From positions 3,410,001-3,474,000 of the forward strand of contig NZ_CP162023.1 of the NCBI RefSeq assembly GCF_041320275.1: a stretch of DNA of 64,000 nucleotides, given 5' to 3'. Each line of letters opens with the position of its first letter. The stretch's first letter is position 1. This DNA is from Mumia sp. Pv4-285 (GTDB lineage: Bacteria; Actinomycetota; Actinomycetes; Propionibacteriales; Nocardioidaceae). This document shows positions 1 to 64,000 of the stretch, one piece after another. The position numbers and the translations under genes are program-made. Under the pieces are notes generated by a model. The model saw only the letters and a program-made list of their open reading frames with translations, made no database searches and had not been told where the DNA came from.

Positions 1-1
1 C

Positions 2-232
2 ACCCGTGACGGCGGCACGCTGACCGACGGCCACGGCCACCACCCGTACGTCACCACCGCGGGTTCCGCACCGTCGTTGGGCAAGCACCTGCTGCTCGCC
101 TACCTTCCGCCGGAGCACGCGCGGATCGGCAACGAGCTCGCCGTCTCCTACATGGAGGAGCTGTATCCGGTGACGGTCCGGTCGGTGGACGCGACCGGAC
201 TGTGGGACCCGGCGAACGAGAGGATCCGCTGA
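2..232 (+). CDS. C-terminal end of a GcvT-domain FAD-dependent demethylating dehydrogenase (partial)
   Basis: The reading frame is open from base 2 to a TGA at 230-232, giving 76 residues. It contains GHGHHPYVTTAGSAPSLGKH and ends YMEELYPVTVRSV. This is the style of the aminomethyltransferase-like (GcvT) C-terminal domain found in dimethylglycine or sarcosine dehydrogenases, which fuse an FAD domain to a folate-binding GcvT part. Such enzymes remove N-methyl groups and pass electrons to an electron-transfer flavoprotein. The etfB start codon overlaps this stop (TGATG) and etfA follows, so the three genes are probably one operon. The catalytic FAD part lies outside the window, so the substrate is inferred only. 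Confidence 0.7.
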   Translation, partial: TRDGGTLTDGHGHHPYVTTAGSAPSLGKHLLLAYLPPEHARIGNELAVSYMEELYPVTVRSVDATGLWDPANERIR

Positions 233-987
233 TGGTCGACGTGCTCGTGTGCGTGAAGCGCGTCGTGGACTCCTCCAGCGAGGTGGTCCTGACCGAGGAC
301 GCGCAGTCGGTCGACGGACGCTTCGCGGGGTTCACGATGAGTGCGCACGAGGAGTGTGCGGTCGAGCTCACCGTCCAGCTGACTGCGGACGCCGGGACTG
401 CTCGCGTCATGACGCTCGGTGATGCCGACGCGGTCGAGCAGCTGCGCCACGCACTCGCCGTCGGCTGCTCCGACGCGACGCACGTGGTCGCGGACGCGAA
501 CGCGTTCGGGCCGGCCGACGTCGCACGGGAGATCGCCGCCGTGGTGCACGACCACGACACGCAGCTGGTCCTGCTCGGCAACGACGCCGCAGACAGCGGT
601 GACTTCCAGGTCGGCATCCGACTCGCCTACGAGCTCGGATGGCCCGTGGTCAACGGCGCCAGCACGGTCTCGGTCGCCGACGGGACGGTGACCGCGTCCG
701 GCACGGGGCCCGACGGGCACGAGACGTACCGTGTCCCGCTCCCGGCGGTCGTCACGGTGCTCGAGGGTGGCATCGAGCCGCGGTACCCGACCGTGCCCGG
801 CCGGATGAAGGCGAAGCGGGTCCCGATCGAGGAACGGCAGCCCACCACCGAGCCGACCGGTCCTTCCCGGGTCCGGCTGCTGCGTCCGCCGCCTGCGCCG
901 TCGGTCGTCCAGGTCCTCGGTGAAGGTGCCGATGCGGCGCCGGCCGTGGTCGACGTGCTCGAGCAGCTGGGGGTGCTTTCCCGATGA
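232..987 (+). CDS. etfB: Electron transfer flavoprotein beta subunit
   Basis: This 251-residue protein opens MVDVLVCVKRVVDSSSEV, the classical EtfB N-terminus that starts the AMP-binding fold. Its C-terminal half has YRVPLPAVVTVLEGGIEPRYP and GRMKAKR, close to the conserved EtfB signature region. The ATG at 232 is chosen because it overlaps the upstream stop and begins the conserved core; a longer in-frame start at 202 would add ten unrelated residues. EtfB pairs with EtfA to carry electrons from flavin dehydrogenases to ETF:quinone oxidoreductase in the cytoplasm. The gene overlaps etfA by 4 bases (ATGA), so translation is probably coupled. Its neighbour suggests it serves N-methyl amine oxidation. 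Confidence 0.92.
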   Translation: MVDVLVCVKRVVDSSSEVVLTEDAQSVDGRFAGFTMSAHEECAVELTVQLTADAGTARVMTLGDADAVEQLRHALAVGCSDATHVVADANAFGPADVAREIAAVVHDHDTQLVLLGNDAADSGDFQVGIRLAYELGWPVVNGASTVSVADGTVTASGTGPDGHETYRVPLPAVVTVLEGGIEPRYPTVPGRMKAKRVPIEERQPTTEPTGPSRVRLLRPPPAPSVVQVLGEGADAAPAVVDVLEQLGVLSR

Positions 988-1964
988 TCCTGGTGCTGGT
1001 GGAGACCTCGCTCGAGGGCGAGGCGACCGAGGTGTCCCTGGAGGCACTGACGCTCGCGCGCTCGCTCTCGACGGCGGGGAGCGACCGCCCGGTCGATGCC
1101 GTCGTCGTCGGTCAACCGCCTGACGAGCTGCTCGCGACGCTGGGATCGTACGGCGTCCGGCGGGTGCACGCGCTGACCGGAGAGGCATTCACGTCGTACG
1201 CCGCCGCCGCGTGGGCGTCGGGTCTGCTGTCCGTACGGCACGGGGCCGGCTCGGACACCGTGATGGCGGCAGGGACGCCGCGCGGAAACGAGGTGATGGC
1301 CCATGTGGCGGCGCGGGCAGGAGTGGCGATGGCTGCGAACGTGCTTCGGGTCGAAGGGCTGACGCCGTTCGTCGTCACCCGGCAGGTCGTCGGTGGCGCG
1401 GCGCTCGAGGAGATGCGGCTGGCGGACCGGCTCGCGGTGCTCACGGTCGCCGGGCACGCCGTCGAGCCGACTCCCGCCGCGGACCCTGGATCGGCCGAGC
1501 TGGTCGTCGAGACACCGGAGATCGCGGACGCCGACCTCGTGGCTCGCGTCGTGTCGACCGAGGCACCCGAGCCGGACCTGTCGGGCGACCTCACGTCGGC
1601 CCGGGTCGTCGTCGGAGCCGGCAGAGGCGCGGGGTCGGCCGACGGGTTTGCCGACCTGCTCGAGCTCACCGACCTGCTCGGTGCCTCGCTCGGCGTCTCA
1701 CGGGTCGTCACGTCGCTGGGCTGGCGCCCGCATCACGAGCAGGTCGGCCAGACGGGCTCACGCATCTCCCCCGACCTCTACGTCCCCTGCGGGATCAGCG
1801 GCGCCATCCAGCACTGGGCGGGGTGCTCGTCGGCCAAGGCGATCCTGGCGATCAACACCGACGCGGAGGCGCCGATGGTCACCCGGGCGACCTATGCCGT
1901 GATCGGCGACCTCCACGAGGTCGTACCCGCGATCAACGCCGAGATCCGCAGACGGCGCGGCTGA
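984..1964 (+). CDS. etfA: Electron transfer flavoprotein alpha subunit
   Basis: This 326-residue protein has the EtfA C-terminal FAD-binding domain, including PCGISGAIQHWAGCSSA, AILAINTD, APMVTRATYAVIGDL and the closing VVPAI segment. In this family the region holds the FAD, and the N-terminal half packs on EtfB. The start ATG at 984 overlaps the etfB stop. Length matches usual bacterial EtfA (about 310-330 residues). A divergence in strand follows at 1995, so the operon probably ends here. No unusual residues were seen in the conserved core. Confidence 0.93.
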   Translation: MILVLVETSLEGEATEVSLEALTLARSLSTAGSDRPVDAVVVGQPPDELLATLGSYGVRRVHALTGEAFTSYAAAAWASGLLSVRHGAGSDTVMAAGTPRGNEVMAHVAARAGVAMAANVLRVEGLTPFVVTRQVVGGAALEEMRLADRLAVLTVAGHAVEPTPAADPGSAELVVETPEIADADLVARVVSTEAPEPDLSGDLTSARVVVGAGRGAGSADGFADLLELTDLLGASLGVSRVVTSLGWRPHHEQVGQTGSRISPDLYVPCGISGAIQHWAGCSSAKAILAINTDAEAPMVTRATYAVIGDLHEVVPAINAEIRRRRG

Positions 1965-1994
1965 CCACGCCGTGCCGCCTGCGGCCAGTTGACC

Positions 1995-2627
1995 TCAGCG
2001 AGCGGCGAGGGCCCGCCCGGCGGCGAGGGCGGCGCCCTCGGCCTCCTTCCTCATGAGCGTCGCCGGCTCGAGGAACTCGTCGAGCGCGGGGTTGACGCCG
2101 ACGAGCGTGAACTCGCGCTCGATGACTGTCAGGTCGGCTTGCCAGACGTCGCCGACGATCCGCTGGAGGTAGCCGATGTTGTGGTCCCAGCCCTCCTTGG
2201 GCGTGCCCGGGCCGTACGCTCCGCCGCGGGTCGTCACGAGCACGGTGGGTGTGCCCTCGAGCAGCGGCTCGCCCTGCTGGCCGCCGGCGATCGCCAGATC
2301 GATCCACGTCTTCACGTGCTGGGACACACCCCAGTTGTAGAGCGGTAGTGCGAGCACCACGGCGTCGGCGCTGCGGATCTCGTCGGCGACCTCGCTCGCG
2401 AGGGCGAGTGCGGCCTCCTGCTCGCGCGTACGCTGCTCGGCCGCGGTGAACGCACTGGCGATCGCCGTCGGCCAGGCATCGGCAGGCAGCGGGTCGGTGG
2501 CGAGGTGGCGGGACACGACCGCCGCGTCAGGACGGGCGGCGATGAGCTCGGACATCACCAGGTCGGCGAGCGCACTGCTCGCGGAGCTCGGGCCCTGGAT
2601 GCTCGAGTCGACACGGAGCACGGACAT
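1995..2627 (-). CDS. FMN-dependent NADH azoreductase / NAD(P)H quinone reductase
   Basis: This 210-residue flavodoxin-fold protein begins MSVLRVDSSIQGPSSASS, a phosphate-binding loop for FMN. It has PLYNWGVSQHVKTWIDL, which matches the AzoR motif contacting the flavin, and TTRGGAYGPGTPKEGWDHN before the helix that closes the active site. AzoR enzymes reduce quinones and azo compounds by two electrons. The start at 2627 follows a GAGGAGAA ribosome site. The gene is divergent from a MarR regulator with two near-palindromic operators between them, so MarR-controlled induction by electrophiles or quinones is likely (inferred). Confidence 0.85.
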   Translation of the reverse strand: MSVLRVDSSIQGPSSASSALADLVMSELIAARPDAAVVSRHLATDPLPADAWPTAIASAFTAAEQRTREQEAALALASEVADEIRSADAVVLALPLYNWGVSQHVKTWIDLAIAGGQQGEPLLEGTPTVLVTTRGGAYGPGTPKEGWDHNIGYLQRIVGDVWQADLTVIEREFTLVGVNPALDEFLEPATLMRKEAEGAALAAGRALAAR

Positions 2628-2660
2628 GGTTTCTCCTCGGGAGGGACGATGAGCGCTCTG

Positions 2661-2710
2661 ACTTGAACGTTCAACTCGAACGGTAGATGGGGGGAGTTGA
2701 ATGTTCAAGT
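2661..2710. promoter_or_regulatory. Double MarR-type operator between azoreductase and marR
   Basis: Two 16-base boxes lie at 2661-2676 and 2695-2710. The first contains the perfect palindrome TTGAACGTTCAA; the second has TTGAATGTTCAA with one mismatch. The outer flanks (ACTTGAA and TTCAAGT) make the two boxes mirror each other as well. They fill the 103-base divergent intergenic region, so one regulator could control both genes. The adjacent MarR protein is the obvious candidate. Confidence 0.75.
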
Positions 2711-2730
2711 GCAGCGGATAGGATCGCGGT

Positions 2731-3240
2731 ATGGCAGACCGACCCGACGACGCCGACGTCGCCTGGCTGACGTCACCGCAACTGAAGGACTGGGCGTCCT
2801 TGATGGCGATGCTCACGACGCTCCCGCCCGCCCTCGATGCGCAGCTCAAGCGCGACGCCGGGCTCAACCTGTTCGAGTACCACGTCCTGGTCCAGCTCGC
2901 GGAGTCCCCGTCGGGCATGGTCGCGATGAGCGACCTGGCGCTCCTCTCGCAGGGGTCGGTCTCGCGCCTGTCGCACGCGGTCGGCCGCCTGGAGCGCGCG
3001 GGCCTGGTGCGCCGGGGCGCCTGTCACGAGGCGGGTCGCCGTACGGGGGCGGTGCTCACCGACGCTGGGCGCGAGAAGCTTGAGATGGCCGCTCCCGGCC
3101 ATGTCCGCGAGGTGCGGCGGCTGGTCGTGGACGCCCTGCATCCCGCCCAGCTCGAGGCACTCGGCGACGCTGCACGAGCGGTCGTCGCCGCCACGGCTCC
3201 CGACGTCGCCGAGGTGATCCGACGCGACCTGCCGGGCTGA
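2731..3240 (+). CDS. MarR family transcriptional regulator
   Basis: This 169-residue protein has the MarR winged helix: a dimerising helix (LNLFEYHVLVQLAESP), the recognition helix MSDLALLSQGSVSRLSHAVGRLERAGLV, and a wing with RRTGAVLTDAGREKL. MarR proteins are dimeric repressors released by small phenolic or oxidising ligands. It is transcribed away from the azoreductase and starts 20 bases after the second operator box, so it probably represses itself and the azoreductase. The ligand is unknown. No cysteine pair typical of redox MarR proteins was seen beyond a single Cys near residue 95. Confidence 0.88.
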   Translation: MADRPDDADVAWLTSPQLKDWASLMAMLTTLPPALDAQLKRDAGLNLFEYHVLVQLAESPSGMVAMSDLALLSQGSVSRLSHAVGRLERAGLVRRGACHEAGRRTGAVLTDAGREKLEMAAPGHVREVRRLVVDALHPAQLEALGDAARAVVAATAPDVAEVIRRDLPG

Positions 3241-3253
3241 TCCACGAGCTCGG

Positions 3254-3271
3254 CGTAGCGCTGCCGCTACG
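3254..3271. terminator. Short hairpin between convergent genes
   Basis: CGTAGCG and CGCTACG form a 7-bp stem around a CTGC loop. It lies between the marR stop and the DUF2200 stop codon, which is inside the right arm. There is no T-tract, as is usual in high-GC actinobacteria, so terminator function is only suggested. Confidence 0.35.
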
Positions 3272-3608
3272 ACCGAAGGACCCGGTCCATCGACTTGCCC
3301 TTCGCGAGCTCGTCGACGAGCTTGTCGAGATAGCGGATCTTCTGCATCAACGGGTCCTCGACGTTCTCGACGCGTACGCCGCACACGACCCCGGTGATCG
3401 ATGACGCGAGCGGGTTGAGGTGCGCCTCGGCGAAGAGGTCCTCGAAGGTCGTGCCCTCGTCCAGGTGGCGGCTCAGCGCGGACTCGTCGAAGCCGGTGAG
3501 CCACTCGATCACCTCGTCGAGCTCAGCCTTCGTACGCCCCTTCTTCTCCACCTTCGTCACGTAGTGGGGATAGACCGAGGCGAAGCTGGTGGCGAAGATC
3601 CTGCTCAT
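3267..3608 (-). CDS. DUF2200 family protein
   Basis: This 113-residue cytoplasmic protein matches the DUF2200 pattern along its whole length: [20 protein letters not shown], then [15 protein letters not shown], then [19 protein letters not shown] and [19 protein letters not shown]. The family is widespread in bacteria and has no established biochemical role. Length is typical. It is convergent with marR and shows no obvious functional link to it. Upstream lies a transporter remnant, so its promoter is probably in 3609-3700. Confidence 0.85.
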
Positions 3609-3702
3609 GGCCCCGAGCGTAGCGGCGGGTAGCCGGCCGATCGGAGGGACGCCCGGACGTCATGATTGTCGCGACCCGATCGCAGTGGGTACCTGAGAGC
3701 AC

Positions 3703-3860
3703 ATGGAGCCAGCAGCCGCCGTACGGGGTGCCGTGCTGTGGGGCGCAGCGGCAGGGCTGGGTGCGGCAGTCGGGGCGAGCGCGCTCTATCGCAGCTACGG
3801 GCACGGACAGATGGCGGTCGCGGGTCCGCTGTCGGCCGTCGGTGCGGCTGCGTCGCCCGG
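3703..3860 (+). pseudogene. Remnant of an EamA/DMT family transporter
   Basis: The translated stretch from 3703 reads VRGAVLWGAAAGLGAAVG, then ALYRSYGHGQMAVAGPLSAV. This resembles two helices of an EamA (drug/metabolite) transporter, where a loop like LYR..x.GRMSVVAPLSAV is typical. After about residue 50 the similarity stops and the frame runs into the antisense of the glucosidase gene. An in-frame TGA sits just upstream at 3694. A complete EamA protein has about ten helices and 300 residues, so this can only be a fragment. It fills most of the 3609-3923 gap; nothing else is recognisable there. Confidence 0.5.
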
Positions 3861-3923
3861 TCACCACGACGCCACCCACCCGCACCGGACCAGTCTCGCC
3901 GTCCGGTGCGGGTGTCGCAGGCC

Positions 3924-6635
3924 TCACCGCACGGTGATCGCGCCAGTCAGCTCGATGTCACGCGCCGAGCTGCCCACGAGCAGCGGCACACGCCCCCGCG
4001 GGGTCACCCACGAGCTGCTCGCGTCGTCCCAGTACGACAGGCTGCGCCGCGACACCGGGATCCGCACCCAGGTCGCGCGTCCCGGACGGAGCGTCACCTT
4101 CGCGAAGCCCACGAGCTTGCGTGCCGGGGCGTCGAGACCCGGCAGCCGACCGGCGTACACCTGCACGACCTCGGCGCCTGTCCGCCGTCCGGTGTTCCGG
4201 ACCCTGACCCGCACGGTCGTCGAGTCCCGTCGGCCCTCCGCGCGCAGCGTCCCCGTGCGCAGCCCACGGTACGAGAACCGGGTGTAGGACAGGCCGAATC
4301 CGAAGGGGTAGAGCATCCGGGTCCGCGATGCGATGTATCCGCGGTAGCCGATGTTGACGCCCTCCGTGAACTCGACCCGGGTGTCGCCGATCCGGTCCCA
4401 CGGGTTGACGATGCCGGGCGGCAGCTGCTCCTCGCTGACCGGGTAGGTCATCGGCAGCTTGCCGGACGGGTTCACCGTCCCCGACAGGACGCGTGTGAGG
4501 CTCGCGCCCTCCTCCTGTCCGCCGGGGTACGACTGGACGACCGCCTCGACCTGTCGCCGCCACGGCATCGTCACCGGGCCGCCCGTGGAGAGCACCACGA
4601 CCGTCCGAGGATTCACGGCCGCGACGGCCGAGATCAGGCGGTCCGCGCTCTGCGGCAGCTTCAGCGAGACGCGATCGCGCTCCTCGGACTCGTACGTGCG
4701 CGCATAGACGACGGCCACGTCGGAGCGCCGCGCCTGGCGCACCGCCTCGGCGATGGCCGGCGACTGCGCACGACGCGGCGGGCTCCACTGGAAGACCAGG
4801 GTCCCCGGCTGGAGCGCGACCAGCGGCTGGGTCGCTGCGTACTCGATCCGCAGGTCGTACGACTCGCCCCGCTGCAGCGCCACGGTCGCCTCGACCTCTC
4901 GGCGACCGGGTGCGCCGGTCATGTCGACGATCGGCTCGCCGTCGAGGTACGCGGTGGCGTCGCCCCAACCGGTCAGCCCCAGACGGTAGTCGCCTGTCGC
5001 GGGTGCGGTCAGCGTCCCGGTGTAGGTGACCGACTGCCCTGCCGCGACTCCGGTCCCACTGACGTCGGGCACCGGTGGGACCTGGGAGGAGTAGAGGGTG
5101 GCGAACGCCGGCACCCCCGCGGTGAAGCCGGTGTCGTAGAGCACCTGCGCCTCTCGGCGCGTCACCGGGTCGCCCGAGAACGTCGTGTTGCCGAAGTGCC
5201 GTGCCGTCAGCCCGTTCCCCGACCCGATCTCCGGCGAGAGGACGCTGGACGGCACCGCGGTCATGTCCGCGGTCTCGATCATCGAGGCACCGTTGACGGT
5301 GTCGTTCCCGGCTGCGTAACGCACCCGCACGCCCGTCCGTCGGCCCAGGTCACGCATCGCGTCCAGCAGGCTGACCTCGTACGTCGGCTGGACCGCGAAG
5401 GAACCACCGAGCCGGCCGCTGATGTTCGCGTCGGCTCCGATGACGGCCGCCGACCTGATCCGGCGCCGCAACGGCAGGACGCCGTCGTTCTTCAGCAAGG
5501 TGACCGCCTGGTCCTCGACGCGCCGCGCGAGGCGACCGTGCTCCTCGACCGGGATCGACGTCATCGTGTAGTCGCCCTCGAACACACCGATCGCGAACAT
5601 CGTCCGCAGGATGCGGAGCACCGAACGGTCGACGAGCGACTCGGGCACCCGGCCGTCGCGGACGGCCGCGAGCAGCGCGTCCCCGTAGAACGCCGCCGTC
5701 CCGGTCTCCATGTCGGTGCCGGCCTCGATCGACGGCTCCGTCGAGTGGATCGCCCCGAAATCGGTGATCACGAACCCCTCGAAGCCCAGCTCCTCACGCA
5801 GGATGGTGTCCAGCAGGAGGTCGTTCTCGCAGGCGAACACCGAGTTGACCTCGTTGAACGAGCACATCACCGACCCGAGGTCGGCCTTCTCGATCGCGTC
5901 CGCGTACGGCGCGACGTAGACCTCGCGCAGCGCCCGAGGATCGATGATGCTGTCCTGTGCGTTGCCGCGGTCGACCTCTTGGGTGTAGCCCGCGTAGTGC
6001 TTGAGGTTCGCGATGACGCTCTCGTCCTGGACGGCGTCGACGTACGGTGTGGTGAGCTCAGACGTGAGGAACGGGTCCTCGCTCATCCCCTCCGCGATGC
6101 GTCCCCAGAACGGCTGGCGGCCCATGTCCGACCCCGGGCCGAGGAGCATGGCGTGCCCCGTGGCCTTGGCCTCCTCGGCGACGGCGCGTCCGTAGCGTCG
6201 TGCCAGCCGGGGGTTCCACGTCGCTGCGAGCGCCGCGCCTGCGGGGAACGCGGTGGCGGTCTCGCCCGTGCCGGGGAGGGTCCACCCTCGTGCGGCGATT
6301 CCGCCGCCGGCGTCCGCCATGCGCAGCTCGGGGATGCCGAGGCGCTCGATCGGCGCGTTGTAGAACGCCGACGGCGCCTCTCCCTGGTCGCCGGTCATCA
6401 GCTCGACCTTCTCCTCGAGCGTCATCTGCTCGAGCAGCGCAGCCGCGCGGACATCCGGGGACAGGCGAGCGTTCGTCCAGGGCTGGTCCGCTGGTCCAGT
6501 CGTGGTCTGCGCGGAGCTCGACGGCGACAGCAGAGCTGCGGCGAGGAGCGACACGATCCCGGCGACGAGGACGGCGAAGCTGCGTCCTCTCTGCCGGCGG
6601 CGGTGGTTCTGGGTAAAAGCGACGATCTCGGACAT
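3924..6635 (-). CDS. Secreted GH3 beta-glucosidase with inserted PA14 domain
   Basis: This protein has about 903 residues. A basic N-terminus (HRRRQRGRS) and a hydrophobic stretch at about 20-42 ending SSAQ form a signal peptide. The GH3 TIM barrel spans about 55-350, with LKHYAG near 211 and the nucleophile Asp in FVITDFGA near residue 292. The GH3 C-terminal domain is split by a PA14 carbohydrate-binding insert at about 475-620 (GLTARHFGNTTFSGDP to TLVFQWSPP). A fibronectin-III-like domain ends the protein. The start at 6635 opens the signal peptide; an upstream in-frame start would overlap the CRP-like site. It likely releases glucose or similar sugars from plant oligosaccharides outside the cell. 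Confidence 0.88.
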   Translation of the reverse strand: MSEIVAFTQNHRRRQRGRSFAVLVAGIVSLLAAALLSPSSSAQTTTGPADQPWTNARLSPDVRAAALLEQMTLEEKVELMTGDQGEAPSAFYNAPIERLGIPELRMADAGGGIAARGWTLPGTGETATAFPAGAALAATWNPRLARRYGRAVAEEAKATGHAMLLGPGSDMGRQPFWGRIAEGMSEDPFLTSELTTPYVDAVQDESVIANLKHYAGYTQEVDRGNAQDSIIDPRALREVYVAPYADAIEKADLGSVMCSFNEVNSVFACENDLLLDTILREELGFEGFVITDFGAIHSTEPSIEAGTDMETGTAAFYGDALLAAVRDGRVPESLVDRSVLRILRTMFAIGVFEGDYTMTSIPVEEHGRLARRVEDQAVTLLKNDGVLPLRRRIRSAAVIGADANISGRLGGSFAVQPTYEVSLLDAMRDLGRRTGVRVRYAAGNDTVNGASMIETADMTAVPSSVLSPEIGSGNGLTARHFGNTTFSGDPVTRREAQVLYDTGFTAGVPAFATLYSSQVPPVPDVSGTGVAAGQSVTYTGTLTAPATGDYRLGLTGWGDATAYLDGEPIVDMTGAPGRREVEATVALQRGESYDLRIEYAATQPLVALQPGTLVFQWSPPRRAQSPAIAEAVRQARRSDVAVVYARTYESEERDRVSLKLPQSADRLISAVAAVNPRTVVVLSTGGPVTMPWRRQVEAVVQSYPGGQEEGASLTRVLSGTVNPSGKLPMTYPVSEEQLPPGIVNPWDRIGDTRVEFTEGVNIGYRGYIASRTRMLYPFGFGLSYTRFSYRGLRTGTLRAEGRRDSTTVRVRVRNTGRRTGAEVVQVYAGRLPGLDAPARKLVGFAKVTLRPGRATWVRIPVSRRSLSYWDDASSSWVTPRGRVPLLVGSSARDIELTGAITVR

Positions 6636-6676
6636 TTTGCACCGGCTTTCGAGAGGAACAGAGTGGCCGGTACCCG

Positions 6677-6694
6677 GTGTGACGTGCGTCACAC
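6677..6694. promoter_or_regulatory. CRP/GlxR-type operator upstream of the GH3 gene
   Basis: GTGTGA-CGTGCG-TCACAC is a perfect match to the symmetrical cAMP-receptor (GlxR/CRP) site of actinobacteria, two 6-base arms with a 6-base centre. It lies 42 bases upstream of the glucosidase start and overlaps the stop codon of the anti-sigma gene. Catabolite control of the glucosidase is the natural reading. Confidence 0.7.
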
Positions 6695-7420
6695 CAGTGG
6701 AGCCAAAAGATTCTTCCTCTGGGTCGACACGTCCTCACGATCAGCGGCCGTCGTGCTCTGATCGCCGTCGTAGTCAGCCCGCAGGACCGACGTCACCGAG
6801 TGGCCCGGGTCCCCGTCGTCCTGCTCGAGACTCACGTCGACGACCTGGTACCGACCGACCAAGTCGTTCGGGATCTCGAAGCTGGCTTCGCCGTCGGGAT
6901 TGATCACGCCGAGGGCGAGCATCTTCTCCGTCGACGGCTCGAACAGCCATGCGTAGTAGTAGTCGCCTGCACTGGGCCGCGGGAGATCGCGGGTCGTGAT
7001 GGTCATCCGTACGGCGCCCTCCCGCTCGGTCATCACGACCTCGCCGCTCCCCGTGCCCTCGACCGGCTCCAGCGCCGCGGTCTGCCGGACCACCTGCGTC
7101 GACTGATCACCGTCGAGGAGGAACGGGACCATGACTGCGCCGAGGACGAGAACGAGGGCAGCGGCGACCACCGTGCCGACGTGACGCCGCCACCACGGCG
7201 CAGGAATCGGCGCGAGGGGTGGTGCAGTCGGCACGACGACCGACGTCGGAGCGCGGAGCGTCCGCGCCGTCGAGGTCAGCAACGCGTGCCCGGTCGCGAT
7301 CGCGGCGAGCTCGTCGCGGCACTCGGCGCAGGTCTCGAGGTGCGCGTCGGCCTCGACGACGTCGACGTTCCTCAGCTCGCCCCGCAGGAGCCCGACGAGG
7401 TCGGGATGCTCAGTGTTCAT
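6689..7420 (-). CDS. Anti-sigma factor, RskA-like
   Basis: This 243-residue membrane protein has an N-terminal zinc anti-sigma motif, AHLETCAECRDEL, near residues 26-38 (His-x3-Cys-x2-Cys). One transmembrane helix lies at about 80-101, followed by an extracytoplasmic RskA-type domain (YYYAWLFEPSTEKMLALG, VVDVSLEQDDGDPGHS). Such proteins hold an ECF sigma factor at the membrane until regulated proteolysis. The start overlaps the sigma gene stop (ATGA), so the two are translationally coupled. The domain layout matches a second pair at 33830-35135. The long in-frame extension upstream runs through the sigma gene and is not used. Confidence 0.88.
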   Translation of the reverse strand: MNTEHPDLVGLLRGELRNVDVVEADAHLETCAECRDELAAIATGHALLTSTARTLRAPTSVVVPTAPPLAPIPAPWWRRHVGTVVAAALVLVLGAVMVPFLLDGDQSTQVVRQTAALEPVEGTGSGEVVMTEREGAVRMTITTRDLPRPSAGDYYYAWLFEPSTEKMLALGVINPDGEASFEIPNDLVGRYQVVDVSLEQDDGDPGHSVTSVLRADYDGDQSTTAADREDVSTQRKNLLAPLV

Positions 7421-7971
7421 CGCCGCTCCTCCTCCGTCGCTCGCATGATCTCGCCCAGTCTTCGTGTCCCCCGTGATGCCCGTGCCTTGACCGTCCCCAG
7501 CGGCACGTCGAGCCGCGCGGCGATCTCCTTCTGAGTGAGCTCCTGGAAGTACGCCATCTCCAGGACCGTTCGCTCGTGCTCCGGGAGCCTTGCGACGGCC
7601 CAGCGGACGTCGGCCGCGTCCGCGAACCGGCTGGCTGTCTCCCTCCCGTCGTCCCCCGCGAGGTCCCGGATCGACTCCACGTCGACGACCGTGTGCCTTC
7701 GGGCCCGCAGCGTGTCGACGGCACGATGGTGCGCGATCGTGAACAGCCAGGCGGTGAACCGCTGGTTGGGGTCGTACCGCGAAGCCCCGCGCCACGCGTC
7801 CAGGAACGTCCGTTGCACCACATCCTCGGCCTCGTCACGACCGACGTACCGGCTGACGTAGGCGAGCACGACCGGCGCGTACCGCTCGTACGCCTCCTGG
7901 AGCGCGGCTTCGTCCTGTCGCGCGAGGCGCGCGCCGATGGCGGCCTGTTCGGCAGCATCGGGAAGGTCCAT
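7417..7971 (-). CDS. ECF RNA polymerase sigma factor, SigK-like
   Basis: This 184-residue protein has sigma region 2 (YAPVVLAYVSRYVGRDEAEDV, AWLFTIAHHRAVD) and region 4 (LPEHERTVLEMAYFQELTQKE then GTVKARASRGTRRL, a helix-turn-helix). It is followed, with overlap, by an RskA-like anti-sigma gene, the arrangement of mycobacterial sigK-rskA. A putative ECF promoter lies directly upstream, with the -10 element only 7 bases from the ATG, so the mRNA may be leaderless. The downstream sortase/DUF4397 pair, read on the same strand further upstream, may be a target. SigK assignment is by organisation and sequence style, not proof. Confidence 0.87.
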   Translation of the reverse strand: MDLPDAAEQAAIGARLARQDEAALQEAYERYAPVVLAYVSRYVGRDEAEDVVQRTFLDAWRGASRYDPNQRFTAWLFTIAHHRAVDTLRARRHTVVDVESIRDLAGDDGRETASRFADAADVRWAVARLPEHERTVLEMAYFQELTQKEIAARLDVPLGTVKARASRGTRRLGEIMRATEEERR

Positions 7972-7977
7972 GCCTCT

Positions 7978-8006
7978 ACTTCGCCCGGCAAGGCCCTTTC
8001 GGATGC
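7978..8006 (-). promoter_or_regulatory. Putative ECF (SigK-like) promoter of the sigma/anti-sigma pair
   Basis: On the minus strand GCATCC (8001-8006) is followed after 17 bases by CGAAGT (7978-7983). The spacing and -35 element resemble the SigK consensus of mycobacteria (CCATCC, 16-17, CCGAAT). The same layout (GCATCC-N17-GGAAGT) occurs at 33740-33768. The -10 ends 7 bases before the ATG, which fits a leaderless start. Confidence 0.4.
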
Positions 8007-8031
8007 CATATCGGCCCGTTGTTCTCGAATG

Positions 8032-8700
8032 TCAGCCGGTGACCCGTCGTGCGGCGACGACGAGGTTGTCCTGGTAGCCGCCCGCGCTCGGCACGTACAC
8101 CCCCCAGCAGGTCACCAGATGGAGCCGAGGAGGTCCGCGGCGGGAGAACACCACATCCGTGTCCAGACCCTTCTTGGCGATCCGGGTGATGGACGTGACG
8201 GCGTAGCGCACGGCCACGCCCCCGGCGCTCACCTCGATGCGGTCGCCGCGCCGCAGCCGCCCGAGCTCGGCCAGCGGGCCGACCCCGTCGGTCGCGGTGT
8301 CGAGGTGACCGGCAAGGACGGTCGCGCCCTGCGGGCTGTCCGGTGCCGCGCCGTACTCGTACCAGCCCAGGAGGTCCGGCGTCTTCGGGAGCTCCATGGC
8401 ACCGCCGTCCGCGACGCCGGTCGGGACCACCTTCATGCGGAGATCGAGCCGTGGGATCGAGAGACGTCGCGGCCGGGCCGGCCGCCGTACCGGTGGCTCA
8501 GCGAGGGTCGCCGCGGGCGACGGACGTGCGCCCGCGACCGACTGGACGTCCGCCGGAAGTCCGTCCACCCGAGGTCCGACGCCTTCGATCGCGCGCTCAC
8601 CGTCCAAGACCACCAGTGCGCCCGCGGCCAGGGCACCCCCGAGGAGGGCGGCCGTCGCGACGACGGCCGCCCTCGGAAGGTGGAACCGACCTGTGGTCAC
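8032..8700 (-). CDS. Class E/F-like sortase
   Basis: This 222-residue protein has an N-terminal membrane anchor at about 10-32, a Pro/Arg-rich linker, then a sortase beta-barrel. The catalytic residues are His in VLAGHLDT (near 132), Cys in HLVTCWG (near 198) and Arg in NLVVAARR (near 218). Sortases cleave a sorting signal and attach surface proteins to the cell wall or to other proteins. The GTG start at 8700 overlaps the stop of the DUF4397 gene (GTGA), so the two are co-translated and the DUF4397 protein is the likely client. Class E/F-like single-copy sortases are common in actinobacteria. Specificity is unknown because no standard LPxTG partner is visible. Confidence 0.87.
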   Translation of the reverse strand: MTTGRFHLPRAAVVATAALLGGALAAGALVVLDGERAIEGVGPRVDGLPADVQSVAGARPSPAATLAEPPVRRPARPRRLSIPRLDLRMKVVPTGVADGGAMELPKTPDLLGWYEYGAAPDSPQGATVLAGHLDTATDGVGPLAELGRLRRGDRIEVSAGGVAVRYAVTSITRIAKKGLDTDVVFSRRGPPRLHLVTCWGVYVPSAGGYQDNLVVAARRVTG

Positions 8701-9512
8701 TGCACCCGTCGGGACGTCGACGGCCGGGTCAGCAGCAGCGCAACGGCACCCGCGAGCACCACACCGCCGATGATCCAGGTGACGTTCCCGGCACCGAGAC
8801 CGTTCGAGGCCTGGCCGCCCGAGCCGCCCGGAACGCTGCCCGGCGAGGAGTGCATGCCGTCGATCGTCTGGACGGCGAGCTTGAGGTTGCCGTCCTGCGC
8901 GCTCCCCCACGCGTACACGATGGTGCTCGTGCCCTCAGCGACGTCGACGTCGGCCGGGCCGATCGCCACGTCGTCCGTCCCGGCCAGCACGACGTCGGCA
9001 GACACCGTTCCGGCGGGCAGGTCGGCGCTGTCCTCGTTCGGGTTCGTCAGGTCGGTGAAGGCAGGCTCACCGTTCGCTCGTACGTCGACGGCTGGCGCGG
9101 CCGCGACGTGCCGCACCGTCAGGCGTCCTTCACCGGCGGTGATCTTCGACGTGTCGTTGACGAAGGGCGTGAGCGTCGGGGTCCCTTCGGCGTCGAGGTG
9201 CGCCGCCACGGTGATGTTGGCACCGCCCGGGACAGCGACGCCGTTGGCCTCCATGATCGCGTCACCATCCGCGCCGTCGCCGGCAGCGACCACCTTCAGG
9301 TCGTAGTCACCAGCCGGGAGCGCCACGGGATCGGTGAGTGTCCCCGGCTTGAAGTCGGTCAGCAGTGCGTCGCCGTTCGCATACACGTCCACGACCGCAC
9401 CCGGCACCCCGTGCAGCACGGACACGTGAGCGTCGTCGGCCGCGGTCGCGGGCGACACGGACAGCCCGGCCGCAGCGACCACCCCTCCGAACACCATCAA
9501 GAGCTTTCTCAT
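8697..9512 (-). CDS. Secreted DUF4397 surface protein with C-terminal anchor
   Basis: This 271-residue protein has a signal peptide (MRKLLMVFGGVVAAAGLSVS) cut near ATAADD. Two similar halves follow, each with a VDVYANG/VDVRANG element and an LPAG turn (about 30-125 and 125-205), typical of DUF4397 domains. A Ser/Gly-rich stretch precedes one hydrophobic helix (IIGGVVLAGAVALLL) and the basic tail RPSTSRRVQ. That layout copies a sortase sorting signal, but no LPxTG is present. The ATG at 9512 is chosen because GAAGGGG lies 11 bases upstream; a TTG at 9521 would be too close. The gene is coupled to the sortase gene. Confidence 0.85.
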   Translation of the reverse strand: MRKLLMVFGGVVAAAGLSVSPATAADDAHVSVLHGVPGAVVDVYANGDALLTDFKPGTLTDPVALPAGDYDLKVVAAGDGADGDAIMEANGVAVPGGANITVAAHLDAEGTPTLTPFVNDTSKITAGEGRLTVRHVAAAPAVDVRANGEPAFTDLTNPNEDSADLPAGTVSADVVLAGTDDVAIGPADVDVAEGTSTIVYAWGSAQDGNLKLAVQTIDGMHSSPGSVPGGSGGQASNGLGAGNVTWIIGGVVLAGAVALLLTRPSTSRRVQ

Positions 9513-9611
9513 CGTCAGCAACCCCTTCGGTCGAACGCGGGTCCGACTGGCGCGGACCTCAAGGGTTCTTCGTACGAGTGGCGCTCGCGGTTGCCGTGCG
9601 GGATGGGCTGC

Positions 9612-10454
9612 TTACGCGGTGGTGGCGCGGGTCGCCTCCGGATCGCCCACCTTGCCGCGTACGAGGAAGATCGCGAGGAATCCGAAGGCGATGAGAACGA
9701 CAGTCACCAGGGCGGCGGCGACGGTCGCCCCGCCGCCCTGGCTCACAACGGCCTCGTCGAGACCACCCGTGGTCAGGATGGTGGTCGGGTCAGTGAGGCC
9801 GTGCAGGACGATGGCGGCCCAGATGGTGCCCGTCACCCGCATCGTGAGGTACATGCACATTCCGAAGGCGAACGTGTAGACGACGGTGGCGAGCACCGTC
9901 CGGAGCGACATCCCCGCGATGAGGTTGACGGTGTGCATGAGCGCGAACATCAGTGACGAGACGACCGCGACGTAGCGCTCGGAGTGCCCGGCGTCTCGCA
10001 GGATCTTCACCGTCAGACCACGGGTCGCCAGCTCTTCGGCGAGTCCGACGCACAGACCCAGGAACGCCAGGGCGACGATCTCCTGCCCGTTCCACGCATC
10101 CCAGTCGGTGCCGGCCACGTGCGCCACGATGGCCGCCAGCACCAGAAGGGGGGCGATCCACATCCAGCGACGACCTCCGATCGGCTGCGGACCGAAGATC
10201 GCGCGCAACCAGCCCACCTTGATCGCGAACAGGAGAAGCGCGACCGCTCCGATCGCGATCGGCAGAACCAGTGCGAAAAAGATGCTCGCCGCACTCCCCA
10301 CCACGTTGTCGCCGTCGATCTCGCTGTCGAAGACCATGCCGATCAGGCGGCCGACGGCCAGGTAGAACACCAGGTAGACCACCACGAGAAGGAGGGCCTT
10401 CCAGGTGGCTGCACGGTCCCAGAAGCCGGTCTTCTCGGCGGAGGTTCGAGTCAT
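9612..10454 (-). CDS. CPBP (CAAX/Abi) family intramembrane metalloprotease
   Basis: This 280-residue protein has about seven or eight predicted membrane helices. The CPBP catalytic motifs are present: EELATRG in the fourth helix region, MHTVN, and LHGLTD. In this family the Glu pair and the His residues bind a catalytic zinc within the membrane. Bacterial members act on prenylated-like or bacteriocin-related peptides, but the substrate is generally unknown. It ends with a short basic tail. It is upstream of the DUF4397/sortase genes on the same strand, about 100 bases apart, so it may be a separate unit. Confidence 0.85.
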   Translation of the reverse strand: MTRTSAEKTGFWDRAATWKALLLVVVYLVFYLAVGRLIGMVFDSEIDGDNVVGSAASIFFALVLPIAIGAVALLLFAIKVGWLRAIFGPQPIGGRRWMWIAPLLVLAAIVAHVAGTDWDAWNGQEIVALAFLGLCVGLAEELATRGLTVKILRDAGHSERYVAVVSSLMFALMHTVNLIAGMSLRTVLATVVYTFAFGMCMYLTMRVTGTIWAAIVLHGLTDPTTILTTGGLDEAVVSQGGGATVAAALVTVVLIAFGFLAIFLVRGKVGDPEATRATTA

Positions 10455-10473
10455 GGTCGAACCGTATCCGGCA

Positions 10474-11106
10474 TCAGTCGCCTCCGCGGGAGATGCTTGA
10501 CCAGGTCCGCGCGGGGCAAGTCACCTTCGGCTCGCACACCCAGAGACCGAACGGGACGAAGACCTGGTGGCTGCGGTGCCCCGATCGGTACGAGACCTCG
10601 AATCCCGTCGTGCCGGTGGTGCCGGCTCGTGTCTTGTCGATCTGCATCACCAGCTCGGGCGGCGAGCTGTCACGACCGTCGCAGGTGGACGACAACGTCG
10701 CGGTGAGGCGACGTCCGCGAAGGTTCTCGGACAGGGACGCCTCCTCGTCCCCGATCGTCGACTCACTGCCACCGTCAGCGGTGGAGATGTAGTCCACGAA
10801 CCCGAACTCGGTGACCGTGAGGCCCCCGTCGCGATCTGCCGGCACGACGTCCGTCACCTCCACAGTGCCGTCCGCGGTGTCGACGCAGAGCGGACCGATC
10901 GAGAACGACATCGTCGCTGGACCCGCGACGTGAGTGCTCCGCGCGACTGACCCGGCGTCTTCGAAATCGTTGATCCGCGCGCCAGCGGTCAGGTAGGCCC
11001 ACGCCCCGATCGAGCCTGCGACGACGATGAGCGCCGTGCCGAGACCAACGGCGGCACGGCGCCTCGTGACCCACGGCGCCACGTCTGTCGTCACGGGGTC
11101 GGTCAC
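10474..11106 (-). CDS. Membrane-anchored extracytoplasmic protein of unknown function, paralogue of its neighbour
   Basis: This 210-residue protein has a basic N-terminus (TRRRA), one transmembrane helix at about 20-42 and an outside domain. The domain shares a pattern with the next gene: TAGARIN, a STHVAGPATMSFSIG strand, LCVDTADGTVEVTDV and GLTVTEFGFVD. Cys pairs (LCVD and TLSSTCDGRD) are conserved in both and could form a disulfide. No known domain was recognised. The GTG start overlaps the stop of the upstream paralogue (GTGA), so the two products are made together and may form a heteromer. Confidence 0.7.
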   Translation of the reverse strand: MTDPVTTDVAPWVTRRRAAVGLGTALIVVAGSIGAWAYLTAGARINDFEDAGSVARSTHVAGPATMSFSIGPLCVDTADGTVEVTDVVPADRDGGLTVTEFGFVDYISTADGGSESTIGDEEASLSENLRGRRLTATLSSTCDGRDSSPPELVMQIDKTRAGTTGTTGFEVSYRSGHRSHQVFVPFGLWVCEPKVTCPARTWSSISRGGD

Positions 11107-11675
11107 AGCGCACTCCCCCGCCGAGGTTCGCGGAATGTGACGTCGAAGTCGACGTGGAGCGTGTGCTCGCGTCCAGCGCTGCGGTACGTGATGTCGAGAC
11201 CGCGCGCGCGAGCCTTGCCGGCCTGGGGCTTGCGCAGTTCGACCAGGAAGGTGTCGAATCCCTCGTTGTCACCACACCGGTACGAGAGCGTCCGGCTCAC
11301 GGGACGCCCACGGACCGCCTCGCGAAGCGGCTTCTTCGCGCTGCCGAGGTCGACCGTTCCACCACCGGCCTGCGGCATCGGCTCGACCAGCCCGAAGTCG
11401 GTCACCGTGATCCCATGGAGCGAGTCCGCCACCGCGACGTCGAGGAGCTCCACCGTCCCGTCGTCGTCCAGACACAGCTCCCCGGCGTAGATCGTCACCG
11501 TCCCCGGTCCGCGTACCTGGGTCGAGCCGTTCATCCCGGCGGCGTACTCCTCGTCAATCCGGGGCCCCGCGGTTGCCCACGCGTACGAGCCGACGCCCAC
11601 CGCCACGACCGCAATCAAGGCTGCGGCGATGGACAGCATGACGACCTGGCGCGGCTTCAGCGCGGTGTGAGTCAT
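11103..11675 (-). CDS. Membrane-anchored extracytoplasmic protein of unknown function, first of a tandem pair
   Basis: This 190-residue protein has a single N-terminal helix (about 12-35) and an extracytoplasmic domain. It resembles the downstream gene at ATAGPRID, STQVRGPGTVTIYAGELCLD, DDGTVELLDV and GITVTDFGLVE, and shares two Cys positions. The start at 11675 follows GGAAGGAC; an upstream in-frame start would lack a ribosome site. The pair looks like a tandem duplication kept under translational coupling. Function is unknown. Confidence 0.7.
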   Translation of the reverse strand: MTHTALKPRQVVMLSIAAALIAVVAVGVGSYAWATAGPRIDEEYAAGMNGSTQVRGPGTVTIYAGELCLDDDGTVELLDVAVADSLHGITVTDFGLVEPMPQAGGGTVDLGSAKKPLREAVRGRPVSRTLSYRCGDNEGFDTFLVELRKPQAGKARARGLDITYRSAGREHTLHVDFDVTFREPRRGSAL

Positions 11676-11768
11676 CGGCACGTCCTTCCTTGTCCGGCGA
11701 GAGGATCGTAGGGGCCAGACGGGCGCGGACGATGCGGAACGCCCCAATACGTCCTGTCCAGCGAGAGG

Positions 11769-12428
11769 TCAGTCGGTGGCCCAGGAGGTGCGGCCGTCGC
11801 CTGCGATCGGCAGCTCGGGCCCGAGCACGACCTCGGGCCGCACGATCGCCTCGCCGAGTCCACGGACCCGGGCGATCACCTCTCGTGCGCCCGCCCGCCG
11901 ACCGTTGATGTCTCCCACGCCGAGCCCGTGCACGTCGATGCCGGCCGCGCGCGCCAGGTCCACCGATCGTGCGAGATGAAAGTTCTGGGTGACCACCACG
12001 GCGCTCGTCACGCGAAACACCTCGCGCGCGCGGCGCATGGTGTGCCACGTGCTGAATCCCGCGTAGTCGGTGAAGACGTCCCCGGGCGGGACCCCAGCCG
12101 CGAGCACGGCGTCGCGCATCGTGTCGGGCTCGTTGTACTCGTGGGTCCCGTTGTCGCCGGAGAGCAACAGCTTGTCGACCTTCCCGGCCTCGTAGAGCGC
12201 GACCGCGGCGTCCACGCGCTGCCGTACGACTGCGCCGAGGCTGCCGTCGGCGCGCACCAGCGAACCCGGCACGATGGCGACCTGCGCGTGCGGGAGGTCG
12301 GCCGGGTCGTGGACGATCCACCGCTCGGCGCGGTTGAGCACGACGGCGTTCGCGGACGCGACCATCGACGCTCCGGCGAGCATGAGCGTCCCGCCGACGA
12401 CGGTCGCTCGACGACGAAGGCTGCTCAT
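11769..12428 (-). CDS. SanA/YdcF-like DUF218 membrane protein
   Basis: This 219-residue protein has an N-terminal signal anchor (MSSLRRRATVVGGTLMLAG) and a DUF218 domain: VAIVPGSLVRADGSLG, RVDAAVALYEAGKV, LLLSGDNG, then EPDTMRDAVLAAGVPP, FSTWHTMRRAREVF and VVVTQNFHLARS. This is the pattern of SanA, the Escherichia coli vancomycin-exclusion protein, and of YdcF. Members are thought to act in envelope integrity, but the reaction is unproven. The start at 12428 opens the anchor. Nearest genes are unrelated. Confidence 0.85.
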   Translation of the reverse strand: MSSLRRRATVVGGTLMLAGASMVASANAVVLNRAERWIVHDPADLPHAQVAIVPGSLVRADGSLGAVVRQRVDAAVALYEAGKVDKLLLSGDNGTHEYNEPDTMRDAVLAAGVPPGDVFTDYAGFSTWHTMRRAREVFRVTSAVVVTQNFHLARSVDLARAAGIDVHGLGVGDINGRRAGAREVIARVRGLGEAIVRPEVVLGPELPIAGDGRTSWATD

Positions 12429-12457
12429 GCCGGTCAGCGTAGGCGAGCGGCGCAACC

Positions 12458-13654
12458 TCACCGATCCGTCGCGCCGTCGGGGTGCGCGCGAAGCTCGTAC
12501 GAGCCGCGCTCCATGGCTTCGAGGATGGGCGCCGGGTCGCGGCTCGTCCTGCGGTGACCCGAAGGCCGAGCATCGTCGACGCGCCGGGCGAGCGTTTCGA
12601 CGTCGGAGGCGCGTGCGGCAGCGAAACACACTCCACAGAGGAAGAAGCCGCTCGCCGCTTGGAGATCACCGGTCGCGACGAGAGCCATCACGTCGGCTTC
12701 GTTGCAGAATCTACAGCGAGCGCGTCTCCACATGCTGTCGTACGGGCCGAGCTGCCAGCGCTCGCGGGACCGCCCGTTCCAGTACAGCGACGACCGCGCT
12801 CCCGCCAGGTCGTCCTCGATGCGCTCGCGCGATGCGCCGGTGGCCCGCCGTAGCTGAAGGTCAGCCACTGCTTGCGCGCCCACCGGATCGATGTCGAGCA
12901 TCTCCCCCAGGCGCGTCAGCAGGTCGCCTTCGGTCTCGGCCTCGGCGGCGAACGCGGCAACCTCGTCCCAGCGGTCGAGCGCCCGCACGACCGCGGTCAG
13001 CAGGTGGGCTCGCGCTCGCGCGTCGCGTTCGGCCCGGGCGTCGAGCAGCGTGGCGTCGCCGCCGCCGCGCACGGGTCCCGGTCCATCCCACTCGAACAAC
13101 CCGTCATCCAGAGACGCTCCGGTCGTCAGCTCCAACCACTCGGCCACCTCGACCTCACCACCGTCGCCCGAGCGATGGAGAACGAGGCCGGTCTCGTCGT
13201 CGACGACGAGCCGCCGGTGTCGCTGATGCCGCCACCGCACGTCCCAGGCTCGGCGACCGAGGTACTCGGTCGAGAGGATCGGCTCGACCGGGCGCTCATC
13301 CTCGTCGTCGTCCCACTCGAAGGTCTGCTCGCGCGTGATCGGAGCATCCTCACCGAACGCGCTCGACGAGTACGGGTCGCACACCGGCGGCTCGTCCGGG
13401 TCGTCCCAGATCCACTGCTCGTCCTCGCCGTCGATCGCCCACACCACACCCTCGAGCGACTCACGGCGGACGCGGCTCCCGCTCACGTACACCCGGTGCA
13501 CAGTCTCCACCGGCTCTCCAGGACCGCGACCGTCGTCATCGTCGTCCCAGTCGACCGACACGACGCGTACGACGCCCGTCAGCGTGGGCAGCGGCCCTCG
13601 CCCCACCACCATCAGACCCACGATCTCCGACCACGACGCCACAGGCTCCGTCAA
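12458..13654 (-). CDS. Three-part protein: acidic N-terminal domain, GyrA-like segment, ClpX-type zinc finger
   Basis: This 398-residue soluble protein has three recognisable parts. Residues about 1-190 are acidic and beta-rich (VVRVVSVDWDD, RVYVSGSRVRRESLEGVVW, RRLVVDDETGLVLHR), like a small lipoprotein-localisation-style barrel, though this is weak. Residues about 208-286 (HLLTAVVRALDRWDEVAAF, LGEMLDIDPVGAQAVADLQL, RRATGASRERIEDDL) closely follow the DNA gyrase A segment that reads LLxALxxIDEVI then LLDIDEIQAQAILDMQLRRL. Residues 314-343 hold Cys314, Cys317, Cys340 and Cys343 spaced like the ClpX zinc finger. Translation starts at TTG 13654, preceded by GAGGAG. It lacks the GyrA catalytic Tyr domain. 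Function unknown. Confidence 0.75.
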   Translation of the reverse strand: MTEPVASWSEIVGLMVVGRGPLPTLTGVVRVVSVDWDDDDDGRGPGEPVETVHRVYVSGSRVRRESLEGVVWAIDGEDEQWIWDDPDEPPVCDPYSSSAFGEDAPITREQTFEWDDDEDERPVEPILSTEYLGRRAWDVRWRHQRHRRLVVDDETGLVLHRSGDGGEVEVAEWLELTTGASLDDGLFEWDGPGPVRGGGDATLLDARAERDARARAHLLTAVVRALDRWDEVAAFAAEAETEGDLLTRLGEMLDIDPVGAQAVADLQLRRATGASRERIEDDLAGARSSLYWNGRSRERWQLGPYDSMWRRARCRFCNEADVMALVATGDLQAASGFFLCGVCFAAARASDVETLARRVDDARPSGHRRTSRDPAPILEAMERGSYELRAHPDGATDR

Positions 13655-13700
13655 CGCACGCTCCTCGCGTCTGTGCTCGCCAGGCGGGCGCGCAGACGAT

Positions 13701-14711
13701 TCATACCACCGGCCGCACGCTGACGTCAGCCGGCAGAGAGGTGTGCAGCCCGAACGCCGCGAAGTCCGCCTCCAGGAATGCGACCACCTCGACGACCATC
13801 CCGTTCTCGACCCGCAGGACGTCCAGCCCTCCCGGACGGAAGTCCCCGTGCCCGGGGTCGTAGAGGTAGGTCGCGAAGGCCAGCTGCCCGTTCGCCGTCG
13901 TCCGCCGGAACCGCCAGGTCTCCCGCATCGGGCCCGCGCGGAGGAACTCCGTCACGTCCGGCAGGCCGGCGTACCAGCGCGGCAGCGGCGGCATCGAGTA
14001 GCGGACGTCGTTGGCGAGCATCGCGACGATCCCCGAGACGTCGCCCGCCTCCCACGCCGCCGCGTACCTTTCGGCCACCACGTCCAGCGACGTGTCGTCG
14101 TCCGTCGACGAGGGACGCAGGCCGCTGGACACCGCTGCCCGGGCCCGCTGGAGGAGGCTGTTCACGGCGGCGACGGTGAGGTCGAGGATCGTGGCGACCT
14201 CGGCGGCACGGAACTCGAGGACCTCGCGCAGCAGGAGGACCGCCCGCTGAGCCGGCGGGAGGTGCTGCAACGCGGCGACGAACGCGAGGCGTACGCTCTC
14301 CCGCCCGAGGGCACGCACCTCCGGTGTCTCCCCGGTCCAGCTGCCGGGCAGCGGCTCGAGCCACGCGACGTCGGTCTCGCCTCCCGAGAGGGCCACCGGA
14401 AGCTCGCGGCGCCGGCGACGGTCGATCAGCGTGAGGCACCGGTTGGTGGCGATCCGGTAGAGCCACGCCCGCAGGTGCCTGCCGTCGAACCCGCCGAGGC
14501 CTTGCCACGCACGGACGAGTGTCTCCTGCTCCGCGTCCGCGGCGTCGGCAGTCGAGCCGAGCATCCGGTAGCAGTGGAGCCGGATCTCGCGACGGTACGG
14601 GGCGACGAGGCGCGCGAACGCGTCGGCGTCGCCCTCGCGGGCGCTCGCCAGCTCGTCGGACTCTGCGCGCTCCGCGCGATGAGTCCTGCCGTCCGCCGGG
14701 GTTCCTCCCAC
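13701..14711 (-). CDS. ECF sigma factor with C-terminal SnoaL domain (SigG/SigJ-like)
   Basis: This 336-residue protein has sigma region 2 (YRREIRLHCYRMLGSTADAAD, ETLVRAWQGL, AWLYRIATNRCL) and region 4 (LPPAQRAVLLLREVLEFRAAE then TVAAVNSLLQRARA). A SnoaL-like fold fills the C-terminal 130 residues (AERYAAAWEAGDVSGIVAML, DVLRVENGMVVEVVAF). In this ECF group the extra domain replaces an anti-sigma factor and may bind a small ligand. The GTG start at 14711 is 31 bases from the divergent SnoaL gene, so they share one promoter region. A single-domain SnoaL protein beside an ECF-SnoaL fusion suggests a related ligand. Confidence 0.87.
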   Translation of the reverse strand: MGGTPADGRTHRAERAESDELASAREGDADAFARLVAPYRREIRLHCYRMLGSTADAADAEQETLVRAWQGLGGFDGRHLRAWLYRIATNRCLTLIDRRRRRELPVALSGGETDVAWLEPLPGSWTGETPEVRALGRESVRLAFVAALQHLPPAQRAVLLLREVLEFRAAEVATILDLTVAAVNSLLQRARAAVSSGLRPSSTDDDTSLDVVAERYAAAWEAGDVSGIVAMLANDVRYSMPPLPRWYAGLPDVTEFLRAGPMRETWRFRRTTANGQLAFATYLYDPGHGDFRPGGLDVLRVENGMVVEVVAFLEADFAAFGLHTSLPADVSVRPVV

Positions 14712-14742
14712 GACGACACACTCTCAGACCTGGAGGACCATG

Positions 14743-15177
14743 ATGGATCCCGAGACCGAAGTCCGCGAGCTGGTGATGCGCTGGATCGACGCCGTGAACG
14801 ACGGAACCGACCTCGACGCCGTGGTCGCCGACCACACCGACGACATCGTGATGTTCGACGTCCCACCTCCGTACGCAGGCAACCGGGGCGCTCAGGCGTA
14901 CCGGGACTCGTGGCCGGAGTTCCTGGCCTGGCAGCGCGCCGAGGGCGAGTTCGTGGTCGAGTCCCTCGAGGTGACTGCCGGAGACGACATCGCGTACGCG
15001 TTCGGGCTGCTGCGCTGCGGCCCGAAGTCGGGCACCTCCGACGAGCACCCCGACCAGCGACTCCGACTGACGATCGGGCTGCGCCGTGTCGACGGGGCCT
15101 GGCGCATCGCGCACGAGCACCACTCGTTCACCGACGACCGAGCGCGGCGCGCCGCAGACAGCGAAGGGCCTGGGTGA
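14743..15177 (+). CDS. SnoaL-like polyketide-cyclase-fold protein
   Basis: This 144-residue protein has the SnoaL/SgcJ fold pattern: EVRELVMRWIDAVNDGTDLDAVVADHTDDIVMFDVPPP in pieces, FVVESLEVTAGDDIAYAFGLLR, and DGAWRIAHEHHSF near the end. This fold binds small hydrophobic ligands and occasionally has catalytic activity. Two ATG codons lie side by side; the second (14743) is six bases from GGAGG, so it is preferred to 14740. It is divergent from the ECF-SnoaL sigma gene. Function is likely regulatory or detoxifying, but this is inference. Confidence 0.8.
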   Translation: MDPETEVRELVMRWIDAVNDGTDLDAVVADHTDDIVMFDVPPPYAGNRGAQAYRDSWPEFLAWQRAEGEFVVESLEVTAGDDIAYAFGLLRCGPKSGTSDEHPDQRLRLTIGLRRVDGAWRIAHEHHSFTDDRARRAADSEGPG

Positions 15178-15284
15178 GAAGATCCGGAAGAAAGTTCTCC
15201 GCGCTGTCGATCCGCGCATCGCCCGTTCGACCTGTGGGTGAAGCGAGGTCGAACGGCGACCTCGACCGAACGAGGAGCAACGCG

Positions 15285-15704
15285 ATGTCCAAGTACATGC
15301 TGATCATGCGGACCACCGACGAGGGCCTGGCGAAGTTCGAGAACGTCGACTTCGACGAGATGCTCGAGATCATGGGCCGGTTCAACGAGGAGCTCATGCG
15401 TGCAGGTGTCCTGCTCGCGGCCGAGGGCCTCGACGACCCTGCCGACTCGGTCGTCGTCGACTTCAGCAGCGAGACCCCGGTGGTGAGCGACGGGCCGTAC
15501 GGAGAGACGAAGGAGCTGTTCGGCGGCTACTACATCCTCGACGTCGCCTCGAAGCAGGAAGCCGTCGAGTGGGCCAAGCGCCTGCCGTACGCGCAGGGCA
15601 CGAAGGTCGAGATCCGCCGGGTCCCGACGATCGACGAGTTCCCGCAGGACAACGAGTGGATCCAGAAGGAGCGGGTCTGGCGCGAGCGCACCGGGCAGCT
15701 CTGA
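15285..15704 (+). CDS. YciI/DGPF-domain protein
   Basis: This 139-residue protein begins MSKYMLIMRTTDEGLAKF and contains DGPYGETKELFGGYYILDVASKQEAVEWAKR, the DGPF-like signature of YCII proteins. These ferredoxin-fold proteins are repeatedly found next to ECF42-type sigma genes with a C-terminal TPR-like extension, as here. The GAGGAG ribosome site 8 bases upstream fixes the start. The next gene starts 9 bases after its stop. The family is proposed to have enzymatic or sensing roles; none is proved for this one. Confidence 0.88.
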   Translation: MSKYMLIMRTTDEGLAKFENVDFDEMLEIMGRFNEELMRAGVLLAAEGLDDPADSVVVDFSSETPVVSDGPYGETKELFGGYYILDVASKQEAVEWAKRLPYAQGTKVEIRRVPTIDEFPQDNEWIQKERVWRERTGQL

Positions 15705-15712
15705 TCCTCCCG

Positions 15713-16960
15713 ATGGACGGGTACGAGGCGAGGCGCGCCGTCGAGGCGGTGTGGCGGATGGAGTCCGCCCGCATCGTCGGCGCCCTCGCCCGCTACACCG
15801 GCGACCTTCCACTGGCTGAGGACGTCGCGCAGGAAGCGCTGGCGGAAGCGTTGGTCGGATGGTCGACCAGCGGGGTGCCGGACAATCCGGCCGGCTGGTT
15901 GCTCTCGGTCGGTCGTCGCCGGGCGATCGACGCCTTCCGACGCCGCTCCGGGCGTGACGAGCGCTACGCGACCCTTGCCCGTGACCTCGACGAGAGCAGC
16001 CCTGGCGTCGACGTGCTGTTCGACCCGGACGCGATCGACGACGACGTCCTCGCGCTGGTGTTCACCGCCTGCCACCCCCTGCTCCCCAAGGAGTCCCGCG
16101 TCGCCTTGACGCTCCGTGTCGTGGGCGGTCTGACGACCGACGAGATCGCGAGGGCGTTGCTCGTCCCGGTGCCGACGGTCCAGGCCCGCATCACCCGCGC
16201 GAAGAAGACCCTGGCCGCCGCCCACGTCCCCTTCGCCGTCCCGGAGCCGCACGAGCGGGCCGAGCGGCTCGGCTCCGTGCTCAACGTGATCTACCTGATC
16301 TTCACGGAGGGGTCGTCGGCGACCGGCGGCGACGCGTGGATCCGGACGGATCTCGCCCTGGAGGCGGTGCGGCTGGCACGCGTGCTGGCGGGTCTGGCAC
16401 CCGAGCCGGAGGCAATGGGGCTGCTCGCCCTGCTCGAGCTGACCTCGGCGCGGTTCCCTGCCCGGCTCGACGCGTCGGGCCAGGCCGTCCTGCTGGAGGA
16501 CCAGGACCGCAGACGCTGGGACCGGTCGGCGATCCGACGCGGACAGGCTGCCCTGGAGCAGGCGGCATCGGCGGGGCGAGGACTCGGCCCGTACGGCCTG
16601 CAGGCCGCGATCGCCGCGTGCCACGCGGTTGCTCCGACGGTGGCCGAGACCGACTGGGACCGGATCGTCGTGCTGTACGAGGCGCTGGGTCAGGTCGCTC
16701 CCTCACCGGTGGTCGACCTCAACAAGGCGGTGGCGGTCGCAATGGCATCCGGCCCCGCCAGCGGCCTGGTGATCGTGGACGGGATCGCCGCTGGCGGCGG
16801 TCTCGAGCGATCGCACCTGCTCCCCGCCGTGCGCGCGGAGTTGCTCACCCGTCTGGGGCGTCGCGGTGAGGCCCGCGACGAGTACGCGCGGGCGATCGAG
16901 CTGTGCGGCGGCGCAGCCGAGCGGGCAGTGCTGCGCCGCAAGCTCGACGACCTCGGCTGA
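15713..16960 (+). CDS. ECF42-type sigma factor with C-terminal TPR-like extension
   Basis: This 415-residue protein has region 2 (ESARIVGALARYTGDLPLAED, VAQEALAEALVGW, NPAGWLLSVGRRRAIDAFRR) and region 4 (LPKESRVALTLRVVGGLTTDE, VPTVQARITRAKKTL). A conserved alpha-helical extension of about 200 residues follows, including LNVIYLIFTEG, EAMGLLALLELTSARF, GPYGLQAAIAACHA and VVDLNKAVAVAMASGP. The extension is a hallmark of ECF42 and is thought to interact with YciI-type proteins. ATG 15713 is chosen since it opens region 2; there is no strong ribosome site, consistent with coupling to the YciI gene. Confidence 0.9.
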   Translation: MDGYEARRAVEAVWRMESARIVGALARYTGDLPLAEDVAQEALAEALVGWSTSGVPDNPAGWLLSVGRRRAIDAFRRRSGRDERYATLARDLDESSPGVDVLFDPDAIDDDVLALVFTACHPLLPKESRVALTLRVVGGLTTDEIARALLVPVPTVQARITRAKKTLAAAHVPFAVPEPHERAERLGSVLNVIYLIFTEGSSATGGDAWIRTDLALEAVRLARVLAGLAPEPEAMGLLALLELTSARFPARLDASGQAVLLEDQDRRRWDRSAIRRGQAALEQAASAGRGLGPYGLQAAIAACHAVAPTVAETDWDRIVVLYEALGQVAPSPVVDLNKAVAVAMASGPASGLVIVDGIAAGGGLERSHLLPAVRAELLTRLGRRGEARDEYARAIELCGGAAERAVLRRKLDDLG

Positions 16961-16981
16961 GCTGCGTCCTTCGGCGGCAGG

Positions 16982-17322
16982 CTAGTCGTGGTCGGCCGTG
17001 CGGGCGTGCACCGCATTGGTGCTCTCGACGACCTCCTGCGCGACCGTCCGTAAGTTGAGGTGAGCGCCTCGTTCAGCGTCTCCTCCTGCCGCCAGCGACC
17101 GAGCGCGAGTGCCGCGTGCGCCGCACCGCTCCCGGATCCACGGTGTCGGAGACGTCGAGTACAGGTTCAGACCGCCGAGCGTCTCGGCCTCGATGTAGAG
17201 ACGGACGGCGAGCTGCGCGCGAAGCTCGCGACGAACAGCCAGCGGCATGGAGTTGGGCCACCGCGGGTCGTCGGGGCTGTCTCCGCCAGGGCTTCGGCGA
17301 TGTCGAATGGTTCTCGTTCCAC
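16982..17322 (-). pseudogene. Frameshifted remnant of a small hypothetical gene
   Basis: Starting at GTG 17322, behind a GGAGG-type site, the minus strand reads VEREPFDIAEALAETAP, then shifts frame to DDPRWPNSMPLAVRRELRA and RLYIEAETLGGLNL. Another shift leads to GAAHAALALGRWRQEETLNEAL, and a last shift to QEVVESTNAVHARTADHD before TAG at 16982-16984. The pieces join into a plausible single protein of about 113 residues, but no one frame covers them, and 341 bases is not a multiple of 3. At least three indels are needed. I do not recognise the family. Confidence 0.6.
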
Positions 17323-17465
17323 GGTGGGCTCCTCCGAGCTTTCCTGCCCGTCCGAGCGAGAGCAGTCAGGCCTCCGCGGTTCCCTTCGGTGCGCCCTTCA
17401 TGCCCGGTGGCAGGGCACGGACGCCTCCGGCAGCACTGGCCCGCGAGCGCGGTTAGGGTCGAGGC

Positions 17466-18053
17466 GTGCGCCCTGATCCGTCGACCCGGTCGGTCGCGGC
17501 GGCGACGGTCGTCGCGGACGCCGTGCGGGTGGCTGCGGCAGTGAGCGTCGTGGTCGGGCTGGTCGTGTTCGGGCCGCTGGCGGGTGCCTTGTTCTTCCTC
17601 GTGCTGGGAGGAACGATGATCCCCCGCGCGCTGCGCGCCCCTGCCTCGCTCGACATCGCCTACTGCGTGTCGATCCTCGTCGCCGGATGGGCCGCACAGC
17701 TCGACTGGTACGTCGCCGTCAGCTGGCTCGATGTGGTCGTGCACGCCGCCGTGACCGGACTGGTCGCGACAGTCGTCCATCTCGCCCTCGTACGGCTCGA
17801 CGCCGTCGCACCGGTGGACGATGCGCGCCTGCGTCACCCCCGGTGGGGCAGTGCGGTGGTGACGACCGCGCTCGGGGTCGCCCTCGCGACGGTGTGGGAG
17901 TTCGGCGAGTGGTTCGGTCATGTCCGGATCGACGACCGCATCCAGGTCGGGTACGCCGACACGATCGCTGATCTCGCCGCCGGCACCGTCGGCGCCGTGC
18001 TCGCGGGCATCCTGCTGGCCCGTGGCGTGCTGCTCACCGGCGCGCGGCCATGA
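17466..18053 (+). CDS. Integral membrane protein, DUF2238-like
   Basis: This 195-residue protein has about five predicted helices. Towards the C-terminus it has VWEFGEWFGHVRIDDRIQVGYADTIADLAAGTVGA, in pieces, which resembles the DUF2238/YjdF inner-membrane pattern (WE.xE, then GYxDTixDLxxxxxGA). The GTG start at 17466 is the first one in frame. The stop lies 11 bases before the glycosyltransferase start, so these two genes are probably one transcript. Function unknown. It may help assembly or modification of the carotenoid with its neighbour, but that is only a positional guess. Confidence 0.75.
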   Translation: MRPDPSTRSVAAATVVADAVRVAAAVSVVVGLVVFGPLAGALFFLVLGGTMIPRALRAPASLDIAYCVSILVAGWAAQLDWYVAVSWLDVVVHAAVTGLVATVVHLALVRLDAVAPVDDARLRHPRWGSAVVTTALGVALATVWEFGEWFGHVRIDDRIQVGYADTIADLAAGTVGAVLAGILLARGVLLTGARP

Positions 18054-18063
18054 GGAGCAACCC

Positions 18064-18867
18064 GTGAGGAGCATGAGCAGGCGTAGCGCCGTGCAGGGGG
18101 TGGCACCGTCGGTGTCGGTCGTCATCCCCGTCCGTGACGACGCTGCCGCGCTCGACCGCTGCCTGCGGCTCCTCGCCCTCCAGACGATGACGCCGAGCGA
18201 GGTGGTCGTCGTCGACAACGCCTCGAGCGACGACAGCGCGGCGGTGGCCGCGGCACACGGCGCGCACGTCGTGACCGAGCACCGCGTCGGCATCCCTTCC
18301 GCCGCCGCCGCCGGGTACGACCGGGCCACCGGCGAGATAGTCGTGCGCTGCGACGCCGACACCCGACCGGGACCGCGGTGGCTGTCACAGCTGGTCGGAC
18401 CGCTGGTGCGAGACCCGCGGCTGGACGCCGTCAGCGGCCTGGGGTCCTTCTACGACCTGCCACACGGTTTGCGGACGGCCGCTGCGGTGGCGTACCTCGG
18501 CGCCTACTACGGCCTCACCCACCTCGCGCTCGGTCACACGGCGCTGTGGGGCTCCAACATGGCGTTCCGCCGCCAGACGTGGCTCGACATCCGTGCCGAC
18601 GTCCATCGCCACGCCGACGTGCACGACGACATGGACCTGGCGTTCGTGGTGGGGCCGACGCGCCGCATCCGGCTGGTACGGGTGGCGGTCGGAGTCTCCG
18701 CGCGTTCCCTCTCCGGGCGGGCCCAGCGTCGGAGGAGGATGCAGCGGGCACGAACGACCCTCCGGCTGAACTGGACGGTGCTCCCGCCGTGGCTGCGGTG
18801 GCGGGACCGCTACCACCCGAGGGCGGCCCAGATCAGGAGCTGGGTGACGAGGAACCCCGTCAGGTAG
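18064..18867 (+). CDS. Family 2 glycosyltransferase, candidate carotenoid glycosyltransferase
   Basis: This 267-residue protein has a GT-A fold: SVSVVIPVRDDAAALDRC, VVVVDNASSDDS, a metal-binding VRCDADTRPG and the acceptor region ALWGSNMAFRRQTWLDI, then HDDMDLAF. No membrane helices are strong. The GTG start at 18064 follows GAGG. The 3' end overlaps the end of crtEb on the other strand by 58 bases. In Micrococcus-type C50 carotenoid loci a GT next to crtEb (crtX) glucosylates the end groups, so that role is plausible. Sequence alone shows only a GT2 enzyme. Confidence 0.85.
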   Translation: MRSMSRRSAVQGVAPSVSVVIPVRDDAAALDRCLRLLALQTMTPSEVVVVDNASSDDSAAVAAAHGAHVVTEHRVGIPSAAAAGYDRATGEIVVRCDADTRPGPRWLSQLVGPLVRDPRLDAVSGLGSFYDLPHGLRTAAAVAYLGAYYGLTHLALGHTALWGSNMAFRRQTWLDIRADVHRHADVHDDMDLAFVVGPTRRIRLVRVAVGVSARSLSGRAQRRRRMQRARTTLRLNWTVLPPWLRWRDRYHPRAAQIRSWVTRNPVR

Positions 18868-19706
18868 TTCAGCCACAGGAAGCGCCGCCAGCCGGCGTGA
18901 GCGCGCTCGCAGTCGGCGTCGGTCAGGACGACGTAAGGGGCGACGTTGAGGACGTACGGGACGGCGAGCACCGCCGCCACGACGTAGGGCGGTTCCAGCG
19001 TCAGCAGCAGGAGCCCGGCCACGACGTACGCCGCCAGCGCCAGCCGGACGGTGCCTGCGGCGCCGAGCCACGTCGCCACCGAGGCGATGCCCCCGGCGCG
19101 GTCGGCCTCAATGTCCTGCACCGCGCCGAACGCGTGGGAGCCGACGCCCCACACGAAGAATGCGGCCAGGACGTCGGCCGCCGACGCGGGCGACGCCCCC
19201 GTCATCGCGACGCCGACGCAGGCCGGTGCGACGAAGTGCGTGCTGGAGGTGAGCGAGTCCAGGAGCGGGCGCTCCTTGAACCGCAGCACGGGGACCGAGT
19301 ACGCCAGGACCGCGAGCACGGCGACAGCGAGGAGGGCGTTGGACACCGGGGTGCCCAGCACGACCAGCGCCACGAGGAAGGGGATGTTGGCCACCGCCGC
19401 GATGACGATCGTCGACCGGTGGACGTCACGGTCGAGGACCACACCCTCCACGCCGCCCTTGCGCGGGTTGTGCACGTCCGACTCGTAGTCGAAGACGTCG
19501 TTGACGCCGTACATCAGCAGGTTGTACGGCACGAGGAAGTAGAGCACTCCCACGAGGAAGGCGAGGTCGACTCCACCGCCGGCGAGGAGGTACGCCGCAC
19601 CGAACGGATAGGCCGTGTTGACCCAGCTCAACGGGCGCGACGAGCCGAGGACGGTGACGAGCGTCCCGTGACCGCGCCCTTCGGAGCCGATCGTCGCCGC
19701 GCTCAC
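18810..19706 (-). CDS. crtEb: Lycopene elongase, UbiA prenyltransferase (CrtEb)
   Basis: This 298-residue membrane protein has about nine helices and both UbiA metal motifs: YGVNDVFDYESDVHNPRKGG and GAVQDIEADRAGG. In C50 carotenoid synthesis CrtEb adds C5 dimethylallyl units to lycopene to form flavuxanthin-type products. The GTG start at 19706 overlaps the stop of the second lycopene-cyclase subunit (GTGA). Its position at the end of a crtE-B-I-Ye-Yf operon matches decaprenoxanthin and sarcinaxanthin clusters. The 3' end runs 58 bases into the opposite glycosyltransferase gene. Confidence 0.9.
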   Translation of the reverse strand: MSAATIGSEGRGHGTLVTVLGSSRPLSWVNTAYPFGAAYLLAGGGVDLAFLVGVLYFLVPYNLLMYGVNDVFDYESDVHNPRKGGVEGVVLDRDVHRSTIVIAAVANIPFLVALVVLGTPVSNALLAVAVLAVLAYSVPVLRFKERPLLDSLTSSTHFVAPACVGVAMTGASPASAADVLAAFFVWGVGSHAFGAVQDIEADRAGGIASVATWLGAAGTVRLALAAYVVAGLLLLTLEPPYVVAAVLAVPYVLNVAPYVVLTDADCERAHAGWRRFLWLNYLTGFLVTQLLIWAALGW

Positions 19707-20014
19707 GTCTGCTCCCCGGGGTCGCCGGTCAGCAGAGCGAGACCGGGGAGCCCCAGCGCAGCGACCACCGGCCACGCGAGGTCCTCGATCGGAACGAGAC
19801 CGACCCTCAGGCCCGAGAGGTTCTCCTCGTCGTACCGAAAGAGGTCGGCGGCGACCATCAGGTTGTCGAACACGAGAGTGAGGGTCACCAGCACCACGCA
19901 CGTGGCCGCGACCGCCACCCACCATCGCCGGCCAGGACGGCGAAGGATCGCTCCGGCGACGAGCACCCCCACGGCGACGGCGAGGAACGGGAGGGCCAGC
20001 ACGGCGTACGTCAT
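19703..20014 (-). CDS. crtYf: C50 carotenoid epsilon/gamma-cyclase subunit CrtYf-like
   Basis: This 103-residue protein has three membrane helices. Like the partner subunit it carries a lycopene-cyclase-domain motif, here PIEDLAWPV near residue 76. Heterodimeric small subunits of this type (CrtYe/Yf, CrtYg/Yh) fold the ends of the elongated carotenoid into rings, and both are needed. It overlaps crtYe and crtEb by 4 bases each. Assignment of Ye versus Yf follows gene order only, and the ring type cannot be read from sequence. Confidence 0.82.
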   Translation of the reverse strand: MTYAVLALPFLAVAVGVLVAGAILRRPGRRWWVAVAATCVVLVTLTLVFDNLMVAADLFRYDEENLSGLRVGLVPIEDLAWPVVAALGLPGLALLTGDPGEQT

Positions 20015-20364
20015 CGTGCGGCCTTCTGCCGCGCACGATCCGTGCGGGTCTGCACCGAGCCCAGCAGGCGAAGGAGCAGGCGGTGGACGACCATCGTCAG
20101 GTAGCAGAGGAAGACGACGAAGAAGAGCTCCTCCATCGGGAGGTCGGGGGCGATCTCGATCCCCGTCATCAGCTCCGACCCTCCGCGCTCGTACATGTCG
20201 AGTCGGATGGCGACGAGGTCCCACAGGAGGAAGAGCGCAGCGCCCGCACCGACGAGCGCGACCGCGCGGCCGGGACGGGCGAAGAGGAAGAGCCGCCACC
20301 GGTGGTCGACCAGTCCCATGCAGACGGTCGACACCACGATGGTCGCGAGATACAGCCAGCTCAT
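20011..20364 (-). CDS. crtYe: C50 carotenoid cyclase subunit CrtYe-like
   Basis: This 117-residue protein has three membrane helices (MSWLYLATIVVSTVCMGLVDH, VALVGAGAALFLLWDLVAI, LFFVVFLCYLTMVVHRLL) and the signature APDLPMEELFF of the lycopene-cyclase domain. Its Glu residues belong to the acid-catalysed cyclisation site in this family. It works with the next subunit. The start overlaps the crtI stop (ATGA), and its own stop overlaps crtYf. Confidence 0.84.
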   Translation of the reverse strand: MSWLYLATIVVSTVCMGLVDHRWRLFLFARPGRAVALVGAGAALFLLWDLVAIRLDMYERGGSELMTGIEIAPDLPMEELFFVVFLCYLTMVVHRLLLRLLGSVQTRTDRARQKAAR

Positions 20365-21929
20365 CGGGCCACCGGCTCCGGCAGCGGTGTGGTCGACCGG
20401 TCGCCGCGCACCCTCTTCAGCACGAGCTCGGCACTGATGAGGCACATCGGGAGGCCGATCCCCGGGATCGTGCTCGCACCGGCGTAGAGCAGACCGGAGA
20501 TCTTCCTCGAGGCGTTTCCGGCCCGGAAGAACGCGCTCTGCTTGAGGACGTGAGCGGGGCCGAGGGCACCGCCGGACCAGGCGTTGAGGTCGGCGACGAA
20601 GTCGGCGGGACCGATCGTGCGCCGCACCACGATCCGGTCGGCGAGGTCGGGCACGTCGGCCCACGCCGCAATCTGCGCCACGGCGGCGTCGACGACCTTC
20701 TCGACGGTCGGGTCCCCCGCCCCGTCGAACCCGCCGTGGCCGATGCCGGGGTCGGCCGGCACGGGGACGAGGACGAAGAGGTTCTCGTGCGCCGCCGGCG
20801 CGACCGAGCCGTCGGTCGCCGACGGCCGGCAGACGTACGCCGACGCCGGGTCAGGCACACGGGTCGGATGGTCGAAGATGTCGCCGAAGTTGCGGGACCA
20901 GTCTCGGGTGAAGAAGAGCGAGTGGTGCGCGAGCTGGGGCAACGCTCCGCTCACCCCGAGGCAGGCCAGGACCGCGCCGGGCCCAGGGTCGCGAGCGCTC
21001 CACCACGCCTCCGGGCGGGTTCGGAGGTCCTCGGGCACCAGGGCGGTCTCGACGTGATGGAGGTCGGCTGCACCGACGACGAGGTCGGCCGGGATGACGT
21101 CGGTCCGACCGTCGGGCCCGACGACGCGCACCCCGGCGACGGTGGGCCGGGACCCCGATCGGTCGACCTCGATCGCGGTCGCCGTCGTCGACGTACGGAT
21201 CCGGGTACCCGCACCGGTCGCCACCCGCTCGACCGCCGCGACGAGCGACCCGAAGCCACCGACGGGATAGAAGACGCCGTCGGCGAGATCCATCCAGCTC
21301 ATGAGGTGGTACATGCTCGGCGCACGGTCCGGCGCGGTCCCGAGGAACACGGCCGGATAGCCGAGGACCTGCCGTAGGCGGTGGTCGCGGAACCGCGCGG
21401 CGACGTGCGTGGCGAGAGACCGCGTGAGCAACGAGGTGAGGCGTCGACCGTGGCGCACCACGTCACGCGTGAGCAGCGACCGCTTGGACGCGAACGTGCC
21501 GTACAGGAACCGCCGCACCGCCAGCACGTAGACCTCGCGCGCGGACTCGAGGTAGTCGTCGAGCGCGTCACCGGCACCGTGCTCGACCGCCTCGAACGCC
21601 GCCAGGTTCGCCGCGCGGTGCGCCCGGATCTCGAGCGGGTCCTCGTACCCCTCGAAGAAGACGCGGTACGCGGGGTCGAGTTGTACGAGATCGAGCTCCG
21701 CGTCGAGCGAGGTGCCACAGAGCGCGAAGAAGTGCTCGAACACCTCACGCATGAGCAGCCACGACGGACCGGTGTCGAAGCGGAATCCGTCGTGCTCCCA
21801 GACCCCTGCTCGTCCGCCCACCGCGCCCTGACGCTCGACCAGGTCGACCCGCCACCCCTCGCGGGCGAGGAGCGCCGCGCTGGCCAGTCCGGAGATGCCC
21901 CCTCCGATCACCACCGCGTGCCCCGTCAC
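20361..21929 (-). CDS. crtI: Phytoene desaturase
   Basis: This 522-residue flavoenzyme begins AVVIGGGISGLASAALLAREG, the dinucleotide-binding motif, with VERQGAVGGRAGVW close by. The C-terminal signature GLLYAGASTIPGIGLPMCLISAELV is that of CrtI-type desaturases. It converts phytoene to lycopene by four desaturations at the membrane. The GTG start at 21929 overlaps the crtB stop. Length is normal. In the C50 pathway lycopene is then handed to CrtEb. Confidence 0.93.
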   Translation of the reverse strand: MTGHAVVIGGGISGLASAALLAREGWRVDLVERQGAVGGRAGVWEHDGFRFDTGPSWLLMREVFEHFFALCGTSLDAELDLVQLDPAYRVFFEGYEDPLEIRAHRAANLAAFEAVEHGAGDALDDYLESAREVYVLAVRRFLYGTFASKRSLLTRDVVRHGRRLTSLLTRSLATHVAARFRDHRLRQVLGYPAVFLGTAPDRAPSMYHLMSWMDLADGVFYPVGGFGSLVAAVERVATGAGTRIRTSTTATAIEVDRSGSRPTVAGVRVVGPDGRTDVIPADLVVGAADLHHVETALVPEDLRTRPEAWWSARDPGPGAVLACLGVSGALPQLAHHSLFFTRDWSRNFGDIFDHPTRVPDPASAYVCRPSATDGSVAPAAHENLFVLVPVPADPGIGHGGFDGAGDPTVEKVVDAAVAQIAAWADVPDLADRIVVRRTIGPADFVADLNAWSGGALGPAHVLKQSAFFRAGNASRKISGLLYAGASTIPGIGLPMCLISAELVLKRVRGDRSTTPLPEPVAR

Positions 21930-22813
21930 CGAGCGCCCCGCAGCAGCGTCTTGGCGACGACTCCCGCCTTGACGGGTCCCGGCACCCGCACCCGCTCGTG
22001 CCGGATCCGCTCCACCGGAGCGGTGCGCAGCTCGCGCGCGAGGGCAGCGAACAGGGCGTGCGCCAGCGCGACCGCGCGTCGCGAGCTCGCCGGCAGAGCA
22101 TCGATCGCACGCGCGGCCACGCGGAGTTCGTCGTCGATGTCGTCGAGGAGGTGGTCACGCTGCGCGGCCGAGAGGTTCGCCGGTTCGACGCCCGGGAAGT
22201 AGCACCGGCCGAGCCGGTCGTGGTCGGCAGCCAGGTCGCGCAGGAAGTTGAGCTTCTGGAAGGCGGCGCCCAGGCGTCTCGCGCCCGGGGACAGTGCCTC
22301 GTACGCGGTCGTCGGGTCGGACAGCTCGCGCACGAACGTCCGCAGGCACATGAGCCCGACGACCTCGGCCGACCCGTACACGTACGCGGCGAAGCTGGTC
22401 TCGTCGTGGTCCGAACGGTCGAGGTCGGTCCGCATCGAGGCGAAGAACGGCGACGTCAGCTCGCTCGTGATCCCACACGTCGCCGCCATGCGGGCGAAGG
22501 CGTGCACGACCAGGTTGGCGCTGTGGCCCGTCGCGAGCGCAGCGGCCGTCTCGCCCTCGAAGGCGTCGAGGAGGCGCCGCCGCTCTGCCGTCGTGGAGCC
22601 GGGTCGTGGTGCGTCCACGATCTCGTCCGCCACGCGCACCAGCGCGTACACGTTGCGGACGTGCGTCCGCACCGGCTCGGCGAGGAGACGGGCCGCCAGC
22701 CCGAACGACGTCGAGTAACGGCGAATGACCAGCGCGGCGCTCGCGTCCGCCACCGTGTCGTACCTGCTCGCCGGGGACACCGGCGGCGCGGACCTCAGGG
22801 CGAGCAGGCTCAT
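21926..22813 (-). CDS. crtB: Phytoene synthase
   Basis: This 295-residue protein is of the squalene/phytoene synthase fold. It has RYSTSFGLAARLL, the first Asp-rich site RVADEIVD and the second site KLNFLRDLAADHDRLGRCYFP. It joins two geranylgeranyl diphosphates into phytoene. The start at 22813 overlaps the crtE stop; a much longer in-frame extension to 23035 lies inside crtE and is rejected. Confidence 0.93.
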   Translation of the reverse strand: MSLLALRSAPPVSPASRYDTVADASAALVIRRYSTSFGLAARLLAEPVRTHVRNVYALVRVADEIVDAPRPGSTTAERRRLLDAFEGETAAALATGHSANLVVHAFARMAATCGITSELTSPFFASMRTDLDRSDHDETSFAAYVYGSAEVVGLMCLRTFVRELSDPTTAYEALSPGARRLGAAFQKLNFLRDLAADHDRLGRCYFPGVEPANLSAAQRDHLLDDIDDELRVAARAIDALPASSRRAVALAHALFAALARELRTAPVERIRHERVRVPGPVKAGVVAKTLLRGAR

Positions 22814-23871
22814 GCCGCCCCCACGGCCGGCCGCGCGGGCAGGGTCACCAGCCACTCCAGCACGTCGACGGTCAGTCCGGCCGAGCGAGCCTGGGCGATT
22901 CCGGCTTCGAGATGCTCGGACGCGACCGCCTCGACGTACGCGCGCGACCCGCACCGCTCGAGCACCGCTCGGACAGCGGCCGCACGTTCCTCGGTCAGGG
23001 CGGCGTCGCCCCATGCCGCCTCCATGAACGGCCACGATGAGGTCTGGCGCGCGTGGACGATCATCAGCGTGCTCTTGCCCTCGCGGAGGTCGGCGAGGTT
23101 GCTCTTGCCCGTCTCGGCCGGGTCGCCGAAGACGCCTGCGAGGTCGTCGTAGAGCTGGAAAGCGATCCCGAGCAGCCGACCCGCCTCGCGCACCGCTGCG
23201 ACGACGTCCGCTTCGGCTCCCGCGAGGGTCGCCCCGAGCTCCATGGGCAGCACGAACGAGTACGCCGCGGTCTTCCCCTCCGCCAGCGCGAGCGCGGCGT
23301 CGGTCGTGGGCCGGTCCACGCCGAGAGAGAGCCGTACGTCGGTGAGCTCGCCGGCGGCGGACGCGGACGAGGCACGCGTCACGAGGTCCAGCACCTGCGT
23401 CCGGATCTCGGCAGACTCCGGCAGCGTCGCGATCGCACGGAACGCGGCACTCAGGGCGAGATCACCGGTGAGCACGCCGCCCGCGAGGGCGTACGTCGCC
23501 GCGCGCGATGCCGTCACGCCCTTGCGCAGGGCGGCGGAGCGGAATCGACCGGGAACGCTCGCCCGCCCGCGTCGCACGTCGTCGGCGTCGATCACGTCAT
23601 CGTGGACGACGAATGCGGTGTGGAGCAGCTCGACGGCCGCGGCGGTCTGCGCAACCGTCGCGTCGTCTCGGGAACCGCCCAGCGACGCGTGCACCGCCGC
23701 CAGGAGCCTGGGCCGGAACCTCTTCCCGCCCGAGACCGCGTCGTCGAGTGCAGCTCTCAGCGCCGCGGCGTCGGGTCCCTGGGCGACCCCCTCCCACAGC
23801 CTCTCGAGATGGAGAGCGACCTGGTCGTCGAACGCAGCGAGATGCTCCTGCACCGCACGGACCGGGGTCAT
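22810..23871 (-). CDS. crtE: Geranylgeranyl diphosphate synthase
   Basis: This 353-residue polyprenyl synthase has GGKRFRPRLLAAVHAS, the first Asp-rich motif VVHDDVIDADDVRRG, an EGKTAAYSF helix, and the second motif FQLYDDLAGVFGDP followed by GKSNLADLREGKSTLM. It supplies geranylgeranyl diphosphate for crtB and perhaps the C5 donor balance with Idi. The start at 23871 overlaps the idi stop (ATGA). Upstream in-frame codons lie inside idi. Confidence 0.92.
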   Translation of the reverse strand: MTPVRAVQEHLAAFDDQVALHLERLWEGVAQGPDAAALRAALDDAVSGGKRFRPRLLAAVHASLGGSRDDATVAQTAAAVELLHTAFVVHDDVIDADDVRRGRASVPGRFRSAALRKGVTASRAATYALAGGVLTGDLALSAAFRAIATLPESAEIRTQVLDLVTRASSASAAGELTDVRLSLGVDRPTTDAALALAEGKTAAYSFVLPMELGATLAGAEADVVAAVREAGRLLGIAFQLYDDLAGVFGDPAETGKSNLADLREGKSTLMIVHARQTSSWPFMEAAWGDAALTEERAAAVRAVLERCGSRAYVEAVASEHLEAGIAQARSAGLTVDVLEWLVTLPARPAVGAA

Positions 23872-24416
23872 GGTGCCATCGCCCACCAGGCTCCGGCGTC
23901 CTCGAGACTGCTCACCTGCTGGATCATCCACGGACTCAAGGCCCACGGAGCAGCATCGATCGCGGCACGTGTCTCCTTGATGCTCAGCCACCGGTGCTCC
24001 TCCACCTCTGCAGGGTTCGGAGACAGGTCCCCGTCGCAGACGGCGGTGTAGACGGGGCACACCTCGTTCTCGACGACGCCCGTGGGATCGACGGCGCGGT
24101 AGCGGAAGGATGGAAGCAGACACCGTAGACCGCGCAGCGACGTGCCCAGCTCGTGGTCGGCGTAGCGGTGAACCGCCTCCGCGACGGGCTCACCCGGTCG
24201 CGGGTGACCGCAGAACGAGTTGGTCCAGACGCCCGGCCACGTGCGCTTGCTCACGGCTCGGCGGGTGATCAGCAGACGACCTGCGGGATCGAAGAGATAG
24301 CAGGAGAACGCGAGGTGGAGGGGGGTGTCGTGACCGTGTACCTCTGTCCGCATCGCCACCCCGCGGGGGACGTGCTCGTCATCCAGGAGGACGACGAGAT
24401 CGGCCGAGCGGTCCAT
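23868..24416 (-). CDS. idi: Isopentenyl-diphosphate delta-isomerase, type I
   Basis: This 182-residue Nudix-like enzyme has HLAFSCYLFDPAGRLLITRRA, the active-site Cys in TNSFCGHPRPGE, and the Glu-bearing CPVYTAVCDGD. It balances isopentenyl and dimethylallyl diphosphate. Being first in the crt operon it raises dimethylallyl diphosphate, which CrtEb also consumes. The ATG at 24416 is preceded by a 152-base region shared with the SDR gene end; a promoter is expected there, but no clear -35/-10 was identified. Confidence 0.92.
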   Translation of the reverse strand: MDRSADLVVLLDDEHVPRGVAMRTEVHGHDTPLHLAFSCYLFDPAGRLLITRRAVSKRTWPGVWTNSFCGHPRPGEPVAEAVHRYADHELGTSLRGLRCLLPSFRYRAVDPTGVVENEVCPVYTAVCDGDLSPNPAEVEEHRWLSIKETRAAIDAAPWALSPWMIQQVSSLEDAGAWWAMAP

Positions 24417-24568
24417 GCAGTCCCCGATCCGTGGCTAGCTCGCTGGTCACGACTTGGATCGACAGACGCACGATCCACCGGAGAAGTAACCGGTCGAGCC
24501 GCTTTCAAACGCGCGGCGCGCATGTCCGCAGCCATGCCGGGTATGGGAGCGTGGCTGACTCGGGGCCC

Positions 24569-25339
24569 TCAGTCGGTGTCCGTGCCCGTGGAGAGCGCCG
24601 CGGCGAGCCCGCGCATCCCCGCGAGCAGGCCGCCGTCGACCCGGAGATCGGTGCCGGTGATCCAGCTCGCGCGGTCGGAGAGCAGGAAGGCGACCGCGTG
24701 GGCGACGTCGTCCGGCACACCGACACGGCCGAGGGGATAGAAGTCGGTCGCGCGGTCGAGCGCGTGGGGATCCTCCGCAAGCTGGCGCCTGCGCGGGGCG
24801 TTGACCACCGTGCCGGGCGACACGGAGTTGACGCGGACGCCGAACGGCCCGTACTGGACGGCGAGGGTCCGGGTGAGGTTGAGGACGCCGGCCTTCGCCG
24901 CGCTGTAGACGTCGCTGCCGAAGTAGGCGTGGCCGTTCACGGATGCGATGTTGACGACCGACCCACGCCCTGCCTCGCGCATGGAGGGGAGCAACGCCTG
25001 CGAGAGCCGGATCGTGCCGCCGAGGACGACGTCGAGGTCCTGCGACCAGGTCGCCTCGTCGACGGACTCGAACTCCCCGCCGTTGCACACTGCTGCCCCG
25101 TTGACGAGGCGGTCGGGTGCTCCGAGACGCTCGACGAGCTCGGCGGAGACCTCGCGCACCGAGTCGGCCGAGCGGAGGTCGAGGTGCACCGCCTCCGTGC
25201 CCGGGAGGTCCCGGGCCAACGCCTGCACCGTCTCGAGGTCGTTGTCGGCGAGGACGACATGGTCACCGTCGGCCACGAGCGCGCGGGCGATCGCCTGCCC
25301 GATGTCGCTCGCTGCGCCTGTCACGATCGCGTTCCTCAT
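24569..25339 (-). CDS. Short-chain dehydrogenase/reductase
   Basis: This 256-residue protein has the classical SDR layout: nucleotide loop VTGAASDIGQAIA, NGAAVC, Ser-Tyr-Lys site NIASVNGHAYFGSDVYSAAK and SPGTVVNAPRRRQ. ADNDLE near residue 36 suggests NAD rather than NADP. It ends GVPDDVAHAVAFLLSDRASWITGTDLRVDGG, normal for the family. The start is set at MRNAIVTG, nine codons inside the longest frame. Substrate unknown. It ends 152 bases before idi and is probably a separate transcript. Confidence 0.9.
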   Translation of the reverse strand: MRNAIVTGAASDIGQAIARALVADGDHVVLADNDLETVQALARDLPGTEAVHLDLRSADSVREVSAELVERLGAPDRLVNGAAVCNGGEFESVDEATWSQDLDVVLGGTIRLSQALLPSMREAGRGSVVNIASVNGHAYFGSDVYSAAKAGVLNLTRTLAVQYGPFGVRVNSVSPGTVVNAPRRRQLAEDPHALDRATDFYPLGRVGVPDDVAHAVAFLLSDRASWITGTDLRVDGGLLAGMRGLAAALSTGTDTD

Positions 25340-25398
25340 CACGCCAACCTTTCCGTGCTGCGGCACCGAAGGGCAGGCCCGGGCGACGCACCGTCTGT

Positions 25399-25842
25399 TC
25401 AGTGCGCGTGAGCATACTCGTCACGGCGCAGCAGCATCGCGACCAGCATGAAGACCGGCATCAGCACGTGTCCGATCATCATCACGCCCATCTCGTCGAG
25501 CGAACCCCACCACAGGAACGGGAAGAGCACCCAGAACCCCGCGTACATGGCGAGCGTCATCTCGACGATCGGCCGCGGACCGTGCCCGCGGAAGACCATC
25601 CAGGCAATCATCGGGACGGCCATCGCCGTCGCCATCACGGTCGACTCGGCGTCCGCACGACGAACCCAGTCGGCGTCGACGCCCTCCGTCGCCATCGTCC
25701 ACAGCGGATAGAGCAGCGCCATGCCGAGGAGCATCGCCGCGATCATCTCGAGGTAGTGGCGGACGAAGACTCCGGCCGGACGCCGCCACCACGAGCGCGG
25801 CGCCTCCCCCAGGGTCATCGTCCCGTGTGTTTCCTCCATCAT
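25399..25842 (-). CDS. Four-helix membrane protein of unknown function
   Basis: This 147-residue protein has four predicted helices (HYLEMIAAMLLGMALLYPLW, AMAVPMIAWMVF, MTLAMYAGFWVLFPFLWW, MMIGHVLMPVFMLVAMLL) and a conserved tail RRDEYAHAH. The HYLEM and EMTLAMY elements occur in a small actinobacterial family often sitting beside a TetR gene, which is the case here. Some databases call it flagellar-like, but there is no other flagellar gene here. It is divergent from the TetR gene and both share an inverted-repeat operator. Confidence 0.7.
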   Translation of the reverse strand: MMEETHGTMTLGEAPRSWWRRPAGVFVRHYLEMIAAMLLGMALLYPLWTMATEGVDADWVRRADAESTVMATAMAVPMIAWMVFRGHGPRPIVEMTLAMYAGFWVLFPFLWWGSLDEMGVMMIGHVLMPVFMLVAMLLRRDEYAHAH

Positions 25843-25857
25843 CCGGATCCCCCTAAT

Positions 25858-25916
25858 TCGTACTCAGGTGTACGAGATGACTCTAGCACGAACCTGGACC
25901 CACCTGTACGAGTTAG
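25858..25916. promoter_or_regulatory. Inverted-repeat operators between the membrane protein and tetR
   Basis: TCGTAC-TCAGGT-GTACGA at 25858-25875 is a perfect 6+6 inverted repeat. The block CACCTGTACGAGTTAG at 25901-25916 mirrors CTAATTCGTACTCAGGTG on the other side, so a larger imperfect inverted repeat spans the whole interval. This fits auto-repression by the TetR protein with shared control of the divergent membrane gene. Confidence 0.65.
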
Positions 25917-25953
25917 GATGCGAGGACCACCCATCGTCGAGAGGGGAACCACC

Positions 25954-26556
25954 GTGGTCGACGACGTCCACGAGGTCGCGCCACGAAAGCGGGCCGACGC
26001 ACGGCGCAACATCACGGCGATCGTCGAGGCCGCCACCCGCTGTCTCGCCGACGACCCGGACGTGAGCATGGCGACGATCGCGAAGGCGGCGGGAGTGGGC
26101 CGGATGACGCTCTACGGCCACTTCGAGTCCCGATCGTCCCTCGTCGCGGTCGCCGTCGAGCACGCACTCGACCGAGCCGAGGCCGAGCTGTCCGCAGTCG
26201 ACCTCGGCGGTGATCCGTACGAGGCGATGGGACGCCTCCTCGACGCTTCGTGGGAGGTCACCTTCCGCAACGGCGGGCTCGTCCAGGCAGCCGAGAACGC
26301 ACTGTCACCGGCGCTGCTCCAGCGCGCCCACACCCAGCTCGTCGACCGCGCGAAGTCGCTGCTCCGACGCGGCCGCAGAGACGGCCGGTTCCGTCGGGAC
26401 ATGCCGCTCGACTGGCAGGTGACCGCGATCCAGAGCCTCCTCCACGGTGCCGCGACGGCCGTGCACCAAGGCACCATCACGCCCGCGCGCGCCCCCGGTC
26501 TCGTGAAGGCGACCGCTCTGACCACCCTCGCCGTGCCGGGCCAGCGCCTCGAATGA
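25954..26556 (+). CDS. TetR family transcriptional regulator
   Basis: This 200-residue protein has the N-terminal helix-turn-helix AIVEAATRCLADDPDVSMATIAKAAGVGRMTLYGHFESRSSL, in pieces, and a helical ligand domain. The GTG start at 25954 follows GAGAGGGGAA; an in-frame ATG at 25918 is an alternative. It is divergent from a four-helix membrane protein and precedes mscR by 40 bases, so it may also control formaldehyde detoxification, though the operators lie on the other side. Confidence 0.87.
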   Translation: MVDDVHEVAPRKRADARRNITAIVEAATRCLADDPDVSMATIAKAAGVGRMTLYGHFESRSSLVAVAVEHALDRAEAELSAVDLGGDPYEAMGRLLDASWEVTFRNGGLVQAAENALSPALLQRAHTQLVDRAKSLLRRGRRDGRFRRDMPLDWQVTAIQSLLHGAATAVHQGTITPARAPGLVKATALTTLAVPGQRLE

Positions 26557-26595
26557 GAGGTTGAGGAGGCAGACCCATCGACGGAGGAGCAGCAG

Positions 26596-27708
26596 ATGCA
26601 GCAGGTCAAGGCGGTCGTCGCACGGACCAAGGGGCAGCCGGTCGAGGTCACGACGATCAACGTGCCGGATCCCGGTCCGGGTGAGGCGGTGGTGGCGATC
26701 GCGGCATGCGGTGTCTGCCACACGGACCTGCACTACCGCGAGGGCGGCATCAACGACGAGTTCCCCTTTCTGCTCGGGCACGAGGCCGCGGGCGTCGTCG
26801 AGGCGGTCGGACCGGACGTCACCGGTGTCGCGCCGGGCGACTTCGTCGTCCTGAACTGGCGCGCCGTGTGCGGAGAGTGCAGGGCCTGCAAGCGCGGAGA
26901 CCTCCAGTACTGCTTCAACACCCACAACGCCACCCAGAAGATGACGCTCGCCGACGGACCTGACGCCGGCACTGAGCTGTCACCCGCGCTCGGCATCGGC
27001 GCGTTCGCCGAGAAGACCCTGGTCGCCGCAGGCCAGTGCACGAAGGTCGACCCGTCCGCACGCGCGGCCGCGGTCGGTCTCCTGGGCTGCGGAGTCATGG
27101 CGGGAATCGGTGCCGCCATCAACACCGGCGGCGCGACTCGCGGCAAGTCGGTCGCTGTCATCGGTTGCGGCGGGGTCGGCGTGGCTGCCGTCGCGGGCGC
27201 CGCGCTCGCCGGCGCCTCACCGATCGTCGCCGTCGACATCGACCCCAAGAAGCTCGAGGCCGCCGTACGCCTCGGCGCGACGCACACGGTCGACTCGTCC
27301 ACCACCGACCCGGTCGCCGCGATCCGCGAGATCGTCGGAGCGGTGTACGAAGGAGCGGAGGGCGCCGACGTCGTGATCGAGGCCGTCGGGCGGCCGGAGA
27401 CCTGGAAGCAGGCCTTCTACGCCCGCGACCTCGCCGGCACAGTCGTCCTCGTCGGCGTCCCCACCCCCGACATGGAGCTGCCCGACATCCCGCTCATCGA
27501 CATGTTCAGCCGCGGCGGCGCCCTCAAGTCGAGCTGGTACGGCGACTGCCTGCCGTCGCGCGACTTCCCCATGCTCGTCGACCTCTACCAGCAGGGCAGG
27601 CTCGATCTCGACGCGTTCGTCAGCGAGGAGATCGGCATCGACGACGTCGAGGCTGCCTTCGGCCGCATGCACGGGGGCGAGGTCCTCCGCTCGGTGGTGG
27701 TGTTCTGA
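26596..27708 (+). CDS. mscR: S-(hydroxymethyl)mycothiol dehydrogenase / S-nitrosomycothiol reductase
   Basis: This 370-residue zinc alcohol dehydrogenase has catalytic-zinc residues in [11 protein letters not shown] and [12 protein letters not shown], structural-zinc Cys residues in [19 protein letters not shown], and the nucleotide loop [19 protein letters not shown]-like mycothiol-dependent dehydrogenases have the same TQKMTL and [14 protein letters not shown] segments, seen here. It oxidises the formaldehyde-mycothiol adduct to S-formylmycothiol with NAD and can reduce S-nitrosomycothiol. GGAGGAGCAGCAG precedes the ATG. It overlaps the following MBL gene (TGATG). Confidence 0.92.
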
Positions 27709-28313
27709 TGGCACGCGTGGACCACGCGGTGACGTCGGGGACGTTCAGCCTCGACGGGGAGACGTTCGACGTCGACAACAACGTGTGGGTGGTCGGCGAC
27801 GACACCGAGTGCGTGGTGATCGACGCCCCGCACTCCGTCGACGACATCCTGGCCGTCGTCGGCGACCGCACCGTGAAGGCGATCGTCTGCACCCATGCGC
27901 ACGACGACCACGTGCGAGTCGCTCCGGCGCTGCGCGACCGGGTGGTCGCACCGATCATGCTCCACCCGGCCGACCGTCCGCTGTGGGAGCTCACGCACCC
28001 CGACAGCCTGTGGGACGTCGACCTGCAGGACGGCGCCACCATCGAGGTCGGCGGCACGTCCCTCCGGGTGATCCACACGCCGGGGCACGCTCCCGGGGCC
28101 GTGTGCCTGTACGCCGAGGACCTCGGCTGCGTGTTCACCGGCGACACGCTCTTCCAAGGTGGTCCGGGTGCCACCGGACGGTCGTACTCGGACGCGGACC
28201 TCATCGTCGCGTCGATCCGGTCGGCGTTGTTCACGCTGCCCGGCTCCACGGTGGTGCACACCGGGCACGGAGACGACACGACGATCGCCGCCGAGGAAGC
28301 AGCCTTGTCCTAG
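27708..28313 (+). CDS. MBL-fold hydrolase, partner of mscR (likely S-formylmycothiol hydrolase)
   Basis: This 201-residue protein has the metallo-beta-lactamase zinc motif CTHAHDDH, then TPGHAPGAVCLY, FTGDTLFQGGPGATGRSYSD and HTGHGDDT. The layout is glyoxalase II-like. In mycobacteria and other actinobacteria a matching MBL gene follows mscR and is proposed to hydrolyse S-formylmycothiol to formate and mycothiol. The ATG overlaps the mscR stop by one base. The convergent gene at 28321 starts almost at once, so the operon ends here. Confidence 0.88.
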   Translation: MARVDHAVTSGTFSLDGETFDVDNNVWVVGDDTECVVIDAPHSVDDILAVVGDRTVKAIVCTHAHDDHVRVAPALRDRVVAPIMLHPADRPLWELTHPDSLWDVDLQDGATIEVGGTSLRVIHTPGHAPGAVCLYAEDLGCVFTGDTLFQGGPGATGRSYSDADLIVASIRSALFTLPGSTVVHTGHGDDTTIAAEEAALS

Positions 28314-28320
28314 CCGCCCG

Positions 28321-28812
28321 CTAGTCGCCGTCGCGTACGCGCTCGGCGAACCGGGCCGTCCGCTCGCGCAGCCCCGCGACCCTGCGAGCGATGAACGCGT
28401 CGGGGTCGCCGGCGCGCTCGGAGGGGGCGGGACGGCGCCGAGCCTTGGCCGAGCACGAGAGGTCGGCGTGGATCAGCATGCCGACGGTGTTGCCGTTGCG
28501 CCCGGAGGACCCCGCGCGCTTGGCGACGTACAGGACGACGTCGTCGGTCTCCTTGACGTCCTCGCACCACGTGCAGATGGCAGGACGCTGCGACGTCGGC
28601 TGCGTCGTACGGAGCAGGAGCCCCACGACGCCGTCATGGGTGGGGATCACGGCGTACGCCCGCCGCGGCGCCTTCGGGTCGGTCCACCCGAGGAAGTCGT
28701 GCTCGTCCCAGCTCAGGTCGGCGATGTTCGGCGGGAGCGGCGCCTGGGTCGTCTCACGCCGGGAGGCGTTGACGAAGGACGCACGGATCTGGGACTCGGT
28801 CAGGGGATGCAT
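28321..28812 (-). CDS. FBP-domain protein (elongation factor G-binding C-terminal treble-clef family)
   Basis: This 163-residue protein has TESQIRASFVNASRRE, WDEHDFLGWTDPKAPRRAYAVI and a Cys-rich centre, RPAICTWCEDVKETDDVVLY, then DLSCSAKARRR. This matches the FBP domain, a treble-clef zinc finger found alone in actinobacteria and at the end of fibronectin/fibrinogen-binding-like or EF-G-binding proteins. EF-G binding in fusidic-acid resistance is known for related staphylococcal FusB; here it is only a family suggestion. The start is set at MHPLTES. It converges on the mscR operon. Confidence 0.82.
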   Translation of the reverse strand: MHPLTESQIRASFVNASRRETTQAPLPPNIADLSWDEHDFLGWTDPKAPRRAYAVIPTHDGVVGLLLRTTQPTSQRPAICTWCEDVKETDDVVLYVAKRAGSSGRNGNTVGMLIHADLSCSAKARRRPAPSERAGDPDAFIARRVAGLRERTARFAERVRDGD

Positions 28813-29065
28813 CAGGGAGGTCGCTCTCAGGCTGGGGGGTCGGGTCGGTCCCTCGACCCGTGCCCGATGATCAGGCTGTGAAGGTCGAGGCAGGGCGCCC
28901 GGAGCCCGAGCAGGCCCTTCGGGCCGCCTCGCTTCCCCGGTGCTGCATCCCGTGCTCCATTCCGTCCAGATCTGATGACCAGTTGCGGCCAACAACGATC
29001 TTGCCTCGCACGAGCGTGCGGATCAACTCGATTCCTGGAGTGACTTCGGGCCCGTGCGCTCACGA
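28813..29065. other. Intergenic region with an orphan coding-like stretch
   Basis: On the minus strand an open frame ending at TGA 28871-28873 contains PGIELIRTLVRGKIVVGRNW and SDLDGMEHG. It looks coding, but it begins right after a TGA near 29055 and has no good start codon before GTG or ATG inside it. It may be a decayed gene or noncoding DNA between the dienelactone hydrolase and the FBP gene. No other feature was seen here. Confidence 0.25.
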
Positions 29066-29656
29066 TCACCCCAGGCGGTCGAGGAACGCACGCGAGCGCT
29101 GGACGACGAGCAGTGCGGCGTCGGCGTCGTACGTCGGCAACGAGCTGTCGAAGAAGAGGTGCTGGCCACCGGGATAGACGAAGAGCTCGCCCAGCTCTGG
29201 GCCCACGATCTCGACCAGCTCTCGCGCGGCGTCGATGTCGCCCTCGTGCGCGAAGAACTCGTCGTCGTCCTTGCCGTGGACCTGCACGGGAACCCCGTGA
29301 GGCCACGGTCCGAACGCCCACTCCCCCGTGACCGGGACGCACGCCTCGTAGAGCAAAGCGCCCCGGGCTCCCTGACGCGCCTGCGCGAGCCGCTGCGCCT
29401 GCATCACTCCGAACGAGATGCCGGCGTAGACGAGCGCATCCGGCAGGTCGGCGAGCACGGCGTCGACGCGCTCGGCGATGCCGGCGTCACCGATCGACTG
29501 CGACAATGCCAGGCCCTCCTCGAGGCTCCCCGGCAGCTCACCGTCGAACAGGTCAGGGGTGTGCACCGCGTGCGAGCCTCCGCCGAGCTGGTCGGCGAAG
29601 GCCTTCACCCCGTCGGTCAGCCCTCGCAGGTGATGGAATAGGACGACCTCAGCCAT
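29066..29656 (-). CDS. Dienelactone hydrolase family protein
   Basis: This 196-residue alpha/beta hydrolase reads AEVVLFHHLRGLTDGVKAFADQL, then ALVYAGISFGVMQAQRLAQ, VPVQVHGKDDDEFFAHEGD and YPGGQHLFFDSSLP. The nucleophile position of this family is normally Cys or Ser in GxCxGG; here GISFGVM gives Ser. Asp in KDDDEF and His in GGQHLF complete a possible triad. GAGAGGAG before the ATG at 29656 fixes the start. It is divergent from the PEP-mutase-like gene. Confidence 0.82.
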   Translation of the reverse strand: MAEVVLFHHLRGLTDGVKAFADQLGGGSHAVHTPDLFDGELPGSLEEGLALSQSIGDAGIAERVDAVLADLPDALVYAGISFGVMQAQRLAQARQGARGALLYEACVPVTGEWAFGPWPHGVPVQVHGKDDDEFFAHEGDIDAARELVEIVGPELGELFVYPGGQHLFFDSSLPTYDADAALLVVQRSRAFLDRLG

Positions 29657-29811
29657 GGTGACTCCTCTCTCGGTACGACTCACCGACCACGCTATCGGCG
29701 GGTCCCGACACGAGCGGCTCGTGGATCCAACGCGCGGCTCCTCGCGAGACGTCCACGGTCATGTCCGATTCCCGCCGGAACATCGCCGATCCGCGAGGAA
29801 CACTGGACGGC

Positions 29812-30603
29812 ATGACCTCCCACGACCTCGCCGCGACGTTCCGCGCCCTCCACGACGACGTGCTCGTCCTCCCCAACGCCTGGGACGCCGCATCCGCCCG
29901 GCTGATCCAGGAGGCCGGCGCACCGGCGATCGCCACGACCAGCGGAGGTGTCGCGTGGGCACTCGGTGCGACGGACGGCCAAGGGTTGGCGCCGGTCGCA
30001 GTCTTCGACGCCGTGCGTCGCATCGTGGCCGCGGTCGACGTCCCGGTCACCACCGACATCGAGGCCGGCTTCGGAGACGTCGCCGGGACGGTCGCCGGAT
30101 TGGTCGACGCGGGCGCGGTCGGCATCAACCTCGAGGACTCCGAGGCCGGTGTCCTGCTCGGGACCGACGCGATGGCGGCGCGCGTGGGCGAGGCCCGCGC
30201 ATCGGCCGACGCCGCCGGGGTCGCCCTGTTCGTCAACGCCCGGACCGACGTCTACCTGCTGGGCGGCGACGACCTCGACGACGTCGTCGACCGGGCCCGT
30301 GCCTACGTCGCGGCCGGCGCGGACGGCATGTTCGTGCCCGGCCTGAGCGATCTCGACGCCCTCACCACGCTGACGAAGGCGGTCGGCGCCCCGGTCAACG
30401 TGATGGCCGGGCCGGGTTCACCGTCGGTCCGCGAGCTGACCGCCGCCGGGGCGCGCCGGATCAGCACCGGTACGGCGCTGGCCGAGGCAGCGTACGGCCT
30501 CACCGAGCGGGTCGCTCGCGCCATCCTCGAGGACGGCACGTTCGACCTGCTCGAGGGCGGCGTCGACTACGGCCGGATGAACGCGCTGCTCGGCGTGCGC
30601 TGA
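29812..30603 (+). CDS. Isocitrate lyase/PEP mutase superfamily protein
   Basis: This 263-residue TIM-barrel protein has VLPNAWDAASARLIQEAG, TTSGGVAWALGATDGQ, VTTDIEAGFGD, INLEDSEAG and VNARTDVYLL. These match the metal and substrate sites of the PEP mutase/methylisocitrate lyase superfamily. The catalytic Cys loop of isocitrate lyases (KKCGH) is not seen, so the reaction could be a C-C lyase, oxaloacetate decarboxylase or phosphonate-type activity; unknown. MTSHDL at 29812 is preferred to 29761 because it opens the fold. Confidence 0.84.
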   Translation: MTSHDLAATFRALHDDVLVLPNAWDAASARLIQEAGAPAIATTSGGVAWALGATDGQGLAPVAVFDAVRRIVAAVDVPVTTDIEAGFGDVAGTVAGLVDAGAVGINLEDSEAGVLLGTDAMAARVGEARASADAAGVALFVNARTDVYLLGGDDLDDVVDRARAYVAAGADGMFVPGLSDLDALTTLTKAVGAPVNVMAGPGSPSVRELTAAGARRISTGTALAEAAYGLTERVARAILEDGTFDLLEGGVDYGRMNALLGVR

Positions 30604-30627
30604 CCCGGCGAGCGGGGCCGAGCGGCC

Positions 30628-31371
30628 TCAGCGGATCCGGTGGCGGACCCAGACGTTCGCCTCGACGTAGACGGCGTGATCCTGGTCGACGTCGCAGTGC
30701 ACCGGCGCGAGCGCGCCCGGGACGTGAACGGGGCCTGACCGATCGAACGCCAGCCCGGTCCACCGCCGCCACTCCTCGAGGGTCCCCGGGATCGACATCG
30801 AGCGGGGCGCGACTCCCTCGACGACGCCACCTGCCCTGACGTGCGTCCGAAGCCAGGGATCCTCCGGCAGGCCGTCGGGACGCAGGCGGCGGGCGTACTC
30901 GCTCATCGGCTCGTCGGGCCGCTCGTGCTTCGCGCTCGGGCGGACGGGGGCGACGAGCGTCGCGTAGCCGTGTCGCTCGGCGTTCGCCCGCATCGCCGCC
31001 AGCATCACCGACGACAGGCCGCGCCCGCGCTTGTCCGGCTGGACGCAGATCTCCAGCGCGGACACCATCGTGGTCGGTGTGCCGAGGATGCGGTTCATCG
31101 CCGACCGTTGGACCATCCGGTCCCACCCGCCGGGCGGCAGGGGCTCCTCGCCCCAGGCGACGGGGACGCTGTACGCGACCGCAACCGCGCGGTCCGGCAC
31201 GGCGGCGTCGAGTGCGATCTGCACGAACTCGGGGTAGCACTCCTCGACCACGGAGTAGTAGAGCGGCGCGATCGGATCCCACTGCATGAACTCGGGCCAG
31301 GCCGCGTCGAACCCGCCGAGCAGCGGCTCGAGCTCCGGCCGCTCGGCCAGCGTCACCACCTCGATGTCCAT
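30628..31371 (-). CDS. GNAT-like acetyltransferase
   Basis: This 247-residue protein has LEICVQPDKRGRGLSSVMLAAMRANAERHGYATLVAPV, the A/B motif region of GNAT N-acetyltransferases with the acetyl-CoA loop RGRGLSS. A C-terminal extension of about 100 residues (LRTHVRAGGVVEGVAPRSMS, GLAFDRSGPVHVPGAL) is beyond the core. The substrate is unknown. It is convergent with the PEP-mutase-like gene (24 bases apart). Confidence 0.78.
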   Translation of the reverse strand: MDIEVVTLAERPELEPLLGGFDAAWPEFMQWDPIAPLYYSVVEECYPEFVQIALDAAVPDRAVAVAYSVPVAWGEEPLPPGGWDRMVQRSAMNRILGTPTTMVSALEICVQPDKRGRGLSSVMLAAMRANAERHGYATLVAPVRPSAKHERPDEPMSEYARRLRPDGLPEDPWLRTHVRAGGVVEGVAPRSMSIPGTLEEWRRWTGLAFDRSGPVHVPGALAPVHCDVDQDHAVYVEANVWVRHRIR

Positions 31372-31447
31372 GGGGCTGACGCTAACCGGCGTCGACGCCG
31401 ACGCGCGACCGTGTTCCGCGTGGATCGGCAGGTCCGCTGCGCGGCCG

Positions 31448-33058
31448 TCAGGCCCGGTGGACGGGCACGCCGTCGATCCACGTCGACGTCACGCTCGCAG
31501 CCGCGACCTCATCCACCGGCCCGGTGAAGGGGTCACGGTCGAGCACGACCACATCGGCCGTGGCGCCGGGACGGAGGACGCCCGCGTCGTCGCGGCCGTT
31601 GATCCACGCCGAGCCGGACGTGTACGCCGCGAACGCCGCCTCGAGCGGAAGACGCTGATCGGGCAGGAACGGCTCGCTGCCGCCCGCCCCCGGCTCGCCG
31701 TACGCCCAGCGGTTGACGCCGACGTGGATCGCCTCGAGCGGGTCGGGGCTGCTCACCGGCCAGTCGCTCCCGGCGACGAGCAGAGTGTCGGCACGCAGCA
31801 GGTCGCCGAACGGATACTGCCACCCGGACCGCACCGGGCCGAGGAACGGAAGCGTGAGGTCGGCCATCTGCTCGTCGAGGCACGCCCACAGCATCTGCAG
31901 GTTCGCTGCGACGCCGAGCTCGGCGAACCGGGGAACGTCGTCCGGGTGCACCAGCTGCAGGTGGGCCAGGTGGTGACGGCGGCGCGGGTCGGTGCCCACG
32001 AAGGCGTCGAGTGCCTCTCGTACCCCGCGGTCGCCGATCGCGTGCACGTGCACCTGGAAGCCCTCGGCGTCCAGCCGGGCGACGTACCGGCGCAGCGCGT
32101 CGGGATCGACGAACGAGTGCCCGGCGTTGGTCGTGGCGTGTCCGCAGCGGTCGAGGTACGGCGCGCTCAGCGCTGCGGTGAAGTTCTCGGCGACCCCGTC
32201 CTGCATGATCTTCACGCTGGTCGCACGGAACCGTCCGGCCGAGTACGCGTCGCGTCGCGCAATGAGCGACTCCACCTGCTCCTCGCCACGCTCGCGGTCC
32301 CACCAGAGCGCCCCGACGACGCTCGCGGTGAGGTCTCCGCGCGCGGCCGCACGGACGTACGCCGGGCCAGGATCGTCCATGCCTGCGTAGGCGCCGACGA
32401 TCGCGTCCTGCCACCCGACGACGCCCAGCGAGTGCAGGTAGCGCTGGCCCTCGAGCAGCGCGGTGTCGTACTCGGCGTCGGTGGTCGCGGGCACGAGGCG
32501 CGCCACGACGTGCATCGCCCCCTCGTGCAGCGTGCCGGTCGGACGCCCGGCGGCGTCGCGTTCGAACCGTCCGTGCGGCGGATCGGGCGTGGACGCGTCG
32601 ACCCCGGCGAGCGCCAGCGCGCGACTGTTGACCCACGCGCCGTGGTGGTCACGGTTGGGGAGGCACACCGGTCGGTCGGGGACGACGGCGTCGAGCTCCG
32701 CGGCGGTCGGGGTCCCGCCGGGGAACGCCGACATCGCCCAGCCACCGCCCAGGATCCAGGGCAGCTCCGGGTGCGCCTCGGCGTACGCAGCGACGATCCG
32801 CAGGTAGTCCTCGCGCGTGCCGCCGGCGGTGAGGTCGCAACGGATCCGCTCCAGCCCGCCCTGGACGGCGTGCACGTGGGCGTCGACGAACCCGGGCGCA
32901 ACCAGCCCACCCGCGGCGTCGACGACCTCGGCGCCATCGCGCTCCAGGTCTGGCCCGACACCGACCACGCGACCGTCGCGCACCAGCACCTCCGCGGCGC
33001 CGGCGTACGAATGGCCGTCGAAGACGGAACCTCCGACGAAGAGCGTCGACTCCGGCAC
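31448..33058 (-). CDS. YtcJ-like amidohydrolase
   Basis: This 536-residue metal-dependent hydrolase has APGFVDAHVHAVQGG near 50, DHHGAWVNSRAL, the barrel segments HVHAIGDRGVREALDAF and HHLAHLQLVHPDD, SDWPVSSPDPLEAIHV, and a closing small beta domain with GATADVVVLDRDPF. This matches the amidohydrolase_3 (YtcJ) family, which hydrolyses amide or lactam bonds of diverse substrates. No signal peptide. The next upstream gene is separated by a strong hairpin, so the gene is probably transcribed alone. Confidence 0.88.
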   Translation of the reverse strand: MPESTLFVGGSVFDGHSYAGAAEVLVRDGRVVGVGPDLERDGAEVVDAAGGLVAPGFVDAHVHAVQGGLERIRCDLTAGGTREDYLRIVAAYAEAHPELPWILGGGWAMSAFPGGTPTAAELDAVVPDRPVCLPNRDHHGAWVNSRALALAGVDASTPDPPHGRFERDAAGRPTGTLHEGAMHVVARLVPATTDAEYDTALLEGQRYLHSLGVVGWQDAIVGAYAGMDDPGPAYVRAAARGDLTASVVGALWWDRERGEEQVESLIARRDAYSAGRFRATSVKIMQDGVAENFTAALSAPYLDRCGHATTNAGHSFVDPDALRRYVARLDAEGFQVHVHAIGDRGVREALDAFVGTDPRRRHHLAHLQLVHPDDVPRFAELGVAANLQMLWACLDEQMADLTLPFLGPVRSGWQYPFGDLLRADTLLVAGSDWPVSSPDPLEAIHVGVNRWAYGEPGAGGSEPFLPDQRLPLEAAFAAYTSGSAWINGRDDAGVLRPGATADVVVLDRDPFTGPVDEVAAASVTSTWIDGVPVHRA

Positions 33059-33068
33059 CTGGGCCTCC

Positions 33069-33104
33069 GATCGGTCGGTGACGCGGACACGTCACCGACC
33101 GATC
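33069..33104 (-). terminator. Perfect 15-bp hairpin after the secreted-protein gene
   Basis: Arms at 33069-33083 and 33090-33104 are exact reverse complements (GATCGGTCGGTGACG and its complement) with a 6-base loop. It lies 30 bases past the stop of the secreted protein gene and 11 bases before the amidohydrolase start. There is no U-tract, typical of actinobacterial terminators. Confidence 0.7.
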
Positions 33105-33133
33105 CTAGGCACCTCGCGTGGGGTCCTCGCAGG

Positions 33134-33691
33134 TCAGAAGCGCGAGAACGGCTTCGGTGTCGCGTACCCGAAGGTGTCGCCCGCGCTGAACGCCTCGACA
33201 CCGAAGGTCGCATTCAGGGCGCCTGCGGCCGTGTCGGTCAGACGGAGCCGTACGACGCCGAGGTCGCGCCGGTCGGAGAGGCCGATCTTGAACAGGTCGG
33301 CACGTCCGACGTCCCCGATCGAGCCGGACACCTCACCACTGACCCGGAGCCGGCCGAGGTCGATGAAGAAGTTCTTCAGCGAGATCGTCGCCGCACCCGC
33401 CGTGAGGCTGATGCCACCGCTGTGCTTGATCCGCAGCTTGCCGAGCGAGTACCCGGTGATCGGGAACTTCGCGGCGAGCGTGTCCTTGTACGGGGCTGCC
33501 TTCGCGCCCTCGATCGGAGCCGGGGTGATGCCCGCGCCTGCCACCAGCGCGTACACGTCCGGAGCGACCACGACCTGCGTGTAGCCGGTCTTGTGGCGGG
33601 CGTGCGCCTCGGCTGGCGCCGTCCCTGCGGCGACGAGACCGAGTCCCGCGACGAGCGCGACGAACGCTCCGATGACCTTGGATCTCAGCAT
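33134..33691 (-). CDS. Secreted protein with paired GGI-like beta repeats, unknown function
   Basis: This 185-residue protein starts with a signal peptide (LRSKVIGAFVALVAGLGLVAAGTAPAEA in pieces). The mature part contains GYTQVVVAPDVYALVAGAGI, FPITGYSLGKLRIKHSGGIS and LKNFFIDLGRLRVSGEVSGS. That PITG..x.x.I.HSGGIxL pattern recurs in actinobacterial secreted proteins, some annotated HtaA-like, but the function is not established. GAGAGGTGG precedes the ATG. A GCATCC-N17-GGAAGT promoter candidate lies upstream, matching the one of the first sigma/anti-sigma operon. Confidence 0.72.
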   Translation of the reverse strand: MLRSKVIGAFVALVAGLGLVAAGTAPAEAHARHKTGYTQVVVAPDVYALVAGAGITPAPIEGAKAAPYKDTLAAKFPITGYSLGKLRIKHSGGISLTAGAATISLKNFFIDLGRLRVSGEVSGSIGDVGRADLFKIGLSDRRDLGVVRLRLTDTAAGALNATFGVEAFSAGDTFGYATPKPFSRF

Positions 33692-33739
33692 GAGTCCACC
33701 TCTCGATCGGGTGTACCGGACGAACCGGTCCTTGTGAGT

Positions 33740-33768
33740 ACTTCCGCTGGGCTCCGGTGTTTGGATGC
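33740..33768 (-). promoter_or_regulatory. Putative ECF (SigK-like) promoter of the secreted-protein gene
   Basis: On the minus strand GCATCC (33763-33768) and GGAAGT (33740-33745) are 17 bases apart, the same spacing as at 7978-8006. It sits between the secreted protein and the divergent second sigma factor. The -35 region (GGATGCATC) is itself palindromic, so either direction could use it. Confidence 0.4.
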
Positions 33769-33829
33769 ATCGTTCTGAAAGGCGGATTCTGGTCTGGAAG
33801 ACTCGACGCACCGAGATCTGGAGACCATC

Positions 33830-34417
33830 GTGAGACGTGCCCGCTTCTCGGCCCGCTCTCCCGGTGCCGAGCAACCCGAAGCCGTTGCCGCTCTCGGCGA
33901 GCGGTTCCGCGGTGGGGACGACGCGGCGCTCGAGGAGGCGTACGCCCGGTGGTCGGCGCTCGTCCACACGCTCGCCCTCCGCGCCACCGACCACGCGTCG
34001 GCCGACGACATCACTCAGCAGGTGTTCGTCGAGGCGTGGCGGGGACGCGTCCGGTTCGATCCCACCCAGCGTCCCCTGCCGGCGTGGCTCGTGGGGATCG
34101 CTCGTCACGTGATCGCCGACCATCGTGCGCGCCAGTCGCGCGACGCCCGCCTCACCGCACGGGTCGGCAACGACGCCGACCCGCTCACGGACACGGCGCG
34201 GACCGAAGCGGTCATCGACTCCGTCGTCATCGCGCAGGGCCTGTCCCAGGTCGACCAGCCGCGCCGCACTATCCTCGAGCTGGCGTTCATGTCGGACCTG
34301 ACGCACACGCAGATCTCCGAGCAGCTCCGCCTCCCGCTGGGGACCGTGAAGAGCCACATCCGCCGTGGCCTGATCCAGCTGCGCGACTTCGTGGAGGTGA
34401 CCGATGAGCCATCCTGA
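33830..34417 (+). CDS. ECF sigma factor, SigK-like (second pair)
   Basis: This 195-residue protein has region 2 (YARWSALVHTLALRATDHASADD, AWLVGIARHVIADH) and region 4 (VDQPRRTILELAFMSDLTHTQI, LPLGTVKSHIRRGLIQLRDF). The GTG start follows CTGGAG by about 7 bases. It overlaps the anti-sigma gene by 14 bases. It is divergent from a secreted protein whose promoter looks SigK-type, so the secreted protein may be its own regulon member. It differs enough from the 7417-7971 sigma factor that they are probably distinct circuits. Confidence 0.87.
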   Translation: MRRARFSARSPGAEQPEAVAALGERFRGGDDAALEEAYARWSALVHTLALRATDHASADDITQQVFVEAWRGRVRFDPTQRPLPAWLVGIARHVIADHRARQSRDARLTARVGNDADPLTDTARTEAVIDSVVIAQGLSQVDQPRRTILELAFMSDLTHTQISEQLRLPLGTVKSHIRRGLIQLRDFVEVTDEPS

Positions 34418-35135
34418 CGAAGAGCTACGCGCCGCCTACGCGATGGGTGACCCGGTCGACGACGACACGAGCCGCCACATCGAGGAGTGCGACGAGTGCA
34501 GCGGGGACGTCGCAGAGTTGGCTCGGACGCTGCGTGCCGCAGACCTCCTGACCGCTGACCGGCCGCCGCTCGTCAGTCCGCCGCCGGAGGTGTGGACGAG
34601 GATCCAGAGTGCGGTCGCCGAGCCCGCGCCCGGGGCCTCACCGCCAGGGACGGTCGTGCCGTTCGAGCACCGCTCACGCCGGCGTGAGGTGGCTATCCGG
34701 GTCACCGCGTTCGTCGCAGGCGTCGCTGCTGCGGTGGTCGGGATGCTCCTCGTCGTCGACCGCGGCGAGGATCCGTCCGACGGGCGTGACGACGGCTCGG
34801 TGGTCGCGAGCGGCGACCTCATCCCGCTCGAGGGGCAGTCGGCGCAGGGGACGGCGACGGTCGTCGACGACGGTGGCACACGTCGTGTCACGATCGACCT
34901 CGCCGACACCGGGTCGCCCGGGTCCGGTTTCTTCCAGGCCTGGCTCCTCGACCCGACCACGAACGGCATGATCGCCCTCGGCGTCATGGACCAGGACTCT
35001 GAGACGTTCGCCGTCCCGTCGGGCGTGGACCTCGCCGCGTACGACTCGGTGGACATCTCGCTCGAACCGTTCGACGGCGACCCCGCGCACTCGGCGACCA
35101 GCGTCGCCCGAGGCCGCCTCGCCGCCGACGGCTAG
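34404..35135 (+). CDS. Anti-sigma factor, RskA-like (second pair)
   Basis: This 243-residue membrane protein has the zinc anti-sigma motif RHIEECDECSGDV (His-x3-Cys-x2-Cys) near residue 25-33, one helix at about 97-118 and an RskA-like outer domain (FFQAWLLDPTTNGMIALGVMDQD, VDISLEPFDGDPAHSATSVARG). The same outer-domain ending appears in the first pair, so the two are paralogues. Same length, 243 residues. It presumably holds the second sigma factor at the membrane. Confidence 0.88.
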   Translation: MSHPDEELRAAYAMGDPVDDDTSRHIEECDECSGDVAELARTLRAADLLTADRPPLVSPPPEVWTRIQSAVAEPAPGASPPGTVVPFEHRSRRREVAIRVTAFVAGVAAAVVGMLLVVDRGEDPSDGRDDGSVVASGDLIPLEGQSAQGTATVVDDGGTRRVTIDLADTGSPGSGFFQAWLLDPTTNGMIALGVMDQDSETFAVPSGVDLAAYDSVDISLEPFDGDPAHSATSVARGRLAADG

Positions 35136-35157
35136 CAGGACGGAGTAGGGAGAGACC

Positions 35158-35451
35158 ATGTCTGGTGGTGACTGGAAGGACATGTTCAACGCAGCCTGCA
35201 AGGGCGACGTCGAGCTGGTCCGGTTCCACATCGACCAAGGAGTCGACGTCGACTACGCGCACCCCGAGTTCCAGTCGACCGCTCTGGTCGCCTGCATCCT
35301 CGACGGTCAGGAGGACGTCGCGAACCTTCTCCTCGACCACGGCGCCAACCCTCGCCTCGCCTCGGTGTTCGACGAGTGCACGCCGGTCGAGGCGGCACGG
35401 CAGGCGGGACTCGGCGCACTCGAGGTCAGGCTCCGGTCGCTCGGCGGGTGA
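35158..35451 (+). CDS. Small ankyrin-repeat protein
   Basis: This 97-residue protein has two ankyrin-like units: MFNAACKGDVELVRFHIDQGVDVDYAHPEF and ALVACILDGQEDVANLLLDHGANP, in pieces. The signature GD.xLV..x.xDxGxxV..x is clear. Such short ankyrin proteins act as binding modules. The ATG follows GGAGAGACC. It starts 23 bases after the anti-sigma stop, so they may share a transcript. Partner unknown. Confidence 0.78.
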   Translation: MSGGDWKDMFNAACKGDVELVRFHIDQGVDVDYAHPEFQSTALVACILDGQEDVANLLLDHGANPRLASVFDECTPVEAARQAGLGALEVRLRSLGG

Positions 35452-35915
35452 CCATCAGGTGGTGCGCTCGTCGACCGCGGCGAGGACCTGCAGGCGCTCG
35501 AGCAGCTGCTCGCGCTGCGCCGACCGCGAGCTCGACCCGCTCGGAGACCACCCCGGGTCTACGCGTCGTCCGGCTCGCCGTTCGAGGCTGTGCGCGGCAC
35601 TCCCCGCAGCGTCGGCAACGGCCCCCCGTCCGACGTGAACGGTCCCAGCAGCGCGAACCTCCTCCACGCGCGCTGTCAGACGGCTACTAGCAACTCCCCT
35701 TGTCACTCCGCGTCACAGCGTTCTACACTCCGTTACCAGCCAGTAACGTCGCCGCCGCACTGAGGCGAGGACGTGGCCGCCCGCATGGAGGGACCCAGGG
35801 AGCGGGCCGGTCCGGACAGCTGCGCCGTCGCCTGCCACCGCGGGTGCACGCACTCCGACACACCCTGGACGACCCGGCTCGCGGGACGTCCACGAACCAC
35901 AGGAGTGAGTCACTC
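35452..35915. other. 464-base region before the lipase gene
   Basis: No convincing gene is visible. Minus-strand pieces such as REQLLERLQVLAAVDERTT (ending near 35455) and a different frame reading GPFTSDGGPLPTLRGVPRT look coding-like but are separated by a stop, which suggests a decayed gene or chance. The right half carries an inverted repeat at 35731-35748 and must hold the lipase promoter. Confidence 0.3.
35731..35748. promoter_or_regulatory. Inverted repeat CGTTAC-N6-GTAACG upstream of the lipase
   Basis: Two exact 6-base arms around CAGCCA, about 170 bases before the lipase start. The geometry suits a TetR- or GntR-type repressor. The binding protein is not identified. Confidence 0.45.
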
Positions 35916-37259
35916 GTGAAGCAGCTGCGCATCGCATGCCTGGCCGCGGTCTTGTCCGCCCTCGCCTTCGTCGGCATCCAGGCGGTCCCCGCCTCAGCCG
36001 CCGACGGCGACCAGGTCGTCTCCCGAGGCGTCAAGATCCCGACCTTCTACAACCCGCCCGCCACGCTGCCCGCAGCCAACGGCGCGCTCGTCCGCACCGA
36101 ACCGCTCCAGCTCGGCCTCCGCCTGCCGGGCCTCGACGGGCGCCAGCTCCCCGGCACCGCGACGCGCCTGATGTACAAGTCCACCGACACGCACGGGCAG
36201 CCGGTGGCTGTGACCGCCGCATATATCGAGCCAGCGGCACGGTGGACCGGCAACGGGCCGCGACCGCTCGTCGTCCTGGCCCCCGGGACGATGGGCCAGG
36301 GCGACCAGTGCGCCGCGTCGCTCGCCCTCGAGAACCCGCTGACGTTGGGACTCAGCGACGGCATCACCGTGTCGGTGGGCTACGAGAACCTCGCCGCGTA
36401 CCGGCTGCTCGCCCGCGGCATCGCCGTGACCGTCACCGACTACGCCGGTCTCGGGACGACCGACCGCGTCCACACCTACGTGAACAGACTGGACGAGGCT
36501 CACGCCGTCCTCGACGCCGTCCGCGCGACGCGGGCCCTGCCGAACACGTCGATCACCAGCGGGTCGCCGGTCGGACTGTACGGCTACAGCCAGGGCGGCG
36601 GCGCGACCGGCGCGGCGGCCGAGCTCCAGCCCACCTACGCCCCGGAGCTCACGCTCGCCGGCGCGTACGTCGGGGCTCCGCCGGCCGACCTGGCGCGCAC
36701 ACTGCCGGGCATCGACGGGAGCGCCCTCGCGGCCGCTGCCGGATGGACCGTCAACGGTCTCGCGCACACCTACCCCGAGCTGCGTCCGCTGGTCGACGCC
36801 TACACCAACGACAAGGGCCGCGCCGCCCTGGCCGACATCGCCACGACGTGCGTCGGTGACGGGATCCTGAGCTACCCGTTCGCGAGGACGAAGGACTGGA
36901 CGAAGCAGGGCATCTCCCTCAGCGAGGTCGTCGCGCGCGAGCCCGTCATCAAGGCGGCGGTCGACGCGCAGCGCATCGGACGACTCAAGCCCGCCACCCC
37001 GGTCCGGGTGGCCACCGGCATCGCCGACGACACCGTTCCCCACGGCCAGGCGCGCCAGCTCGCCGTCGACTGGTGCAAGAAGGGCGCCAACGTCACGTAC
37101 CACCCGATCTATCTGCCGAACCTGGGCGACAAGGTCGTGCTCACGAACCACTTCCTCCCGCTGATCGAAGACCAGGGCTCGGCGCTCGACTGGCTCGAGG
37201 ACCGGCTCGCCGGCCGGTGGACGCTCTCCAACTGCTGGAGGGTCCCGGTCATGCCGTGA
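35916..37259 (+). CDS. Secreted lipase (secretory lipase family)
   Basis: This 447-residue protein has a signal peptide (VKQLRIACLAAVLSALAFVG, cut near ASAADG). The alpha/beta hydrolase core has PRPLVVLAPGTMGQGDQCA, the nucleophile elbow LYGYSQGGGATGAAAEL, a TPVRVATGIADDTVPHGQ segment with the Asp, and LTNHFLPLIE near the His. This is the LIP (secretory triacylglycerol lipase) family seen in actinobacteria and Candida. It hydrolyses long- or medium-chain acylglycerols outside the cell. GTG 35916 is used because it opens the signal peptide and follows AGGAG. A strong hairpin follows. Confidence 0.85.
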   Translation: MKQLRIACLAAVLSALAFVGIQAVPASAADGDQVVSRGVKIPTFYNPPATLPAANGALVRTEPLQLGLRLPGLDGRQLPGTATRLMYKSTDTHGQPVAVTAAYIEPAARWTGNGPRPLVVLAPGTMGQGDQCAASLALENPLTLGLSDGITVSVGYENLAAYRLLARGIAVTVTDYAGLGTTDRVHTYVNRLDEAHAVLDAVRATRALPNTSITSGSPVGLYGYSQGGGATGAAAELQPTYAPELTLAGAYVGAPPADLARTLPGIDGSALAAAAGWTVNGLAHTYPELRPLVDAYTNDKGRAALADIATTCVGDGILSYPFARTKDWTKQGISLSEVVAREPVIKAAVDAQRIGRLKPATPVRVATGIADDTVPHGQARQLAVDWCKKGANVTYHPIYLPNLGDKVVLTNHFLPLIEDQGSALDWLEDRLAGRWTLSNCWRVPVMP

Positions 37260-37278
37260 CCTGACACGGCACAAGCCG

Positions 37279-37320
37279 ACGACGCCCCTGCGCAGCACCC
37301 CCTTGGCGCAGGGGCGTCGT
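37279..37320. terminator. Perfect 15-bp hairpin terminator after the lipase
   Basis: ACGACGCCCCTGCGC (37279-37293) and its exact complement (37306-37320) flank a 12-base loop. It starts 20 bases after the stop and separates the lipase from ohrR. No T-tract. Confidence 0.75.
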
Positions 37321-37337
37321 TGCGTCCGACGAATTTA

Positions 37338-37368
37338 AGTTGTGCACAACTGAATTGCGCGCTATACA
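37338..37368 (+). promoter_or_regulatory. ohrR operator and promoter
   Basis: AGTTGTGCACAACT (37338-37351) is a perfect 14-base palindrome covering a -35 element TTGTGC (37340-37345). A -10 TATACA (37363-37368) is 17 bases away and ends 7 bases before the ATG at 37375, so the transcript could be leaderless. This is a typical self-repression layout for OhrR. Confidence 0.7.
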
Positions 37369-37374
37369 TGGCTC

Positions 37375-37851
37375 ATGGCCATGCCGACCATCGACCAGCA
37401 GCTGTGCTTCGCGCTCTACTCCGCGTCCCGCGCAATGACCGCGTCGTACCGTCCGCTGCTCGACGGACTCGGGCTCACGTACCCGCAGTACCTCGTGATG
37501 CTCGTGATGTGGGAGGACGAGCGCCTGACCGTCGGTCACCTCGGCGCACGTCTCCATCTCGACAGCGGCACCCTGTCGCCGCTCCTCAAACGGCTGGAGT
37601 CCCGCGGCCTCGTCGCGCGCGAGCGTTCGGCCGAGGACGAGCGCGTGGTCGAGGTCGCCCTGACGCCGGAGGGGCGCTCTCTCCAGGAGCTCGCCCGCGA
37701 CGTTCCCCGGCAGGCGTTCTCCGCCACAGGCCTGAGCCTGAGCGACTCGGCCGACCTCCTCCAGGCGGTCCACCAGCTCACCCGATCCCTCGAAGAGTCC
37801 CGACACCACTCGTCCCCAGACGAGCTGTCCCGACGAAAGGACATCCCATGA
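37375..37851 (+). CDS. ohrR: Organic hydroperoxide resistance regulator, MarR family
   Basis: This 158-residue MarR protein starts [37 protein letters not shown] in pieces, with the reactive Cys near residue 11 as in OhrR. The winged helix includes [21 protein letters not shown], and the wing [18 protein letters not shown]. In the reduced state it represses ohr; Cys oxidation by organic peroxide releases it. The stop overlaps the ohr start (ATGA). The palindromic operator sits just upstream. Confidence 0.9.
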
Positions 37852-38270
37852 CCCCCCTCTACACCGCCGAAGCCCTCGCGACCGGAGACGGCCGGAACGG
37901 CTACGGCCGCTCCTCCGACGGCCGCGTCGAGGTGGATCTCGCGATCCCCAAGGAGATGGGCGGCAGCGGCGACGGGACGAACCCCGAGCAGCTGTTCGCG
38001 ATCGGCTACGCCGCGTGCTTCCACTCCGCCCTGCGGCTGGTGGCCGGCCAGGCGAAGGTCGACGTCGCCGACTCGACCGTAGGCGCTCGCGTGTCGCTCG
38101 GTCCGGGCGAAGGCGGCGGCTACGGCCTGGCCGTCGAGCTCGAGATCACGCTTCCGCACGTCGACCAGGCGACGGCCGAGAAGCTCGCCGAGAAGGCTCA
38201 CGAGGTCTGCCCGTACTCCAACGCCACCCGCGGCAACATCGAGGTCACGCTCGTCGTGACCGACGACTGA
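37848..38270 (+). CDS. ohr: Organic hydroperoxide resistance protein
   Basis: This 140-residue OsmC-fold peroxidase has TNPEQLFAIGYAACFHSALR, the peroxidatic Cys in AACFHSAL, and the resolving Cys in HEVCPYSNATRGNIEV. It reduces organic hydroperoxides to alcohols using dithiols such as lipoylated proteins. It starts inside the ohrR stop codon and is controlled by it. Confidence 0.92.
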   Translation: MTPLYTAEALATGDGRNGYGRSSDGRVEVDLAIPKEMGGSGDGTNPEQLFAIGYAACFHSALRLVAGQAKVDVADSTVGARVSLGPGEGGGYGLAVELEITLPHVDQATAEKLAEKAHEVCPYSNATRGNIEVTLVVTDD

Positions 38271-38343
38271 CGGCCTCCGCGGCTCGTCGTACGAGGTGCC
38301 GGCCCACAACCACAGTGCGGGCCGGCGCCTCCGACGCTAGCGT

Positions 38344-39834
38344 GTGCCCGTGACGACGGATGCAACGACCGCGAAGGCAGGGGGCGTGCTTGCGGCGACG
38401 TGCCTGTCCACGCTCGTCGTGAACGCCAACACGTCGGCCGTGAGCATCCTGCTCCCGGCGATCAGCGAGGACACCGGCACGTCGGTCGACACCCTGCAGT
38501 GGGCGGTGACCGGCTACTCGCTCGTCGGTGCCGCGGTGATCGTGACGTCGGGAGCGCTCGGCGACGTCTTCGGCCGCAAGCGGGTCTTCCAGCTCGGCCT
38601 CCTGCTCTTCGTCGCGTCGTGCATCCTGATCGCACTCGCGAACACCGGCGAGATGGTCATCATCGGCCGGCTCATCCAGGGCGCGGCCGGGGCCACGATC
38701 CTCGCCTGCGGGCTCAGCCTCCTGTCGGTCGCCAACGAGGGCGAGGCCCAGCTCCGTGCCGTGTCCCTGTGGGGCGCGGCTGCCGCCGTCGGCGCGGCCG
38801 CAGGACCTCTCGTCGGTGGCGTGCTCGTCGACCTGACCGGGTGGCAGGGTCTGTTCTGGATCGACGCCGGCATCGCGGTCGCCTGCATGCTGATGACGTT
38901 CGCGAACGTCGCCGAGTCGAGAGACGAGACACGTTCTCGCTCGATCGACTACGGCGGAGCCGTCCTCGTCGCGCTCACGCTCAGCCCGATCCTGCTCGCG
39001 ACCAGCAAGGGCAGCGACTGGGGATGGTTCAGCGTCGCCACGATCGGGTGCGTCGTGGTCGCGGTGCTCGCCGGCTTCGCGTTCGTCGCCGTCGAGAAGC
39101 GGGTCAGCGTGCCGCTCCTCGACCTGGCGCTCCTGCGCAACCGCACCCTCGTCGGCGCGACGATCGCCATCCTCATCGGCGCCGGCACGATCAACGCGCT
39201 GATGTATCTGCTCAGCCTCTACTTCCAGAACCCCGATGCCTTGGGCTTCACTCCGTTGGAGGCCGGGCTCGCGACGCTCCCCGCGACGGTCGGGCTCGTC
39301 CTCGTCGCGCCGCTCGTTCCCCGGCTCGCGCGGAAGTTCGGCGGACGGCAGGTCGTGGCACTCGGCTTCCTCGTGACCGCGATCGGGTTCGCCGTCGTCG
39401 GGCTGACCCAGTCGGACTGGCGCTACCTCGCGTTCCTGCTGCCGTTGATCGCCATCGCCGTCGGCATGGGTCTGTCGAACGGCCCGGCGTCGTCCGCAGC
39501 GACGGCCTGCGTCGACGCCGACGACGTGGGTGCGGCATCCGGCGTCTCCAACATGGCCCGCTACGTCGGTGCCGCCGTGGCGACCGCCGTCGCGGCGACG
39601 GTCAACGCGTCGGTGATCTCGAACCGGCTCGACGACGGTGCGACCGACGGCGAGGCGCTCGCCGGAGGGCTGGCTGCGGCGTCCTGGGTCATGGCCGCAG
39701 TCAGCGCGGCGGGGGTGCTTCTCGCGGTCCTGATGAAGCGCCACCGTGAGGCGCGCGGCACGCTCGACGACGCCGCCGCGTCAGCGGCCTCGCCGCTGCA
39801 CACGCTGCCCACGTCGGCGACCGCTCGCCGCTGA
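38344..39834 (+). CDS. DHA2-type MFS drug transporter
   Basis: This 496-residue protein has about 14 helices. Motif regions include LQWAVTGYSLVGAAVIVTSGALGDVFGRKRVF (motif A with DVFGRKR), GRLIQGAAGATILACG and GAAAAVGAAAGPLVGGVLVD (motif C). The C-terminal half repeats at SSAATACVDADDVGAASGVSNMARYVGAA. It should export toxic hydrophobic compounds with proton antiport. GTG 38344 or 38350 may serve as start. It follows ohr by 73 bases and may be part of its stress response, but has its own start region. Confidence 0.85.
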   Translation: MPVTTDATTAKAGGVLAATCLSTLVVNANTSAVSILLPAISEDTGTSVDTLQWAVTGYSLVGAAVIVTSGALGDVFGRKRVFQLGLLLFVASCILIALANTGEMVIIGRLIQGAAGATILACGLSLLSVANEGEAQLRAVSLWGAAAAVGAAAGPLVGGVLVDLTGWQGLFWIDAGIAVACMLMTFANVAESRDETRSRSIDYGGAVLVALTLSPILLATSKGSDWGWFSVATIGCVVVAVLAGFAFVAVEKRVSVPLLDLALLRNRTLVGATIAILIGAGTINALMYLLSLYFQNPDALGFTPLEAGLATLPATVGLVLVAPLVPRLARKFGGRQVVALGFLVTAIGFAVVGLTQSDWRYLAFLLPLIAIAVGMGLSNGPASSAATACVDADDVGAASGVSNMARYVGAAVATAVAATVNASVISNRLDDGATDGEALAGGLAAASWVMAAVSAAGVLLAVLMKRHREARGTLDDAAASAASPLHTLPTSATARR

Positions 39835-39847
39835 CCGCCCTGCGACG

Positions 39848-40789
39848 TCAGCGCGGGACGACGGCTTCTCGCAGACGTCGAGCAGCCTGCGGATCGTGGG
39901 TGGGGACGACGGTCACGCGATCCTTGACGGCATGGAGCCGGTGCAGCGTCCGAAAGGTCTCGCCCCGGTCCTCATCGGCAAGTCCACCGGGGAAGGCGGA
40001 CTTCTGTCGGAGATCTTCGACCTGCAGGCCGTGCCACGCCGCGTCACCGGCGAGCAGCACCCACCCTCCGTCGGTGTGGAGGAGGACCCCGACGCTTCCT
40101 GGCGTGTGGCCCGCGAGATCGACGAGCACCACTGAGCCGTCGCCGAAGAGGTCGTGGCTCGCGGTGAACGTGAGGACGGGCGGGCCGTCGAGGTCGTACG
40201 CGACGGTGGGACGCCCCCGCAGCGCGTCCCGCACGCCTCCGACCGGCGCGACGCGACCGCCCATCACCCAGTCGCGCTCGCGCGCATGCAGGTGGACAGG
40301 GAGGTCGGGAAGGTCGAGCAGGCCGCACACGTGGTCCCAGTGCGCATGGGTCGGCAGGGCGAAGTCGAGCATCGGCGCCGGGTCGAGCTCACCAAGTGCC
40401 GTGACGGTCGGCACGGTACGGCCCGGCGGGCTCATCACAGCTCGGAGGACTGCCGGCAGCTGCGCGACGGCGCGACGCTCGGCGTCGAGGCACAGGCTCG
40501 GGTCGACCAGGAACGTGGCCTCCGGGTGGGTGACCACGAAGGACTGGAGGGCGTTGGGGATGTGCCGCGGGTTCCGGCGACCCTCCACGATCATCGCGGT
40601 CGGGACCGGCCGGGAGACCTGCCGCAGCGGCGTGATCGTGACGGTCCGAGTCGCAGGCGGGAGACCCGCGTCGGTCAGGCTGCGAAGGAACCGCTCGTCA
40701 CGAGGGCGCGGACGCACCATGCCCGTCACGAGACCTGCGGCTGCTGCGCAGCATGCGGTGAAGCTGGGTGAGCGAACCTGATCGGACAC
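39848..40789 (-). CDS. MBL-fold metallohydrolase, MerR-linked
   Basis: This protein has about 313 residues if GTG 40789 is used, or 290 from ATG 40720. It has the zinc motif LPTHAHWDHVCGLLDLPD, VDLAGHTPGSVGVLLH, LAGDAAWHGLQVEDL and PTHDPQAARRL. It is divergent from a MerR gene. Related proteins act as lactonases, quorum-quenching enzymes or general hydrolases. The near-N-terminal FTACCAAAAGL region before ATG 40720 lacks a match, so the shorter start is also plausible. Confidence 0.78.
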   Translation of the reverse strand: MSDQVRSPSFTACCAAAAGLVTGMVRPRPRDERFLRSLTDAGLPPATRTVTITPLRQVSRPVPTAMIVEGRRNPRHIPNALQSFVVTHPEATFLVDPSLCLDAERRAVAQLPAVLRAVMSPPGRTVPTVTALGELDPAPMLDFALPTHAHWDHVCGLLDLPDLPVHLHARERDWVMGGRVAPVGGVRDALRGRPTVAYDLDGPPVLTFTASHDLFGDGSVVLVDLAGHTPGSVGVLLHTDGGWVLLAGDAAWHGLQVEDLRQKSAFPGGLADEDRGETFRTLHRLHAVKDRVTVVPTHDPQAARRLREAVVPR

Positions 40790-40816
40790 CGGGGTGACCG
40801 CCTTCCGTCGTCGGGT

Positions 40817-40862
40817 TTGACCATCGATGCCGGGACGGTATAACTTCAGGTCGACCTGAAGT
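40817..40862 (+). promoter_or_regulatory. merR promoter with 20-base palindromic operator
   Basis: TTGACC (40817-40822) and TATAAC (40839-40844) are 16 bases apart. ACTTCAGGTCGACCTGAAGT (40843-40862) is a perfect palindrome starting inside the -10. A bound MerR protein there would repress its own promoter, unlike the usual MerR activator site between -35 and -10. AAAGGGG (40863-40869) is the ribosome site. Confidence 0.7.
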
Positions 40863-40875
40863 AAAGGGGTGGCCA

Positions 40876-41292
40876 ATGCCCGATACGGAGATGCGGGTCG
40901 GGGACGCTGCCGCCGTCCTCGGGATCGCCGCACACGTCCTGCGCCACTGGGAGGACGTCGGGCTGCTCCGCCCTCCGCGACTCCCCTCGGGCCATCGCGT
41001 CTACGACGGCCAGACGCTTGCTCAGGCGCGGATGATCCAGATCTGCCAGCGCGCCGGACTCTCGCTCGCGGAGGTCCGCGAGCTCGCCGCCGCGGAGCGG
41101 GCCGACCGGCTCGAGATCATCGCCGCCAAGCGCGCCAGCATCGCCGAGCAGGTCGCCGACCTCGAGCTCGCCGACCGGTTCCTCTCCCACGTCGTGACGT
41201 GCGCGCACCCCGTCGTGTCCGACTGCAACGAGTGCTCCGGGCTGGTGGCGCGAGCGCGACCGAGCAGCCTCAGCCGGGCGCGCCCCTCCTGA
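40876..41292 (+). CDS. MerR family transcriptional regulator
   Basis: This 138-residue protein starts MRVGDAAAVLGIAAHVLRHWEDVGLLRPPRLPSGHRVYDGQTL in pieces, the MerR winged helix-turn-helix. A coiled coil follows (ELAAAERADRLEIIAAKRASIAEQVADLELADRFL). It then has CAHPVVSDCNECSGL, three Cys that could sense metal, thiol or oxidant, in the general manner of SoxR-like or MerR-like members. It lacks the full SoxR iron-sulphur Cys pattern. Divergent from the MBL gene; the palindrome lies between. Confidence 0.86.
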   Translation: MPDTEMRVGDAAAVLGIAAHVLRHWEDVGLLRPPRLPSGHRVYDGQTLAQARMIQICQRAGLSLAEVRELAAAERADRLEIIAAKRASIAEQVADLELADRFLSHVVTCAHPVVSDCNECSGLVARARPSSLSRARPS

Positions 41293-41908
41293 TCACCACG
41301 AGAGCCCCGCGGTCGAACTCCTCGGCGCCGATGCACTCGAGTCCTTCGATGGTGCGCACGGCCTGAGTCAACGCCTCGGCCTGCTCACACGGGCCGACCT
41401 GCACCACCGCGTGACCACCGGCGGCAAGATGACGGCCGACCACCTCGACGGAGTGCCGTACGAGCTCGAGGCCGTCGACCCCACCGTCGATCGCGAGCGG
41501 CGGATCCTCGGGATAGTGGCCGATGTCGTCGGTGGGGACCCATGGCGGGTCGGCGATGACCACGGCGAACTTCTCGGCCTCGGCGAGCACGTCCTCCGGT
41601 GCGCCGCAGCGGACGTCGACGGTGACCGCGAGGCCAGCAGCGTGCGCGTTGGCCCGGGCGAACGCGCATGCGCCGGGGTCCACGTCGACCTGGACGAGAT
41701 CACGCTCCATCTGTGAAGCAGCGAGCAGACCGATCTGCCCGGCGCCGGAGAACACCTCGAGCACGGGTCCTGCCGGCGACTGCTCGGCGAGCTCGACCGC
41801 GAGCTGGGACTGGCGCTCGGTCCACGCCCGTGGAGTCAGCACGGACCCGTCGTAGGAGATCGTCAGATGGCCGAACGGAATCGTCTCAACGAGGCGGATG
41901 CTCACCAC
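41270..41908 (-). CDS. Class I SAM-dependent methyltransferase (PrmC/HemK-like)
   Basis: This 212-residue protein has PVLEVFSGAGQIGLLAASQM (SAM loop), QVDVDPGACAFARANAHAAGL, and the catalytic-type motif VIADPPWVPTDDIGHYPEDPP (DPPW in place of NPPY). The ending HAVVQVGPCEQAEAL is typical. NPPY-like motifs occur in methylases of protein glutamine or nucleic-acid amino groups. GTG 41908 or 41905 starts it. Its 3' end overlaps merR by 23 bases. Upstream begins a repeat array. Confidence 0.82.
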   Translation of the reverse strand: MVSIRLVETIPFGHLTISYDGSVLTPRAWTERQSQLAVELAEQSPAGPVLEVFSGAGQIGLLAASQMERDLVQVDVDPGACAFARANAHAAGLAVTVDVRCGAPEDVLAEAEKFAVVIADPPWVPTDDIGHYPEDPPLAIDGGVDGLELVRHSVEVVGRHLAAGGHAVVQVGPCEQAEALTQAVRTIEGLECIGAEEFDRGALVVIRRGAPG

Positions 41909-41956
41909 TCGATTCTGTGGGCGCGACGCGCGCCGCACAGATCGCCGCAGCCGCCC

Positions 41957-42243
41957 CGCTGGTCGAGGCGCCCCACCCCACCCCGCTGGTCGAGGCGCCC
42001 CTACCCTCTCCGCTGGTCGAGGCGCGAAGCGATCGAGACCCAGGTCTCGATCCTCCGCTAACGCTCCGGCCTCGACCAACGGAAAGAGGGGGGCCTCGAC
42101 CCACAACGGAACTTCCGCTGGTCGGGGCGCGAAGCGATCGAGACCCAGGTCTCGATCCTCCGCTAACGCTCCGGCCTCGACCAGCGGGGGTGGGGCGGCC
42201 TCGACCAACGGGGGTGGGGCGGTCTCGACCAGCGGGGGTGGGC
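41957..42243. repeat. Array of palindromic GCTGGTCGAGGC-type repeats
   Basis: The interval holds copies of a short element in both orientations. Two 72-base units, 42011-42082 and 42116-42187, differ at only two bases. Each starts CGCTGGTCGAGGCGC (second copy GTCGGGG), carries GAAGCGATCGAGACC, then CAGGTCTCGATC, and closes with GGCCTCGACCA(A/G)CGG. Shorter copies flank them on both sides: CGCTGGTCGAGGCGCCCC before, and CTCGACCA(A/G)CGGGGGTGGGG after. The 31 bases 42010-42040 recur reverse-complemented at 51562-51592. It fills the 41909-42247 gap; no gene or transposase is present. Confidence 0.85.
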
Positions 42244-42247
42244 CACC

Positions 42248-43225
42248 TCAGCGCACGGCGACCGGGTTGACCGGCGCGCCGACCGCTCCGGTGACGGGGA
42301 TCGGTGCAGCGGTCAGCCAGAAGTCGTACACGCCGTCGTCCGCGCAGGCGCCGGCCAGAGCGTCGAGGTCCCACATCTCCCCGATGAACAGCCCGATGTG
42401 CGGGATCGCGACCTGGTGCAGCGGTTGGAAGGCCTCGTCGAACTCGTTCGGACGCACCTCGAAGCCCCAGGTGTCCGTCGCGACCGCCGCGATCTCCGTA
42501 CGGTGCAGCCAGTCGGTGGTCGTGAAGGACAGACCGGGCGCCGCACCGCCGGCGTAGTCACCCCACCCGTCGCGTCGCGCTCGTGCGAGACGTCCGGTGC
42601 GGACGACGACGATGTCGCCGCGTCGCACCTCCGACGTCGGACCCTGCGCCTCGATCGTCGCGGCGAGGTGCTCCTCAGTGATCGCGAAGCCGTCGGGGAG
42701 CTCGCCGTCGGAGCCGATCGCGCGCCCGACGTCCAGCAGCACGCCACGCCCTGCGACGACGTCGGCGACGGTCTCGATCCCGGTCACGCCATCACCGAGG
42801 CTCGTGACCACCTCCCCCGCGGGCCGTCCGTTCCACGCGACGCCGTGATCGAAGATGTGTCCGAGCCCGTCCCACTGGGTCGAGCACTGCAGGGGCATCG
42901 TGACGACGTCGTCCGCGCCACCCAGGCCGTGCGGGAAGCCCTGGATACCGGCGACGGCGTCCGTACCCGTGTCGAGCATCGTGTGGATCGGGTTCGTCCG
43001 GCGCCGCCAGCCCTTCTGCGGACCGTCCATGTCGAAGGACTGCGACAGCGAGTACGACTCCCCCGTCCGAACGAGGCCGGCGGCCCCGCGCCGCGTACCG
43101 GCGTCGAGGAAGTTCATCGTCCCGCGGACGTCGTCGGCGCCCCAGCGCCCCCAGTTGGAGACGCGCTTCGCGGCGGCCGCGATCGCGCCCTCGGGATCGG
43201 TACGGTCGAGCTCCTCGGGCGTCAC
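42248..43225 (-). CDS. Cyclase family (kynurenine formamidase-like) hydrolase
   Basis: This 325-residue protein has RVSNWGRWGADDVRGTMNFLD, MPLQCSTQWDGLGHIFDHGVAWNG (the metal-binding Q.xDxxxH style motif), DIVVVRTGRLA and SFTTTDWLHRTEIAAVATDTWGFEV. The cyclase family (PF04199) uses a metal site to hydrolyse amides or lactones. It is the last gene of the aromatic operon. The GTG start at 43225 overlaps the alpha/beta hydrolase stop (GTGA). Confidence 0.85.
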   Translation of the reverse strand: MTPEELDRTDPEGAIAAAAKRVSNWGRWGADDVRGTMNFLDAGTRRGAAGLVRTGESYSLSQSFDMDGPQKGWRRRTNPIHTMLDTGTDAVAGIQGFPHGLGGADDVVTMPLQCSTQWDGLGHIFDHGVAWNGRPAGEVVTSLGDGVTGIETVADVVAGRGVLLDVGRAIGSDGELPDGFAITEEHLAATIEAQGPTSEVRRGDIVVVRTGRLARARRDGWGDYAGGAAPGLSFTTTDWLHRTEIAAVATDTWGFEVRPNEFDEAFQPLHQVAIPHIGLFIGEMWDLDALAGACADDGVYDFWLTAAPIPVTGAVGAPVNPVAVR

Positions 43226-44391
43226 GCGTCTGCCCCGGCGTCGAGCTCGACGAAGGTGTCGGACACCCAGTCGGCGATGTACGTCGCGACGTGACCGAGG
43301 TGGTCGAGCCCGATGTGCTCGGCGCCGCCCTCCTGCGCGGTGAAGATCCGCAGCTCGCGCTTGGGGCTGTTGACCGCCTGCTCGTACGACCGGTGCGCGT
43401 AGTCGAGCGGGATCTGCCGGTCGTTCTCGCCGTGGGCGATGAGGAACGGCACCGTGATCTTCTCGACGACCCCGTCGAGGTGCACGGCCTCGGCCTTCTC
43501 GATGAAGGTGTCGAGGTCGCTCTCGCCCCACACCCACATGACGTGGTCCCAGTAGTGCGGCACCGGGTTCTCGCCCTCGCGGTTGAGGCGGCGCTTCTGC
43601 ACCGCACCCCAGTTGTGGTTGGCGCCCCACGCGACGCACAGCGCCAGCCGCTTCTCGAACGCGGCGGCGCGCGGCGCGAAGTAGCCGCCGAGCGACCAGC
43701 CGGCCAGCCCGATCCGGTCGGCACGGACGTCGTCGCGTTCCTCGAGGTAGTCGACGCACGCGGCCGCCCACACCTCGGTGTCGACCCGTGCGGTCAGCCC
43801 GCGCAGCCGCAGCGCCTCTCCACTGCCGGGGCAGTCGACCATCAGTGTCGAGATGCCTCGTGCCGCCAGCAGGTGGTGGAACCCGGCGCCGACCATCATC
43901 TCCTTGGTGGAGTCGAGGCCGTTCCACATGATCACGACCGGCGCAGGCGCGCCGTCGGTCGACGCGTCGCAGTAGTACGCCGGGAGGCTGGTGTCGCCGT
44001 ACGGCACCTCGACCTTCGTGGTGCGCGGATCGAGCAGCTCGAAGGACTTCACGAGCAGGTCGACGCTGTGCTGGTACTCCGCGTTGCGCTCTGGCGCGTG
44101 CGCGCTCTGCATCCGCTCGGCCTGCGAGACGTACACGGACGCGCGGAAGTACGCCTGTCCTGCCGTCTCGAGGTGACCTGCCTTCTCCGCCTCGAGCGCC
44201 TGGTCCTCGAGCTGGTCGGCGACGGCGCGCCAGGAGGCCATGAACGCGCTCGTGCCGACGTCGGCACCCTGGGCGGCGAGCTCGCGGATCGGCCGGCAGG
44301 CGCGGTCGACCTCGTCGATCTGCCCGCCGCTGTTGAGCGTCGCGACGACGCCCAGGTTCCAGACGTAGTTGCCGGGGAAGTACTCGAACAT
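43222..44391 (-). CDS. Alpha/beta hydrolase (C-C bond hydrolase, dihydroxypseudooxynicotine hydrolase-like)
   Basis: This 389-residue protein has a helical N-terminal cap (about 1-120) and then an alpha/beta hydrolase core: PVVIMWNGLDSTKEMMVG, nucleophile elbow IGLAGWSLGGYFAPRAAAF, IAHGENDRQIPLDYA with the acid residue, and GGAEHIGLDHLGHVA with the His. This order matches 2,6-dihydroxypseudooxynicotine hydrolase and related ring-fission product hydrolases. It likely cleaves a diketone formed by extradiol ring cleavage. It starts 66 bases after the FAH-family gene. Confidence 0.85.
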   Translation of the reverse strand: MFEYFPGNYVWNLGVVATLNSGGQIDEVDRACRPIRELAAQGADVGTSAFMASWRAVADQLEDQALEAEKAGHLETAGQAYFRASVYVSQAERMQSAHAPERNAEYQHSVDLLVKSFELLDPRTTKVEVPYGDTSLPAYYCDASTDGAPAPVVIMWNGLDSTKEMMVGAGFHHLLAARGISTLMVDCPGSGEALRLRGLTARVDTEVWAAACVDYLEERDDVRADRIGLAGWSLGGYFAPRAAAFEKRLALCVAWGANHNWGAVQKRRLNREGENPVPHYWDHVMWVWGESDLDTFIEKAEAVHLDGVVEKITVPFLIAHGENDRQIPLDYAHRSYEQAVNSPKRELRIFTAQEGGAEHIGLDHLGHVATYIADWVSDTFVELDAGADA

Positions 44392-44456
44392 GGTGGGTCC
44401 TTCGGTTGCGTGCGGTCAGGCAGGGACGGGTGGCTGGTAGGCGGGGCGGAGCGCGG

Positions 44457-45443
44457 TCATGCGTCTGCTCCTCGTGCCCGGGCGGGATCCCGCCGCCGCG
44501 GTGGCGGGATCGGCGGGACCGGCGGCGCGGAGGTCACGCGGTTGGTCAGAGCACCGAGGTGCTCGACCGTGATGGTGACCGTGTCGCCGTCGCGCAGCGG
44601 GGGCGGCTCCTGCCGTCCGTGGCGACCCCACAGCTCCGCCAGGCACCCGCCGTTCCCGACCGTCCCCGAGCCGAGCAGGTCGCCGGGCACCACCGCGCTG
44701 TCGCGCGAGGCGTACGCGATCATCGCCTCGAACGTCCAGCCGGAGTTGGAGAGAAGGTCACGCCCGACCTCCACGCCGTTGACCAGGACCGTGCACCACA
44801 GGTCGAGGAAGCCGTCGTCGTCGCGGTACGGCGCCAACTCGTCGGCGGTGACGATCCACGGGCCGATCGACGTCGCGAAGTCCTTGCCCTTCGCCGGGCC
44901 CAGGCTCACCTGCATCTCCCGACCTTGGAGGTCGCGCGCCGACCAGTCGTTGAAGAGCGTGTACCCGAAGACGTGGGCGGCGGCGTCTTCCACGGTCAGC
45001 GACGTACCCCGCTCCGCGACGACGACGGCGACCTCGAGCTCGAAGTCGCGCGCGATGCTGTGCGCCGGGAAGGCGATGTCGTCGCCCGGGCCGAAGATGC
45101 GGTGCGGGTTGGTGAAGTAGAACGTCGGCGCGTCGTACCACGCGTCGGGCACCCCGGAGGCCCCGTCGATGCTGCGGCGCACACCCTCGACGTGCTCGGC
45201 GAACGCCACGAAGTCACGCACGCTCGCCGGTTCGAGCGGCGCGAGCAGCCGGACTCCGTCGAGCGGGAGTCCCCGTCGTGCGAGCGCGGCATCCCCTGCT
45301 GCGAGGGCGTACGGGAGACCGCGCTCGACGACCTCACGCATCGTGAGCGCGTCGTCGAACGGATGGATCCGCTCGTCGGTGACCACTCCGACTCGTACGG
45401 GCGCCGCCGCACCGTCGACCTCGATGAAGCTGGCGAGTCTCAT
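44457..45443 (-). CDS. Fumarylacetoacetate hydrolase family protein
   Basis: This 328-residue protein has the FAH core: TNPHRIFGPGDDI, FELEVAVVVAERGTSL, FGYTLFNDWSARDLQG, GPAKGKDFATSIGPW, then GDLLGSGTVGNGGCLAELWGR and DGDTVTITVEHLG. The Glu and Asp residues of this scaffold bind a metal. Members act as isomerase/decarboxylase, hydratase or acylpyruvase in ring-cleavage pathways. The VOC gene stop is 7 bases upstream of the ATG. Confidence 0.9.
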   Translation of the reverse strand: MRLASFIEVDGAAAPVRVGVVTDERIHPFDDALTMREVVERGLPYALAAGDAALARRGLPLDGVRLLAPLEPASVRDFVAFAEHVEGVRRSIDGASGVPDAWYDAPTFYFTNPHRIFGPGDDIAFPAHSIARDFELEVAVVVAERGTSLTVEDAAAHVFGYTLFNDWSARDLQGREMQVSLGPAKGKDFATSIGPWIVTADELAPYRDDDGFLDLWCTVLVNGVEVGRDLLSNSGWTFEAMIAYASRDSAVVPGDLLGSGTVGNGGCLAELWGRHGRQEPPPLRDGDTVTITVEHLGALTNRVTSAPPVPPIPPPRRRDPARARGADA

Positions 45444-45449
45444 GCGGGC

Positions 45450-46388
45450 TCAGACCGGCGGCGCGACGAAGACGCCGCGGTCGGGATCGTTGAACGACTG
45501 CTTCGCGACGAACTCGCTCATCGGGTTCGCGGTGCCCCACTGGTCGGTGACCTCGGGGTCGGAGAAGTCGTAGATGTGCGGGTGCCAGCTGTCCTCGTCG
45601 AGGCGTTCGAGCTCGGTCGTGTACTCGAGGGTGTTGCCGTGCGGGTCGAGGAAGTAGCTGAAGGTGTTGTTGCCGGCCATGTGGCGACCAGGCCCCCACA
45701 CCTTCTCGACGCCGGCCCGCAGGAGGCGACCGGTCCCCCGCATGTACTCGTCGATGCCACGCATCTCGAACGACGCATGGTGCAGCGCGACGTGCGGCCC
45801 CCGTGCGACGGCGAAGCTGTGGTGCTGGGGGTTGGTCCGCATGAACCACATGACCTCGCCCATGTGCGGGGAGAACAGGGTGTCGGACAGGGCGAAGCTG
45901 AGGTGCTTCTCGTAGAAGGCGACGGTCTGCTCGGGGTTCGGCGAGTTCACGACGACGTGCGAGAGCTTGACCGGGACGGACTCGCCCTCCTCGACCTTGC
46001 GGTGCTGGCGCACGGCAACGTCGGACGAGACCTCGATCGTCCGGCCGTCGTTGTCGAAGAAGCGGAAGCCGTACCCGCCGCCCGGCGTCTGGAGCTTGTC
46101 GGGCTCGGTGATGAGCGAGACGCCGTCGCGGCCGAGCTGCTCGGCCATCGCGTCCACGTCTGCGGCGTTCGCGGCGCCGAAGGACACGAGGTCGAGCCGC
46201 TTCTCGTCCGCGCGACGGAGTCGTACGGAGTACTGCTCCGGCGAGCCGGCCGCGGCGAGGAACGCGATGCCGTCGTCGCTGGTCTCCGGCGTGAGTCCCC
46301 ACATCGAGGTGTAGAACTCGAGCTGCTGCGCGTAGTCGGGCACGGCGAGGTCGACGTGCCGCAGGTGCGTGATGAGGCGTTCGGTCAT
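45450..46388 (-). CDS. Extradiol ring-cleavage dioxygenase, VOC (type I) family
   Basis: This 312-residue protein has two VOC halves, as in catechol 2,3-dioxygenases. The iron-binding residues are His in LSHVVVNSPNPEQTVAFYEKHL, His in VALHHASFEMRGIDEYM and Glu in NTLEYTTELER. The first half (LITHLRHVDLAVPDYAQQLEFY) is non-metal. Such enzymes cut an aromatic ring beside two hydroxyls. GGGAGAACC precedes the ATG. It is second in the operon after the monooxygenase that would create the diol. Confidence 0.9.
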   Translation of the reverse strand: MTERLITHLRHVDLAVPDYAQQLEFYTSMWGLTPETSDDGIAFLAAAGSPEQYSVRLRRADEKRLDLVSFGAANAADVDAMAEQLGRDGVSLITEPDKLQTPGGGYGFRFFDNDGRTIEVSSDVAVRQHRKVEEGESVPVKLSHVVVNSPNPEQTVAFYEKHLSFALSDTLFSPHMGEVMWFMRTNPQHHSFAVARGPHVALHHASFEMRGIDEYMRGTGRLLRAGVEKVWGPGRHMAGNNTFSYFLDPHGNTLEYTTELERLDEDSWHPHIYDFSDPEVTDQWGTANPMSEFVAKQSFNDPDRGVFVAPPV

Positions 46389-46418
46389 GGAGGTTCTCCC
46401 GGTCTGGGATCGGTGGAG

Positions 46419-47549
46419 TCAGGCGGGGTCGGAGAGCAGTGCGGCGACCTGGCCCATGAGGCCCGGGACGTCACCCTGCTCGCGGTCGAGGAGCCACTGC
46501 CCGAGCTGCACGGATGCCGCGACGACGGCACGTGCGCGCTCGAAGCGGCGCTCGGTGAACGTGGCCCAGAGGTCGCCGTCGAGGCGGTCGCGCGAGGTCA
46601 GCAGCTCGGCGAGCACGACCGCGTCCTCGAGCGCCTGCGCGGCGCCCTGCGCGACCGTGGGCGGGCACGTGTGGGCGGCGTCGCCGATCACGACGACGCG
46701 GCCGCGGTTCCACGGAGCGTCGAGCACGTGCGTCTCGAACCACGTGTAGTTGACCCGCGACGGATCAGTCAGCGACGTACGGATCTCGTCCCACGGTCCG
46801 TGGTAGCCCGAGGCGAGCTCACGCATCACGGCGAGCGAGTCCTCGGGGCTCAGGGCGCTGCGGTCCTGAGCGTCCTCGACGAGGTAGGCGTACATCGAGT
46901 CCTCACCGGTCGGGCAGTAGCCGGCGATGTAGCAGGGGCCGCCGTACACGAGGTCGGTGCGCGTGACCGCCTCCGGCCGCGGGACGAAGGCGCGCCAGAT
47001 CCCCATGCCGGTGCTCGCGGTCTCGAGCTCGATGCCGATCGCGCGGCGCGTCCACGACCGGATGCCGTCCGCGCCGACCACGAGGTCGTACCGGCCGACC
47101 GAGCCGTCGGTGAAGGTCACGTCGACGCCGTCGGTGTCCTGCACGAGGGCGGTGCACGTCGTGCCGAGGCGCAGCTTCGCGCCGGCCTCGACGGCGCGGT
47201 CGACGAGGATCCGGGCCAGGGTCGGGCGATACATGCCGAGGGTCGCGGGCAGATCGGGGCCACCCGTGCGGGCGTCGTCCATCTCGACGATCAGCGTGCC
47301 GTGCGGGTCGGGCGCCCGGAGCCCGAGCGAGTCGAACGGGTAGCCCTCCGCGCGGACCTCGTCCCACACGCCGAGGTCGCGGAGGACGCGCAGCGCGTTG
47401 CCCTGCAGCGTGATGCCGGATCCCAGCGCGCCGATGTCGGGCTTGATCTCCACGAGGTCGACGGAGACACCCTGCTCGGCGAGCAGGATCGCGGTGGCGG
47501 TGCCGGCGGCACCGGCCCCGACGACGAGGGCACTGCTGACTGCGGGCAT
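46419..47549 (-). CDS. FAD-dependent aromatic monooxygenase (PHBH/salicylate hydroxylase-like)
   Basis: This 376-residue flavoprotein has ALVVGAGAAGTATAILLAEQG and VEIKPD at its start, GITLQGNALRVLRDLGVWDEV, YDLVVGADGIRSWTRRAIG (the DG motif) and RVVVIGDAAHTCPPTVAQGAAQALEDAVVLAELL (GD motif). It matches single-component hydroxylases such as salicylate or 6-hydroxynicotinate 3-monooxygenase. It would hydroxylate the ring before the VOC dioxygenase. The start at 47549 opens the FAD loop. It is divergent from a LysR gene. Confidence 0.9.
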   Translation of the reverse strand: MPAVSSALVVGAGAAGTATAILLAEQGVSVDLVEIKPDIGALGSGITLQGNALRVLRDLGVWDEVRAEGYPFDSLGLRAPDPHGTLIVEMDDARTGGPDLPATLGMYRPTLARILVDRAVEAGAKLRLGTTCTALVQDTDGVDVTFTDGSVGRYDLVVGADGIRSWTRRAIGIELETASTGMGIWRAFVPRPEAVTRTDLVYGGPCYIAGYCPTGEDSMYAYLVEDAQDRSALSPEDSLAVMRELASGYHGPWDEIRTSLTDPSRVNYTWFETHVLDAPWNRGRVVVIGDAAHTCPPTVAQGAAQALEDAVVLAELLTSRDRLDGDLWATFTERRFERARAVVAASVQLGQWLLDREQGDVPGLMGQVAALLSDPA

Positions 47550-47667
47550 GGAACGGCTCCTGCGAGGTTGATGACCGGCTGTGACCACGACCACTCTGCG
47601 GTCTGCGTCACTATTTGGGAACCGCCACTTGGCTATCCCCACCATCAGCGAGGTTTATGCTCGCGTC

Positions 47668-48612
47668 ATGGCCGGCCAGAACCTGCGCAATCTCGACCTG
47701 AATCTGCTGCTCACGCTCGATGCGCTCCTCCAGGAGCGCAACGTCACCCGCGCGGCGGAGCGGCTCGGACTGAGCCAGCCCGCCGTGTCGGCCGCTCTCG
47801 GGCGCCTTCGCCGCCACTTCAACGACGAGCTGCTGCAGCGTACGGGCAACAAGTACTCGCTCAGCCCGCTCGCGGAGCAGCTCGCCGGACGGACCGCCAC
47901 GGCCCTGTCAGGCGTCCAGCGTGTCTTCGACGCCTCCTCCGACTTCGACCCGGCGACGGCCGACCGCGAGTTCACGCTGATGGTCTCGGACTACGGCGCC
48001 ACGATCCTCGGCGACCACCTCGCGACCGCCGTCGCTCGACAGGCACCCGGCGTACGCCTGCGGTTCGTCCCCAACACCCCGGCCGCGGTCGACCACGCTC
48101 GCGAGTCGCTGCGGACGCTCGACGGCATCGTCCTGCCGCACGGCTTCATCAGCGACATCCCTGCCGTCGACCTGTACGAGGACACCTGGGTGTGCGTCGT
48201 GTCCGAGGACAACGACCGGGTCGGCGAGACGCTCACGCTCGAGGACGTCGCCGCGCTGCCGTGGGTCGCGACGTACAACCTGCCCACCGCGTTCGCACCG
48301 GCTGCGCGGCAGCTTCGGATGATCGGGGTGGAGCCCGACGTGCACATCGTGGTCGACAGCTTCCTCGCGATCCCGTTCCTCGTCGCCGGGACGAACCGTG
48401 TCGCGGTGCTCCAGGCGCAGCTCGCCCATCGGCTCGCGGCCGCCGCCGGCATCCGTGTCTTCGCGTGCCCCTGGGACGTCGTGCCGCTCAAGGAGGCGTT
48501 CTGGTGGCACCCGCAGTTCCGGTCCGACCCGGCACACCAGTGGCTGCGCCAGATTCTTCGGGACGTCGGCGACGACATCGGACGCCGCAGCATCGACGCT
48601 ATGGATACCTGA
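47668..48612 (+). CDS. LysR family transcriptional regulator
   Basis: This 314-residue protein begins NLRNLDLNLLLTLDALLQERNVTRAAERLGLSQPAVSAALGRL in pieces, the LysR winged helix, and has a periplasmic-binding-like effector domain (DREFTLMVSDYGATILGDHL, LPWVATYNLPTAFAPAA). It resembles NodD/PcpR-type regulators. It is divergent from the monooxygenase, with a 118-base interval that should carry its T-N11-A sites. The start at 47668 is used since upstream in-frame codons show no homology. It likely activates the aromatic operon. Confidence 0.88.
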   Translation: MAGQNLRNLDLNLLLTLDALLQERNVTRAAERLGLSQPAVSAALGRLRRHFNDELLQRTGNKYSLSPLAEQLAGRTATALSGVQRVFDASSDFDPATADREFTLMVSDYGATILGDHLATAVARQAPGVRLRFVPNTPAAVDHARESLRTLDGIVLPHGFISDIPAVDLYEDTWVCVVSEDNDRVGETLTLEDVAALPWVATYNLPTAFAPAARQLRMIGVEPDVHIVVDSFLAIPFLVAGTNRVAVLQAQLAHRLAAAAGIRVFACPWDVVPLKEAFWWHPQFRSDPAHQWLRQILRDVGDDIGRRSIDAMDT

Positions 48613-48663
48613 CCCCAACACAATCGATTTCCCTGCTGCCACGCCGAGGCCGCACAGTTCTGG

Positions 48664-48681
48664 TCGTGACGCCCGTCACAC
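48664..48681. promoter_or_regulatory. CRP/GlxR-like site upstream of the MFS gene
   Basis: GTGA-CGCCCG-TCAC (48666-48679) followed by AC, with T-C flanks, forms the symmetric GTGA-N6-TCAC core of a CRP-type site, 45 bases before the transporter start. The left arm has one base off the full GTGTGA. Confidence 0.5.
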
Positions 48682-48725
48682 GGCGCGCACCTCCGCTGCG
48701 CCGCTCCCTGGACCTGGAGCACACG

Positions 48726-49955
48726 ATGACAGACACCGGCACCGGCCTCGCCGGAAGTGCGAACCCGCCAGCCCCTCCCCGGTCGGCCGGTCGCCGGCAG
48801 GGCCTCCTCCTCATGCTGATCAGCTGCCTCCCCGTGCTCGGTTCGGTGCTCCTCGCCCCGGTCCTGCCGCGCATGCAGGACCATTTCGAGGCGACGGCAG
48901 GCGCTGACGCGCTCGTGCCGATCACTCTCACGGTGCCCGCCCTGATGATCGGAGTGCTCGCACCGTTCGCCGGCAGGTTCGTCGACCGCTTCGGACGCAA
49001 GCAGCTCCTGGTCGGCGGCCTCGTCGTCTACGCATTGTTCGGCACCGCGCCGCTGTGGCTCGAGCCGCTCCCGGCGATCGTGCTGAGCCGCGCCGGCGTC
49101 GGCGTCGCCGAAGCCGCGATCATGACGTGCTGCACGACGCTGATCGCCGACTACTTCTCCGGGCGCGAGCGCGACCGCTGGCTGGGTCTGCAGACGGTGT
49201 TCACCGCACTCGCCGCCACCGTGTTCTTCGCCGCAGGCGGTGCGCTCGGGTCGTTCGGCTGGCGGACCCCGTTCTGGCTGTACGCGTCCGGCCTCGTCTT
49301 CGCCGTGCTCGCCGCGACCGTCCTGTGGCAGCCGCACGCACGTACGGAGTCGCCGGCGGCGCAGGCGCACGCGCTTCCGCCGATCCCGTGGCGGACCCTC
49401 CGCGCCCCGATCCTCTTCACCCTCGTCGGCGGCGTCGTGTTCTACACCCCGATCGTCGAGCTCTCGTACGCCCTCGACGACCTCGGCGTCGAGTCCACCG
49501 CCGCGATCGGTGCGATCAGCGCGATCGCGTCGGCGGCGACGGCGACCGGCGCCTTCGTGTTCGGGCGGGTGTCGGGCCGCGGGACCGCGACGCTCCTCCC
49601 CATCGCCGCGGGTCTCGCCGGCACCGGCATCGTCGTGATCGGCATCGCGGGATCGGTGGCGGTCACGGCCATCGGCGCGGTCGTCGCCTCCGCGGGCACG
49701 GGGCTCATGCTTCCGACGCTGGTCACGTGGGCGATCTCGTCGCTGCCCTTCGAGCTGCGGGGCCGCGGCACGGGACTCTGGACCGCCGCCTTCTTCATCG
49801 GCCAGTTCTTCTGCCCGCTCATCGTCGTCGGGCTCACCGCTGCGCTCGGCGGGCTCGGGGGTGCGCTCGTCGTGGTCGGCATCGCCTCCCTGGTGATGGC
49901 GGTCGCCGCGAAGACCCTCCTTCCCCGCACCCCGAAGGTGCGCGTCCATGTGTGA
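48726..49955 (+). CDS. MFS transporter (aromatic acid or drug type)
   Basis: This 409-residue protein has 12 predicted helices with motif A (AGRFVDRFGRKQLLVGG), SRAGVGVAEAAIMTCCTTLIADYFSGRERDRWLG and a symmetric second half. It resembles 12-helix MFS members near aromatic catabolism genes, so uptake of the pathway substrate is possible; efflux cannot be excluded. The next gene starts inside its last codons (ATG 49948). A CTGGAG site precedes ATG 48726. Confidence 0.85.
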   Translation: MTDTGTGLAGSANPPAPPRSAGRRQGLLLMLISCLPVLGSVLLAPVLPRMQDHFEATAGADALVPITLTVPALMIGVLAPFAGRFVDRFGRKQLLVGGLVVYALFGTAPLWLEPLPAIVLSRAGVGVAEAAIMTCCTTLIADYFSGRERDRWLGLQTVFTALAATVFFAAGGALGSFGWRTPFWLYASGLVFAVLAATVLWQPHARTESPAAQAHALPPIPWRTLRAPILFTLVGGVVFYTPIVELSYALDDLGVESTAAIGAISAIASAATATGAFVFGRVSGRGTATLLPIAAGLAGTGIVVIGIAGSVAVTAIGAVVASAGTGLMLPTLVTWAISSLPFELRGRGTGLWTAAFFIGQFFCPLIVVGLTAALGGLGGALVVVGIASLVMAVAAKTLLPRTPKVRVHV

Positions 49956-51132
49956 CGTCATCTCGAACGCCCTGTCGTCCGTGCCGGACCCGGGACGACG
50001 CCGCTTCCTGAAGGTCCTCGGCGCGTCCGCCGCCGTCGGCGCGCTCGCCACCGCCGTACCGTCTGCCGCCGCAGGGGCGCCCGCGCACCGGCGAGGTCGT
50101 CCGGCTCGCACGCGCCTGGTGCTTCTCGGCACCGCCGGCGGACCGGCGTACGTCGACGCGACGCGCGCGGGCGTCTCGACCGCCGTCGTGTTCGAGGACC
50201 GCGTGTACGTCGTGGACCTTGGGCTCGGCGCCTTCCAACGTCTTGCGCAGAGCGGACTCGGACCGGACAACGGCTTGGGATCGGCCCTCACCAACGTGCG
50301 CGGCGTGTTCTTCACCCACCTGCACAGCGACCACACGGTCGACTGGCCCGGCACCTACGTGACGGGCAGCATGAACGCGACAGGCAGGACCGACGGCGCG
50401 ATCCAGGTGTTCGGCCCGGGCCGCCGCGACACGCTTCCGCGCGTGTTCCCGCCGAACCGGCCGGCGCCCGCGCTCGTCTCGCCCGACGACCCGACGCCGG
50501 GGATCAGCGGCATGACCGGCTACCTGCGCCAGGCGTTCGCGCAGGACGTGAACGACCGGCTTCGAGACAGCAACTTCACCGCTCCGGACGCGATGTTCGA
50601 CGTCCACGACATCGATCTGAGCGGCGTCTGGACGGTGGACCCGCTCGGCAAGCCACCGCGCCTCGACGCGCCGATCCCCGTGTGGGAGGACGGCGACGTC
50701 CGCATCACGGCCACGCTCGTCGATCACCACCCGACGGCCCCTGCGTTCGCGTACCGGTTCGACACCCCGGACGGCTCGGTGGTCGTCTCCGGTGACACCA
50801 CCGTGAGCGAGAACCTCATCGACCTCGCGCAGGACTGCGACTACCTGGTCCACGAAGTCATCGACCCGGTCTTCGTCGACGACCTGACCGCGGCGCTCCC
50901 CGCTGACGTGGGCCCCGCTGTCCGCGAGCACCTCCTCGGCGCGCACACCACGATCGAGCAGGTCGGCCGCGACGTCGCGGAGCCTGCCGGGGCGAAGAAC
51001 CTCGTCCTCTCGCACATGGTGCCGGGCGCCAATCCGATGTCGCGGTGGCGGAAGGCGCAGCGTGGCTACTCGGGACGGCTCGTCGTCGGTGAGGACCTCA
51101 TGGAGCTGCCGGTCGGTCGACGACGCGCCTAG
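49948..51132 (+). CDS. Tat-exported MBL-fold hydrolase (arylsulfatase/RNase Z-like fold)
   Basis: This 394-residue protein starts with a twin-arginine signal (PGRRRFLKVLGASAAVGALAT). The MBL zinc motif FFTHLHSDHTVDWPGTYV, DHHPTAPAFAYRF and VVSGDTTVSENLIDLA are present, with the final LVLSHMVPG. The layout is like AtsA/RNase Z-type proteins. It is exported folded. The start overlaps the MFS gene by 8 bases, so it belongs with the transporter and may act on the imported substrate outside the cell, for example on an ester. Substrate unknown. Confidence 0.85.
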   Translation: MCDVISNALSSVPDPGRRRFLKVLGASAAVGALATAVPSAAAGAPAHRRGRPARTRLVLLGTAGGPAYVDATRAGVSTAVVFEDRVYVVDLGLGAFQRLAQSGLGPDNGLGSALTNVRGVFFTHLHSDHTVDWPGTYVTGSMNATGRTDGAIQVFGPGRRDTLPRVFPPNRPAPALVSPDDPTPGISGMTGYLRQAFAQDVNDRLRDSNFTAPDAMFDVHDIDLSGVWTVDPLGKPPRLDAPIPVWEDGDVRITATLVDHHPTAPAFAYRFDTPDGSVVVSGDTTVSENLIDLAQDCDYLVHEVIDPVFVDDLTAALPADVGPAVREHLLGAHTTIEQVGRDVAEPAGAKNLVLSHMVPGANPMSRWRKAQRGYSGRLVVGEDLMELPVGRRRA

Positions 51133-51149
51133 CCTGGCATCCTGCTCGG

Positions 51150-51545
51150 ATGGTCGAGATCCGTTCGCGCTTCGCGGTGGACGACGACGCGCTCAGCGCC
51201 CTGCACGCCCGCGCGTTCGGCACTCCGGACGCGCGGGCGTCGCCGTGGCGTGAGCGGCTGGAACGTCACAGCGTCGCGTGGGTCGGCGCCTTCGACGGCG
51301 ACCTCGTGGGCTTCGTGCACGCGGCGTGGGACGGCGGTGCGCACGGCTTCCTCCTGGACACCGTCGTCGACCCGTCGTACCAGCGCCGCGGCATCGGTCT
51401 CTCCCTCGTGGAACGACTGCGGGAGGATGTCGCCGCCGCAGGGTGCTCGTGGCTGCACGTCGACTTCGAGCCGCACCTCGCCGACTTCTACGCCAGGTGC
51501 GGGTTCAGGGCCACGAGCGCGGGGCTGCTGCGACTCGAGGCGTGA
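51150..51545 (+). CDS. GNAT family acetyltransferase
   Basis: This 131-residue protein has VGAFDGDLVGFVHAAWDG, LLDTVVDPSYQRRGIGLSLVERL (motif A with QRRGIG) and WLHVDFEPHLADFYARCGFRAT. It is a compact GNAT enzyme that should transfer acetyl from acetyl-CoA to a small molecule. It ends 17 bases before a repeat block. Confidence 0.86.
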   Translation: MVEIRSRFAVDDDALSALHARAFGTPDARASPWRERLERHSVAWVGAFDGDLVGFVHAAWDGGAHGFLLDTVVDPSYQRRGIGLSLVERLREDVAAAGCSWLHVDFEPHLADFYARCGFRATSAGLLRLEA

Positions 51546-51561
51546 GCGGGAGGGTGCGGGT

Positions 51562-51640
51562 GGTCTCGATCGCTTCGCGCCTCGACCAGCGGAGGGTGAA
51601 GCGCCTCGACCAGCGGAGGGTGAAGCGCCTCGACAAGCGG
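51562..51640. repeat. Second copy of the GCTGGTCGAGGC-type repeat with 24-base tandem units
   Basis: Bases 51562-51592 are the exact reverse complement of 42010-42040 (31 bases identical). The following 24-base unit GCGCCTCGACCAGCGGAGGG plus TGAA occurs at 51577-51600 and 51601-51624, and a third partial copy (with CAAGCGG) ends at 51640. It lies between the GNAT gene and the TetR stop. Confidence 0.85.
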
Positions 51641-51652
51641 GAGCAGCGGAGG

Positions 51653-52294
51653 TCAGCGCGGGGGCGTCGAGAGCCACGCGACGACGACGTCGCCGATCAG
51701 AGACCGAAGCCTCGGACGCGTGCTGTCGTCGAGCATGTCGACGTCGAAGAGGTAGCCGAACGTGTACTGGTTGGCGACCTGGAACACGCAGTACGAGCTG
51801 ATCAGCAGGTGCACGTCGAGCGCCTCGACGTCGGCGCGGAAGGCGCCGTCGGTGATGCCTCGCTCGAGGATCGTCTCGAGGACCTCCATCGCCGGCTTGC
51901 CGAGGTCGCGCAGGACCTCGAGCTTGCGGATCCCCTCACCGCGGTGGATGTTCTCGATCGCGACCAGGCGCATGAAGTCCTGGTGCTCGACGTGGTGGTC
52001 GTACGTCAGCTCGGCCAGGCGCCGGACGGCGTCCACCGGACCGAGGTCGCCGACCTCGAGCCGCTCCTCCGCCTCACGGATGCCTCGGTACGCGGCCTCG
52101 AGGACCGCGAGGTACAGCTGTTCCTTGCCACCGAAGTAGTAGTAGATCATCCGCTTCGTCGTGCGGGTGCGTTCGGCGATCTCGTCGACCCGGGCGCCGG
52201 AGTAGCCGTCCTCGGCGAACGCTCGCGTGGCGACCTCGAGGATCTCGGCCTTCGTGCGCTCGGCGTCACGTCGCCTCGGGACCTGGTCAGCCAC
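51653..52294 (-). CDS. TetR family regulator of the hydroaromatic locus
   Basis: This 213-residue protein has the HTH ILEVATRAFAEDGYSGARVDEIAERTRTTKRMIYYYFGGKEQLYL in pieces and a helical C-domain (VEHQDFMRLVAIENIHRG). The GTG start at 52294 faces the quiC-like gene, with an operator-like inverted repeat between them (52352-52371). Similar TetR genes (QuiR type) sit beside 3-dehydroshikimate dehydratases. It likely represses the divergent gene until an intermediate is present. Confidence 0.87.
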   Translation of the reverse strand: MADQVPRRRDAERTKAEILEVATRAFAEDGYSGARVDEIAERTRTTKRMIYYYFGGKEQLYLAVLEAAYRGIREAEERLEVGDLGPVDAVRRLAELTYDHHVEHQDFMRLVAIENIHRGEGIRKLEVLRDLGKPAMEVLETILERGITDGAFRADVEALDVHLLISSYCVFQVANQYTFGYLFDVDMLDDSTRPRLRSLIGDVVVAWLSTPPR

Positions 52295-52351
52295 CGCACC
52301 ACCCTATCGAGCCCGGGGCCGCTCCATCGCCGTTCGACCCTCTAGCCGCGC

Positions 52352-52371
52352 AATGTACTGAATGGTACGTT
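52352..52371. promoter_or_regulatory. Inverted repeat AATGTAC-N6-GTACGTT between tetR and quiC
   Basis: GTAC-TGAATG-GTAC is flanked by AAT and GTT, so the arms are AATGTAC and GTACGTT, matching at 6 of 7 positions when reverse-complemented. It ends 8 bases before the GTG start of the divergent gene, consistent with a TetR operator over the promoter and a leaderless or near-leaderless mRNA. Confidence 0.6.
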
Positions 52372-52378
52372 CACTGGC

Positions 52379-54184
52379 GTGCGTACGTCGATCGCCACCG
52401 TCTGCATCAGCGGCAGCCTCGTCCCCAAGCTCCACGCCTGCGCCGAGGCAGGGTTCGACGGCGTCGAGATCTTCGAGCCCGACCTCGTGACCGCATACGA
52501 GTCACCGGAGGAGATCCGGACGCTCGCCGACCGGCTCGGGCTCTCGCTCGACCTCTACCAGCCGTTCCGTGACTTCGAGGGCGTCGACGACGCCACGCTG
52601 GCCGACAACCTCCGGCGCGCCGAGACCAAGTTCCAGCTGATGCAGCGTCTCGGCATGGACCTGATGCTCGTGTGCAGCAACGTGGGCACCGCGACGATCG
52701 ACTCCGACGAGGTCTCTGCGGCACAGCTGCGCACCCTCGGCGACCTCGCCGCGTCGTACGGCGTCCGCATCGCGTTCGAGGCGCTCGCCTGGGGCAAGTA
52801 CGTCGACGACTACCGCCGGGCCTGGCGGATCGTGGAGCGCGCCGACCACCCGAACGTCGGTGTCTGCCTCGACTCCTTCCACATCCTGTCGCGCGGTCAC
52901 GACCCGAGCGACATCGAGAAGATCCCGGGCGACAAGATCTTCTACCTGCAGCTCGCCGACGCGCCCGCGCTCGACATGGACGTGCTCTCGTGGAGCCGCC
53001 ACCACCGGCTCTTCCCGGGCGAGGGCAGCTTCGACCTGACCGGCTTTCTCGGCCACGTGCTCGCTGCCGGCTACACCGGGCCGCTCTCGCTCGAGGTGTT
53101 CAACGACGTCTTCCGTCAGACCGACCTCCGCCGTACCGCCGCGCACGCGCACCGCTCACTCGTGTGGCTCGAGGACCAGGTGAGACGGCCAGGAGTCACC
53201 GAGACGACGCAGCACCTCACCGAGATCACTCCCCCGCAGGCGTTCGACTTCGTGGAGCTGCGCGGGTCCGGTCTCGACGAGGTGGACCTGGTGCTGGAGC
53301 AGCTCGGCTTCACCTTCCGCGGTCGGCACCGCACGAAGCCGGTCAGGCTGTGGTCGTCCGGACGCGCTCGCGTGATCCTCAACGAGCAGCGCGGCAACGA
53401 ACGCCCGGCCCACCTCGCGGCGTTCGGGCTCGAGGTCGCCGACGCCGAGGCCGCCGTCGCTCGGGCGCGCGAGCTCGCCGCCCCGCCGGTGTTCCGGCAG
53501 ACGCACGCCGGCGAGCAGGATCTGCCTGCGACGGCGGCCCCGGACGGCATGCAGATCCTCTTCAACGACAACGGGCCGGACCCGCGCTGGCTCGACGAGT
53601 TCACCTACGGCGACCCTGAACGCGCCGACGTCGCCCGGTCGATCGACCACGTCAACATCACCCAGCGGTGGCAGGACTTCGACGAGGCGGTGCTCTTCTA
53701 CCAGAGTGTGCTCGGTCTCGAGTCCGAGCCGTCGCGCGAGGTGGCGAGCCCGCGCGGTCTCGTCCGCAGCCAGGTCATGCGGACGCCGGACGGCTGCGTC
53801 CGTCTTCCGCTGAACGTCGAGCCGCAGGCCGAGGACCGGCGCACGCAGCACGTCGCCTTCACGTCCGACGACGTCGTCGGTCTCGCCCGCGCAGCGCGCG
53901 GACGCGGGCTGTCGTTCCTTCCGGTGCCAGACAACTACTACGACGACCTCCGCGCCCGGTTCGCGCTGGACGACGCCTTCGTCGCGCAGCTGCAGGACTA
54001 TGACCTGCTGTACGACGAGGACGCCGACGGCGGGTTCGTGCACTTCTACACGCGCACGCTCGGGGACGTCTTCCTCGAGTTCGTCGAGCGGCGCGAGGCG
54101 TACGACGGGTACGGTGCCGCCGCGGACGCACCCGTACGCCTCGCCGCGCAACGCGCCACCGCCGCGGCGCCGGCCGACCGCTGA
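52379..54184 (+). CDS. quiC: 3-Dehydroshikimate dehydratase fused to HPPD-like (VOC) domain
   Basis: This 601-residue protein has an N-terminal sugar-isomerase TIM barrel (about 1-270: FDGVEIFEPDLVTAYESPEE, LMLVCSNVG, FEALAWGKYVDDYRRAW, VCLDSFHILSRGHDP, DKIFYLQLADAP, FPGEGSFDL). The C-terminal half (about 290-590) resembles 4-hydroxyphenylpyruvate dioxygenase, with metal residues in SIDHVNIT, QHVAFTSDDV and VFLEFVERREAY. Such fusions convert 3-dehydroshikimate to protocatechuate, as in Pseudomonas QuiC. No ribosome site precedes the GTG, so it may be leaderless. It converges on the LacI gene. Confidence 0.88.
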   Translation: MRTSIATVCISGSLVPKLHACAEAGFDGVEIFEPDLVTAYESPEEIRTLADRLGLSLDLYQPFRDFEGVDDATLADNLRRAETKFQLMQRLGMDLMLVCSNVGTATIDSDEVSAAQLRTLGDLAASYGVRIAFEALAWGKYVDDYRRAWRIVERADHPNVGVCLDSFHILSRGHDPSDIEKIPGDKIFYLQLADAPALDMDVLSWSRHHRLFPGEGSFDLTGFLGHVLAAGYTGPLSLEVFNDVFRQTDLRRTAAHAHRSLVWLEDQVRRPGVTETTQHLTEITPPQAFDFVELRGSGLDEVDLVLEQLGFTFRGRHRTKPVRLWSSGRARVILNEQRGNERPAHLAAFGLEVADAEAAVARARELAAPPVFRQTHAGEQDLPATAAPDGMQILFNDNGPDPRWLDEFTYGDPERADVARSIDHVNITQRWQDFDEAVLFYQSVLGLESEPSREVASPRGLVRSQVMRTPDGCVRLPLNVEPQAEDRRTQHVAFTSDDVVGLARAARGRGLSFLPVPDNYYDDLRARFALDDAFVAQLQDYDLLYDEDADGGFVHFYTRTLGDVFLEFVERREAYDGYGAAADAPVRLAAQRATAAAPADR

Positions 54185-54188
54185 GCGG

Positions 54189-55184
54189 CTACGTCTCCCG
54201 CGCCGTCCCCGTGGAGCCGCGCAGCACCAGCTCGGTGGGCAGCACCACCCGTGGCGGCGTACGCGTCCTGCCGTTCGGCGTGGCCATGTCGAGCAGGATC
54301 TCCACCGCGGCCCGACCGACCTCGACGTGCGCGCCACCGAGGGTCGTGAGCCTCGGTGTGCACAGGTCGGAGGCGAAGATGTCGTCGAACCCGACCACGC
54401 TCACGTCGTCGGGAACCCGCACACCGCGCTGGGCGAGACGTTGCACGACACCGATCGCCAGGAGGTCGTTGTGCGCGACGATCGCAGTCGCACGCGTCGT
54501 GAGAGCGCCGTCGGCCGCGGCACCGCCCTGGGACACCTTCGGCATGAACGGGCCGACACGCTCTGCGGCGATGCCAAGGCTCTCCGCCGCCGTCCGCAGC
54601 GCCGACCAGCGCGTCGACGCCATCCAGGAGTTGCGCGGACCGGCGAGGTAGACGAGGTGCCGGTGGCCGAGCGAGACCAGGTGCTCCACGATCTGGCGGC
54701 ACCCCTGCACGTGGTCGAGCACGACGCTCGGGATCCCGCCGAGCTCACGGTTCATCAGCACGACCGGACGCTGCGCGGCGATCTGCTCGAGATTCTCGTC
54801 GGGCAGCCGGCTCGCAGCGAGGACGAACCCGTCGACCGAGCTGACCAGCCGCTGGATCTGGTCGTACTCGATCCGCGGCGACTCCTCCGCGTTGACGAGC
54901 ACGAGCGTGTACTCCGACGCCTTCGCGCGCAGCTCTGCCCCGCGGATCAGCTCGAAGTAGTGCGGGTTGGTGATGTCGGAGACCACCATCGCCACCGTGT
55001 GGTGGCGCCCCGAGAACAGCGCTCGCGCGTGCGGGTTCGGACGGTAGCCGAGCTCCGCAGCGACGGCGAGGACGTGCTCGCGCGTGCGTGCGCTGACACG
55101 GGTGGGCGTGGAGAACGCGCGCGAGACGGTCGACGTCGCCACTCCGGCGGCGGCGGCGACGTCGTAGATCGTCGGGTGGGCCAT
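54189..55184 (-). CDS. LacI family regulator of the hydroaromatic TRAP operon
   Basis: This 331-residue protein starts TIYDVAAAAGVATSTVSRAFSTPTRVSARTREHV in pieces, the LacI helix-turn-helix and hinge. The ligand domain follows (VVSDITNPHYFELIRGAE, DGFVLAASRLPDENLEQIA, VGFDDIFASDLCTPRLTTL). It is divergent from the TRAP operon and a 9-base inverted repeat lies between them, so it probably represses that operon until its inducer binds. Start at 55184 opens the HTH. Confidence 0.9.
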   Translation of the reverse strand: MAHPTIYDVAAAAGVATSTVSRAFSTPTRVSARTREHVLAVAAELGYRPNPHARALFSGRHHTVAMVVSDITNPHYFELIRGAELRAKASEYTLVLVNAEESPRIEYDQIQRLVSSVDGFVLAASRLPDENLEQIAAQRPVVLMNRELGGIPSVVLDHVQGCRQIVEHLVSLGHRHLVYLAGPRNSWMASTRWSALRTAAESLGIAAERVGPFMPKVSQGGAAADGALTTRATAIVAHNDLLAIGVVQRLAQRGVRVPDDVSVVGFDDIFASDLCTPRLTTLGGAHVEVGRAAVEILLDMATPNGRTRTPPRVVLPTELVLRGSTGTARET

Positions 55185-55213
55185 GTCACACAGGGAACAC
55201 GATCTGGCAACCC

Positions 55214-55244
55214 GGTGGCAACTGCTTGCCGCCTGGTTGCCACC
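55214..55244. promoter_or_regulatory. LacI-type operator GGTGGCAAC/GTTGCCACC
   Basis: GGTGGCAAC (55214-55222) and GTTGCCACC (55236-55244) are exact reverse complements with 13 bases between. A further TGGCAACC at 55205-55212 repeats the arm. They lie between the LacI gene and the TRAP small subunit, so LacI would control both. Confidence 0.7.
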
Positions 55245-55263
55245 CTCCCTAAGTTCGCGTGCT

Positions 55264-55842
55264 ATGACCGACGTCACACCACCGCCGCGTGGCCCCGCGT
55301 GGCTCCAGAAGCTCTTCACGCAACCCCCGCTGTGGCTGTCGCGGACGACGCGCACCCTCACGGCGATCGAGCTCGCGATCGGCATCGCCGCGCTCCTGCT
55401 GATCTTCTTCCTGGTGCTCGCGCAGGCCTTCCAGCGCTACCTGCCGGTCGACGGCTGGCCGTGGACCGGTGAGCTCGCACGCTTCTGCCTGGTGTGGCTG
55501 ACCTTCGTGGTCGCGGGCGTGCTGGTGACCACCGACTCGCACATCGCGATCGAGATGATCGACACGGTCGACAACGAGGTCGTCCGGCGCCTGGTCCGCG
55601 TCATCTCGTGCGTCGTGGTCGCAGCGACCGGCGTCATCCTCACCGCGGCGGCATGGTCGCTCGTGCAGGAGCAGGGCATGTTGAAGTCCCCGGCGATGCG
55701 GATGCCGATGTCGTGGTTCTACGCGATCTCGATGATCGGCTTCGTGAGCACGGCGTTGCGCGCCACCATCGCCGCAGTGCAGTACGCCGTCGTCGGCGCC
55801 CCCCGCGACAACTGGGCCGACGTGGAGGCACCGGTCGCATGA
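55264..55842 (+). CDS. TRAP transporter small membrane subunit (DctQ)
   Basis: This 192-residue protein has four helices (LIFFLVLAQAFQRYLP, WTGELARFCLVWLTFVVAGVLV, LVRVISCVVVAATGVILTAAAW, WFYAISMIGFVSTALRATIAAV). The DctQ pattern GELARFCLVWLTFVVAG is clear. It pairs with the large subunit in sodium-driven uptake of organic acids bound by the DctP receptor. It overlaps the large subunit (ATGA). The promoter sits by the LacI operator; no clear ribosome site. Confidence 0.88.
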   Translation: MTDVTPPPRGPAWLQKLFTQPPLWLSRTTRTLTAIELAIGIAALLLIFFLVLAQAFQRYLPVDGWPWTGELARFCLVWLTFVVAGVLVTTDSHIAIEMIDTVDNEVVRRLVRVISCVVVAATGVILTAAAWSLVQEQGMLKSPAMRMPMSWFYAISMIGFVSTALRATIAAVQYAVVGAPRDNWADVEAPVA

Positions 55843-57113
55843 GCCTCCTGATCCTGTGCCTCCTCATCACCGCCCTGCTGGTGATCCGTGTCCCGATCGC
55901 GTTCGCGTTCATCGGCCCGTCGCTCCTCTACCTCCTCACCAACGACCAGTCGCTCGGCCTCCCGCTGCGCCTGGTGGCCCAGTCGACCGCGAGCTTCCCG
56001 CTGCTCGCCGTCCCGCTTTTCATCCTTCTCGGGAGCCTCGCCAACCACGCGGGGATCGCGGACCGGCTCTTCGACTTCGCGCTCGCCCTTCTCGGTCGCG
56101 TCCGCGGCAGCCTCGGCTACGTCAGCGTCGGGGTCAGCGTCGGCTTCTCGTGGATGAGCGGCTCAGCGGTCGCCGACGCCGCGGCGCTCGGCAAGCTCCA
56201 GATCCCCGCGATGCTCCGCAGCGGCTACTCCAAGCGGTTCGCGCTCGGTGTCGTCGGGTCCTCCTCGCTCATCGCGCCGGTGATGCCGCCGAGCATCCCT
56301 GCGGTGATCTACGCCGGGCTGGCCGCGGTGTCGACCGGCGCCCTCTTCGCAGCGTCGGTCGTCCCTGCCCTGCTGATGGCGCTCGGCCTGTGCGTCGTCG
56401 TCTTCCTCTGGGTGCGCCGCGACGACAACGTCCAGCGCACGGAGTTCAGCTGGCCGCGCGTCTGGGAGACCGGCAAGCGCGTCATCGCCCCGCTCGGAGC
56501 ACCGGTCGTGATCCTGGGCGGCATCCTCGGCGGAGTCTTCACGCCGACGGAGGCCGCCGCGGTCGGGGCGGCGTACATGCTGATCCTCGGCTTCGCCTAC
56601 CGCACGCTCCGGCTGCGGGACATGCCGAAGGTTCTCACCGAGGCCGTCCTCACCACCGGCGCGATCATGCTCATCGTCGCCTCCGCCAACCTGCTCGGCT
56701 ACATCTTCGCCCTCGAGCAGGTGCCGCAGCACATCTCCACGTGGGTCCTCGGCCTCACCGACAACGCGACCGTGTTCCTCCTGCTGGTGCTGGTGCTGTC
56801 GCTCGTCCTCGGCACGGCGCTCGACGCGATCGCGGTGCTGACGCTGATGGTGCCGATCCTGCTCCCGATCAGCGCGGCGTACGACGTCGACCCGATCGCG
56901 CTCGGCGTGCTGATGATCCTGTCCCAGATGATCGGCCTGCTCACACCGCCGGTAGGGACGGTGATCTTCGTCCTGCAGGCGATCGCGAAGGCACGGATGT
57001 CCGAGGTGTTCTGGGGCTCCCTGCCGTTCATGGTGCCGATGCTCCTGCTGTGCTTCGCCATCATCTTCTGGCCCGACGCGATCCTCTATCTCCCGAAGGA
57101 GCTCGGGCTGTGA
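55839..57113 (+). CDS. TRAP transporter large membrane subunit (DctM)
   Basis: This 424-residue protein has 12 helices. It has LAVPLFILLGSLANHAGIADRLFDFALALLGRVRG, GSAVADAAALGKLQIPAM, and GVVGSSSLIAPVMPPSIPAVIYAG, the pattern of DctM. Together with the small subunit and receptor it takes up a carboxylate such as quinate, shikimate or an aromatic acid. Its stop overlaps the aroE start (GTGA). Confidence 0.92.
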   Translation: MSLLILCLLITALLVIRVPIAFAFIGPSLLYLLTNDQSLGLPLRLVAQSTASFPLLAVPLFILLGSLANHAGIADRLFDFALALLGRVRGSLGYVSVGVSVGFSWMSGSAVADAAALGKLQIPAMLRSGYSKRFALGVVGSSSLIAPVMPPSIPAVIYAGLAAVSTGALFAASVVPALLMALGLCVVVFLWVRRDDNVQRTEFSWPRVWETGKRVIAPLGAPVVILGGILGGVFTPTEAAAVGAAYMLILGFAYRTLRLRDMPKVLTEAVLTTGAIMLIVASANLLGYIFALEQVPQHISTWVLGLTDNATVFLLLVLVLSLVLGTALDAIAVLTLMVPILLPISAAYDVDPIALGVLMILSQMIGLLTPPVGTVIFVLQAIAKARMSEVFWGSLPFMVPMLLLCFAIIFWPDAILYLPKELGL

Positions 57114-58060
57114 GCGCGCCACGCGATCCCGGACGCTCCGTCCTCGTGGGCCTCCTCGGACAAGGCGTGAAGCCGTCGCTGACCCCGGAGATGCACGAGC
57201 GCGAGGCGCAGCGCCACGGCCTGCGCTACGTCTACAAGACGGTCGACCTCGAGGGCGACCGGCTCGAGGTCGAGCATCTCCGCGGGCTGCTCGCCGCGGC
57301 GATCGAGCTCGGCTTCGACGGTCTCAACGTCACCCACCCGATCAAGCGGACGATGCTGCCGCTCGTCGACGAACGTGCCGCGGAGGTCGAGCGGATCGGC
57401 GCGCTCAACACCGTCCTCGTCCGCGACGGCGTGACGCGGGCCCACAACACCGACGTCACCGGCTTCGCCCGTGCCTTCCGCGAAGGCCTGCCAGGTGCGG
57501 ACCTGAGCGACGTCGTCCTCCTGGGTGCGGGCGGTGCCGGCACCGCCGTCGCCGACGCCCTCGTCGACCTGGGTGCGAGCAGACTCCACCTGATCGACCC
57601 CGACCGTGCGCGGGCTGACGCACTGCGGGACACGCTCGCGAGCACGGCTCCCGACGTGGAGGTGGCGGTCGACGGACCCGACGCGCTGGCCGACGCCCTC
57701 TCCGACGCGAGCGGTCTCGTCAACGCGACCCCGGTCGGGATGGCTCAGCACCCGGGGAGTCCGGTCCCGGAGGGCCTGCTCGCTGCCCAGCGCTGGGTCG
57801 CCGACATCGTCTACCGCCCCCTCCTCACCGAGCTGCTCCGTACCGCCCGAGCACACGGCTGTCCCACCCTCAGCGGTGCGGGGATGGCGGTCCACCAGGC
57901 CGCCGACACGTTCGAGCTCCTCACAGGGAGGACAGCTCATCGCGAGGAGATGTTCCGCGACTTCGACGAGATGGTCTCGGCCGAGACCGCCGCGCCGCCA
58001 GACGTGGACGTCCCCAACAACCATCGGTCTCGGGAGTCCTCCGGAGAAAGGAACCACTGA
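57110..58060 (+). CDS. aroE: Shikimate/quinate dehydrogenase family protein
   Basis: This 316-residue protein has GLLGQGVKPSLTPEMHEREAQRHGLRYVYK, substrate-side LNVTHPIKR (AroE normally NVTxPHK), VLLGAGGAGTAVADALVDLGA (nucleotide loop), LVNATPVGM and TLSGAGMAVHQAADTF. AroE-type enzymes interconvert 3-dehydroshikimate and shikimate, and related quinate dehydrogenases act with NAD. In a catabolic operon with TRAP and quiC it probably oxidises imported quinate or shikimate. The Ile-Lys in THPIKR and the lack of the Arg of NADP enzymes (here LIDPDRA) suggest NAD use. Confidence 0.86.
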   Translation: MSAPRDPGRSVLVGLLGQGVKPSLTPEMHEREAQRHGLRYVYKTVDLEGDRLEVEHLRGLLAAAIELGFDGLNVTHPIKRTMLPLVDERAAEVERIGALNTVLVRDGVTRAHNTDVTGFARAFREGLPGADLSDVVLLGAGGAGTAVADALVDLGASRLHLIDPDRARADALRDTLASTAPDVEVAVDGPDALADALSDASGLVNATPVGMAQHPGSPVPEGLLAAQRWVADIVYRPLLTELLRTARAHGCPTLSGAGMAVHQAADTFELLTGRTAHREEMFRDFDEMVSAETAAPPDVDVPNNHRSRESSGERNH

Positions 58061-58061
58061 A

Positions 58062-59087
58062 ATGTCCGCTCGAAAGCTCCGACGCACTGCGTCGATCGCC
58101 GCCTGCGCGGTCGTGCCCCTGCTCGCCCTCGCGGCGTGCGGCGGCGACGACGACGGAGGAGGCGGTGGCGACTCCACCGAACGTGAGCTCAAGCTCGCGC
58201 ACAGCTACACCGAGACCCAGCCGCAGCACCGCTGCGGCGCTCAGGTCATCGCCGACGAGGTCGCGAACGCCGACGTCGGTCTCACCGTCACGATCCACCC
58301 CAACAGCACGCTCGGCGGGGACGCCGACCGGATCAGCTCGGTCGTCTCCGGCGACATCGACATGGACATCCAGGGCGCCTCGGCACTCGGGGCCGTCTAC
58401 GAGCCCGTCGCCGTGCTCGACGCGGCGTACGCCTTCGACGACGCCGAGCACCTGGCGGCATTCTTCGACAGCGATGCCTCGGACGACGTCCTCGACGGCT
58501 TCAAGGAGGAGACAGGCGTCTCCACGCTGGGTGCCTGGTCTGCCGGGATGCGACAGTTCACCGCGAACGACCCCATCCGTGAGCCCGCCGACCTCGAGGG
58601 CCTGCGGATGCGCTTCCCGGCGTCCCCGCAGTTCCTGATGAACGCCAAGGCGCTCGGCGCGAACGCCACCGAGGTGGCGTACGAGGAGCTGTTCCTCGCG
58701 CTGCAGCAGGGCACGGTGGACGGCCAGGAGAACCCGATCGTCAACATCGAGGCGATCAGCCTCGACGAGGTGCAGGACTACATCAGCATGTCCTCGCACC
58801 AGGCGAACTCCAACCTGGTCATCATCGGCAAGGTCTGGGACGAGCTCTCCGACGAGCAGCAGGAGGCGCTGCAGGCGGCCGTCGACAAGGCGGTCGACGA
58901 GGTGCCGGGCTGCGTGGCCGAGGACGAGCAGAAGACGCTCGACGCCTGGTCGGAGAGCGGGTCGCTCGAGGTCGTCGACGACGTGGACGTCGACGCGTTC
59001 CGTGAGAAGGCCGACGCCTACCTGCGCGAGAACTTCAACGACGAGCAGCTCGCGGTGTACGAGGCGATCCGGGGAACGGCTGGATGA
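58062..59087 (+). CDS. TRAP transporter substrate-binding protein (DctP), lipoprotein
   Basis: This 341-residue protein has a lipoprotein signal (LLALAACGGDDD, lipobox LAAC) followed by an acidic linker. The DctP fold has ELKLAHSYTETQPQHRCG, PNSTLGGDADRISSVVSGDIDMD, TANDPIREPADLEGLRMRF and LQQGTVDGQENPI with the ligand Arg region. It is anchored outside and delivers substrate to the TRAP subunits. GGAGAAAGG precedes the ATG. The next gene overlaps its stop by 4 bases. Confidence 0.9.
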   Translation: MSARKLRRTASIAACAVVPLLALAACGGDDDGGGGGDSTERELKLAHSYTETQPQHRCGAQVIADEVANADVGLTVTIHPNSTLGGDADRISSVVSGDIDMDIQGASALGAVYEPVAVLDAAYAFDDAEHLAAFFDSDASDDVLDGFKEETGVSTLGAWSAGMRQFTANDPIREPADLEGLRMRFPASPQFLMNAKALGANATEVAYEELFLALQQGTVDGQENPIVNIEAISLDEVQDYISMSSHQANSNLVIIGKVWDELSDEQQEALQAAVDKAVDEVPGCVAEDEQKTLDAWSESGSLEVVDDVDVDAFREKADAYLRENFNDEQLAVYEAIRGTAG

Positions 59088-60070
59088 CGGAGGCGGGGGA
59101 GGTCCAGACCTTCACGGGACCGGTGCCGGCGTCGGACCTCGGGGTCACGCTGATCCACGAGCACGTCTTTGTCGGCCATCCCGAGCTGGACCTGAACTTC
59201 CCCCATCCGGAGTGGGACGAGGCCGCGGCCGTCGAGGCGGCGGTCGCGGGCCTCGACCGGCTCTGGGAGCTCGGCGTACGCACGGTGGTCGACCTGACCG
59301 TCCTCGGTCTCGGTCGCGACGTGGCTCGGGTTGCGACGGTCGCCGCCCGGTCACGTGTGCAGCTGGTCGCGTCGACCGGCTACTACACGGCCGACGTGCT
59401 CCCGCCGTACTTCCACACCCACGGGCCGGGGCTGCTGATCGACGGGCCCGACCCGCTCGTCGAGATGTTCGTGAACGACATCGAGGTCGGCATCGCCGGC
59501 ACGGCGATCCGCGCCGGGATGCTCAAGGTGGTCACCGATCGACCCGGTCTCACGCCGGACGTCGTCCGGGTGATCACGGCGGCCGCGATCGCGCACCAGC
59601 ACACCGGGGTGCCGATCACGACCCACACGCACGCCCCGTCGCAGAACGGCCGCGACCAGCTCGCGCTCCTCGTCGAGCACGGCGTGGCACCGGAGCGGGT
59701 GGTCGTCGGGCACTGCGGCGACTCCGAGGACCTCGCCTACCTGCGCGAGCTCGCCGACACGGGAGCGACCCTGGGGATGGACCGGTTCGGCATGGAGCAC
59801 GTGCTGCCCGACGAGCAGCGCGTACGCACGGTGCTGGCGCTGCTCGAGCTCGGCTACGCCGACCGCATGGTGCTGTCGCACGACGCCGCGTTCTTCAGCC
59901 GTGTCACGCCTCCCAGCTGGCGCGCGACGCACGTGCCGAACTGGCACATGGAGAACCTCCACCGCCGGATCGTCCCGCTCCTGCGCGACGGCGGTGCGAC
60001 GGACGACGACCTGAACCAGATGCTGGTGGTGAACCCGGCACGCCTGCTCACGCCCGCACCGCAGCACTGA
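59084..60070 (+). CDS. Phosphotriesterase-family metallohydrolase (lactonase-like)
   Basis: This 328-residue TIM-barrel protein has the PTE metal residues: HEHVF, the Lys in GMLKVVTD, ITTHTHAPS, GHCGDSEDL and Asp in LSHDAAFFS. This set is used by phosphotriesterases, PTE-like lactonases and parathion hydrolases. As part of the hydroaromatic uptake operon a lactone such as quinide or a muconolactone is a more likely substrate than an organophosphate; this is inference. The start overlaps the DctP stop (ATGA). Confidence 0.85.
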   Translation: MTEAGEVQTFTGPVPASDLGVTLIHEHVFVGHPELDLNFPHPEWDEAAAVEAAVAGLDRLWELGVRTVVDLTVLGLGRDVARVATVAARSRVQLVASTGYYTADVLPPYFHTHGPGLLIDGPDPLVEMFVNDIEVGIAGTAIRAGMLKVVTDRPGLTPDVVRVITAAAIAHQHTGVPITTHTHAPSQNGRDQLALLVEHGVAPERVVVGHCGDSEDLAYLRELADTGATLGMDRFGMEHVLPDEQRVRTVLALLELGYADRMVLSHDAAFFSRVTPPSWRATHVPNWHMENLHRRIVPLLRDGGATDDDLNQMLVVNPARLLTPAPQH

Positions 60071-60155
60071 GCGGACGCTCGTCGCGCGGCCGGTGGATTC
60101 TCACCCGCCGCCTTTGGGTACAGGGTCGAGGACCCGGCCGACGACGAAGGGCATC

Positions 60156-61946
60156 ATGATGGGCGACGAGTTGCTGGTGGCGGACTTCCTGGTCGACCGA
60201 CTTCGCGCGTGGGGCGTGCCGCGTGTGTTCGGCTACTCCGGCGACGGCATCAACCCTTTCATGGGCGCACTGCGGCGCGCGGCGGGTGACCCGGCGTTCG
60301 TCCAGGCCCGCCACGAGGAGAACGCCGCTCTGATGGCGGTCGGCCACGCCAAGTACACCGGCGGTGTCGGGGTCGTCACGAGCACCCAGGGACCGGGAGC
60401 GGTGCATCTCCTGAACGGCCTGTACGACGCCAAGCTGGACCACGTGCCGGTCGTGGCGCTGGTCGGGCAGCAGCAGACGACCGTTCTCGGCTCCGAGTAC
60501 CAGCAGGAGATCGACCTGCAGGTCCTGTTCAGCGACGTCGCTCGCGACTTCGCTCAGACGGTGATGTCTCCCGAGCAGGTGCCGGTGGTCATCGACCGTG
60601 CCTTCCGCACCGCACTCGAGCGGCGGTCGCCGTGCGTGGTGGTGCTTCCGCACGACGTCCAGAACGCCACGCTCCCCGACGAGCCCGCGCACGAGCACGG
60701 GATCGTCGTCAGCGCCCCCCGGTGGTCGCCGGCGCACGTCGTGCCGGACGACACACAGCTGGCGGCCGCGGCCGAGGTCCTCCGCGCCGGCGAACGGACC
60801 GCCCTCCTCGTCGGCCAGGGAGCACGTCACGCCGGCGACGAGGTGCGCGCGGTCGCTGAGCACCTCGGAGCGGGCGTCACCACAAGCCTCCTCGGCAAGC
60901 CGTGGTGGGACGAGACGCTCTCCTTCAGCTGTGGAGTCATGGGTCACCTCGGGACGACGGCGTCAGGGTGGCTGATGGAGCACTGCGACACCCTTCTGAT
61001 CGTCGGCTCGGACGATCCGTGGACCGAGTTCTACCCGGCTCCCGGCTCCGCTCGAGCCGTGCAGGTGGACATCGACGGCCGAAACCTCGGCCACCGTTAT
61101 CCGGTCGACGTCGGCGTCCGGGGCGATGCCGCCGAGACCCTCCGACGCCTGCTGCCGATGCTCGGCGAGCACAGAGCGTCTGACCCTTGGCCCGCTCGCG
61201 TCGCGGAGCAGGTCACCCGTTGGCACGAGATCCGTGAGCGTCGTGCCGCGCGACCGGCCGAGCCGGTCAATCCCGAAGCCGTGGTGCACCGCCTCAACCG
61301 CCACATTCCGAACGAGGCTCTCGTGAGCGTCGACGTCGGATCCATCACCTACTGGTACGCCCGCCACCTGATGCTGCCCCCGGGTGTGCCGGCGCACCTC
61401 TCCTCGACCCTCGCGAGCATGGGATCCGGCCTGCCGTACGGCATCGCTGCGAAGCTGGACCGACCGGACCGTCCGGTGGTCGCCCTCGTCGGTGACGGCG
61501 CCATGCAGATGAACGGCATCAACGAGCTCGTGACGCTGACACGCCTGTGGCCGGAGTGGGAGGACCCGAGGTTCGTCGTGCTCGTGCTCCACAACGGAGA
61601 CCTCGCCGAGGTCACGTGGGAGCAACGCGAGACCGAGGGCGATCCGCGGTACGCAGCGAGCCAGGCGCTCCCGGCCTTCCCGTACGCCGACTACGCGACG
61701 ATGCTCGGCTTCGAAGGCATCCGTCTCGCGTCGGCCGACGACATCGACTCCGCCTGGGAGCGTGCCTTCGCGGCGGACCGGCCAGTCGTCATCGAAGCGA
61801 TCGTGGACCGCGACCAGCCTCTCCTGCCCCCGTTCCCGGGCGGGCGCGAGAAGCTGGAGAGCTTCCGCCGAGGCATCGGCCAAGAAGGGGACGCCGGTCG
61901 TCACGCACGAGAGCTCCTCGACCAGCAGGCGGCCGACGAGGAGTGA
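60156..61946 (+). CDS. Thiamine-diphosphate enzyme, pyruvate oxidase-like
   Basis: This 596-residue protein has the ThDP N-domain with catalytic Glu in QARHEENAALMAVGHAKY, GVVTSTQGPGAVHLLNGLYDAKLDHVPVVALVGQQ, and the C-domain motif LVGDGAMQMNGINELVTL through VLHNGDLAEVTWEQRETEGD. The central domain resembles POX/acetolactate synthases with FAD-linked folds (LLGKPWWDE). Such proteins in actinobacteria are called pyruvate oxidase or pyruvate:quinone oxidoreductase; whether this makes acetate is not shown. Two ATG codons at 60156 and 60159; the first is used. Confidence 0.84.
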   Translation: MMGDELLVADFLVDRLRAWGVPRVFGYSGDGINPFMGALRRAAGDPAFVQARHEENAALMAVGHAKYTGGVGVVTSTQGPGAVHLLNGLYDAKLDHVPVVALVGQQQTTVLGSEYQQEIDLQVLFSDVARDFAQTVMSPEQVPVVIDRAFRTALERRSPCVVVLPHDVQNATLPDEPAHEHGIVVSAPRWSPAHVVPDDTQLAAAAEVLRAGERTALLVGQGARHAGDEVRAVAEHLGAGVTTSLLGKPWWDETLSFSCGVMGHLGTTASGWLMEHCDTLLIVGSDDPWTEFYPAPGSARAVQVDIDGRNLGHRYPVDVGVRGDAAETLRRLLPMLGEHRASDPWPARVAEQVTRWHEIRERRAARPAEPVNPEAVVHRLNRHIPNEALVSVDVGSITYWYARHLMLPPGVPAHLSSTLASMGSGLPYGIAAKLDRPDRPVVALVGDGAMQMNGINELVTLTRLWPEWEDPRFVVLVLHNGDLAEVTWEQRETEGDPRYAASQALPAFPYADYATMLGFEGIRLASADDIDSAWERAFAADRPVVIEAIVDRDQPLLPPFPGGREKLESFRRGIGQEGDAGRHARELLDQQAADEE

Positions 61947-61971
61947 CGTCGGCCTTCGCCGCGGCGGACGC

Positions 61972-62667
61972 TCAGCGAGCAGCGTCGGCGGCCGCGACGT
62001 CGCCCAGCCCCTCCTCGGCCAGCGCGGCGATGGCGGCGCGCGGGTCAGCCGGGAGCCGGTCCTCCGGGACGACGCTCCGCGCGACGTACTCGAGGTGGTC
62101 GAGGCAGACGCTCGCGAGGTCGAACGCGCGCTCGCAGATCACCCACTGGAAGTGCAGGCCGTCGCTCATCGCGATGCACTGCCGGGCGAGCCGCTCGGGG
62201 TCGACGTCCGGACTCAGGTCTCCACGCTCGAGGCACCCGGCGAAGTGCGCGGTGACGGCAGCGACGACGCGGGGATGGTCAGCGGCCTCGTACGAGCTCT
62301 TCGACTTGACGAGGCGAGCGGTCTCGACGGCCGTGAGGACCGAGAGCTCGACGAGCTCGGGGTCGTTCGCGAAGAGCGTGGTCGACAGCTGCATGCGGGC
62401 GAAGACGTCGATCGCCGTCGGCGCCGCGGGCAGGAGACCCCACCATCGCTGGATCTCCGCCATGCGCCTGCCGTGCACCGCGATGAGGAGGTGAGCCTTG
62501 CTCGGGAAGTAGTGCAGGACGCCTTCTTGGGTGATGCCGACGTCGCGCGCGATGGCGGCCAACGAGGTGTTCACGTAGCCGGCCTGCGCGAACCGCGCGG
62601 CGGCGGCCTCGAGGATGCTCTCCTCCCGTTGACGCCCGCTGACGTACCGGCCCCGGACTCCGCTCAC
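61972..62667 (-). CDS. TetR family transcriptional regulator
   Basis: This 231-residue protein has the HTH SILEAAAARFAQAGYVNTSLAAIARDVGITQEGVLHYFPSKAHLLIAV in pieces and a helical C-domain (VLTAVETARLVKSKSSYEAADHPRV, GLHFQWVICERAFDLASVCLDHL). It converges on the ThDP-enzyme gene. GTG 62667 is chosen because it opens MSGVRGRYVSGRQREE next to the HTH; an upstream in-frame ATG at 62740 would overlap the small LuxR gene start. A putative promoter shares this interval. Confidence 0.85.
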   Translation of the reverse strand: MSGVRGRYVSGRQREESILEAAAARFAQAGYVNTSLAAIARDVGITQEGVLHYFPSKAHLLIAVHGRRMAEIQRWWGLLPAAPTAIDVFARMQLSTTLFANDPELVELSVLTAVETARLVKSKSSYEAADHPRVVAAVTAHFAGCLERGDLSPDVDPERLARQCIAMSDGLHFQWVICERAFDLASVCLDHLEYVARSVVPEDRLPADPRAAIAALAEEGLGDVAAADAAR

Positions 62668-62737
62668 GGGGTCGATGCTACCGATGGCCGGAACCTGCCA
62701 CGCCAAAACCTTGTTCACTAGGTGTTCGGTTCCTAGC

Positions 62738-62974
62738 ATGATCGGCATGCAGGTCGACCATCGTCGAGACGCCCCACCACGGTCCGCGCTGGACGCCGAG
62801 GAGATCGAGCTCCTCCGCGTCCTGAGCACCGGCGTGCCGTGGAGCGTCGTCGCGCACCGCCTGCACATGAGCGAGCGCACGGCTCACCGTCGCACCCGCC
62901 AGATCTGCGAGTCGGTCGGCGTCGGCAAGCCGATCGAGGCCGTCGTCTGGGCGATTCGGCACGGCTTCATCTGA
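62738..62974 (+). CDS. Stand-alone LuxR-type HTH protein
   Basis: This protein has only about 78 residues and contains ALDAEEIELLRVLSTGVPWSVVAHRLHMSERTAHRRTRQICESVGVGKPIEAVVWAIRHG in pieces, a GerE/LuxR helix-turn-helix and nothing else. TTGTTC-N17-TAGCAT (62711-62739) could be its promoter. Start ATG 62738 or 62747. Such single-domain LuxR proteins may act as simple DNA-binding factors or competitors. It is divergent from the TetR gene. Confidence 0.72.
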   Translation: MIGMQVDHRRDAPPRSALDAEEIELLRVLSTGVPWSVVAHRLHMSERTAHRRTRQICESVGVGKPIEAVVWAIRHGFI

Positions 62975-63030
62975 CCCTTCGGCGGCACTGGCCGGTTCCT
63001 GACAGATCTCGGCCGAACCCTTGCCGTCAG

Positions 63031-63044
63031 GTGACCTGGGTCAC
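63031..63044. promoter_or_regulatory. CRP/GlxR-like site before the GH106-like gene
   Basis: GTGA-CCTGGG-TCAC matches the symmetric GTGA-N6-TCAC core of a CRP-type operator. It is 44 bases from the start codon, so glucose repression or cAMP control is plausible. Confidence 0.5.
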
Positions 63045-63050
63045 AGGCTA

Positions 63051-63062
63051 TGAAACGTTTCA
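63051..63062. promoter_or_regulatory. LacI-type operator TGAAACGTTTCA
   Basis: A perfect 12-base palindrome with the central CG typical of LacI/CcpA-type sites. It lies 26 bases before the GTG of the glycosidase, next to the CRP-like site. A LacI-family regulator for this cluster is expected, probably downstream of the window. Confidence 0.7.
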
Positions 63063-63087
63063 GTCCCTCACCTCAGGGAGACCTCCC

Positions 63088-64000
63088 GTGACCGAACACT
63101 CTCGCCCCTCCCGTCCCAGGACGCGGTGGCTCACCGGCGTCGCGGCGGCCGCCTGCCTCCTCGGCGGTGCGCTCACCGCACCCGCGACCGCAGCGCCCCC
63201 TGCCCGCCATCCCGGCGCGTCCTCCACACCCTCAGGCTTCGTCAAGGACTTCACGTCGGCCGACCGCGAGCACGGAGCGATGTTCCGCTGGTGGTGGCCG
63301 TCCTCCGTCGAGGCCGGCCCCGCCGTCCGCCAGCTCCGCCAGGTCGCCGCCGCCGGCTACAAGGGTGTCGAGATCGCCTTCGTCATGGACGGCACCACCT
63401 ACCCGGTCGACCCGGACGAGCACGCGTTCGGTGACGCGAGCTGGCGTGCGGCGGTCCGGGCCGTGCTCGCCGAGGCCCAGCAGCTCGGCGTCCAGGTCGA
63501 CCTGACCCTCGGCGGCCGGTGGCCGGCGGCAGTCCCGGGGCTCGACGTGGGCACCGACAGCGCCAGCCAGGAGCTGGTCACCGGGAGCGCGACCGTCGCG
63601 GGCGGCACGACGTACGCCGCCGCCGTCCCGGCGCCGACCCCGCGGACCTACCAGGACCGCACGTCGGAGAACGGGGTCATCACCTCCACGACGAAGACGT
63701 CGCAGCCCACGTACGTCACCGCGACGGCGACCCGGTGCGTCGCGGACTGCACCGAGGCCAAGCCCCGGCTCGACCTCGGCTCCGTCCGTGACATCAGCGG
63801 CGCCGTACGCGACGGGAAGGTCTCGTGGACCGCGCCCGCCGAGGGCACGTGGCTCGTGACCGGCTACTGGCAGCGCGGGACGGCTCAGCGCAACGACGCC
63901 CCGTTCGGCTCCACCGTCTCGCTGCTCTCCGACCCGGAGTCGCGGGTCGTCGACCACTTCGGCAGGGCAGGCACAGAGGAGTTCATCGCGTACTTCGACA
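63088..64000 (+). CDS. Secreted GH106-like (rhamnosidase-type) glycoside hydrolase, 5' part only
   Basis: The open frame runs off the window after about 304 residues. GTG 63088 opens a signal peptide (RWLTGVAAAACLLGGALTAPATAA). The mature part reads REHGAMFRWWWPSSVEAG and QVAAAGYKGVEIAFVMDG, then VLAEAQQLGVQVDLTLGGRWP, a style common to the large actinobacterial family around GH106 alpha-L-rhamnosidases (RWWWPxxxV and VExxGFxGVEI). Substrate and full length cannot be seen. Operators for a CRP-like and a LacI-type protein lie upstream. Confidence 0.72.
   Translation, partial: MTEHSRPSRPRTRWLTGVAAAACLLGGALTAPATAAPPARHPGASSTPSGFVKDFTSADREHGAMFRWWWPSSVEAGPAVRQLRQVAAAGYKGVEIAFVMDGTTYPVDPDEHAFGDASWRAAVRAVLAEAQQLGVQVDLTLGGRWPAAVPGLDVGTDSASQELVTGSATVAGGTTYAAAVPAPTPRTYQDRTSENGVITSTTKTSQPTYVTATATRCVADCTEAKPRLDLGSVRDISGAVRDGKVSWTAPAEGTWLVTGYWQRGTAQRNDAPFGSTVSLLSDPESRVVDHFGRAGTEEFIAYFD

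Follow-up and report, generated by a model that had tools for sequence, protein, structure and literature searches.

The window analysed here, a stretch of 64,000 nucleotides from contig NZ_CP162023.1 of Mumia sp. Pv4-285, contains a run of five enzyme genes on one strand, facing a divergent regulator gene that is followed by a transporter gene and a gene of uncertain membership (Table 1). An initial annotation had described the five as one tightly spaced and partly overlapping operon, and this is confirmed: None of the five minus-strand frames has an internal stop, the families are recovered by profile, and neighboring genes are separated by 30 bp (FMO and VOC), 6 bp (VOC and FAH), and at most 65 bp (FAH and ABH), while ABH and CYC overlap by 4 bp. 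The interval then given held the five enzyme genes but left the divergent LysR, MFS, and MBL genes outside its limits. Scanning of the 118-bp gap between the divergent genes returned no sigma-70 or terminator consensus and no T-N11-A LysR dyad; among 9 intergenic regions scanned for LysR boxes, only those of L048 and L049 had one weak box each.

Table 1. Genes and intergenic region of the operon and its surroundings (positions within the window).
Feature	Position	Strand	Remarks
FMO, FAD-dependent (group A) aromatic hydroxylase, FdeE-type	46419..47549	-	ATG, 376 aa; FAD_binding_3
VOC, extradiol ring-cleavage dioxygenase, 3b59 lineage, not FdeC lineage	45450..46388	-	ATG, 312 aa; Glyoxalase PF00903
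FAH, fumarylacetoacetase-family hydrolase (proposed acylpyruvate-type)	44457..45443	-	ATG, 328 aa; PF01557 E 2e-51
ABH, alpha/beta C-C hydrolase, FdeB-type, related to 2,6-dihydroxypseudooxynicotine hydrolase	43222..44391	-	ATG, 389 aa
CYC, PF04199 cyclase-family protein, STQWD type	42248..43225	-	GTG, 325 aa; PF04199 E 4e-20
LysR-type regulator, FdeR-like	47668..48612	+	314 aa; HTH_1 + LysR_substrate; divergent
Intergenic region, 118 bp, presumed regulator target	47550..47667	.	position only
MFS transporter, presumed substrate carrier	48666..49955	+	predicted GTG start; MFS_1 PF07690
MBL-fold hydrolase, system membership uncertain	49948..51132	+	Lactamase_B; 8-bp overlap with MFS gene

The same five genes stand together in another genome of the class (locus L046 of genome G050), at 67% to 84% identity and interspersed with a single additional dehydrogenase gene, so that the set is not a chance assembly. 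ABH is found at E <= 1e-60 in 13 of the 393 other genomes of our class draw, and a six-frame recheck recovered the complete set of five, each with at least 45% identity, within the stretch fetched for 7 of these 13. Of 20 related stretches, L045, L049, L172, and L174 have a homologue of the MFS transporter (51% to 59%) and the remaining 16 have none. The MBL protein has a homologue in 1 of these 20 (L168) and in 1 of 80 FdeC-type loci (see below), which counts against its membership.

The gene content bears out the view that this is a catabolic ring-cleavage operon, and its closest described parallel is the fde (naringenin) operon of Herbaspirillum. We represented fde by locus L150, equated with it by layout and by two identity values agreeing with print; this cluster has all five enzyme families as well as the LysR and MFS genes in the fde layout. 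FMO and the FdeE-like protein of L150 are each other's best match (39% over 341 aa by blastp), and FMO scores above the cut-off of the NCBIfam subfamily PRK06847 and sits in a clade of 15 FMOs with 100/100 support. This clade comes from a rebuilt tree, the first version having been spoiled by long branches until 3 rows (the MhpA-like outgroup, L140 FMOb1, and L047 FMO2) were removed; of the 11 named loci sampled for it, L053, L055, L062, and L068 gave no row for lack of a covering frame, and the tree ranks neither the FdeE nor the IfcA group as nearer, its deep order not being settled. ABH is 51% identical to the FdeB-like protein over 380 aa, and the only match of the latter in the window's genome is ABH itself (417 bits). 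The nearest relatives found for ABH, with a tree for which 9 named loci were sampled and L062, L068, and L120 likewise gave no row, are the ABHs of actinobacterial and fde-like clusters, and its residues S233 and H359 are invariant across 24 aligned family rows. Of the 80 FdeC-type loci, which were kept out of 396 relatives from a scan of genome contigs, 62 contain matches to both ABH and FMO (E 1e-8, at any place in the stretch). The window thereby holds an FdeE/IfcA-type FAD hydroxylase, an FdeB-type alpha/beta hydrolase, both the FAH and PF04199 families, and, across the 118-bp gap, a divergent LysR activator (34% to the FdeR-like protein over 303 aa), all as in an operon of the fde/ifc type.

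FAH reaches 30% over 220 aa with the FdeI-like protein and 38% over 245 aa with an FAH whose gene lies close to that of the IfcA-like protein in Variovorax sp. YR216, whose proteins served as our stand-ins for IfcA and IfcB. The cyclase, which matches structure 5ibz (E 1e-55), belongs to the same Pfam family PF04199 as the FdeG-like protein but gives no BLAST match with it and has no match in any of the 80 FdeC-type loci. The transporter is 41% identical to the MFS protein of a Sphingomonas R1 cluster, and homologues of the MBL protein (28% to 33%) are encoded in the Variovorax YR216 and Novosphingobium resinovorum pHR1a clusters.

The initial annotation had favored an N-heterocyclic or amide-bearing aromatic substrate, as in the breakdown of a hydroxypyridine or indole by way of a C-C hydrolase of nicotine type and a formamidase, which we now consider very improbable. 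Solved structures do lean this way, with 6-hydroxynicotinate 3-monooxygenase as the best PDB match of FMO (E 8.5e-24), methyl-hydroxypyridine-carboxylate oxygenase as a lower one (E 4.9e-22), and the nicotine enzyme 2,6-dihydroxypseudooxynicotine hydrolase (2jbw, E 5e-25) as that of ABH. However, FMO obtains 87 bits with its PDB match versus 193 and 208 bits with the FdeE-like protein, and ABH obtains 91 bits with 2jbw (phmmer) versus 387 bits with the FdeB-like protein (blastp), both comparisons being between different programs; the FdeB-like protein, moreover, has the same best PDB match. The proposed likeness of ABH to the nicotine enzyme stands as far as solved relatives go, but ABH is much closer to the FdeB-like protein, and its identification as a 2,6-dihydroxypseudooxynicotine hydrolase is not supported, the nearest relatives found not being nicotine-pathway enzymes. 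Kynurenine formamidase (KynB) has the metal motif HxGTHxDxPxH, which is found in 0 of 9 aligned sequences, including the window cyclase. The latter carries CSTQWDGLGH in its place, whereas HxGTHxDAxxH is present in the FdeG-like protein and in two further PF04199 proteins from the window's own genome. A KynB identity was rejected on this motif, and because of it the former label "formamidase-like" is no evidence for an amide. No amidase, deaminase, or molybdenum hydroxylase is encoded among the eight annotated genes, and fde combines the same enzyme families for naringenin.

That the operon is not a simple catechol pathway, also claimed earlier, is upheld. The NCBIfam models for catechol 2,3-dioxygenase (C23O) and HpaD give 111 of 320 and 123 of 321 bits on VOC, both below cut-off. 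VOC matches structure 3b59 (E 1e-72), and its nearest named relatives are from Nonomuraea, Streptomyces, and Rhodococcus; in Rhodococcus USK13, this lineage adjoins ring-hydroxylating dioxygenase genes. With only 28% identity to the FdeC-like protein over 215 aa, it falls outside the FdeC/IfcB lineage, yet it has the same H/H/E residues: H144, H204, and E255, which we take to be the iron ligands, are invariant in 15 aligned proteins including the FdeC- and IfcB-like ones. None of FdeA, FdeD (Rieske), FdeH (cupin), and FdeJ (epimerase) is matched within the window at E 1e-3, and an FdeD-like Rieske protein accompanies 0 of 31 loci with the window-type dioxygenase versus 74 of 80 FdeC-type loci. 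The best reading of these comparisons is that a VOC of different lineage would replace the pair of FdeC and its Rieske protein FdeD in the window variant. More tentatively, and at odds that we put close to even, actinobacteria and Sphingomonadales may run a second, unrecognized branch of flavonoid-type A-ring meta-cleavage in which this Rieske-free dioxygenase takes the place of FdeC and FdeD while the hydroxylase and the C-C hydrolase are kept. If so, FdeD would be the partner of the dioxygenase FdeC (e.g., by holding its iron in the reduced state) rather than of the hydroxylase FdeE, although one paper calls FdeED the hydroxylating complex (PMC8552027). As part of this tentative reading, a second architecture within actinobacteria, which has an amidohydrolase but lacks the C-C hydrolase, would point to a different substrate subclass. 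The co-occurrence pattern makes the role of the Rieske protein directly testable.

The same chemistry could also serve a different polyphenol, fused or acylated, that contains a resorcinol or phloroglucinol ring (coumarin, xanthone, acylphloroglucinol, or polyketide), an alternative that we regard as unlikely, if less so than a nitrogen-containing ring. FMO is only 39% identical to the FdeE-like protein, and the similarity of ABH extends to Ayg1-type and AntI proteins, which act on polyketides. Two actinobacterial architectures differ in their hydrolases, which suggests different substrates; six actinobacterial loci have CYC, FMO, VOC, and FAH without ABH in the stretch fetched. Gentisate-pathway-like genes adjoin the operon in L045, L049, and L046, but this link is not general: Among 18 genomes (the window's and 17 with ABH or VOC), a gentisate 1,2-dioxygenase match was found in 6, near the operon in 2 (G107 and G050), and not in the window's own genome, so we dropped it as a hint to the product. 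What co-occurrence we did find is with fde/ifc-type clusters. A biosynthetic or tailoring function in place of catabolism seems scarcely credible. A pair of FMO (36%) and VOC (63%) genes in Streptomyces angustmyceticus does have an acyltransferase-domain gene and a type I polyketide synthase gene nearby, at about 2 and 6 kb, respectively, but that stretch matches only these two of the eight genes; no core biosynthetic enzyme is encoded among the eight annotated window genes, and extradiol dioxygenase, FAH, C-C hydrolase, LysR, and MFS are catabolic content.

We therefore favor, with a probability of roughly two in three, the reading that the operon encodes, in an actinomycete form, the fde-type pathway of flavonoid A-ring meta-cleavage, with a non-orthologous dioxygenase. 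Because the gene set resembles this known flavonoid pathway family by family, a flavonoid-like plant compound is probably consumed rather than a nitrogen-containing ring. FdeE and IfcA have been shown elsewhere to hydroxylate C8, and IfcB partly converts the 8-hydroxy product; FdeE accepts flavanones, flavones, isoflavones, and flavonols (PMC11303751). We infer what class of substrate is used, which bond is broken, and all steps beyond the dioxygenase as follows. FMO would convert a 7-hydroxylated A ring of flavonoid type (chromone/chromanone) into a 7,8-catechol by hydroxylation at C8. Opening of that ring by VOC, most probably at the bond between C8 and C8a, would leave the C ring as a pyranone or lactone that bears an acylpyruvate-like side chain. 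In this side chain, FAH and ABH would hydrolyze C-C bonds, the cyclase-family protein (perhaps also the MBL protein) may open a lactone or enol ester, and the LysR and MFS proteins would sense and carry the substrate, respectively. In weighing this pathway, we counted in favor the L150 gene set, the FMO/FdeE reciprocity, the FdeB match of ABH, the 62 loci with both proteins, the Sphingomonadales plasmids, the isoflavone cluster, and the FdeE range. Counted against it were the low VOC and FAH identities, the unmatched cyclase, the single MBL match among the 80 FdeC-type loci, the missing FdeA/D/H/J, the ABH knock-out result and Proteobacteria-only distribution of IfcA (both below), the ABH-less loci, the FMO tree, the Rhodococcus and Streptomyces contexts of the VOC lineage, and the basis of the L150 identity. 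The scattered actinobacterial operon thus gains a concrete substrate hypothesis; if true, oxidative degradation of the flavonoid A ring extends beyond Proteobacteria, and the operon's hydroxylases are candidate biocatalysts for C8 hydroxylation.

Close identity of the whole operon to a known pathway of another actinobacterium did not emerge: Identities to L150 are 28% to 51% where matched, and the papers listed by literature searches showed no described actinobacterial counterpart. One paper mentions a Streptomyces quercetinase, i.e., C-ring cleavage by a different route, and reports IfcA homologues by the authors' BLASTP from Proteobacteria only (PMC11069340); in the part seen of a 2025 paper on puerarin and a soil bacterium, deglycosylation is described and the words monooxygenase and dioxygenase are absent. 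The 2,6-dihydroxypseudooxynicotine hydrolase shares the hydrolase family of ABH but is far less similar to it than the FdeB-like protein and stands in a different neighborhood. The isoflavone catabolism (ifc) cluster of Variovorax sp. V35 resembles the operon in combining an FMO, a glyoxalase-type dioxygenase, and a nicotine-enzyme-like ABH; ABH knock-out in the isoflavone strain left daidzein degradation unaffected (PMC11069340). In its stand-in YR216, FAH (38%) and MBL (32%) proteins resemble those of the window, whereas FMO (33%) and VOC (28%) are distant and the stretch fetched yielded no ABH. The fde operon of Herbaspirillum seropedicae SmR1, compared via L150, is alike in its FMO (FdeE), its VOC (FdeC), the FdeB, FdeG, and FdeI positions, the MFS gene, and the divergent LysR gene, with FMO and ABH as counterparts of FdeE and FdeB by best match; it differs in gene order, in host (the window's being actinobacterial), and in the lineages of dioxygenase and cyclase. 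The window's dioxygenase, FAH, and cyclase have their family in common with fde but not their lineage. Clusters on Sphingomonadales plasmids (e.g., N. resinovorum pHR1a and Sphingobium yanoikuyae pKN1) share with the window the run FMO-VOC-ABH-(hypothetical)-cyclase-FAH, its VOC lineage (39% to 44%), and the lack of an FdeD-like protein, but have an FdeG-type cyclase, TonB receptors, and in some cases cupin and epimerase genes. Of 10 Sphingomonadales loci with a window-type VOC, 8 have an FdeB-like ABH (52% to 56%), 7 an FdeI-like FAH (50% to 55%), and 6 an FdeG-like cyclase (67% to 76%). With genes like FdeB, FdeE, FdeG, and FdeI beside a window-type dioxygenase, these plasmids bridge the window operon and fde.

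From sequence comparison, we put at roughly two in three the probability that the five-gene operon in the window is an actinomycete version of the fde-type meta-cleavage of the flavonoid A ring. The initial annotation had described these enzyme genes as one tightly spaced operon, which is borne out: the minus strand carries all five side by side, each of them intact, with gaps of 30 bp between the FAD hydroxylase (FMO) and extradiol dioxygenase (VOC) genes, 6 bp between VOC and the fumarylacetoacetase-family hydrolase (FAH), and 65 bp between FAH and the alpha/beta hydrolase (ABH), which overlaps the PF04199 cyclase-family protein (CYC) by 4 bp. Short tandem blocks on CTCGACCAGCGG occur on both flanks of the operon region (41954-42242 and 51577-51640); this core has 7 copies in the window versus 0.06 expected, and a 14-mer containing it has 121 genome copies versus 4 for a control, forming a dispersed repeat family.

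Genes of the operon and its divergent neighbors (window positions)
Gene	Position	Strand	Remarks
FMO	46419-47549	-	intact; family by NCBIfam, Pfam, PDB sequence search
VOC	45450-46388	-	intact; family by NCBIfam, Pfam, PDB sequence search
FAH	44457-45443	-	intact; family by NCBIfam, Pfam, PDB sequence search
ABH	43222-44391	-	intact; family by NCBIfam, Pfam, PDB sequence search
CYC	42248-43225	-	intact; family by NCBIfam, Pfam, PDB sequence search
LysR	47668-48612	+	divergent from five-gene operon
MFS	48666-49955	+	after LysR gene
MBL-fold gene	49948-51132	+	overlaps MFS gene

In Variovorax V35, the isoflavone cluster ifc comprises an FAD monooxygenase (IfcA), a glyoxalase-type IfcB, the cupins IfcD1/D2, and an alpha/beta hydrolase with 25% identity to the nicotine-pathway enzyme; the authors of that study compare ifc with fde, the Herbaspirillum seropedicae operon for naringenin, in which the dioxygenase is FdeC, and give identities of 36.3% for IfcA-FdeE and 65.8% for IfcB-FdeC (PMC11069340). 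FdeE is paired with the Rieske protein FdeD in another account (PMC8552027). No described actinobacterial counterpart was found among the papers listed in searches of the open-access literature, which is weak evidence of absence since subscription papers were largely outside this scope. As a stand-in for fde, whose operon order we take to run from A to J, we used cluster L150, found in genome G325 by searching 97 genomes of the family of Collimonas. Its order is divergent LysR / Phenol_MetA_deg protein-ABH-VOC-Rieske protein-FMO-MFS-PF04199 cyclase-cupin-FAH-epimerase, with the Fde letters B and F-J given by gene position. As a check against the printed Ifc-Fde values, the FMO and VOC of Variovorax sp. 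YR216 showed 35-36% and 65% identity to those of L150.

Two window genes correspond to this cluster most clearly. The window FMO shares 39% identity over 341 aa with the FdeE-like protein and retrieves its gene first from G325 (208 bits; next 86), while in the window's genome the FdeE-like protein has the window FMO as top hit (196 bits, with 90 for the runner-up); an FMO tree places it within an actinobacterial clade of 15 rows (100/100) but does not settle the branching order relative to the FdeE and IfcA groups. The sole match of the FdeB-like protein in the window's genome is the window ABH (51%, 417 bits), and 2jbw is the best PDB match of either protein. Identity to the L150 counterparts is lower for LysR (34%), FAH (30% over 220 aa), and VOC (28% over 215 aa); VOC residues H144, H204, and E255 are shared by all members of a 15-protein alignment that includes FdeC- and IfcB-like sequences. 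The window CYC gave no BLAST match to the FdeG-like cyclase though both are PF04199 proteins, and their motifs read CSTQWDGLGH and HNGTHLDAPWH, respectively.

The dioxygenase from a Massilia plasmid cluster that resembles fde served as query for a scan of named genomes. Among the best 80 of 396 FdeC-type relatives, matches at E 1e-8 anywhere in the stretch were found for the window ABH in 72, FMO in 69 (both in 62), LysR in 60, FAH in 47, MFS in 26, MBL in 1, and CYC in none. An FdeD-like Rieske protein was found in 74 of these 80 loci and in 0 of 31 with a window-type VOC (the window, 22 loci, and 8 more), a pattern rather than a count of independent events as the loci are related and of unequal length, and 5 of the 31 (L034, L035, L036, L043, L051) are without the operon. 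In L034, one gene is annotated as the ferredoxin of a ring-hydroxylating dioxygenase.

Sphingomonadales plasmids also carry the window-type VOC. In 8 of 10 loci taken from the better-scoring Sphingomonadales VOC relatives (L037, L179, L181-L186), an ABH directly follows it, with 46-51% identity to the window ABH and 52-56% to the FdeB-like protein; no close ABH was found in L042 or L180. Six of the 10 encode an FdeG-like cyclase (67-76%) and seven an FdeI-like FAH (50-55%). The window-type VOC occupies the position expected for FdeC in these clusters. A second flavonoid-type branch, in which this VOC without a Rieske protein replaces FdeC plus FdeD, is conceivable at close to even odds. Because CYC has no match among the 80 FdeC-type loci and the MBL gene is seldom found linked, our confidence in both fde-type readings is slightly reduced. 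In L179 (16298-18652, Sphingobium sp. TomTYG65 plasmid), an annotated beta-glucosidase gene adjoins the FMO-VOC-ABH-cyclase-FAH run, which would fit a use of substrate glycosides.

The VOC (69%) of L034 (6621-12939, Rhodococcus sp. USK13 plasmid) lies behind a ring-hydroxylating dioxygenase set; the lineage therefore serves other aromatic pathways too. On a Streptomyces angustmyceticus plasmid (L036:8814-20924), FMO (36%) and VOC (63%) relatives have an acyltransferase-domain gene about 2 kb away and a type I polyketide synthase gene at a distance of about 6 kb.

VOC relatives of 71-83% identity occurred in 5 of 295 other genomes drawn from the phylum. The operon is sporadic, since ABH at E <= 1e-60 was found in 13 of 393 other genomes drawn from the class and in neither same-genus genome listed there. 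All five enzymes at >= 45% identity surround seven of these 13 genes (L046, L165, L166, L169, L171, L172, L173). Four of five accompany L167 (FAH at 28% only) and L174 (VOC at 23% only); L170 has ABH, FAH, and VOC in a 15-kb stretch, L175 has ABH, CYC, and FMO at 37-50% with a weak VOC only, L176 has ABH (39%) and CYC (53%), and L168 has ABH and an MBL homologue (31%). An extra gene of 242-266 aa directly before ABH in five loci encodes a short-chain dehydrogenase by Pfam (L046, L165) or tblastn match (L166, L167, L169). Six loci (L044, L045, L047-L050) have a second architecture, FAH2-CYC-FMO-X-VOC-FAH, with no ABH in their stretches; the X gene of L044 and L047 encodes an Amidohydro_2 protein, and in L045 and L048-L050 X is called amidohydrolase from its size and place. 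L180, a plasmid locus of Novosphingobium EMRT-2, likewise encodes VOC and FMO together with two FAHs, an amidohydrolase, and an MBL protein. 3-Hydroxybenzoate 6-hydroxylase-like, gentisate-dioxygenase-like, and FAH genes adjoin the operon in L046 (12593-17202) and L045 (13494-16668), from two different families; this neighborhood is not general among related loci.

FdeE (PMC11303751) and IfcA (PMC11069340) are reported to hydroxylate C8; recombinant IfcB formed a product peak, yet 8-hydroxydaidzein was left over (PMC11069340). The structure of a later ifc intermediate, 2-hydroxy-5-(4-hydroxyphenyl)-4H-pyran-4-one (PMC11069340), suggests that the ring is opened between C8 and C8a and that four carbons, C5-C8, are lost. 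If the A ring bears a 5-hydroxyl group, opening would yield an acylpyruvate chain, a structure that would suit FAH and a C-C hydrolase. According to the same study, ABH disruption in V35 left daidzein degradation unaffected (PMC11069340), which argues against a simple ABH role; since daidzein is without a 5-hydroxyl group, ABH may be important for 5-hydroxylated A rings or later steps.

Set against fde, the window FMO and ABH are counterparts and LysR less surely so, whereas VOC, FAH, and CYC belong to the same families without sharing a lineage. In the strict sense the operon is not a member, because its VOC is not of FdeC lineage and no match to FdeD, FdeH, or FdeJ was found in the window; despite this, it is well supported that the operon works like fde.
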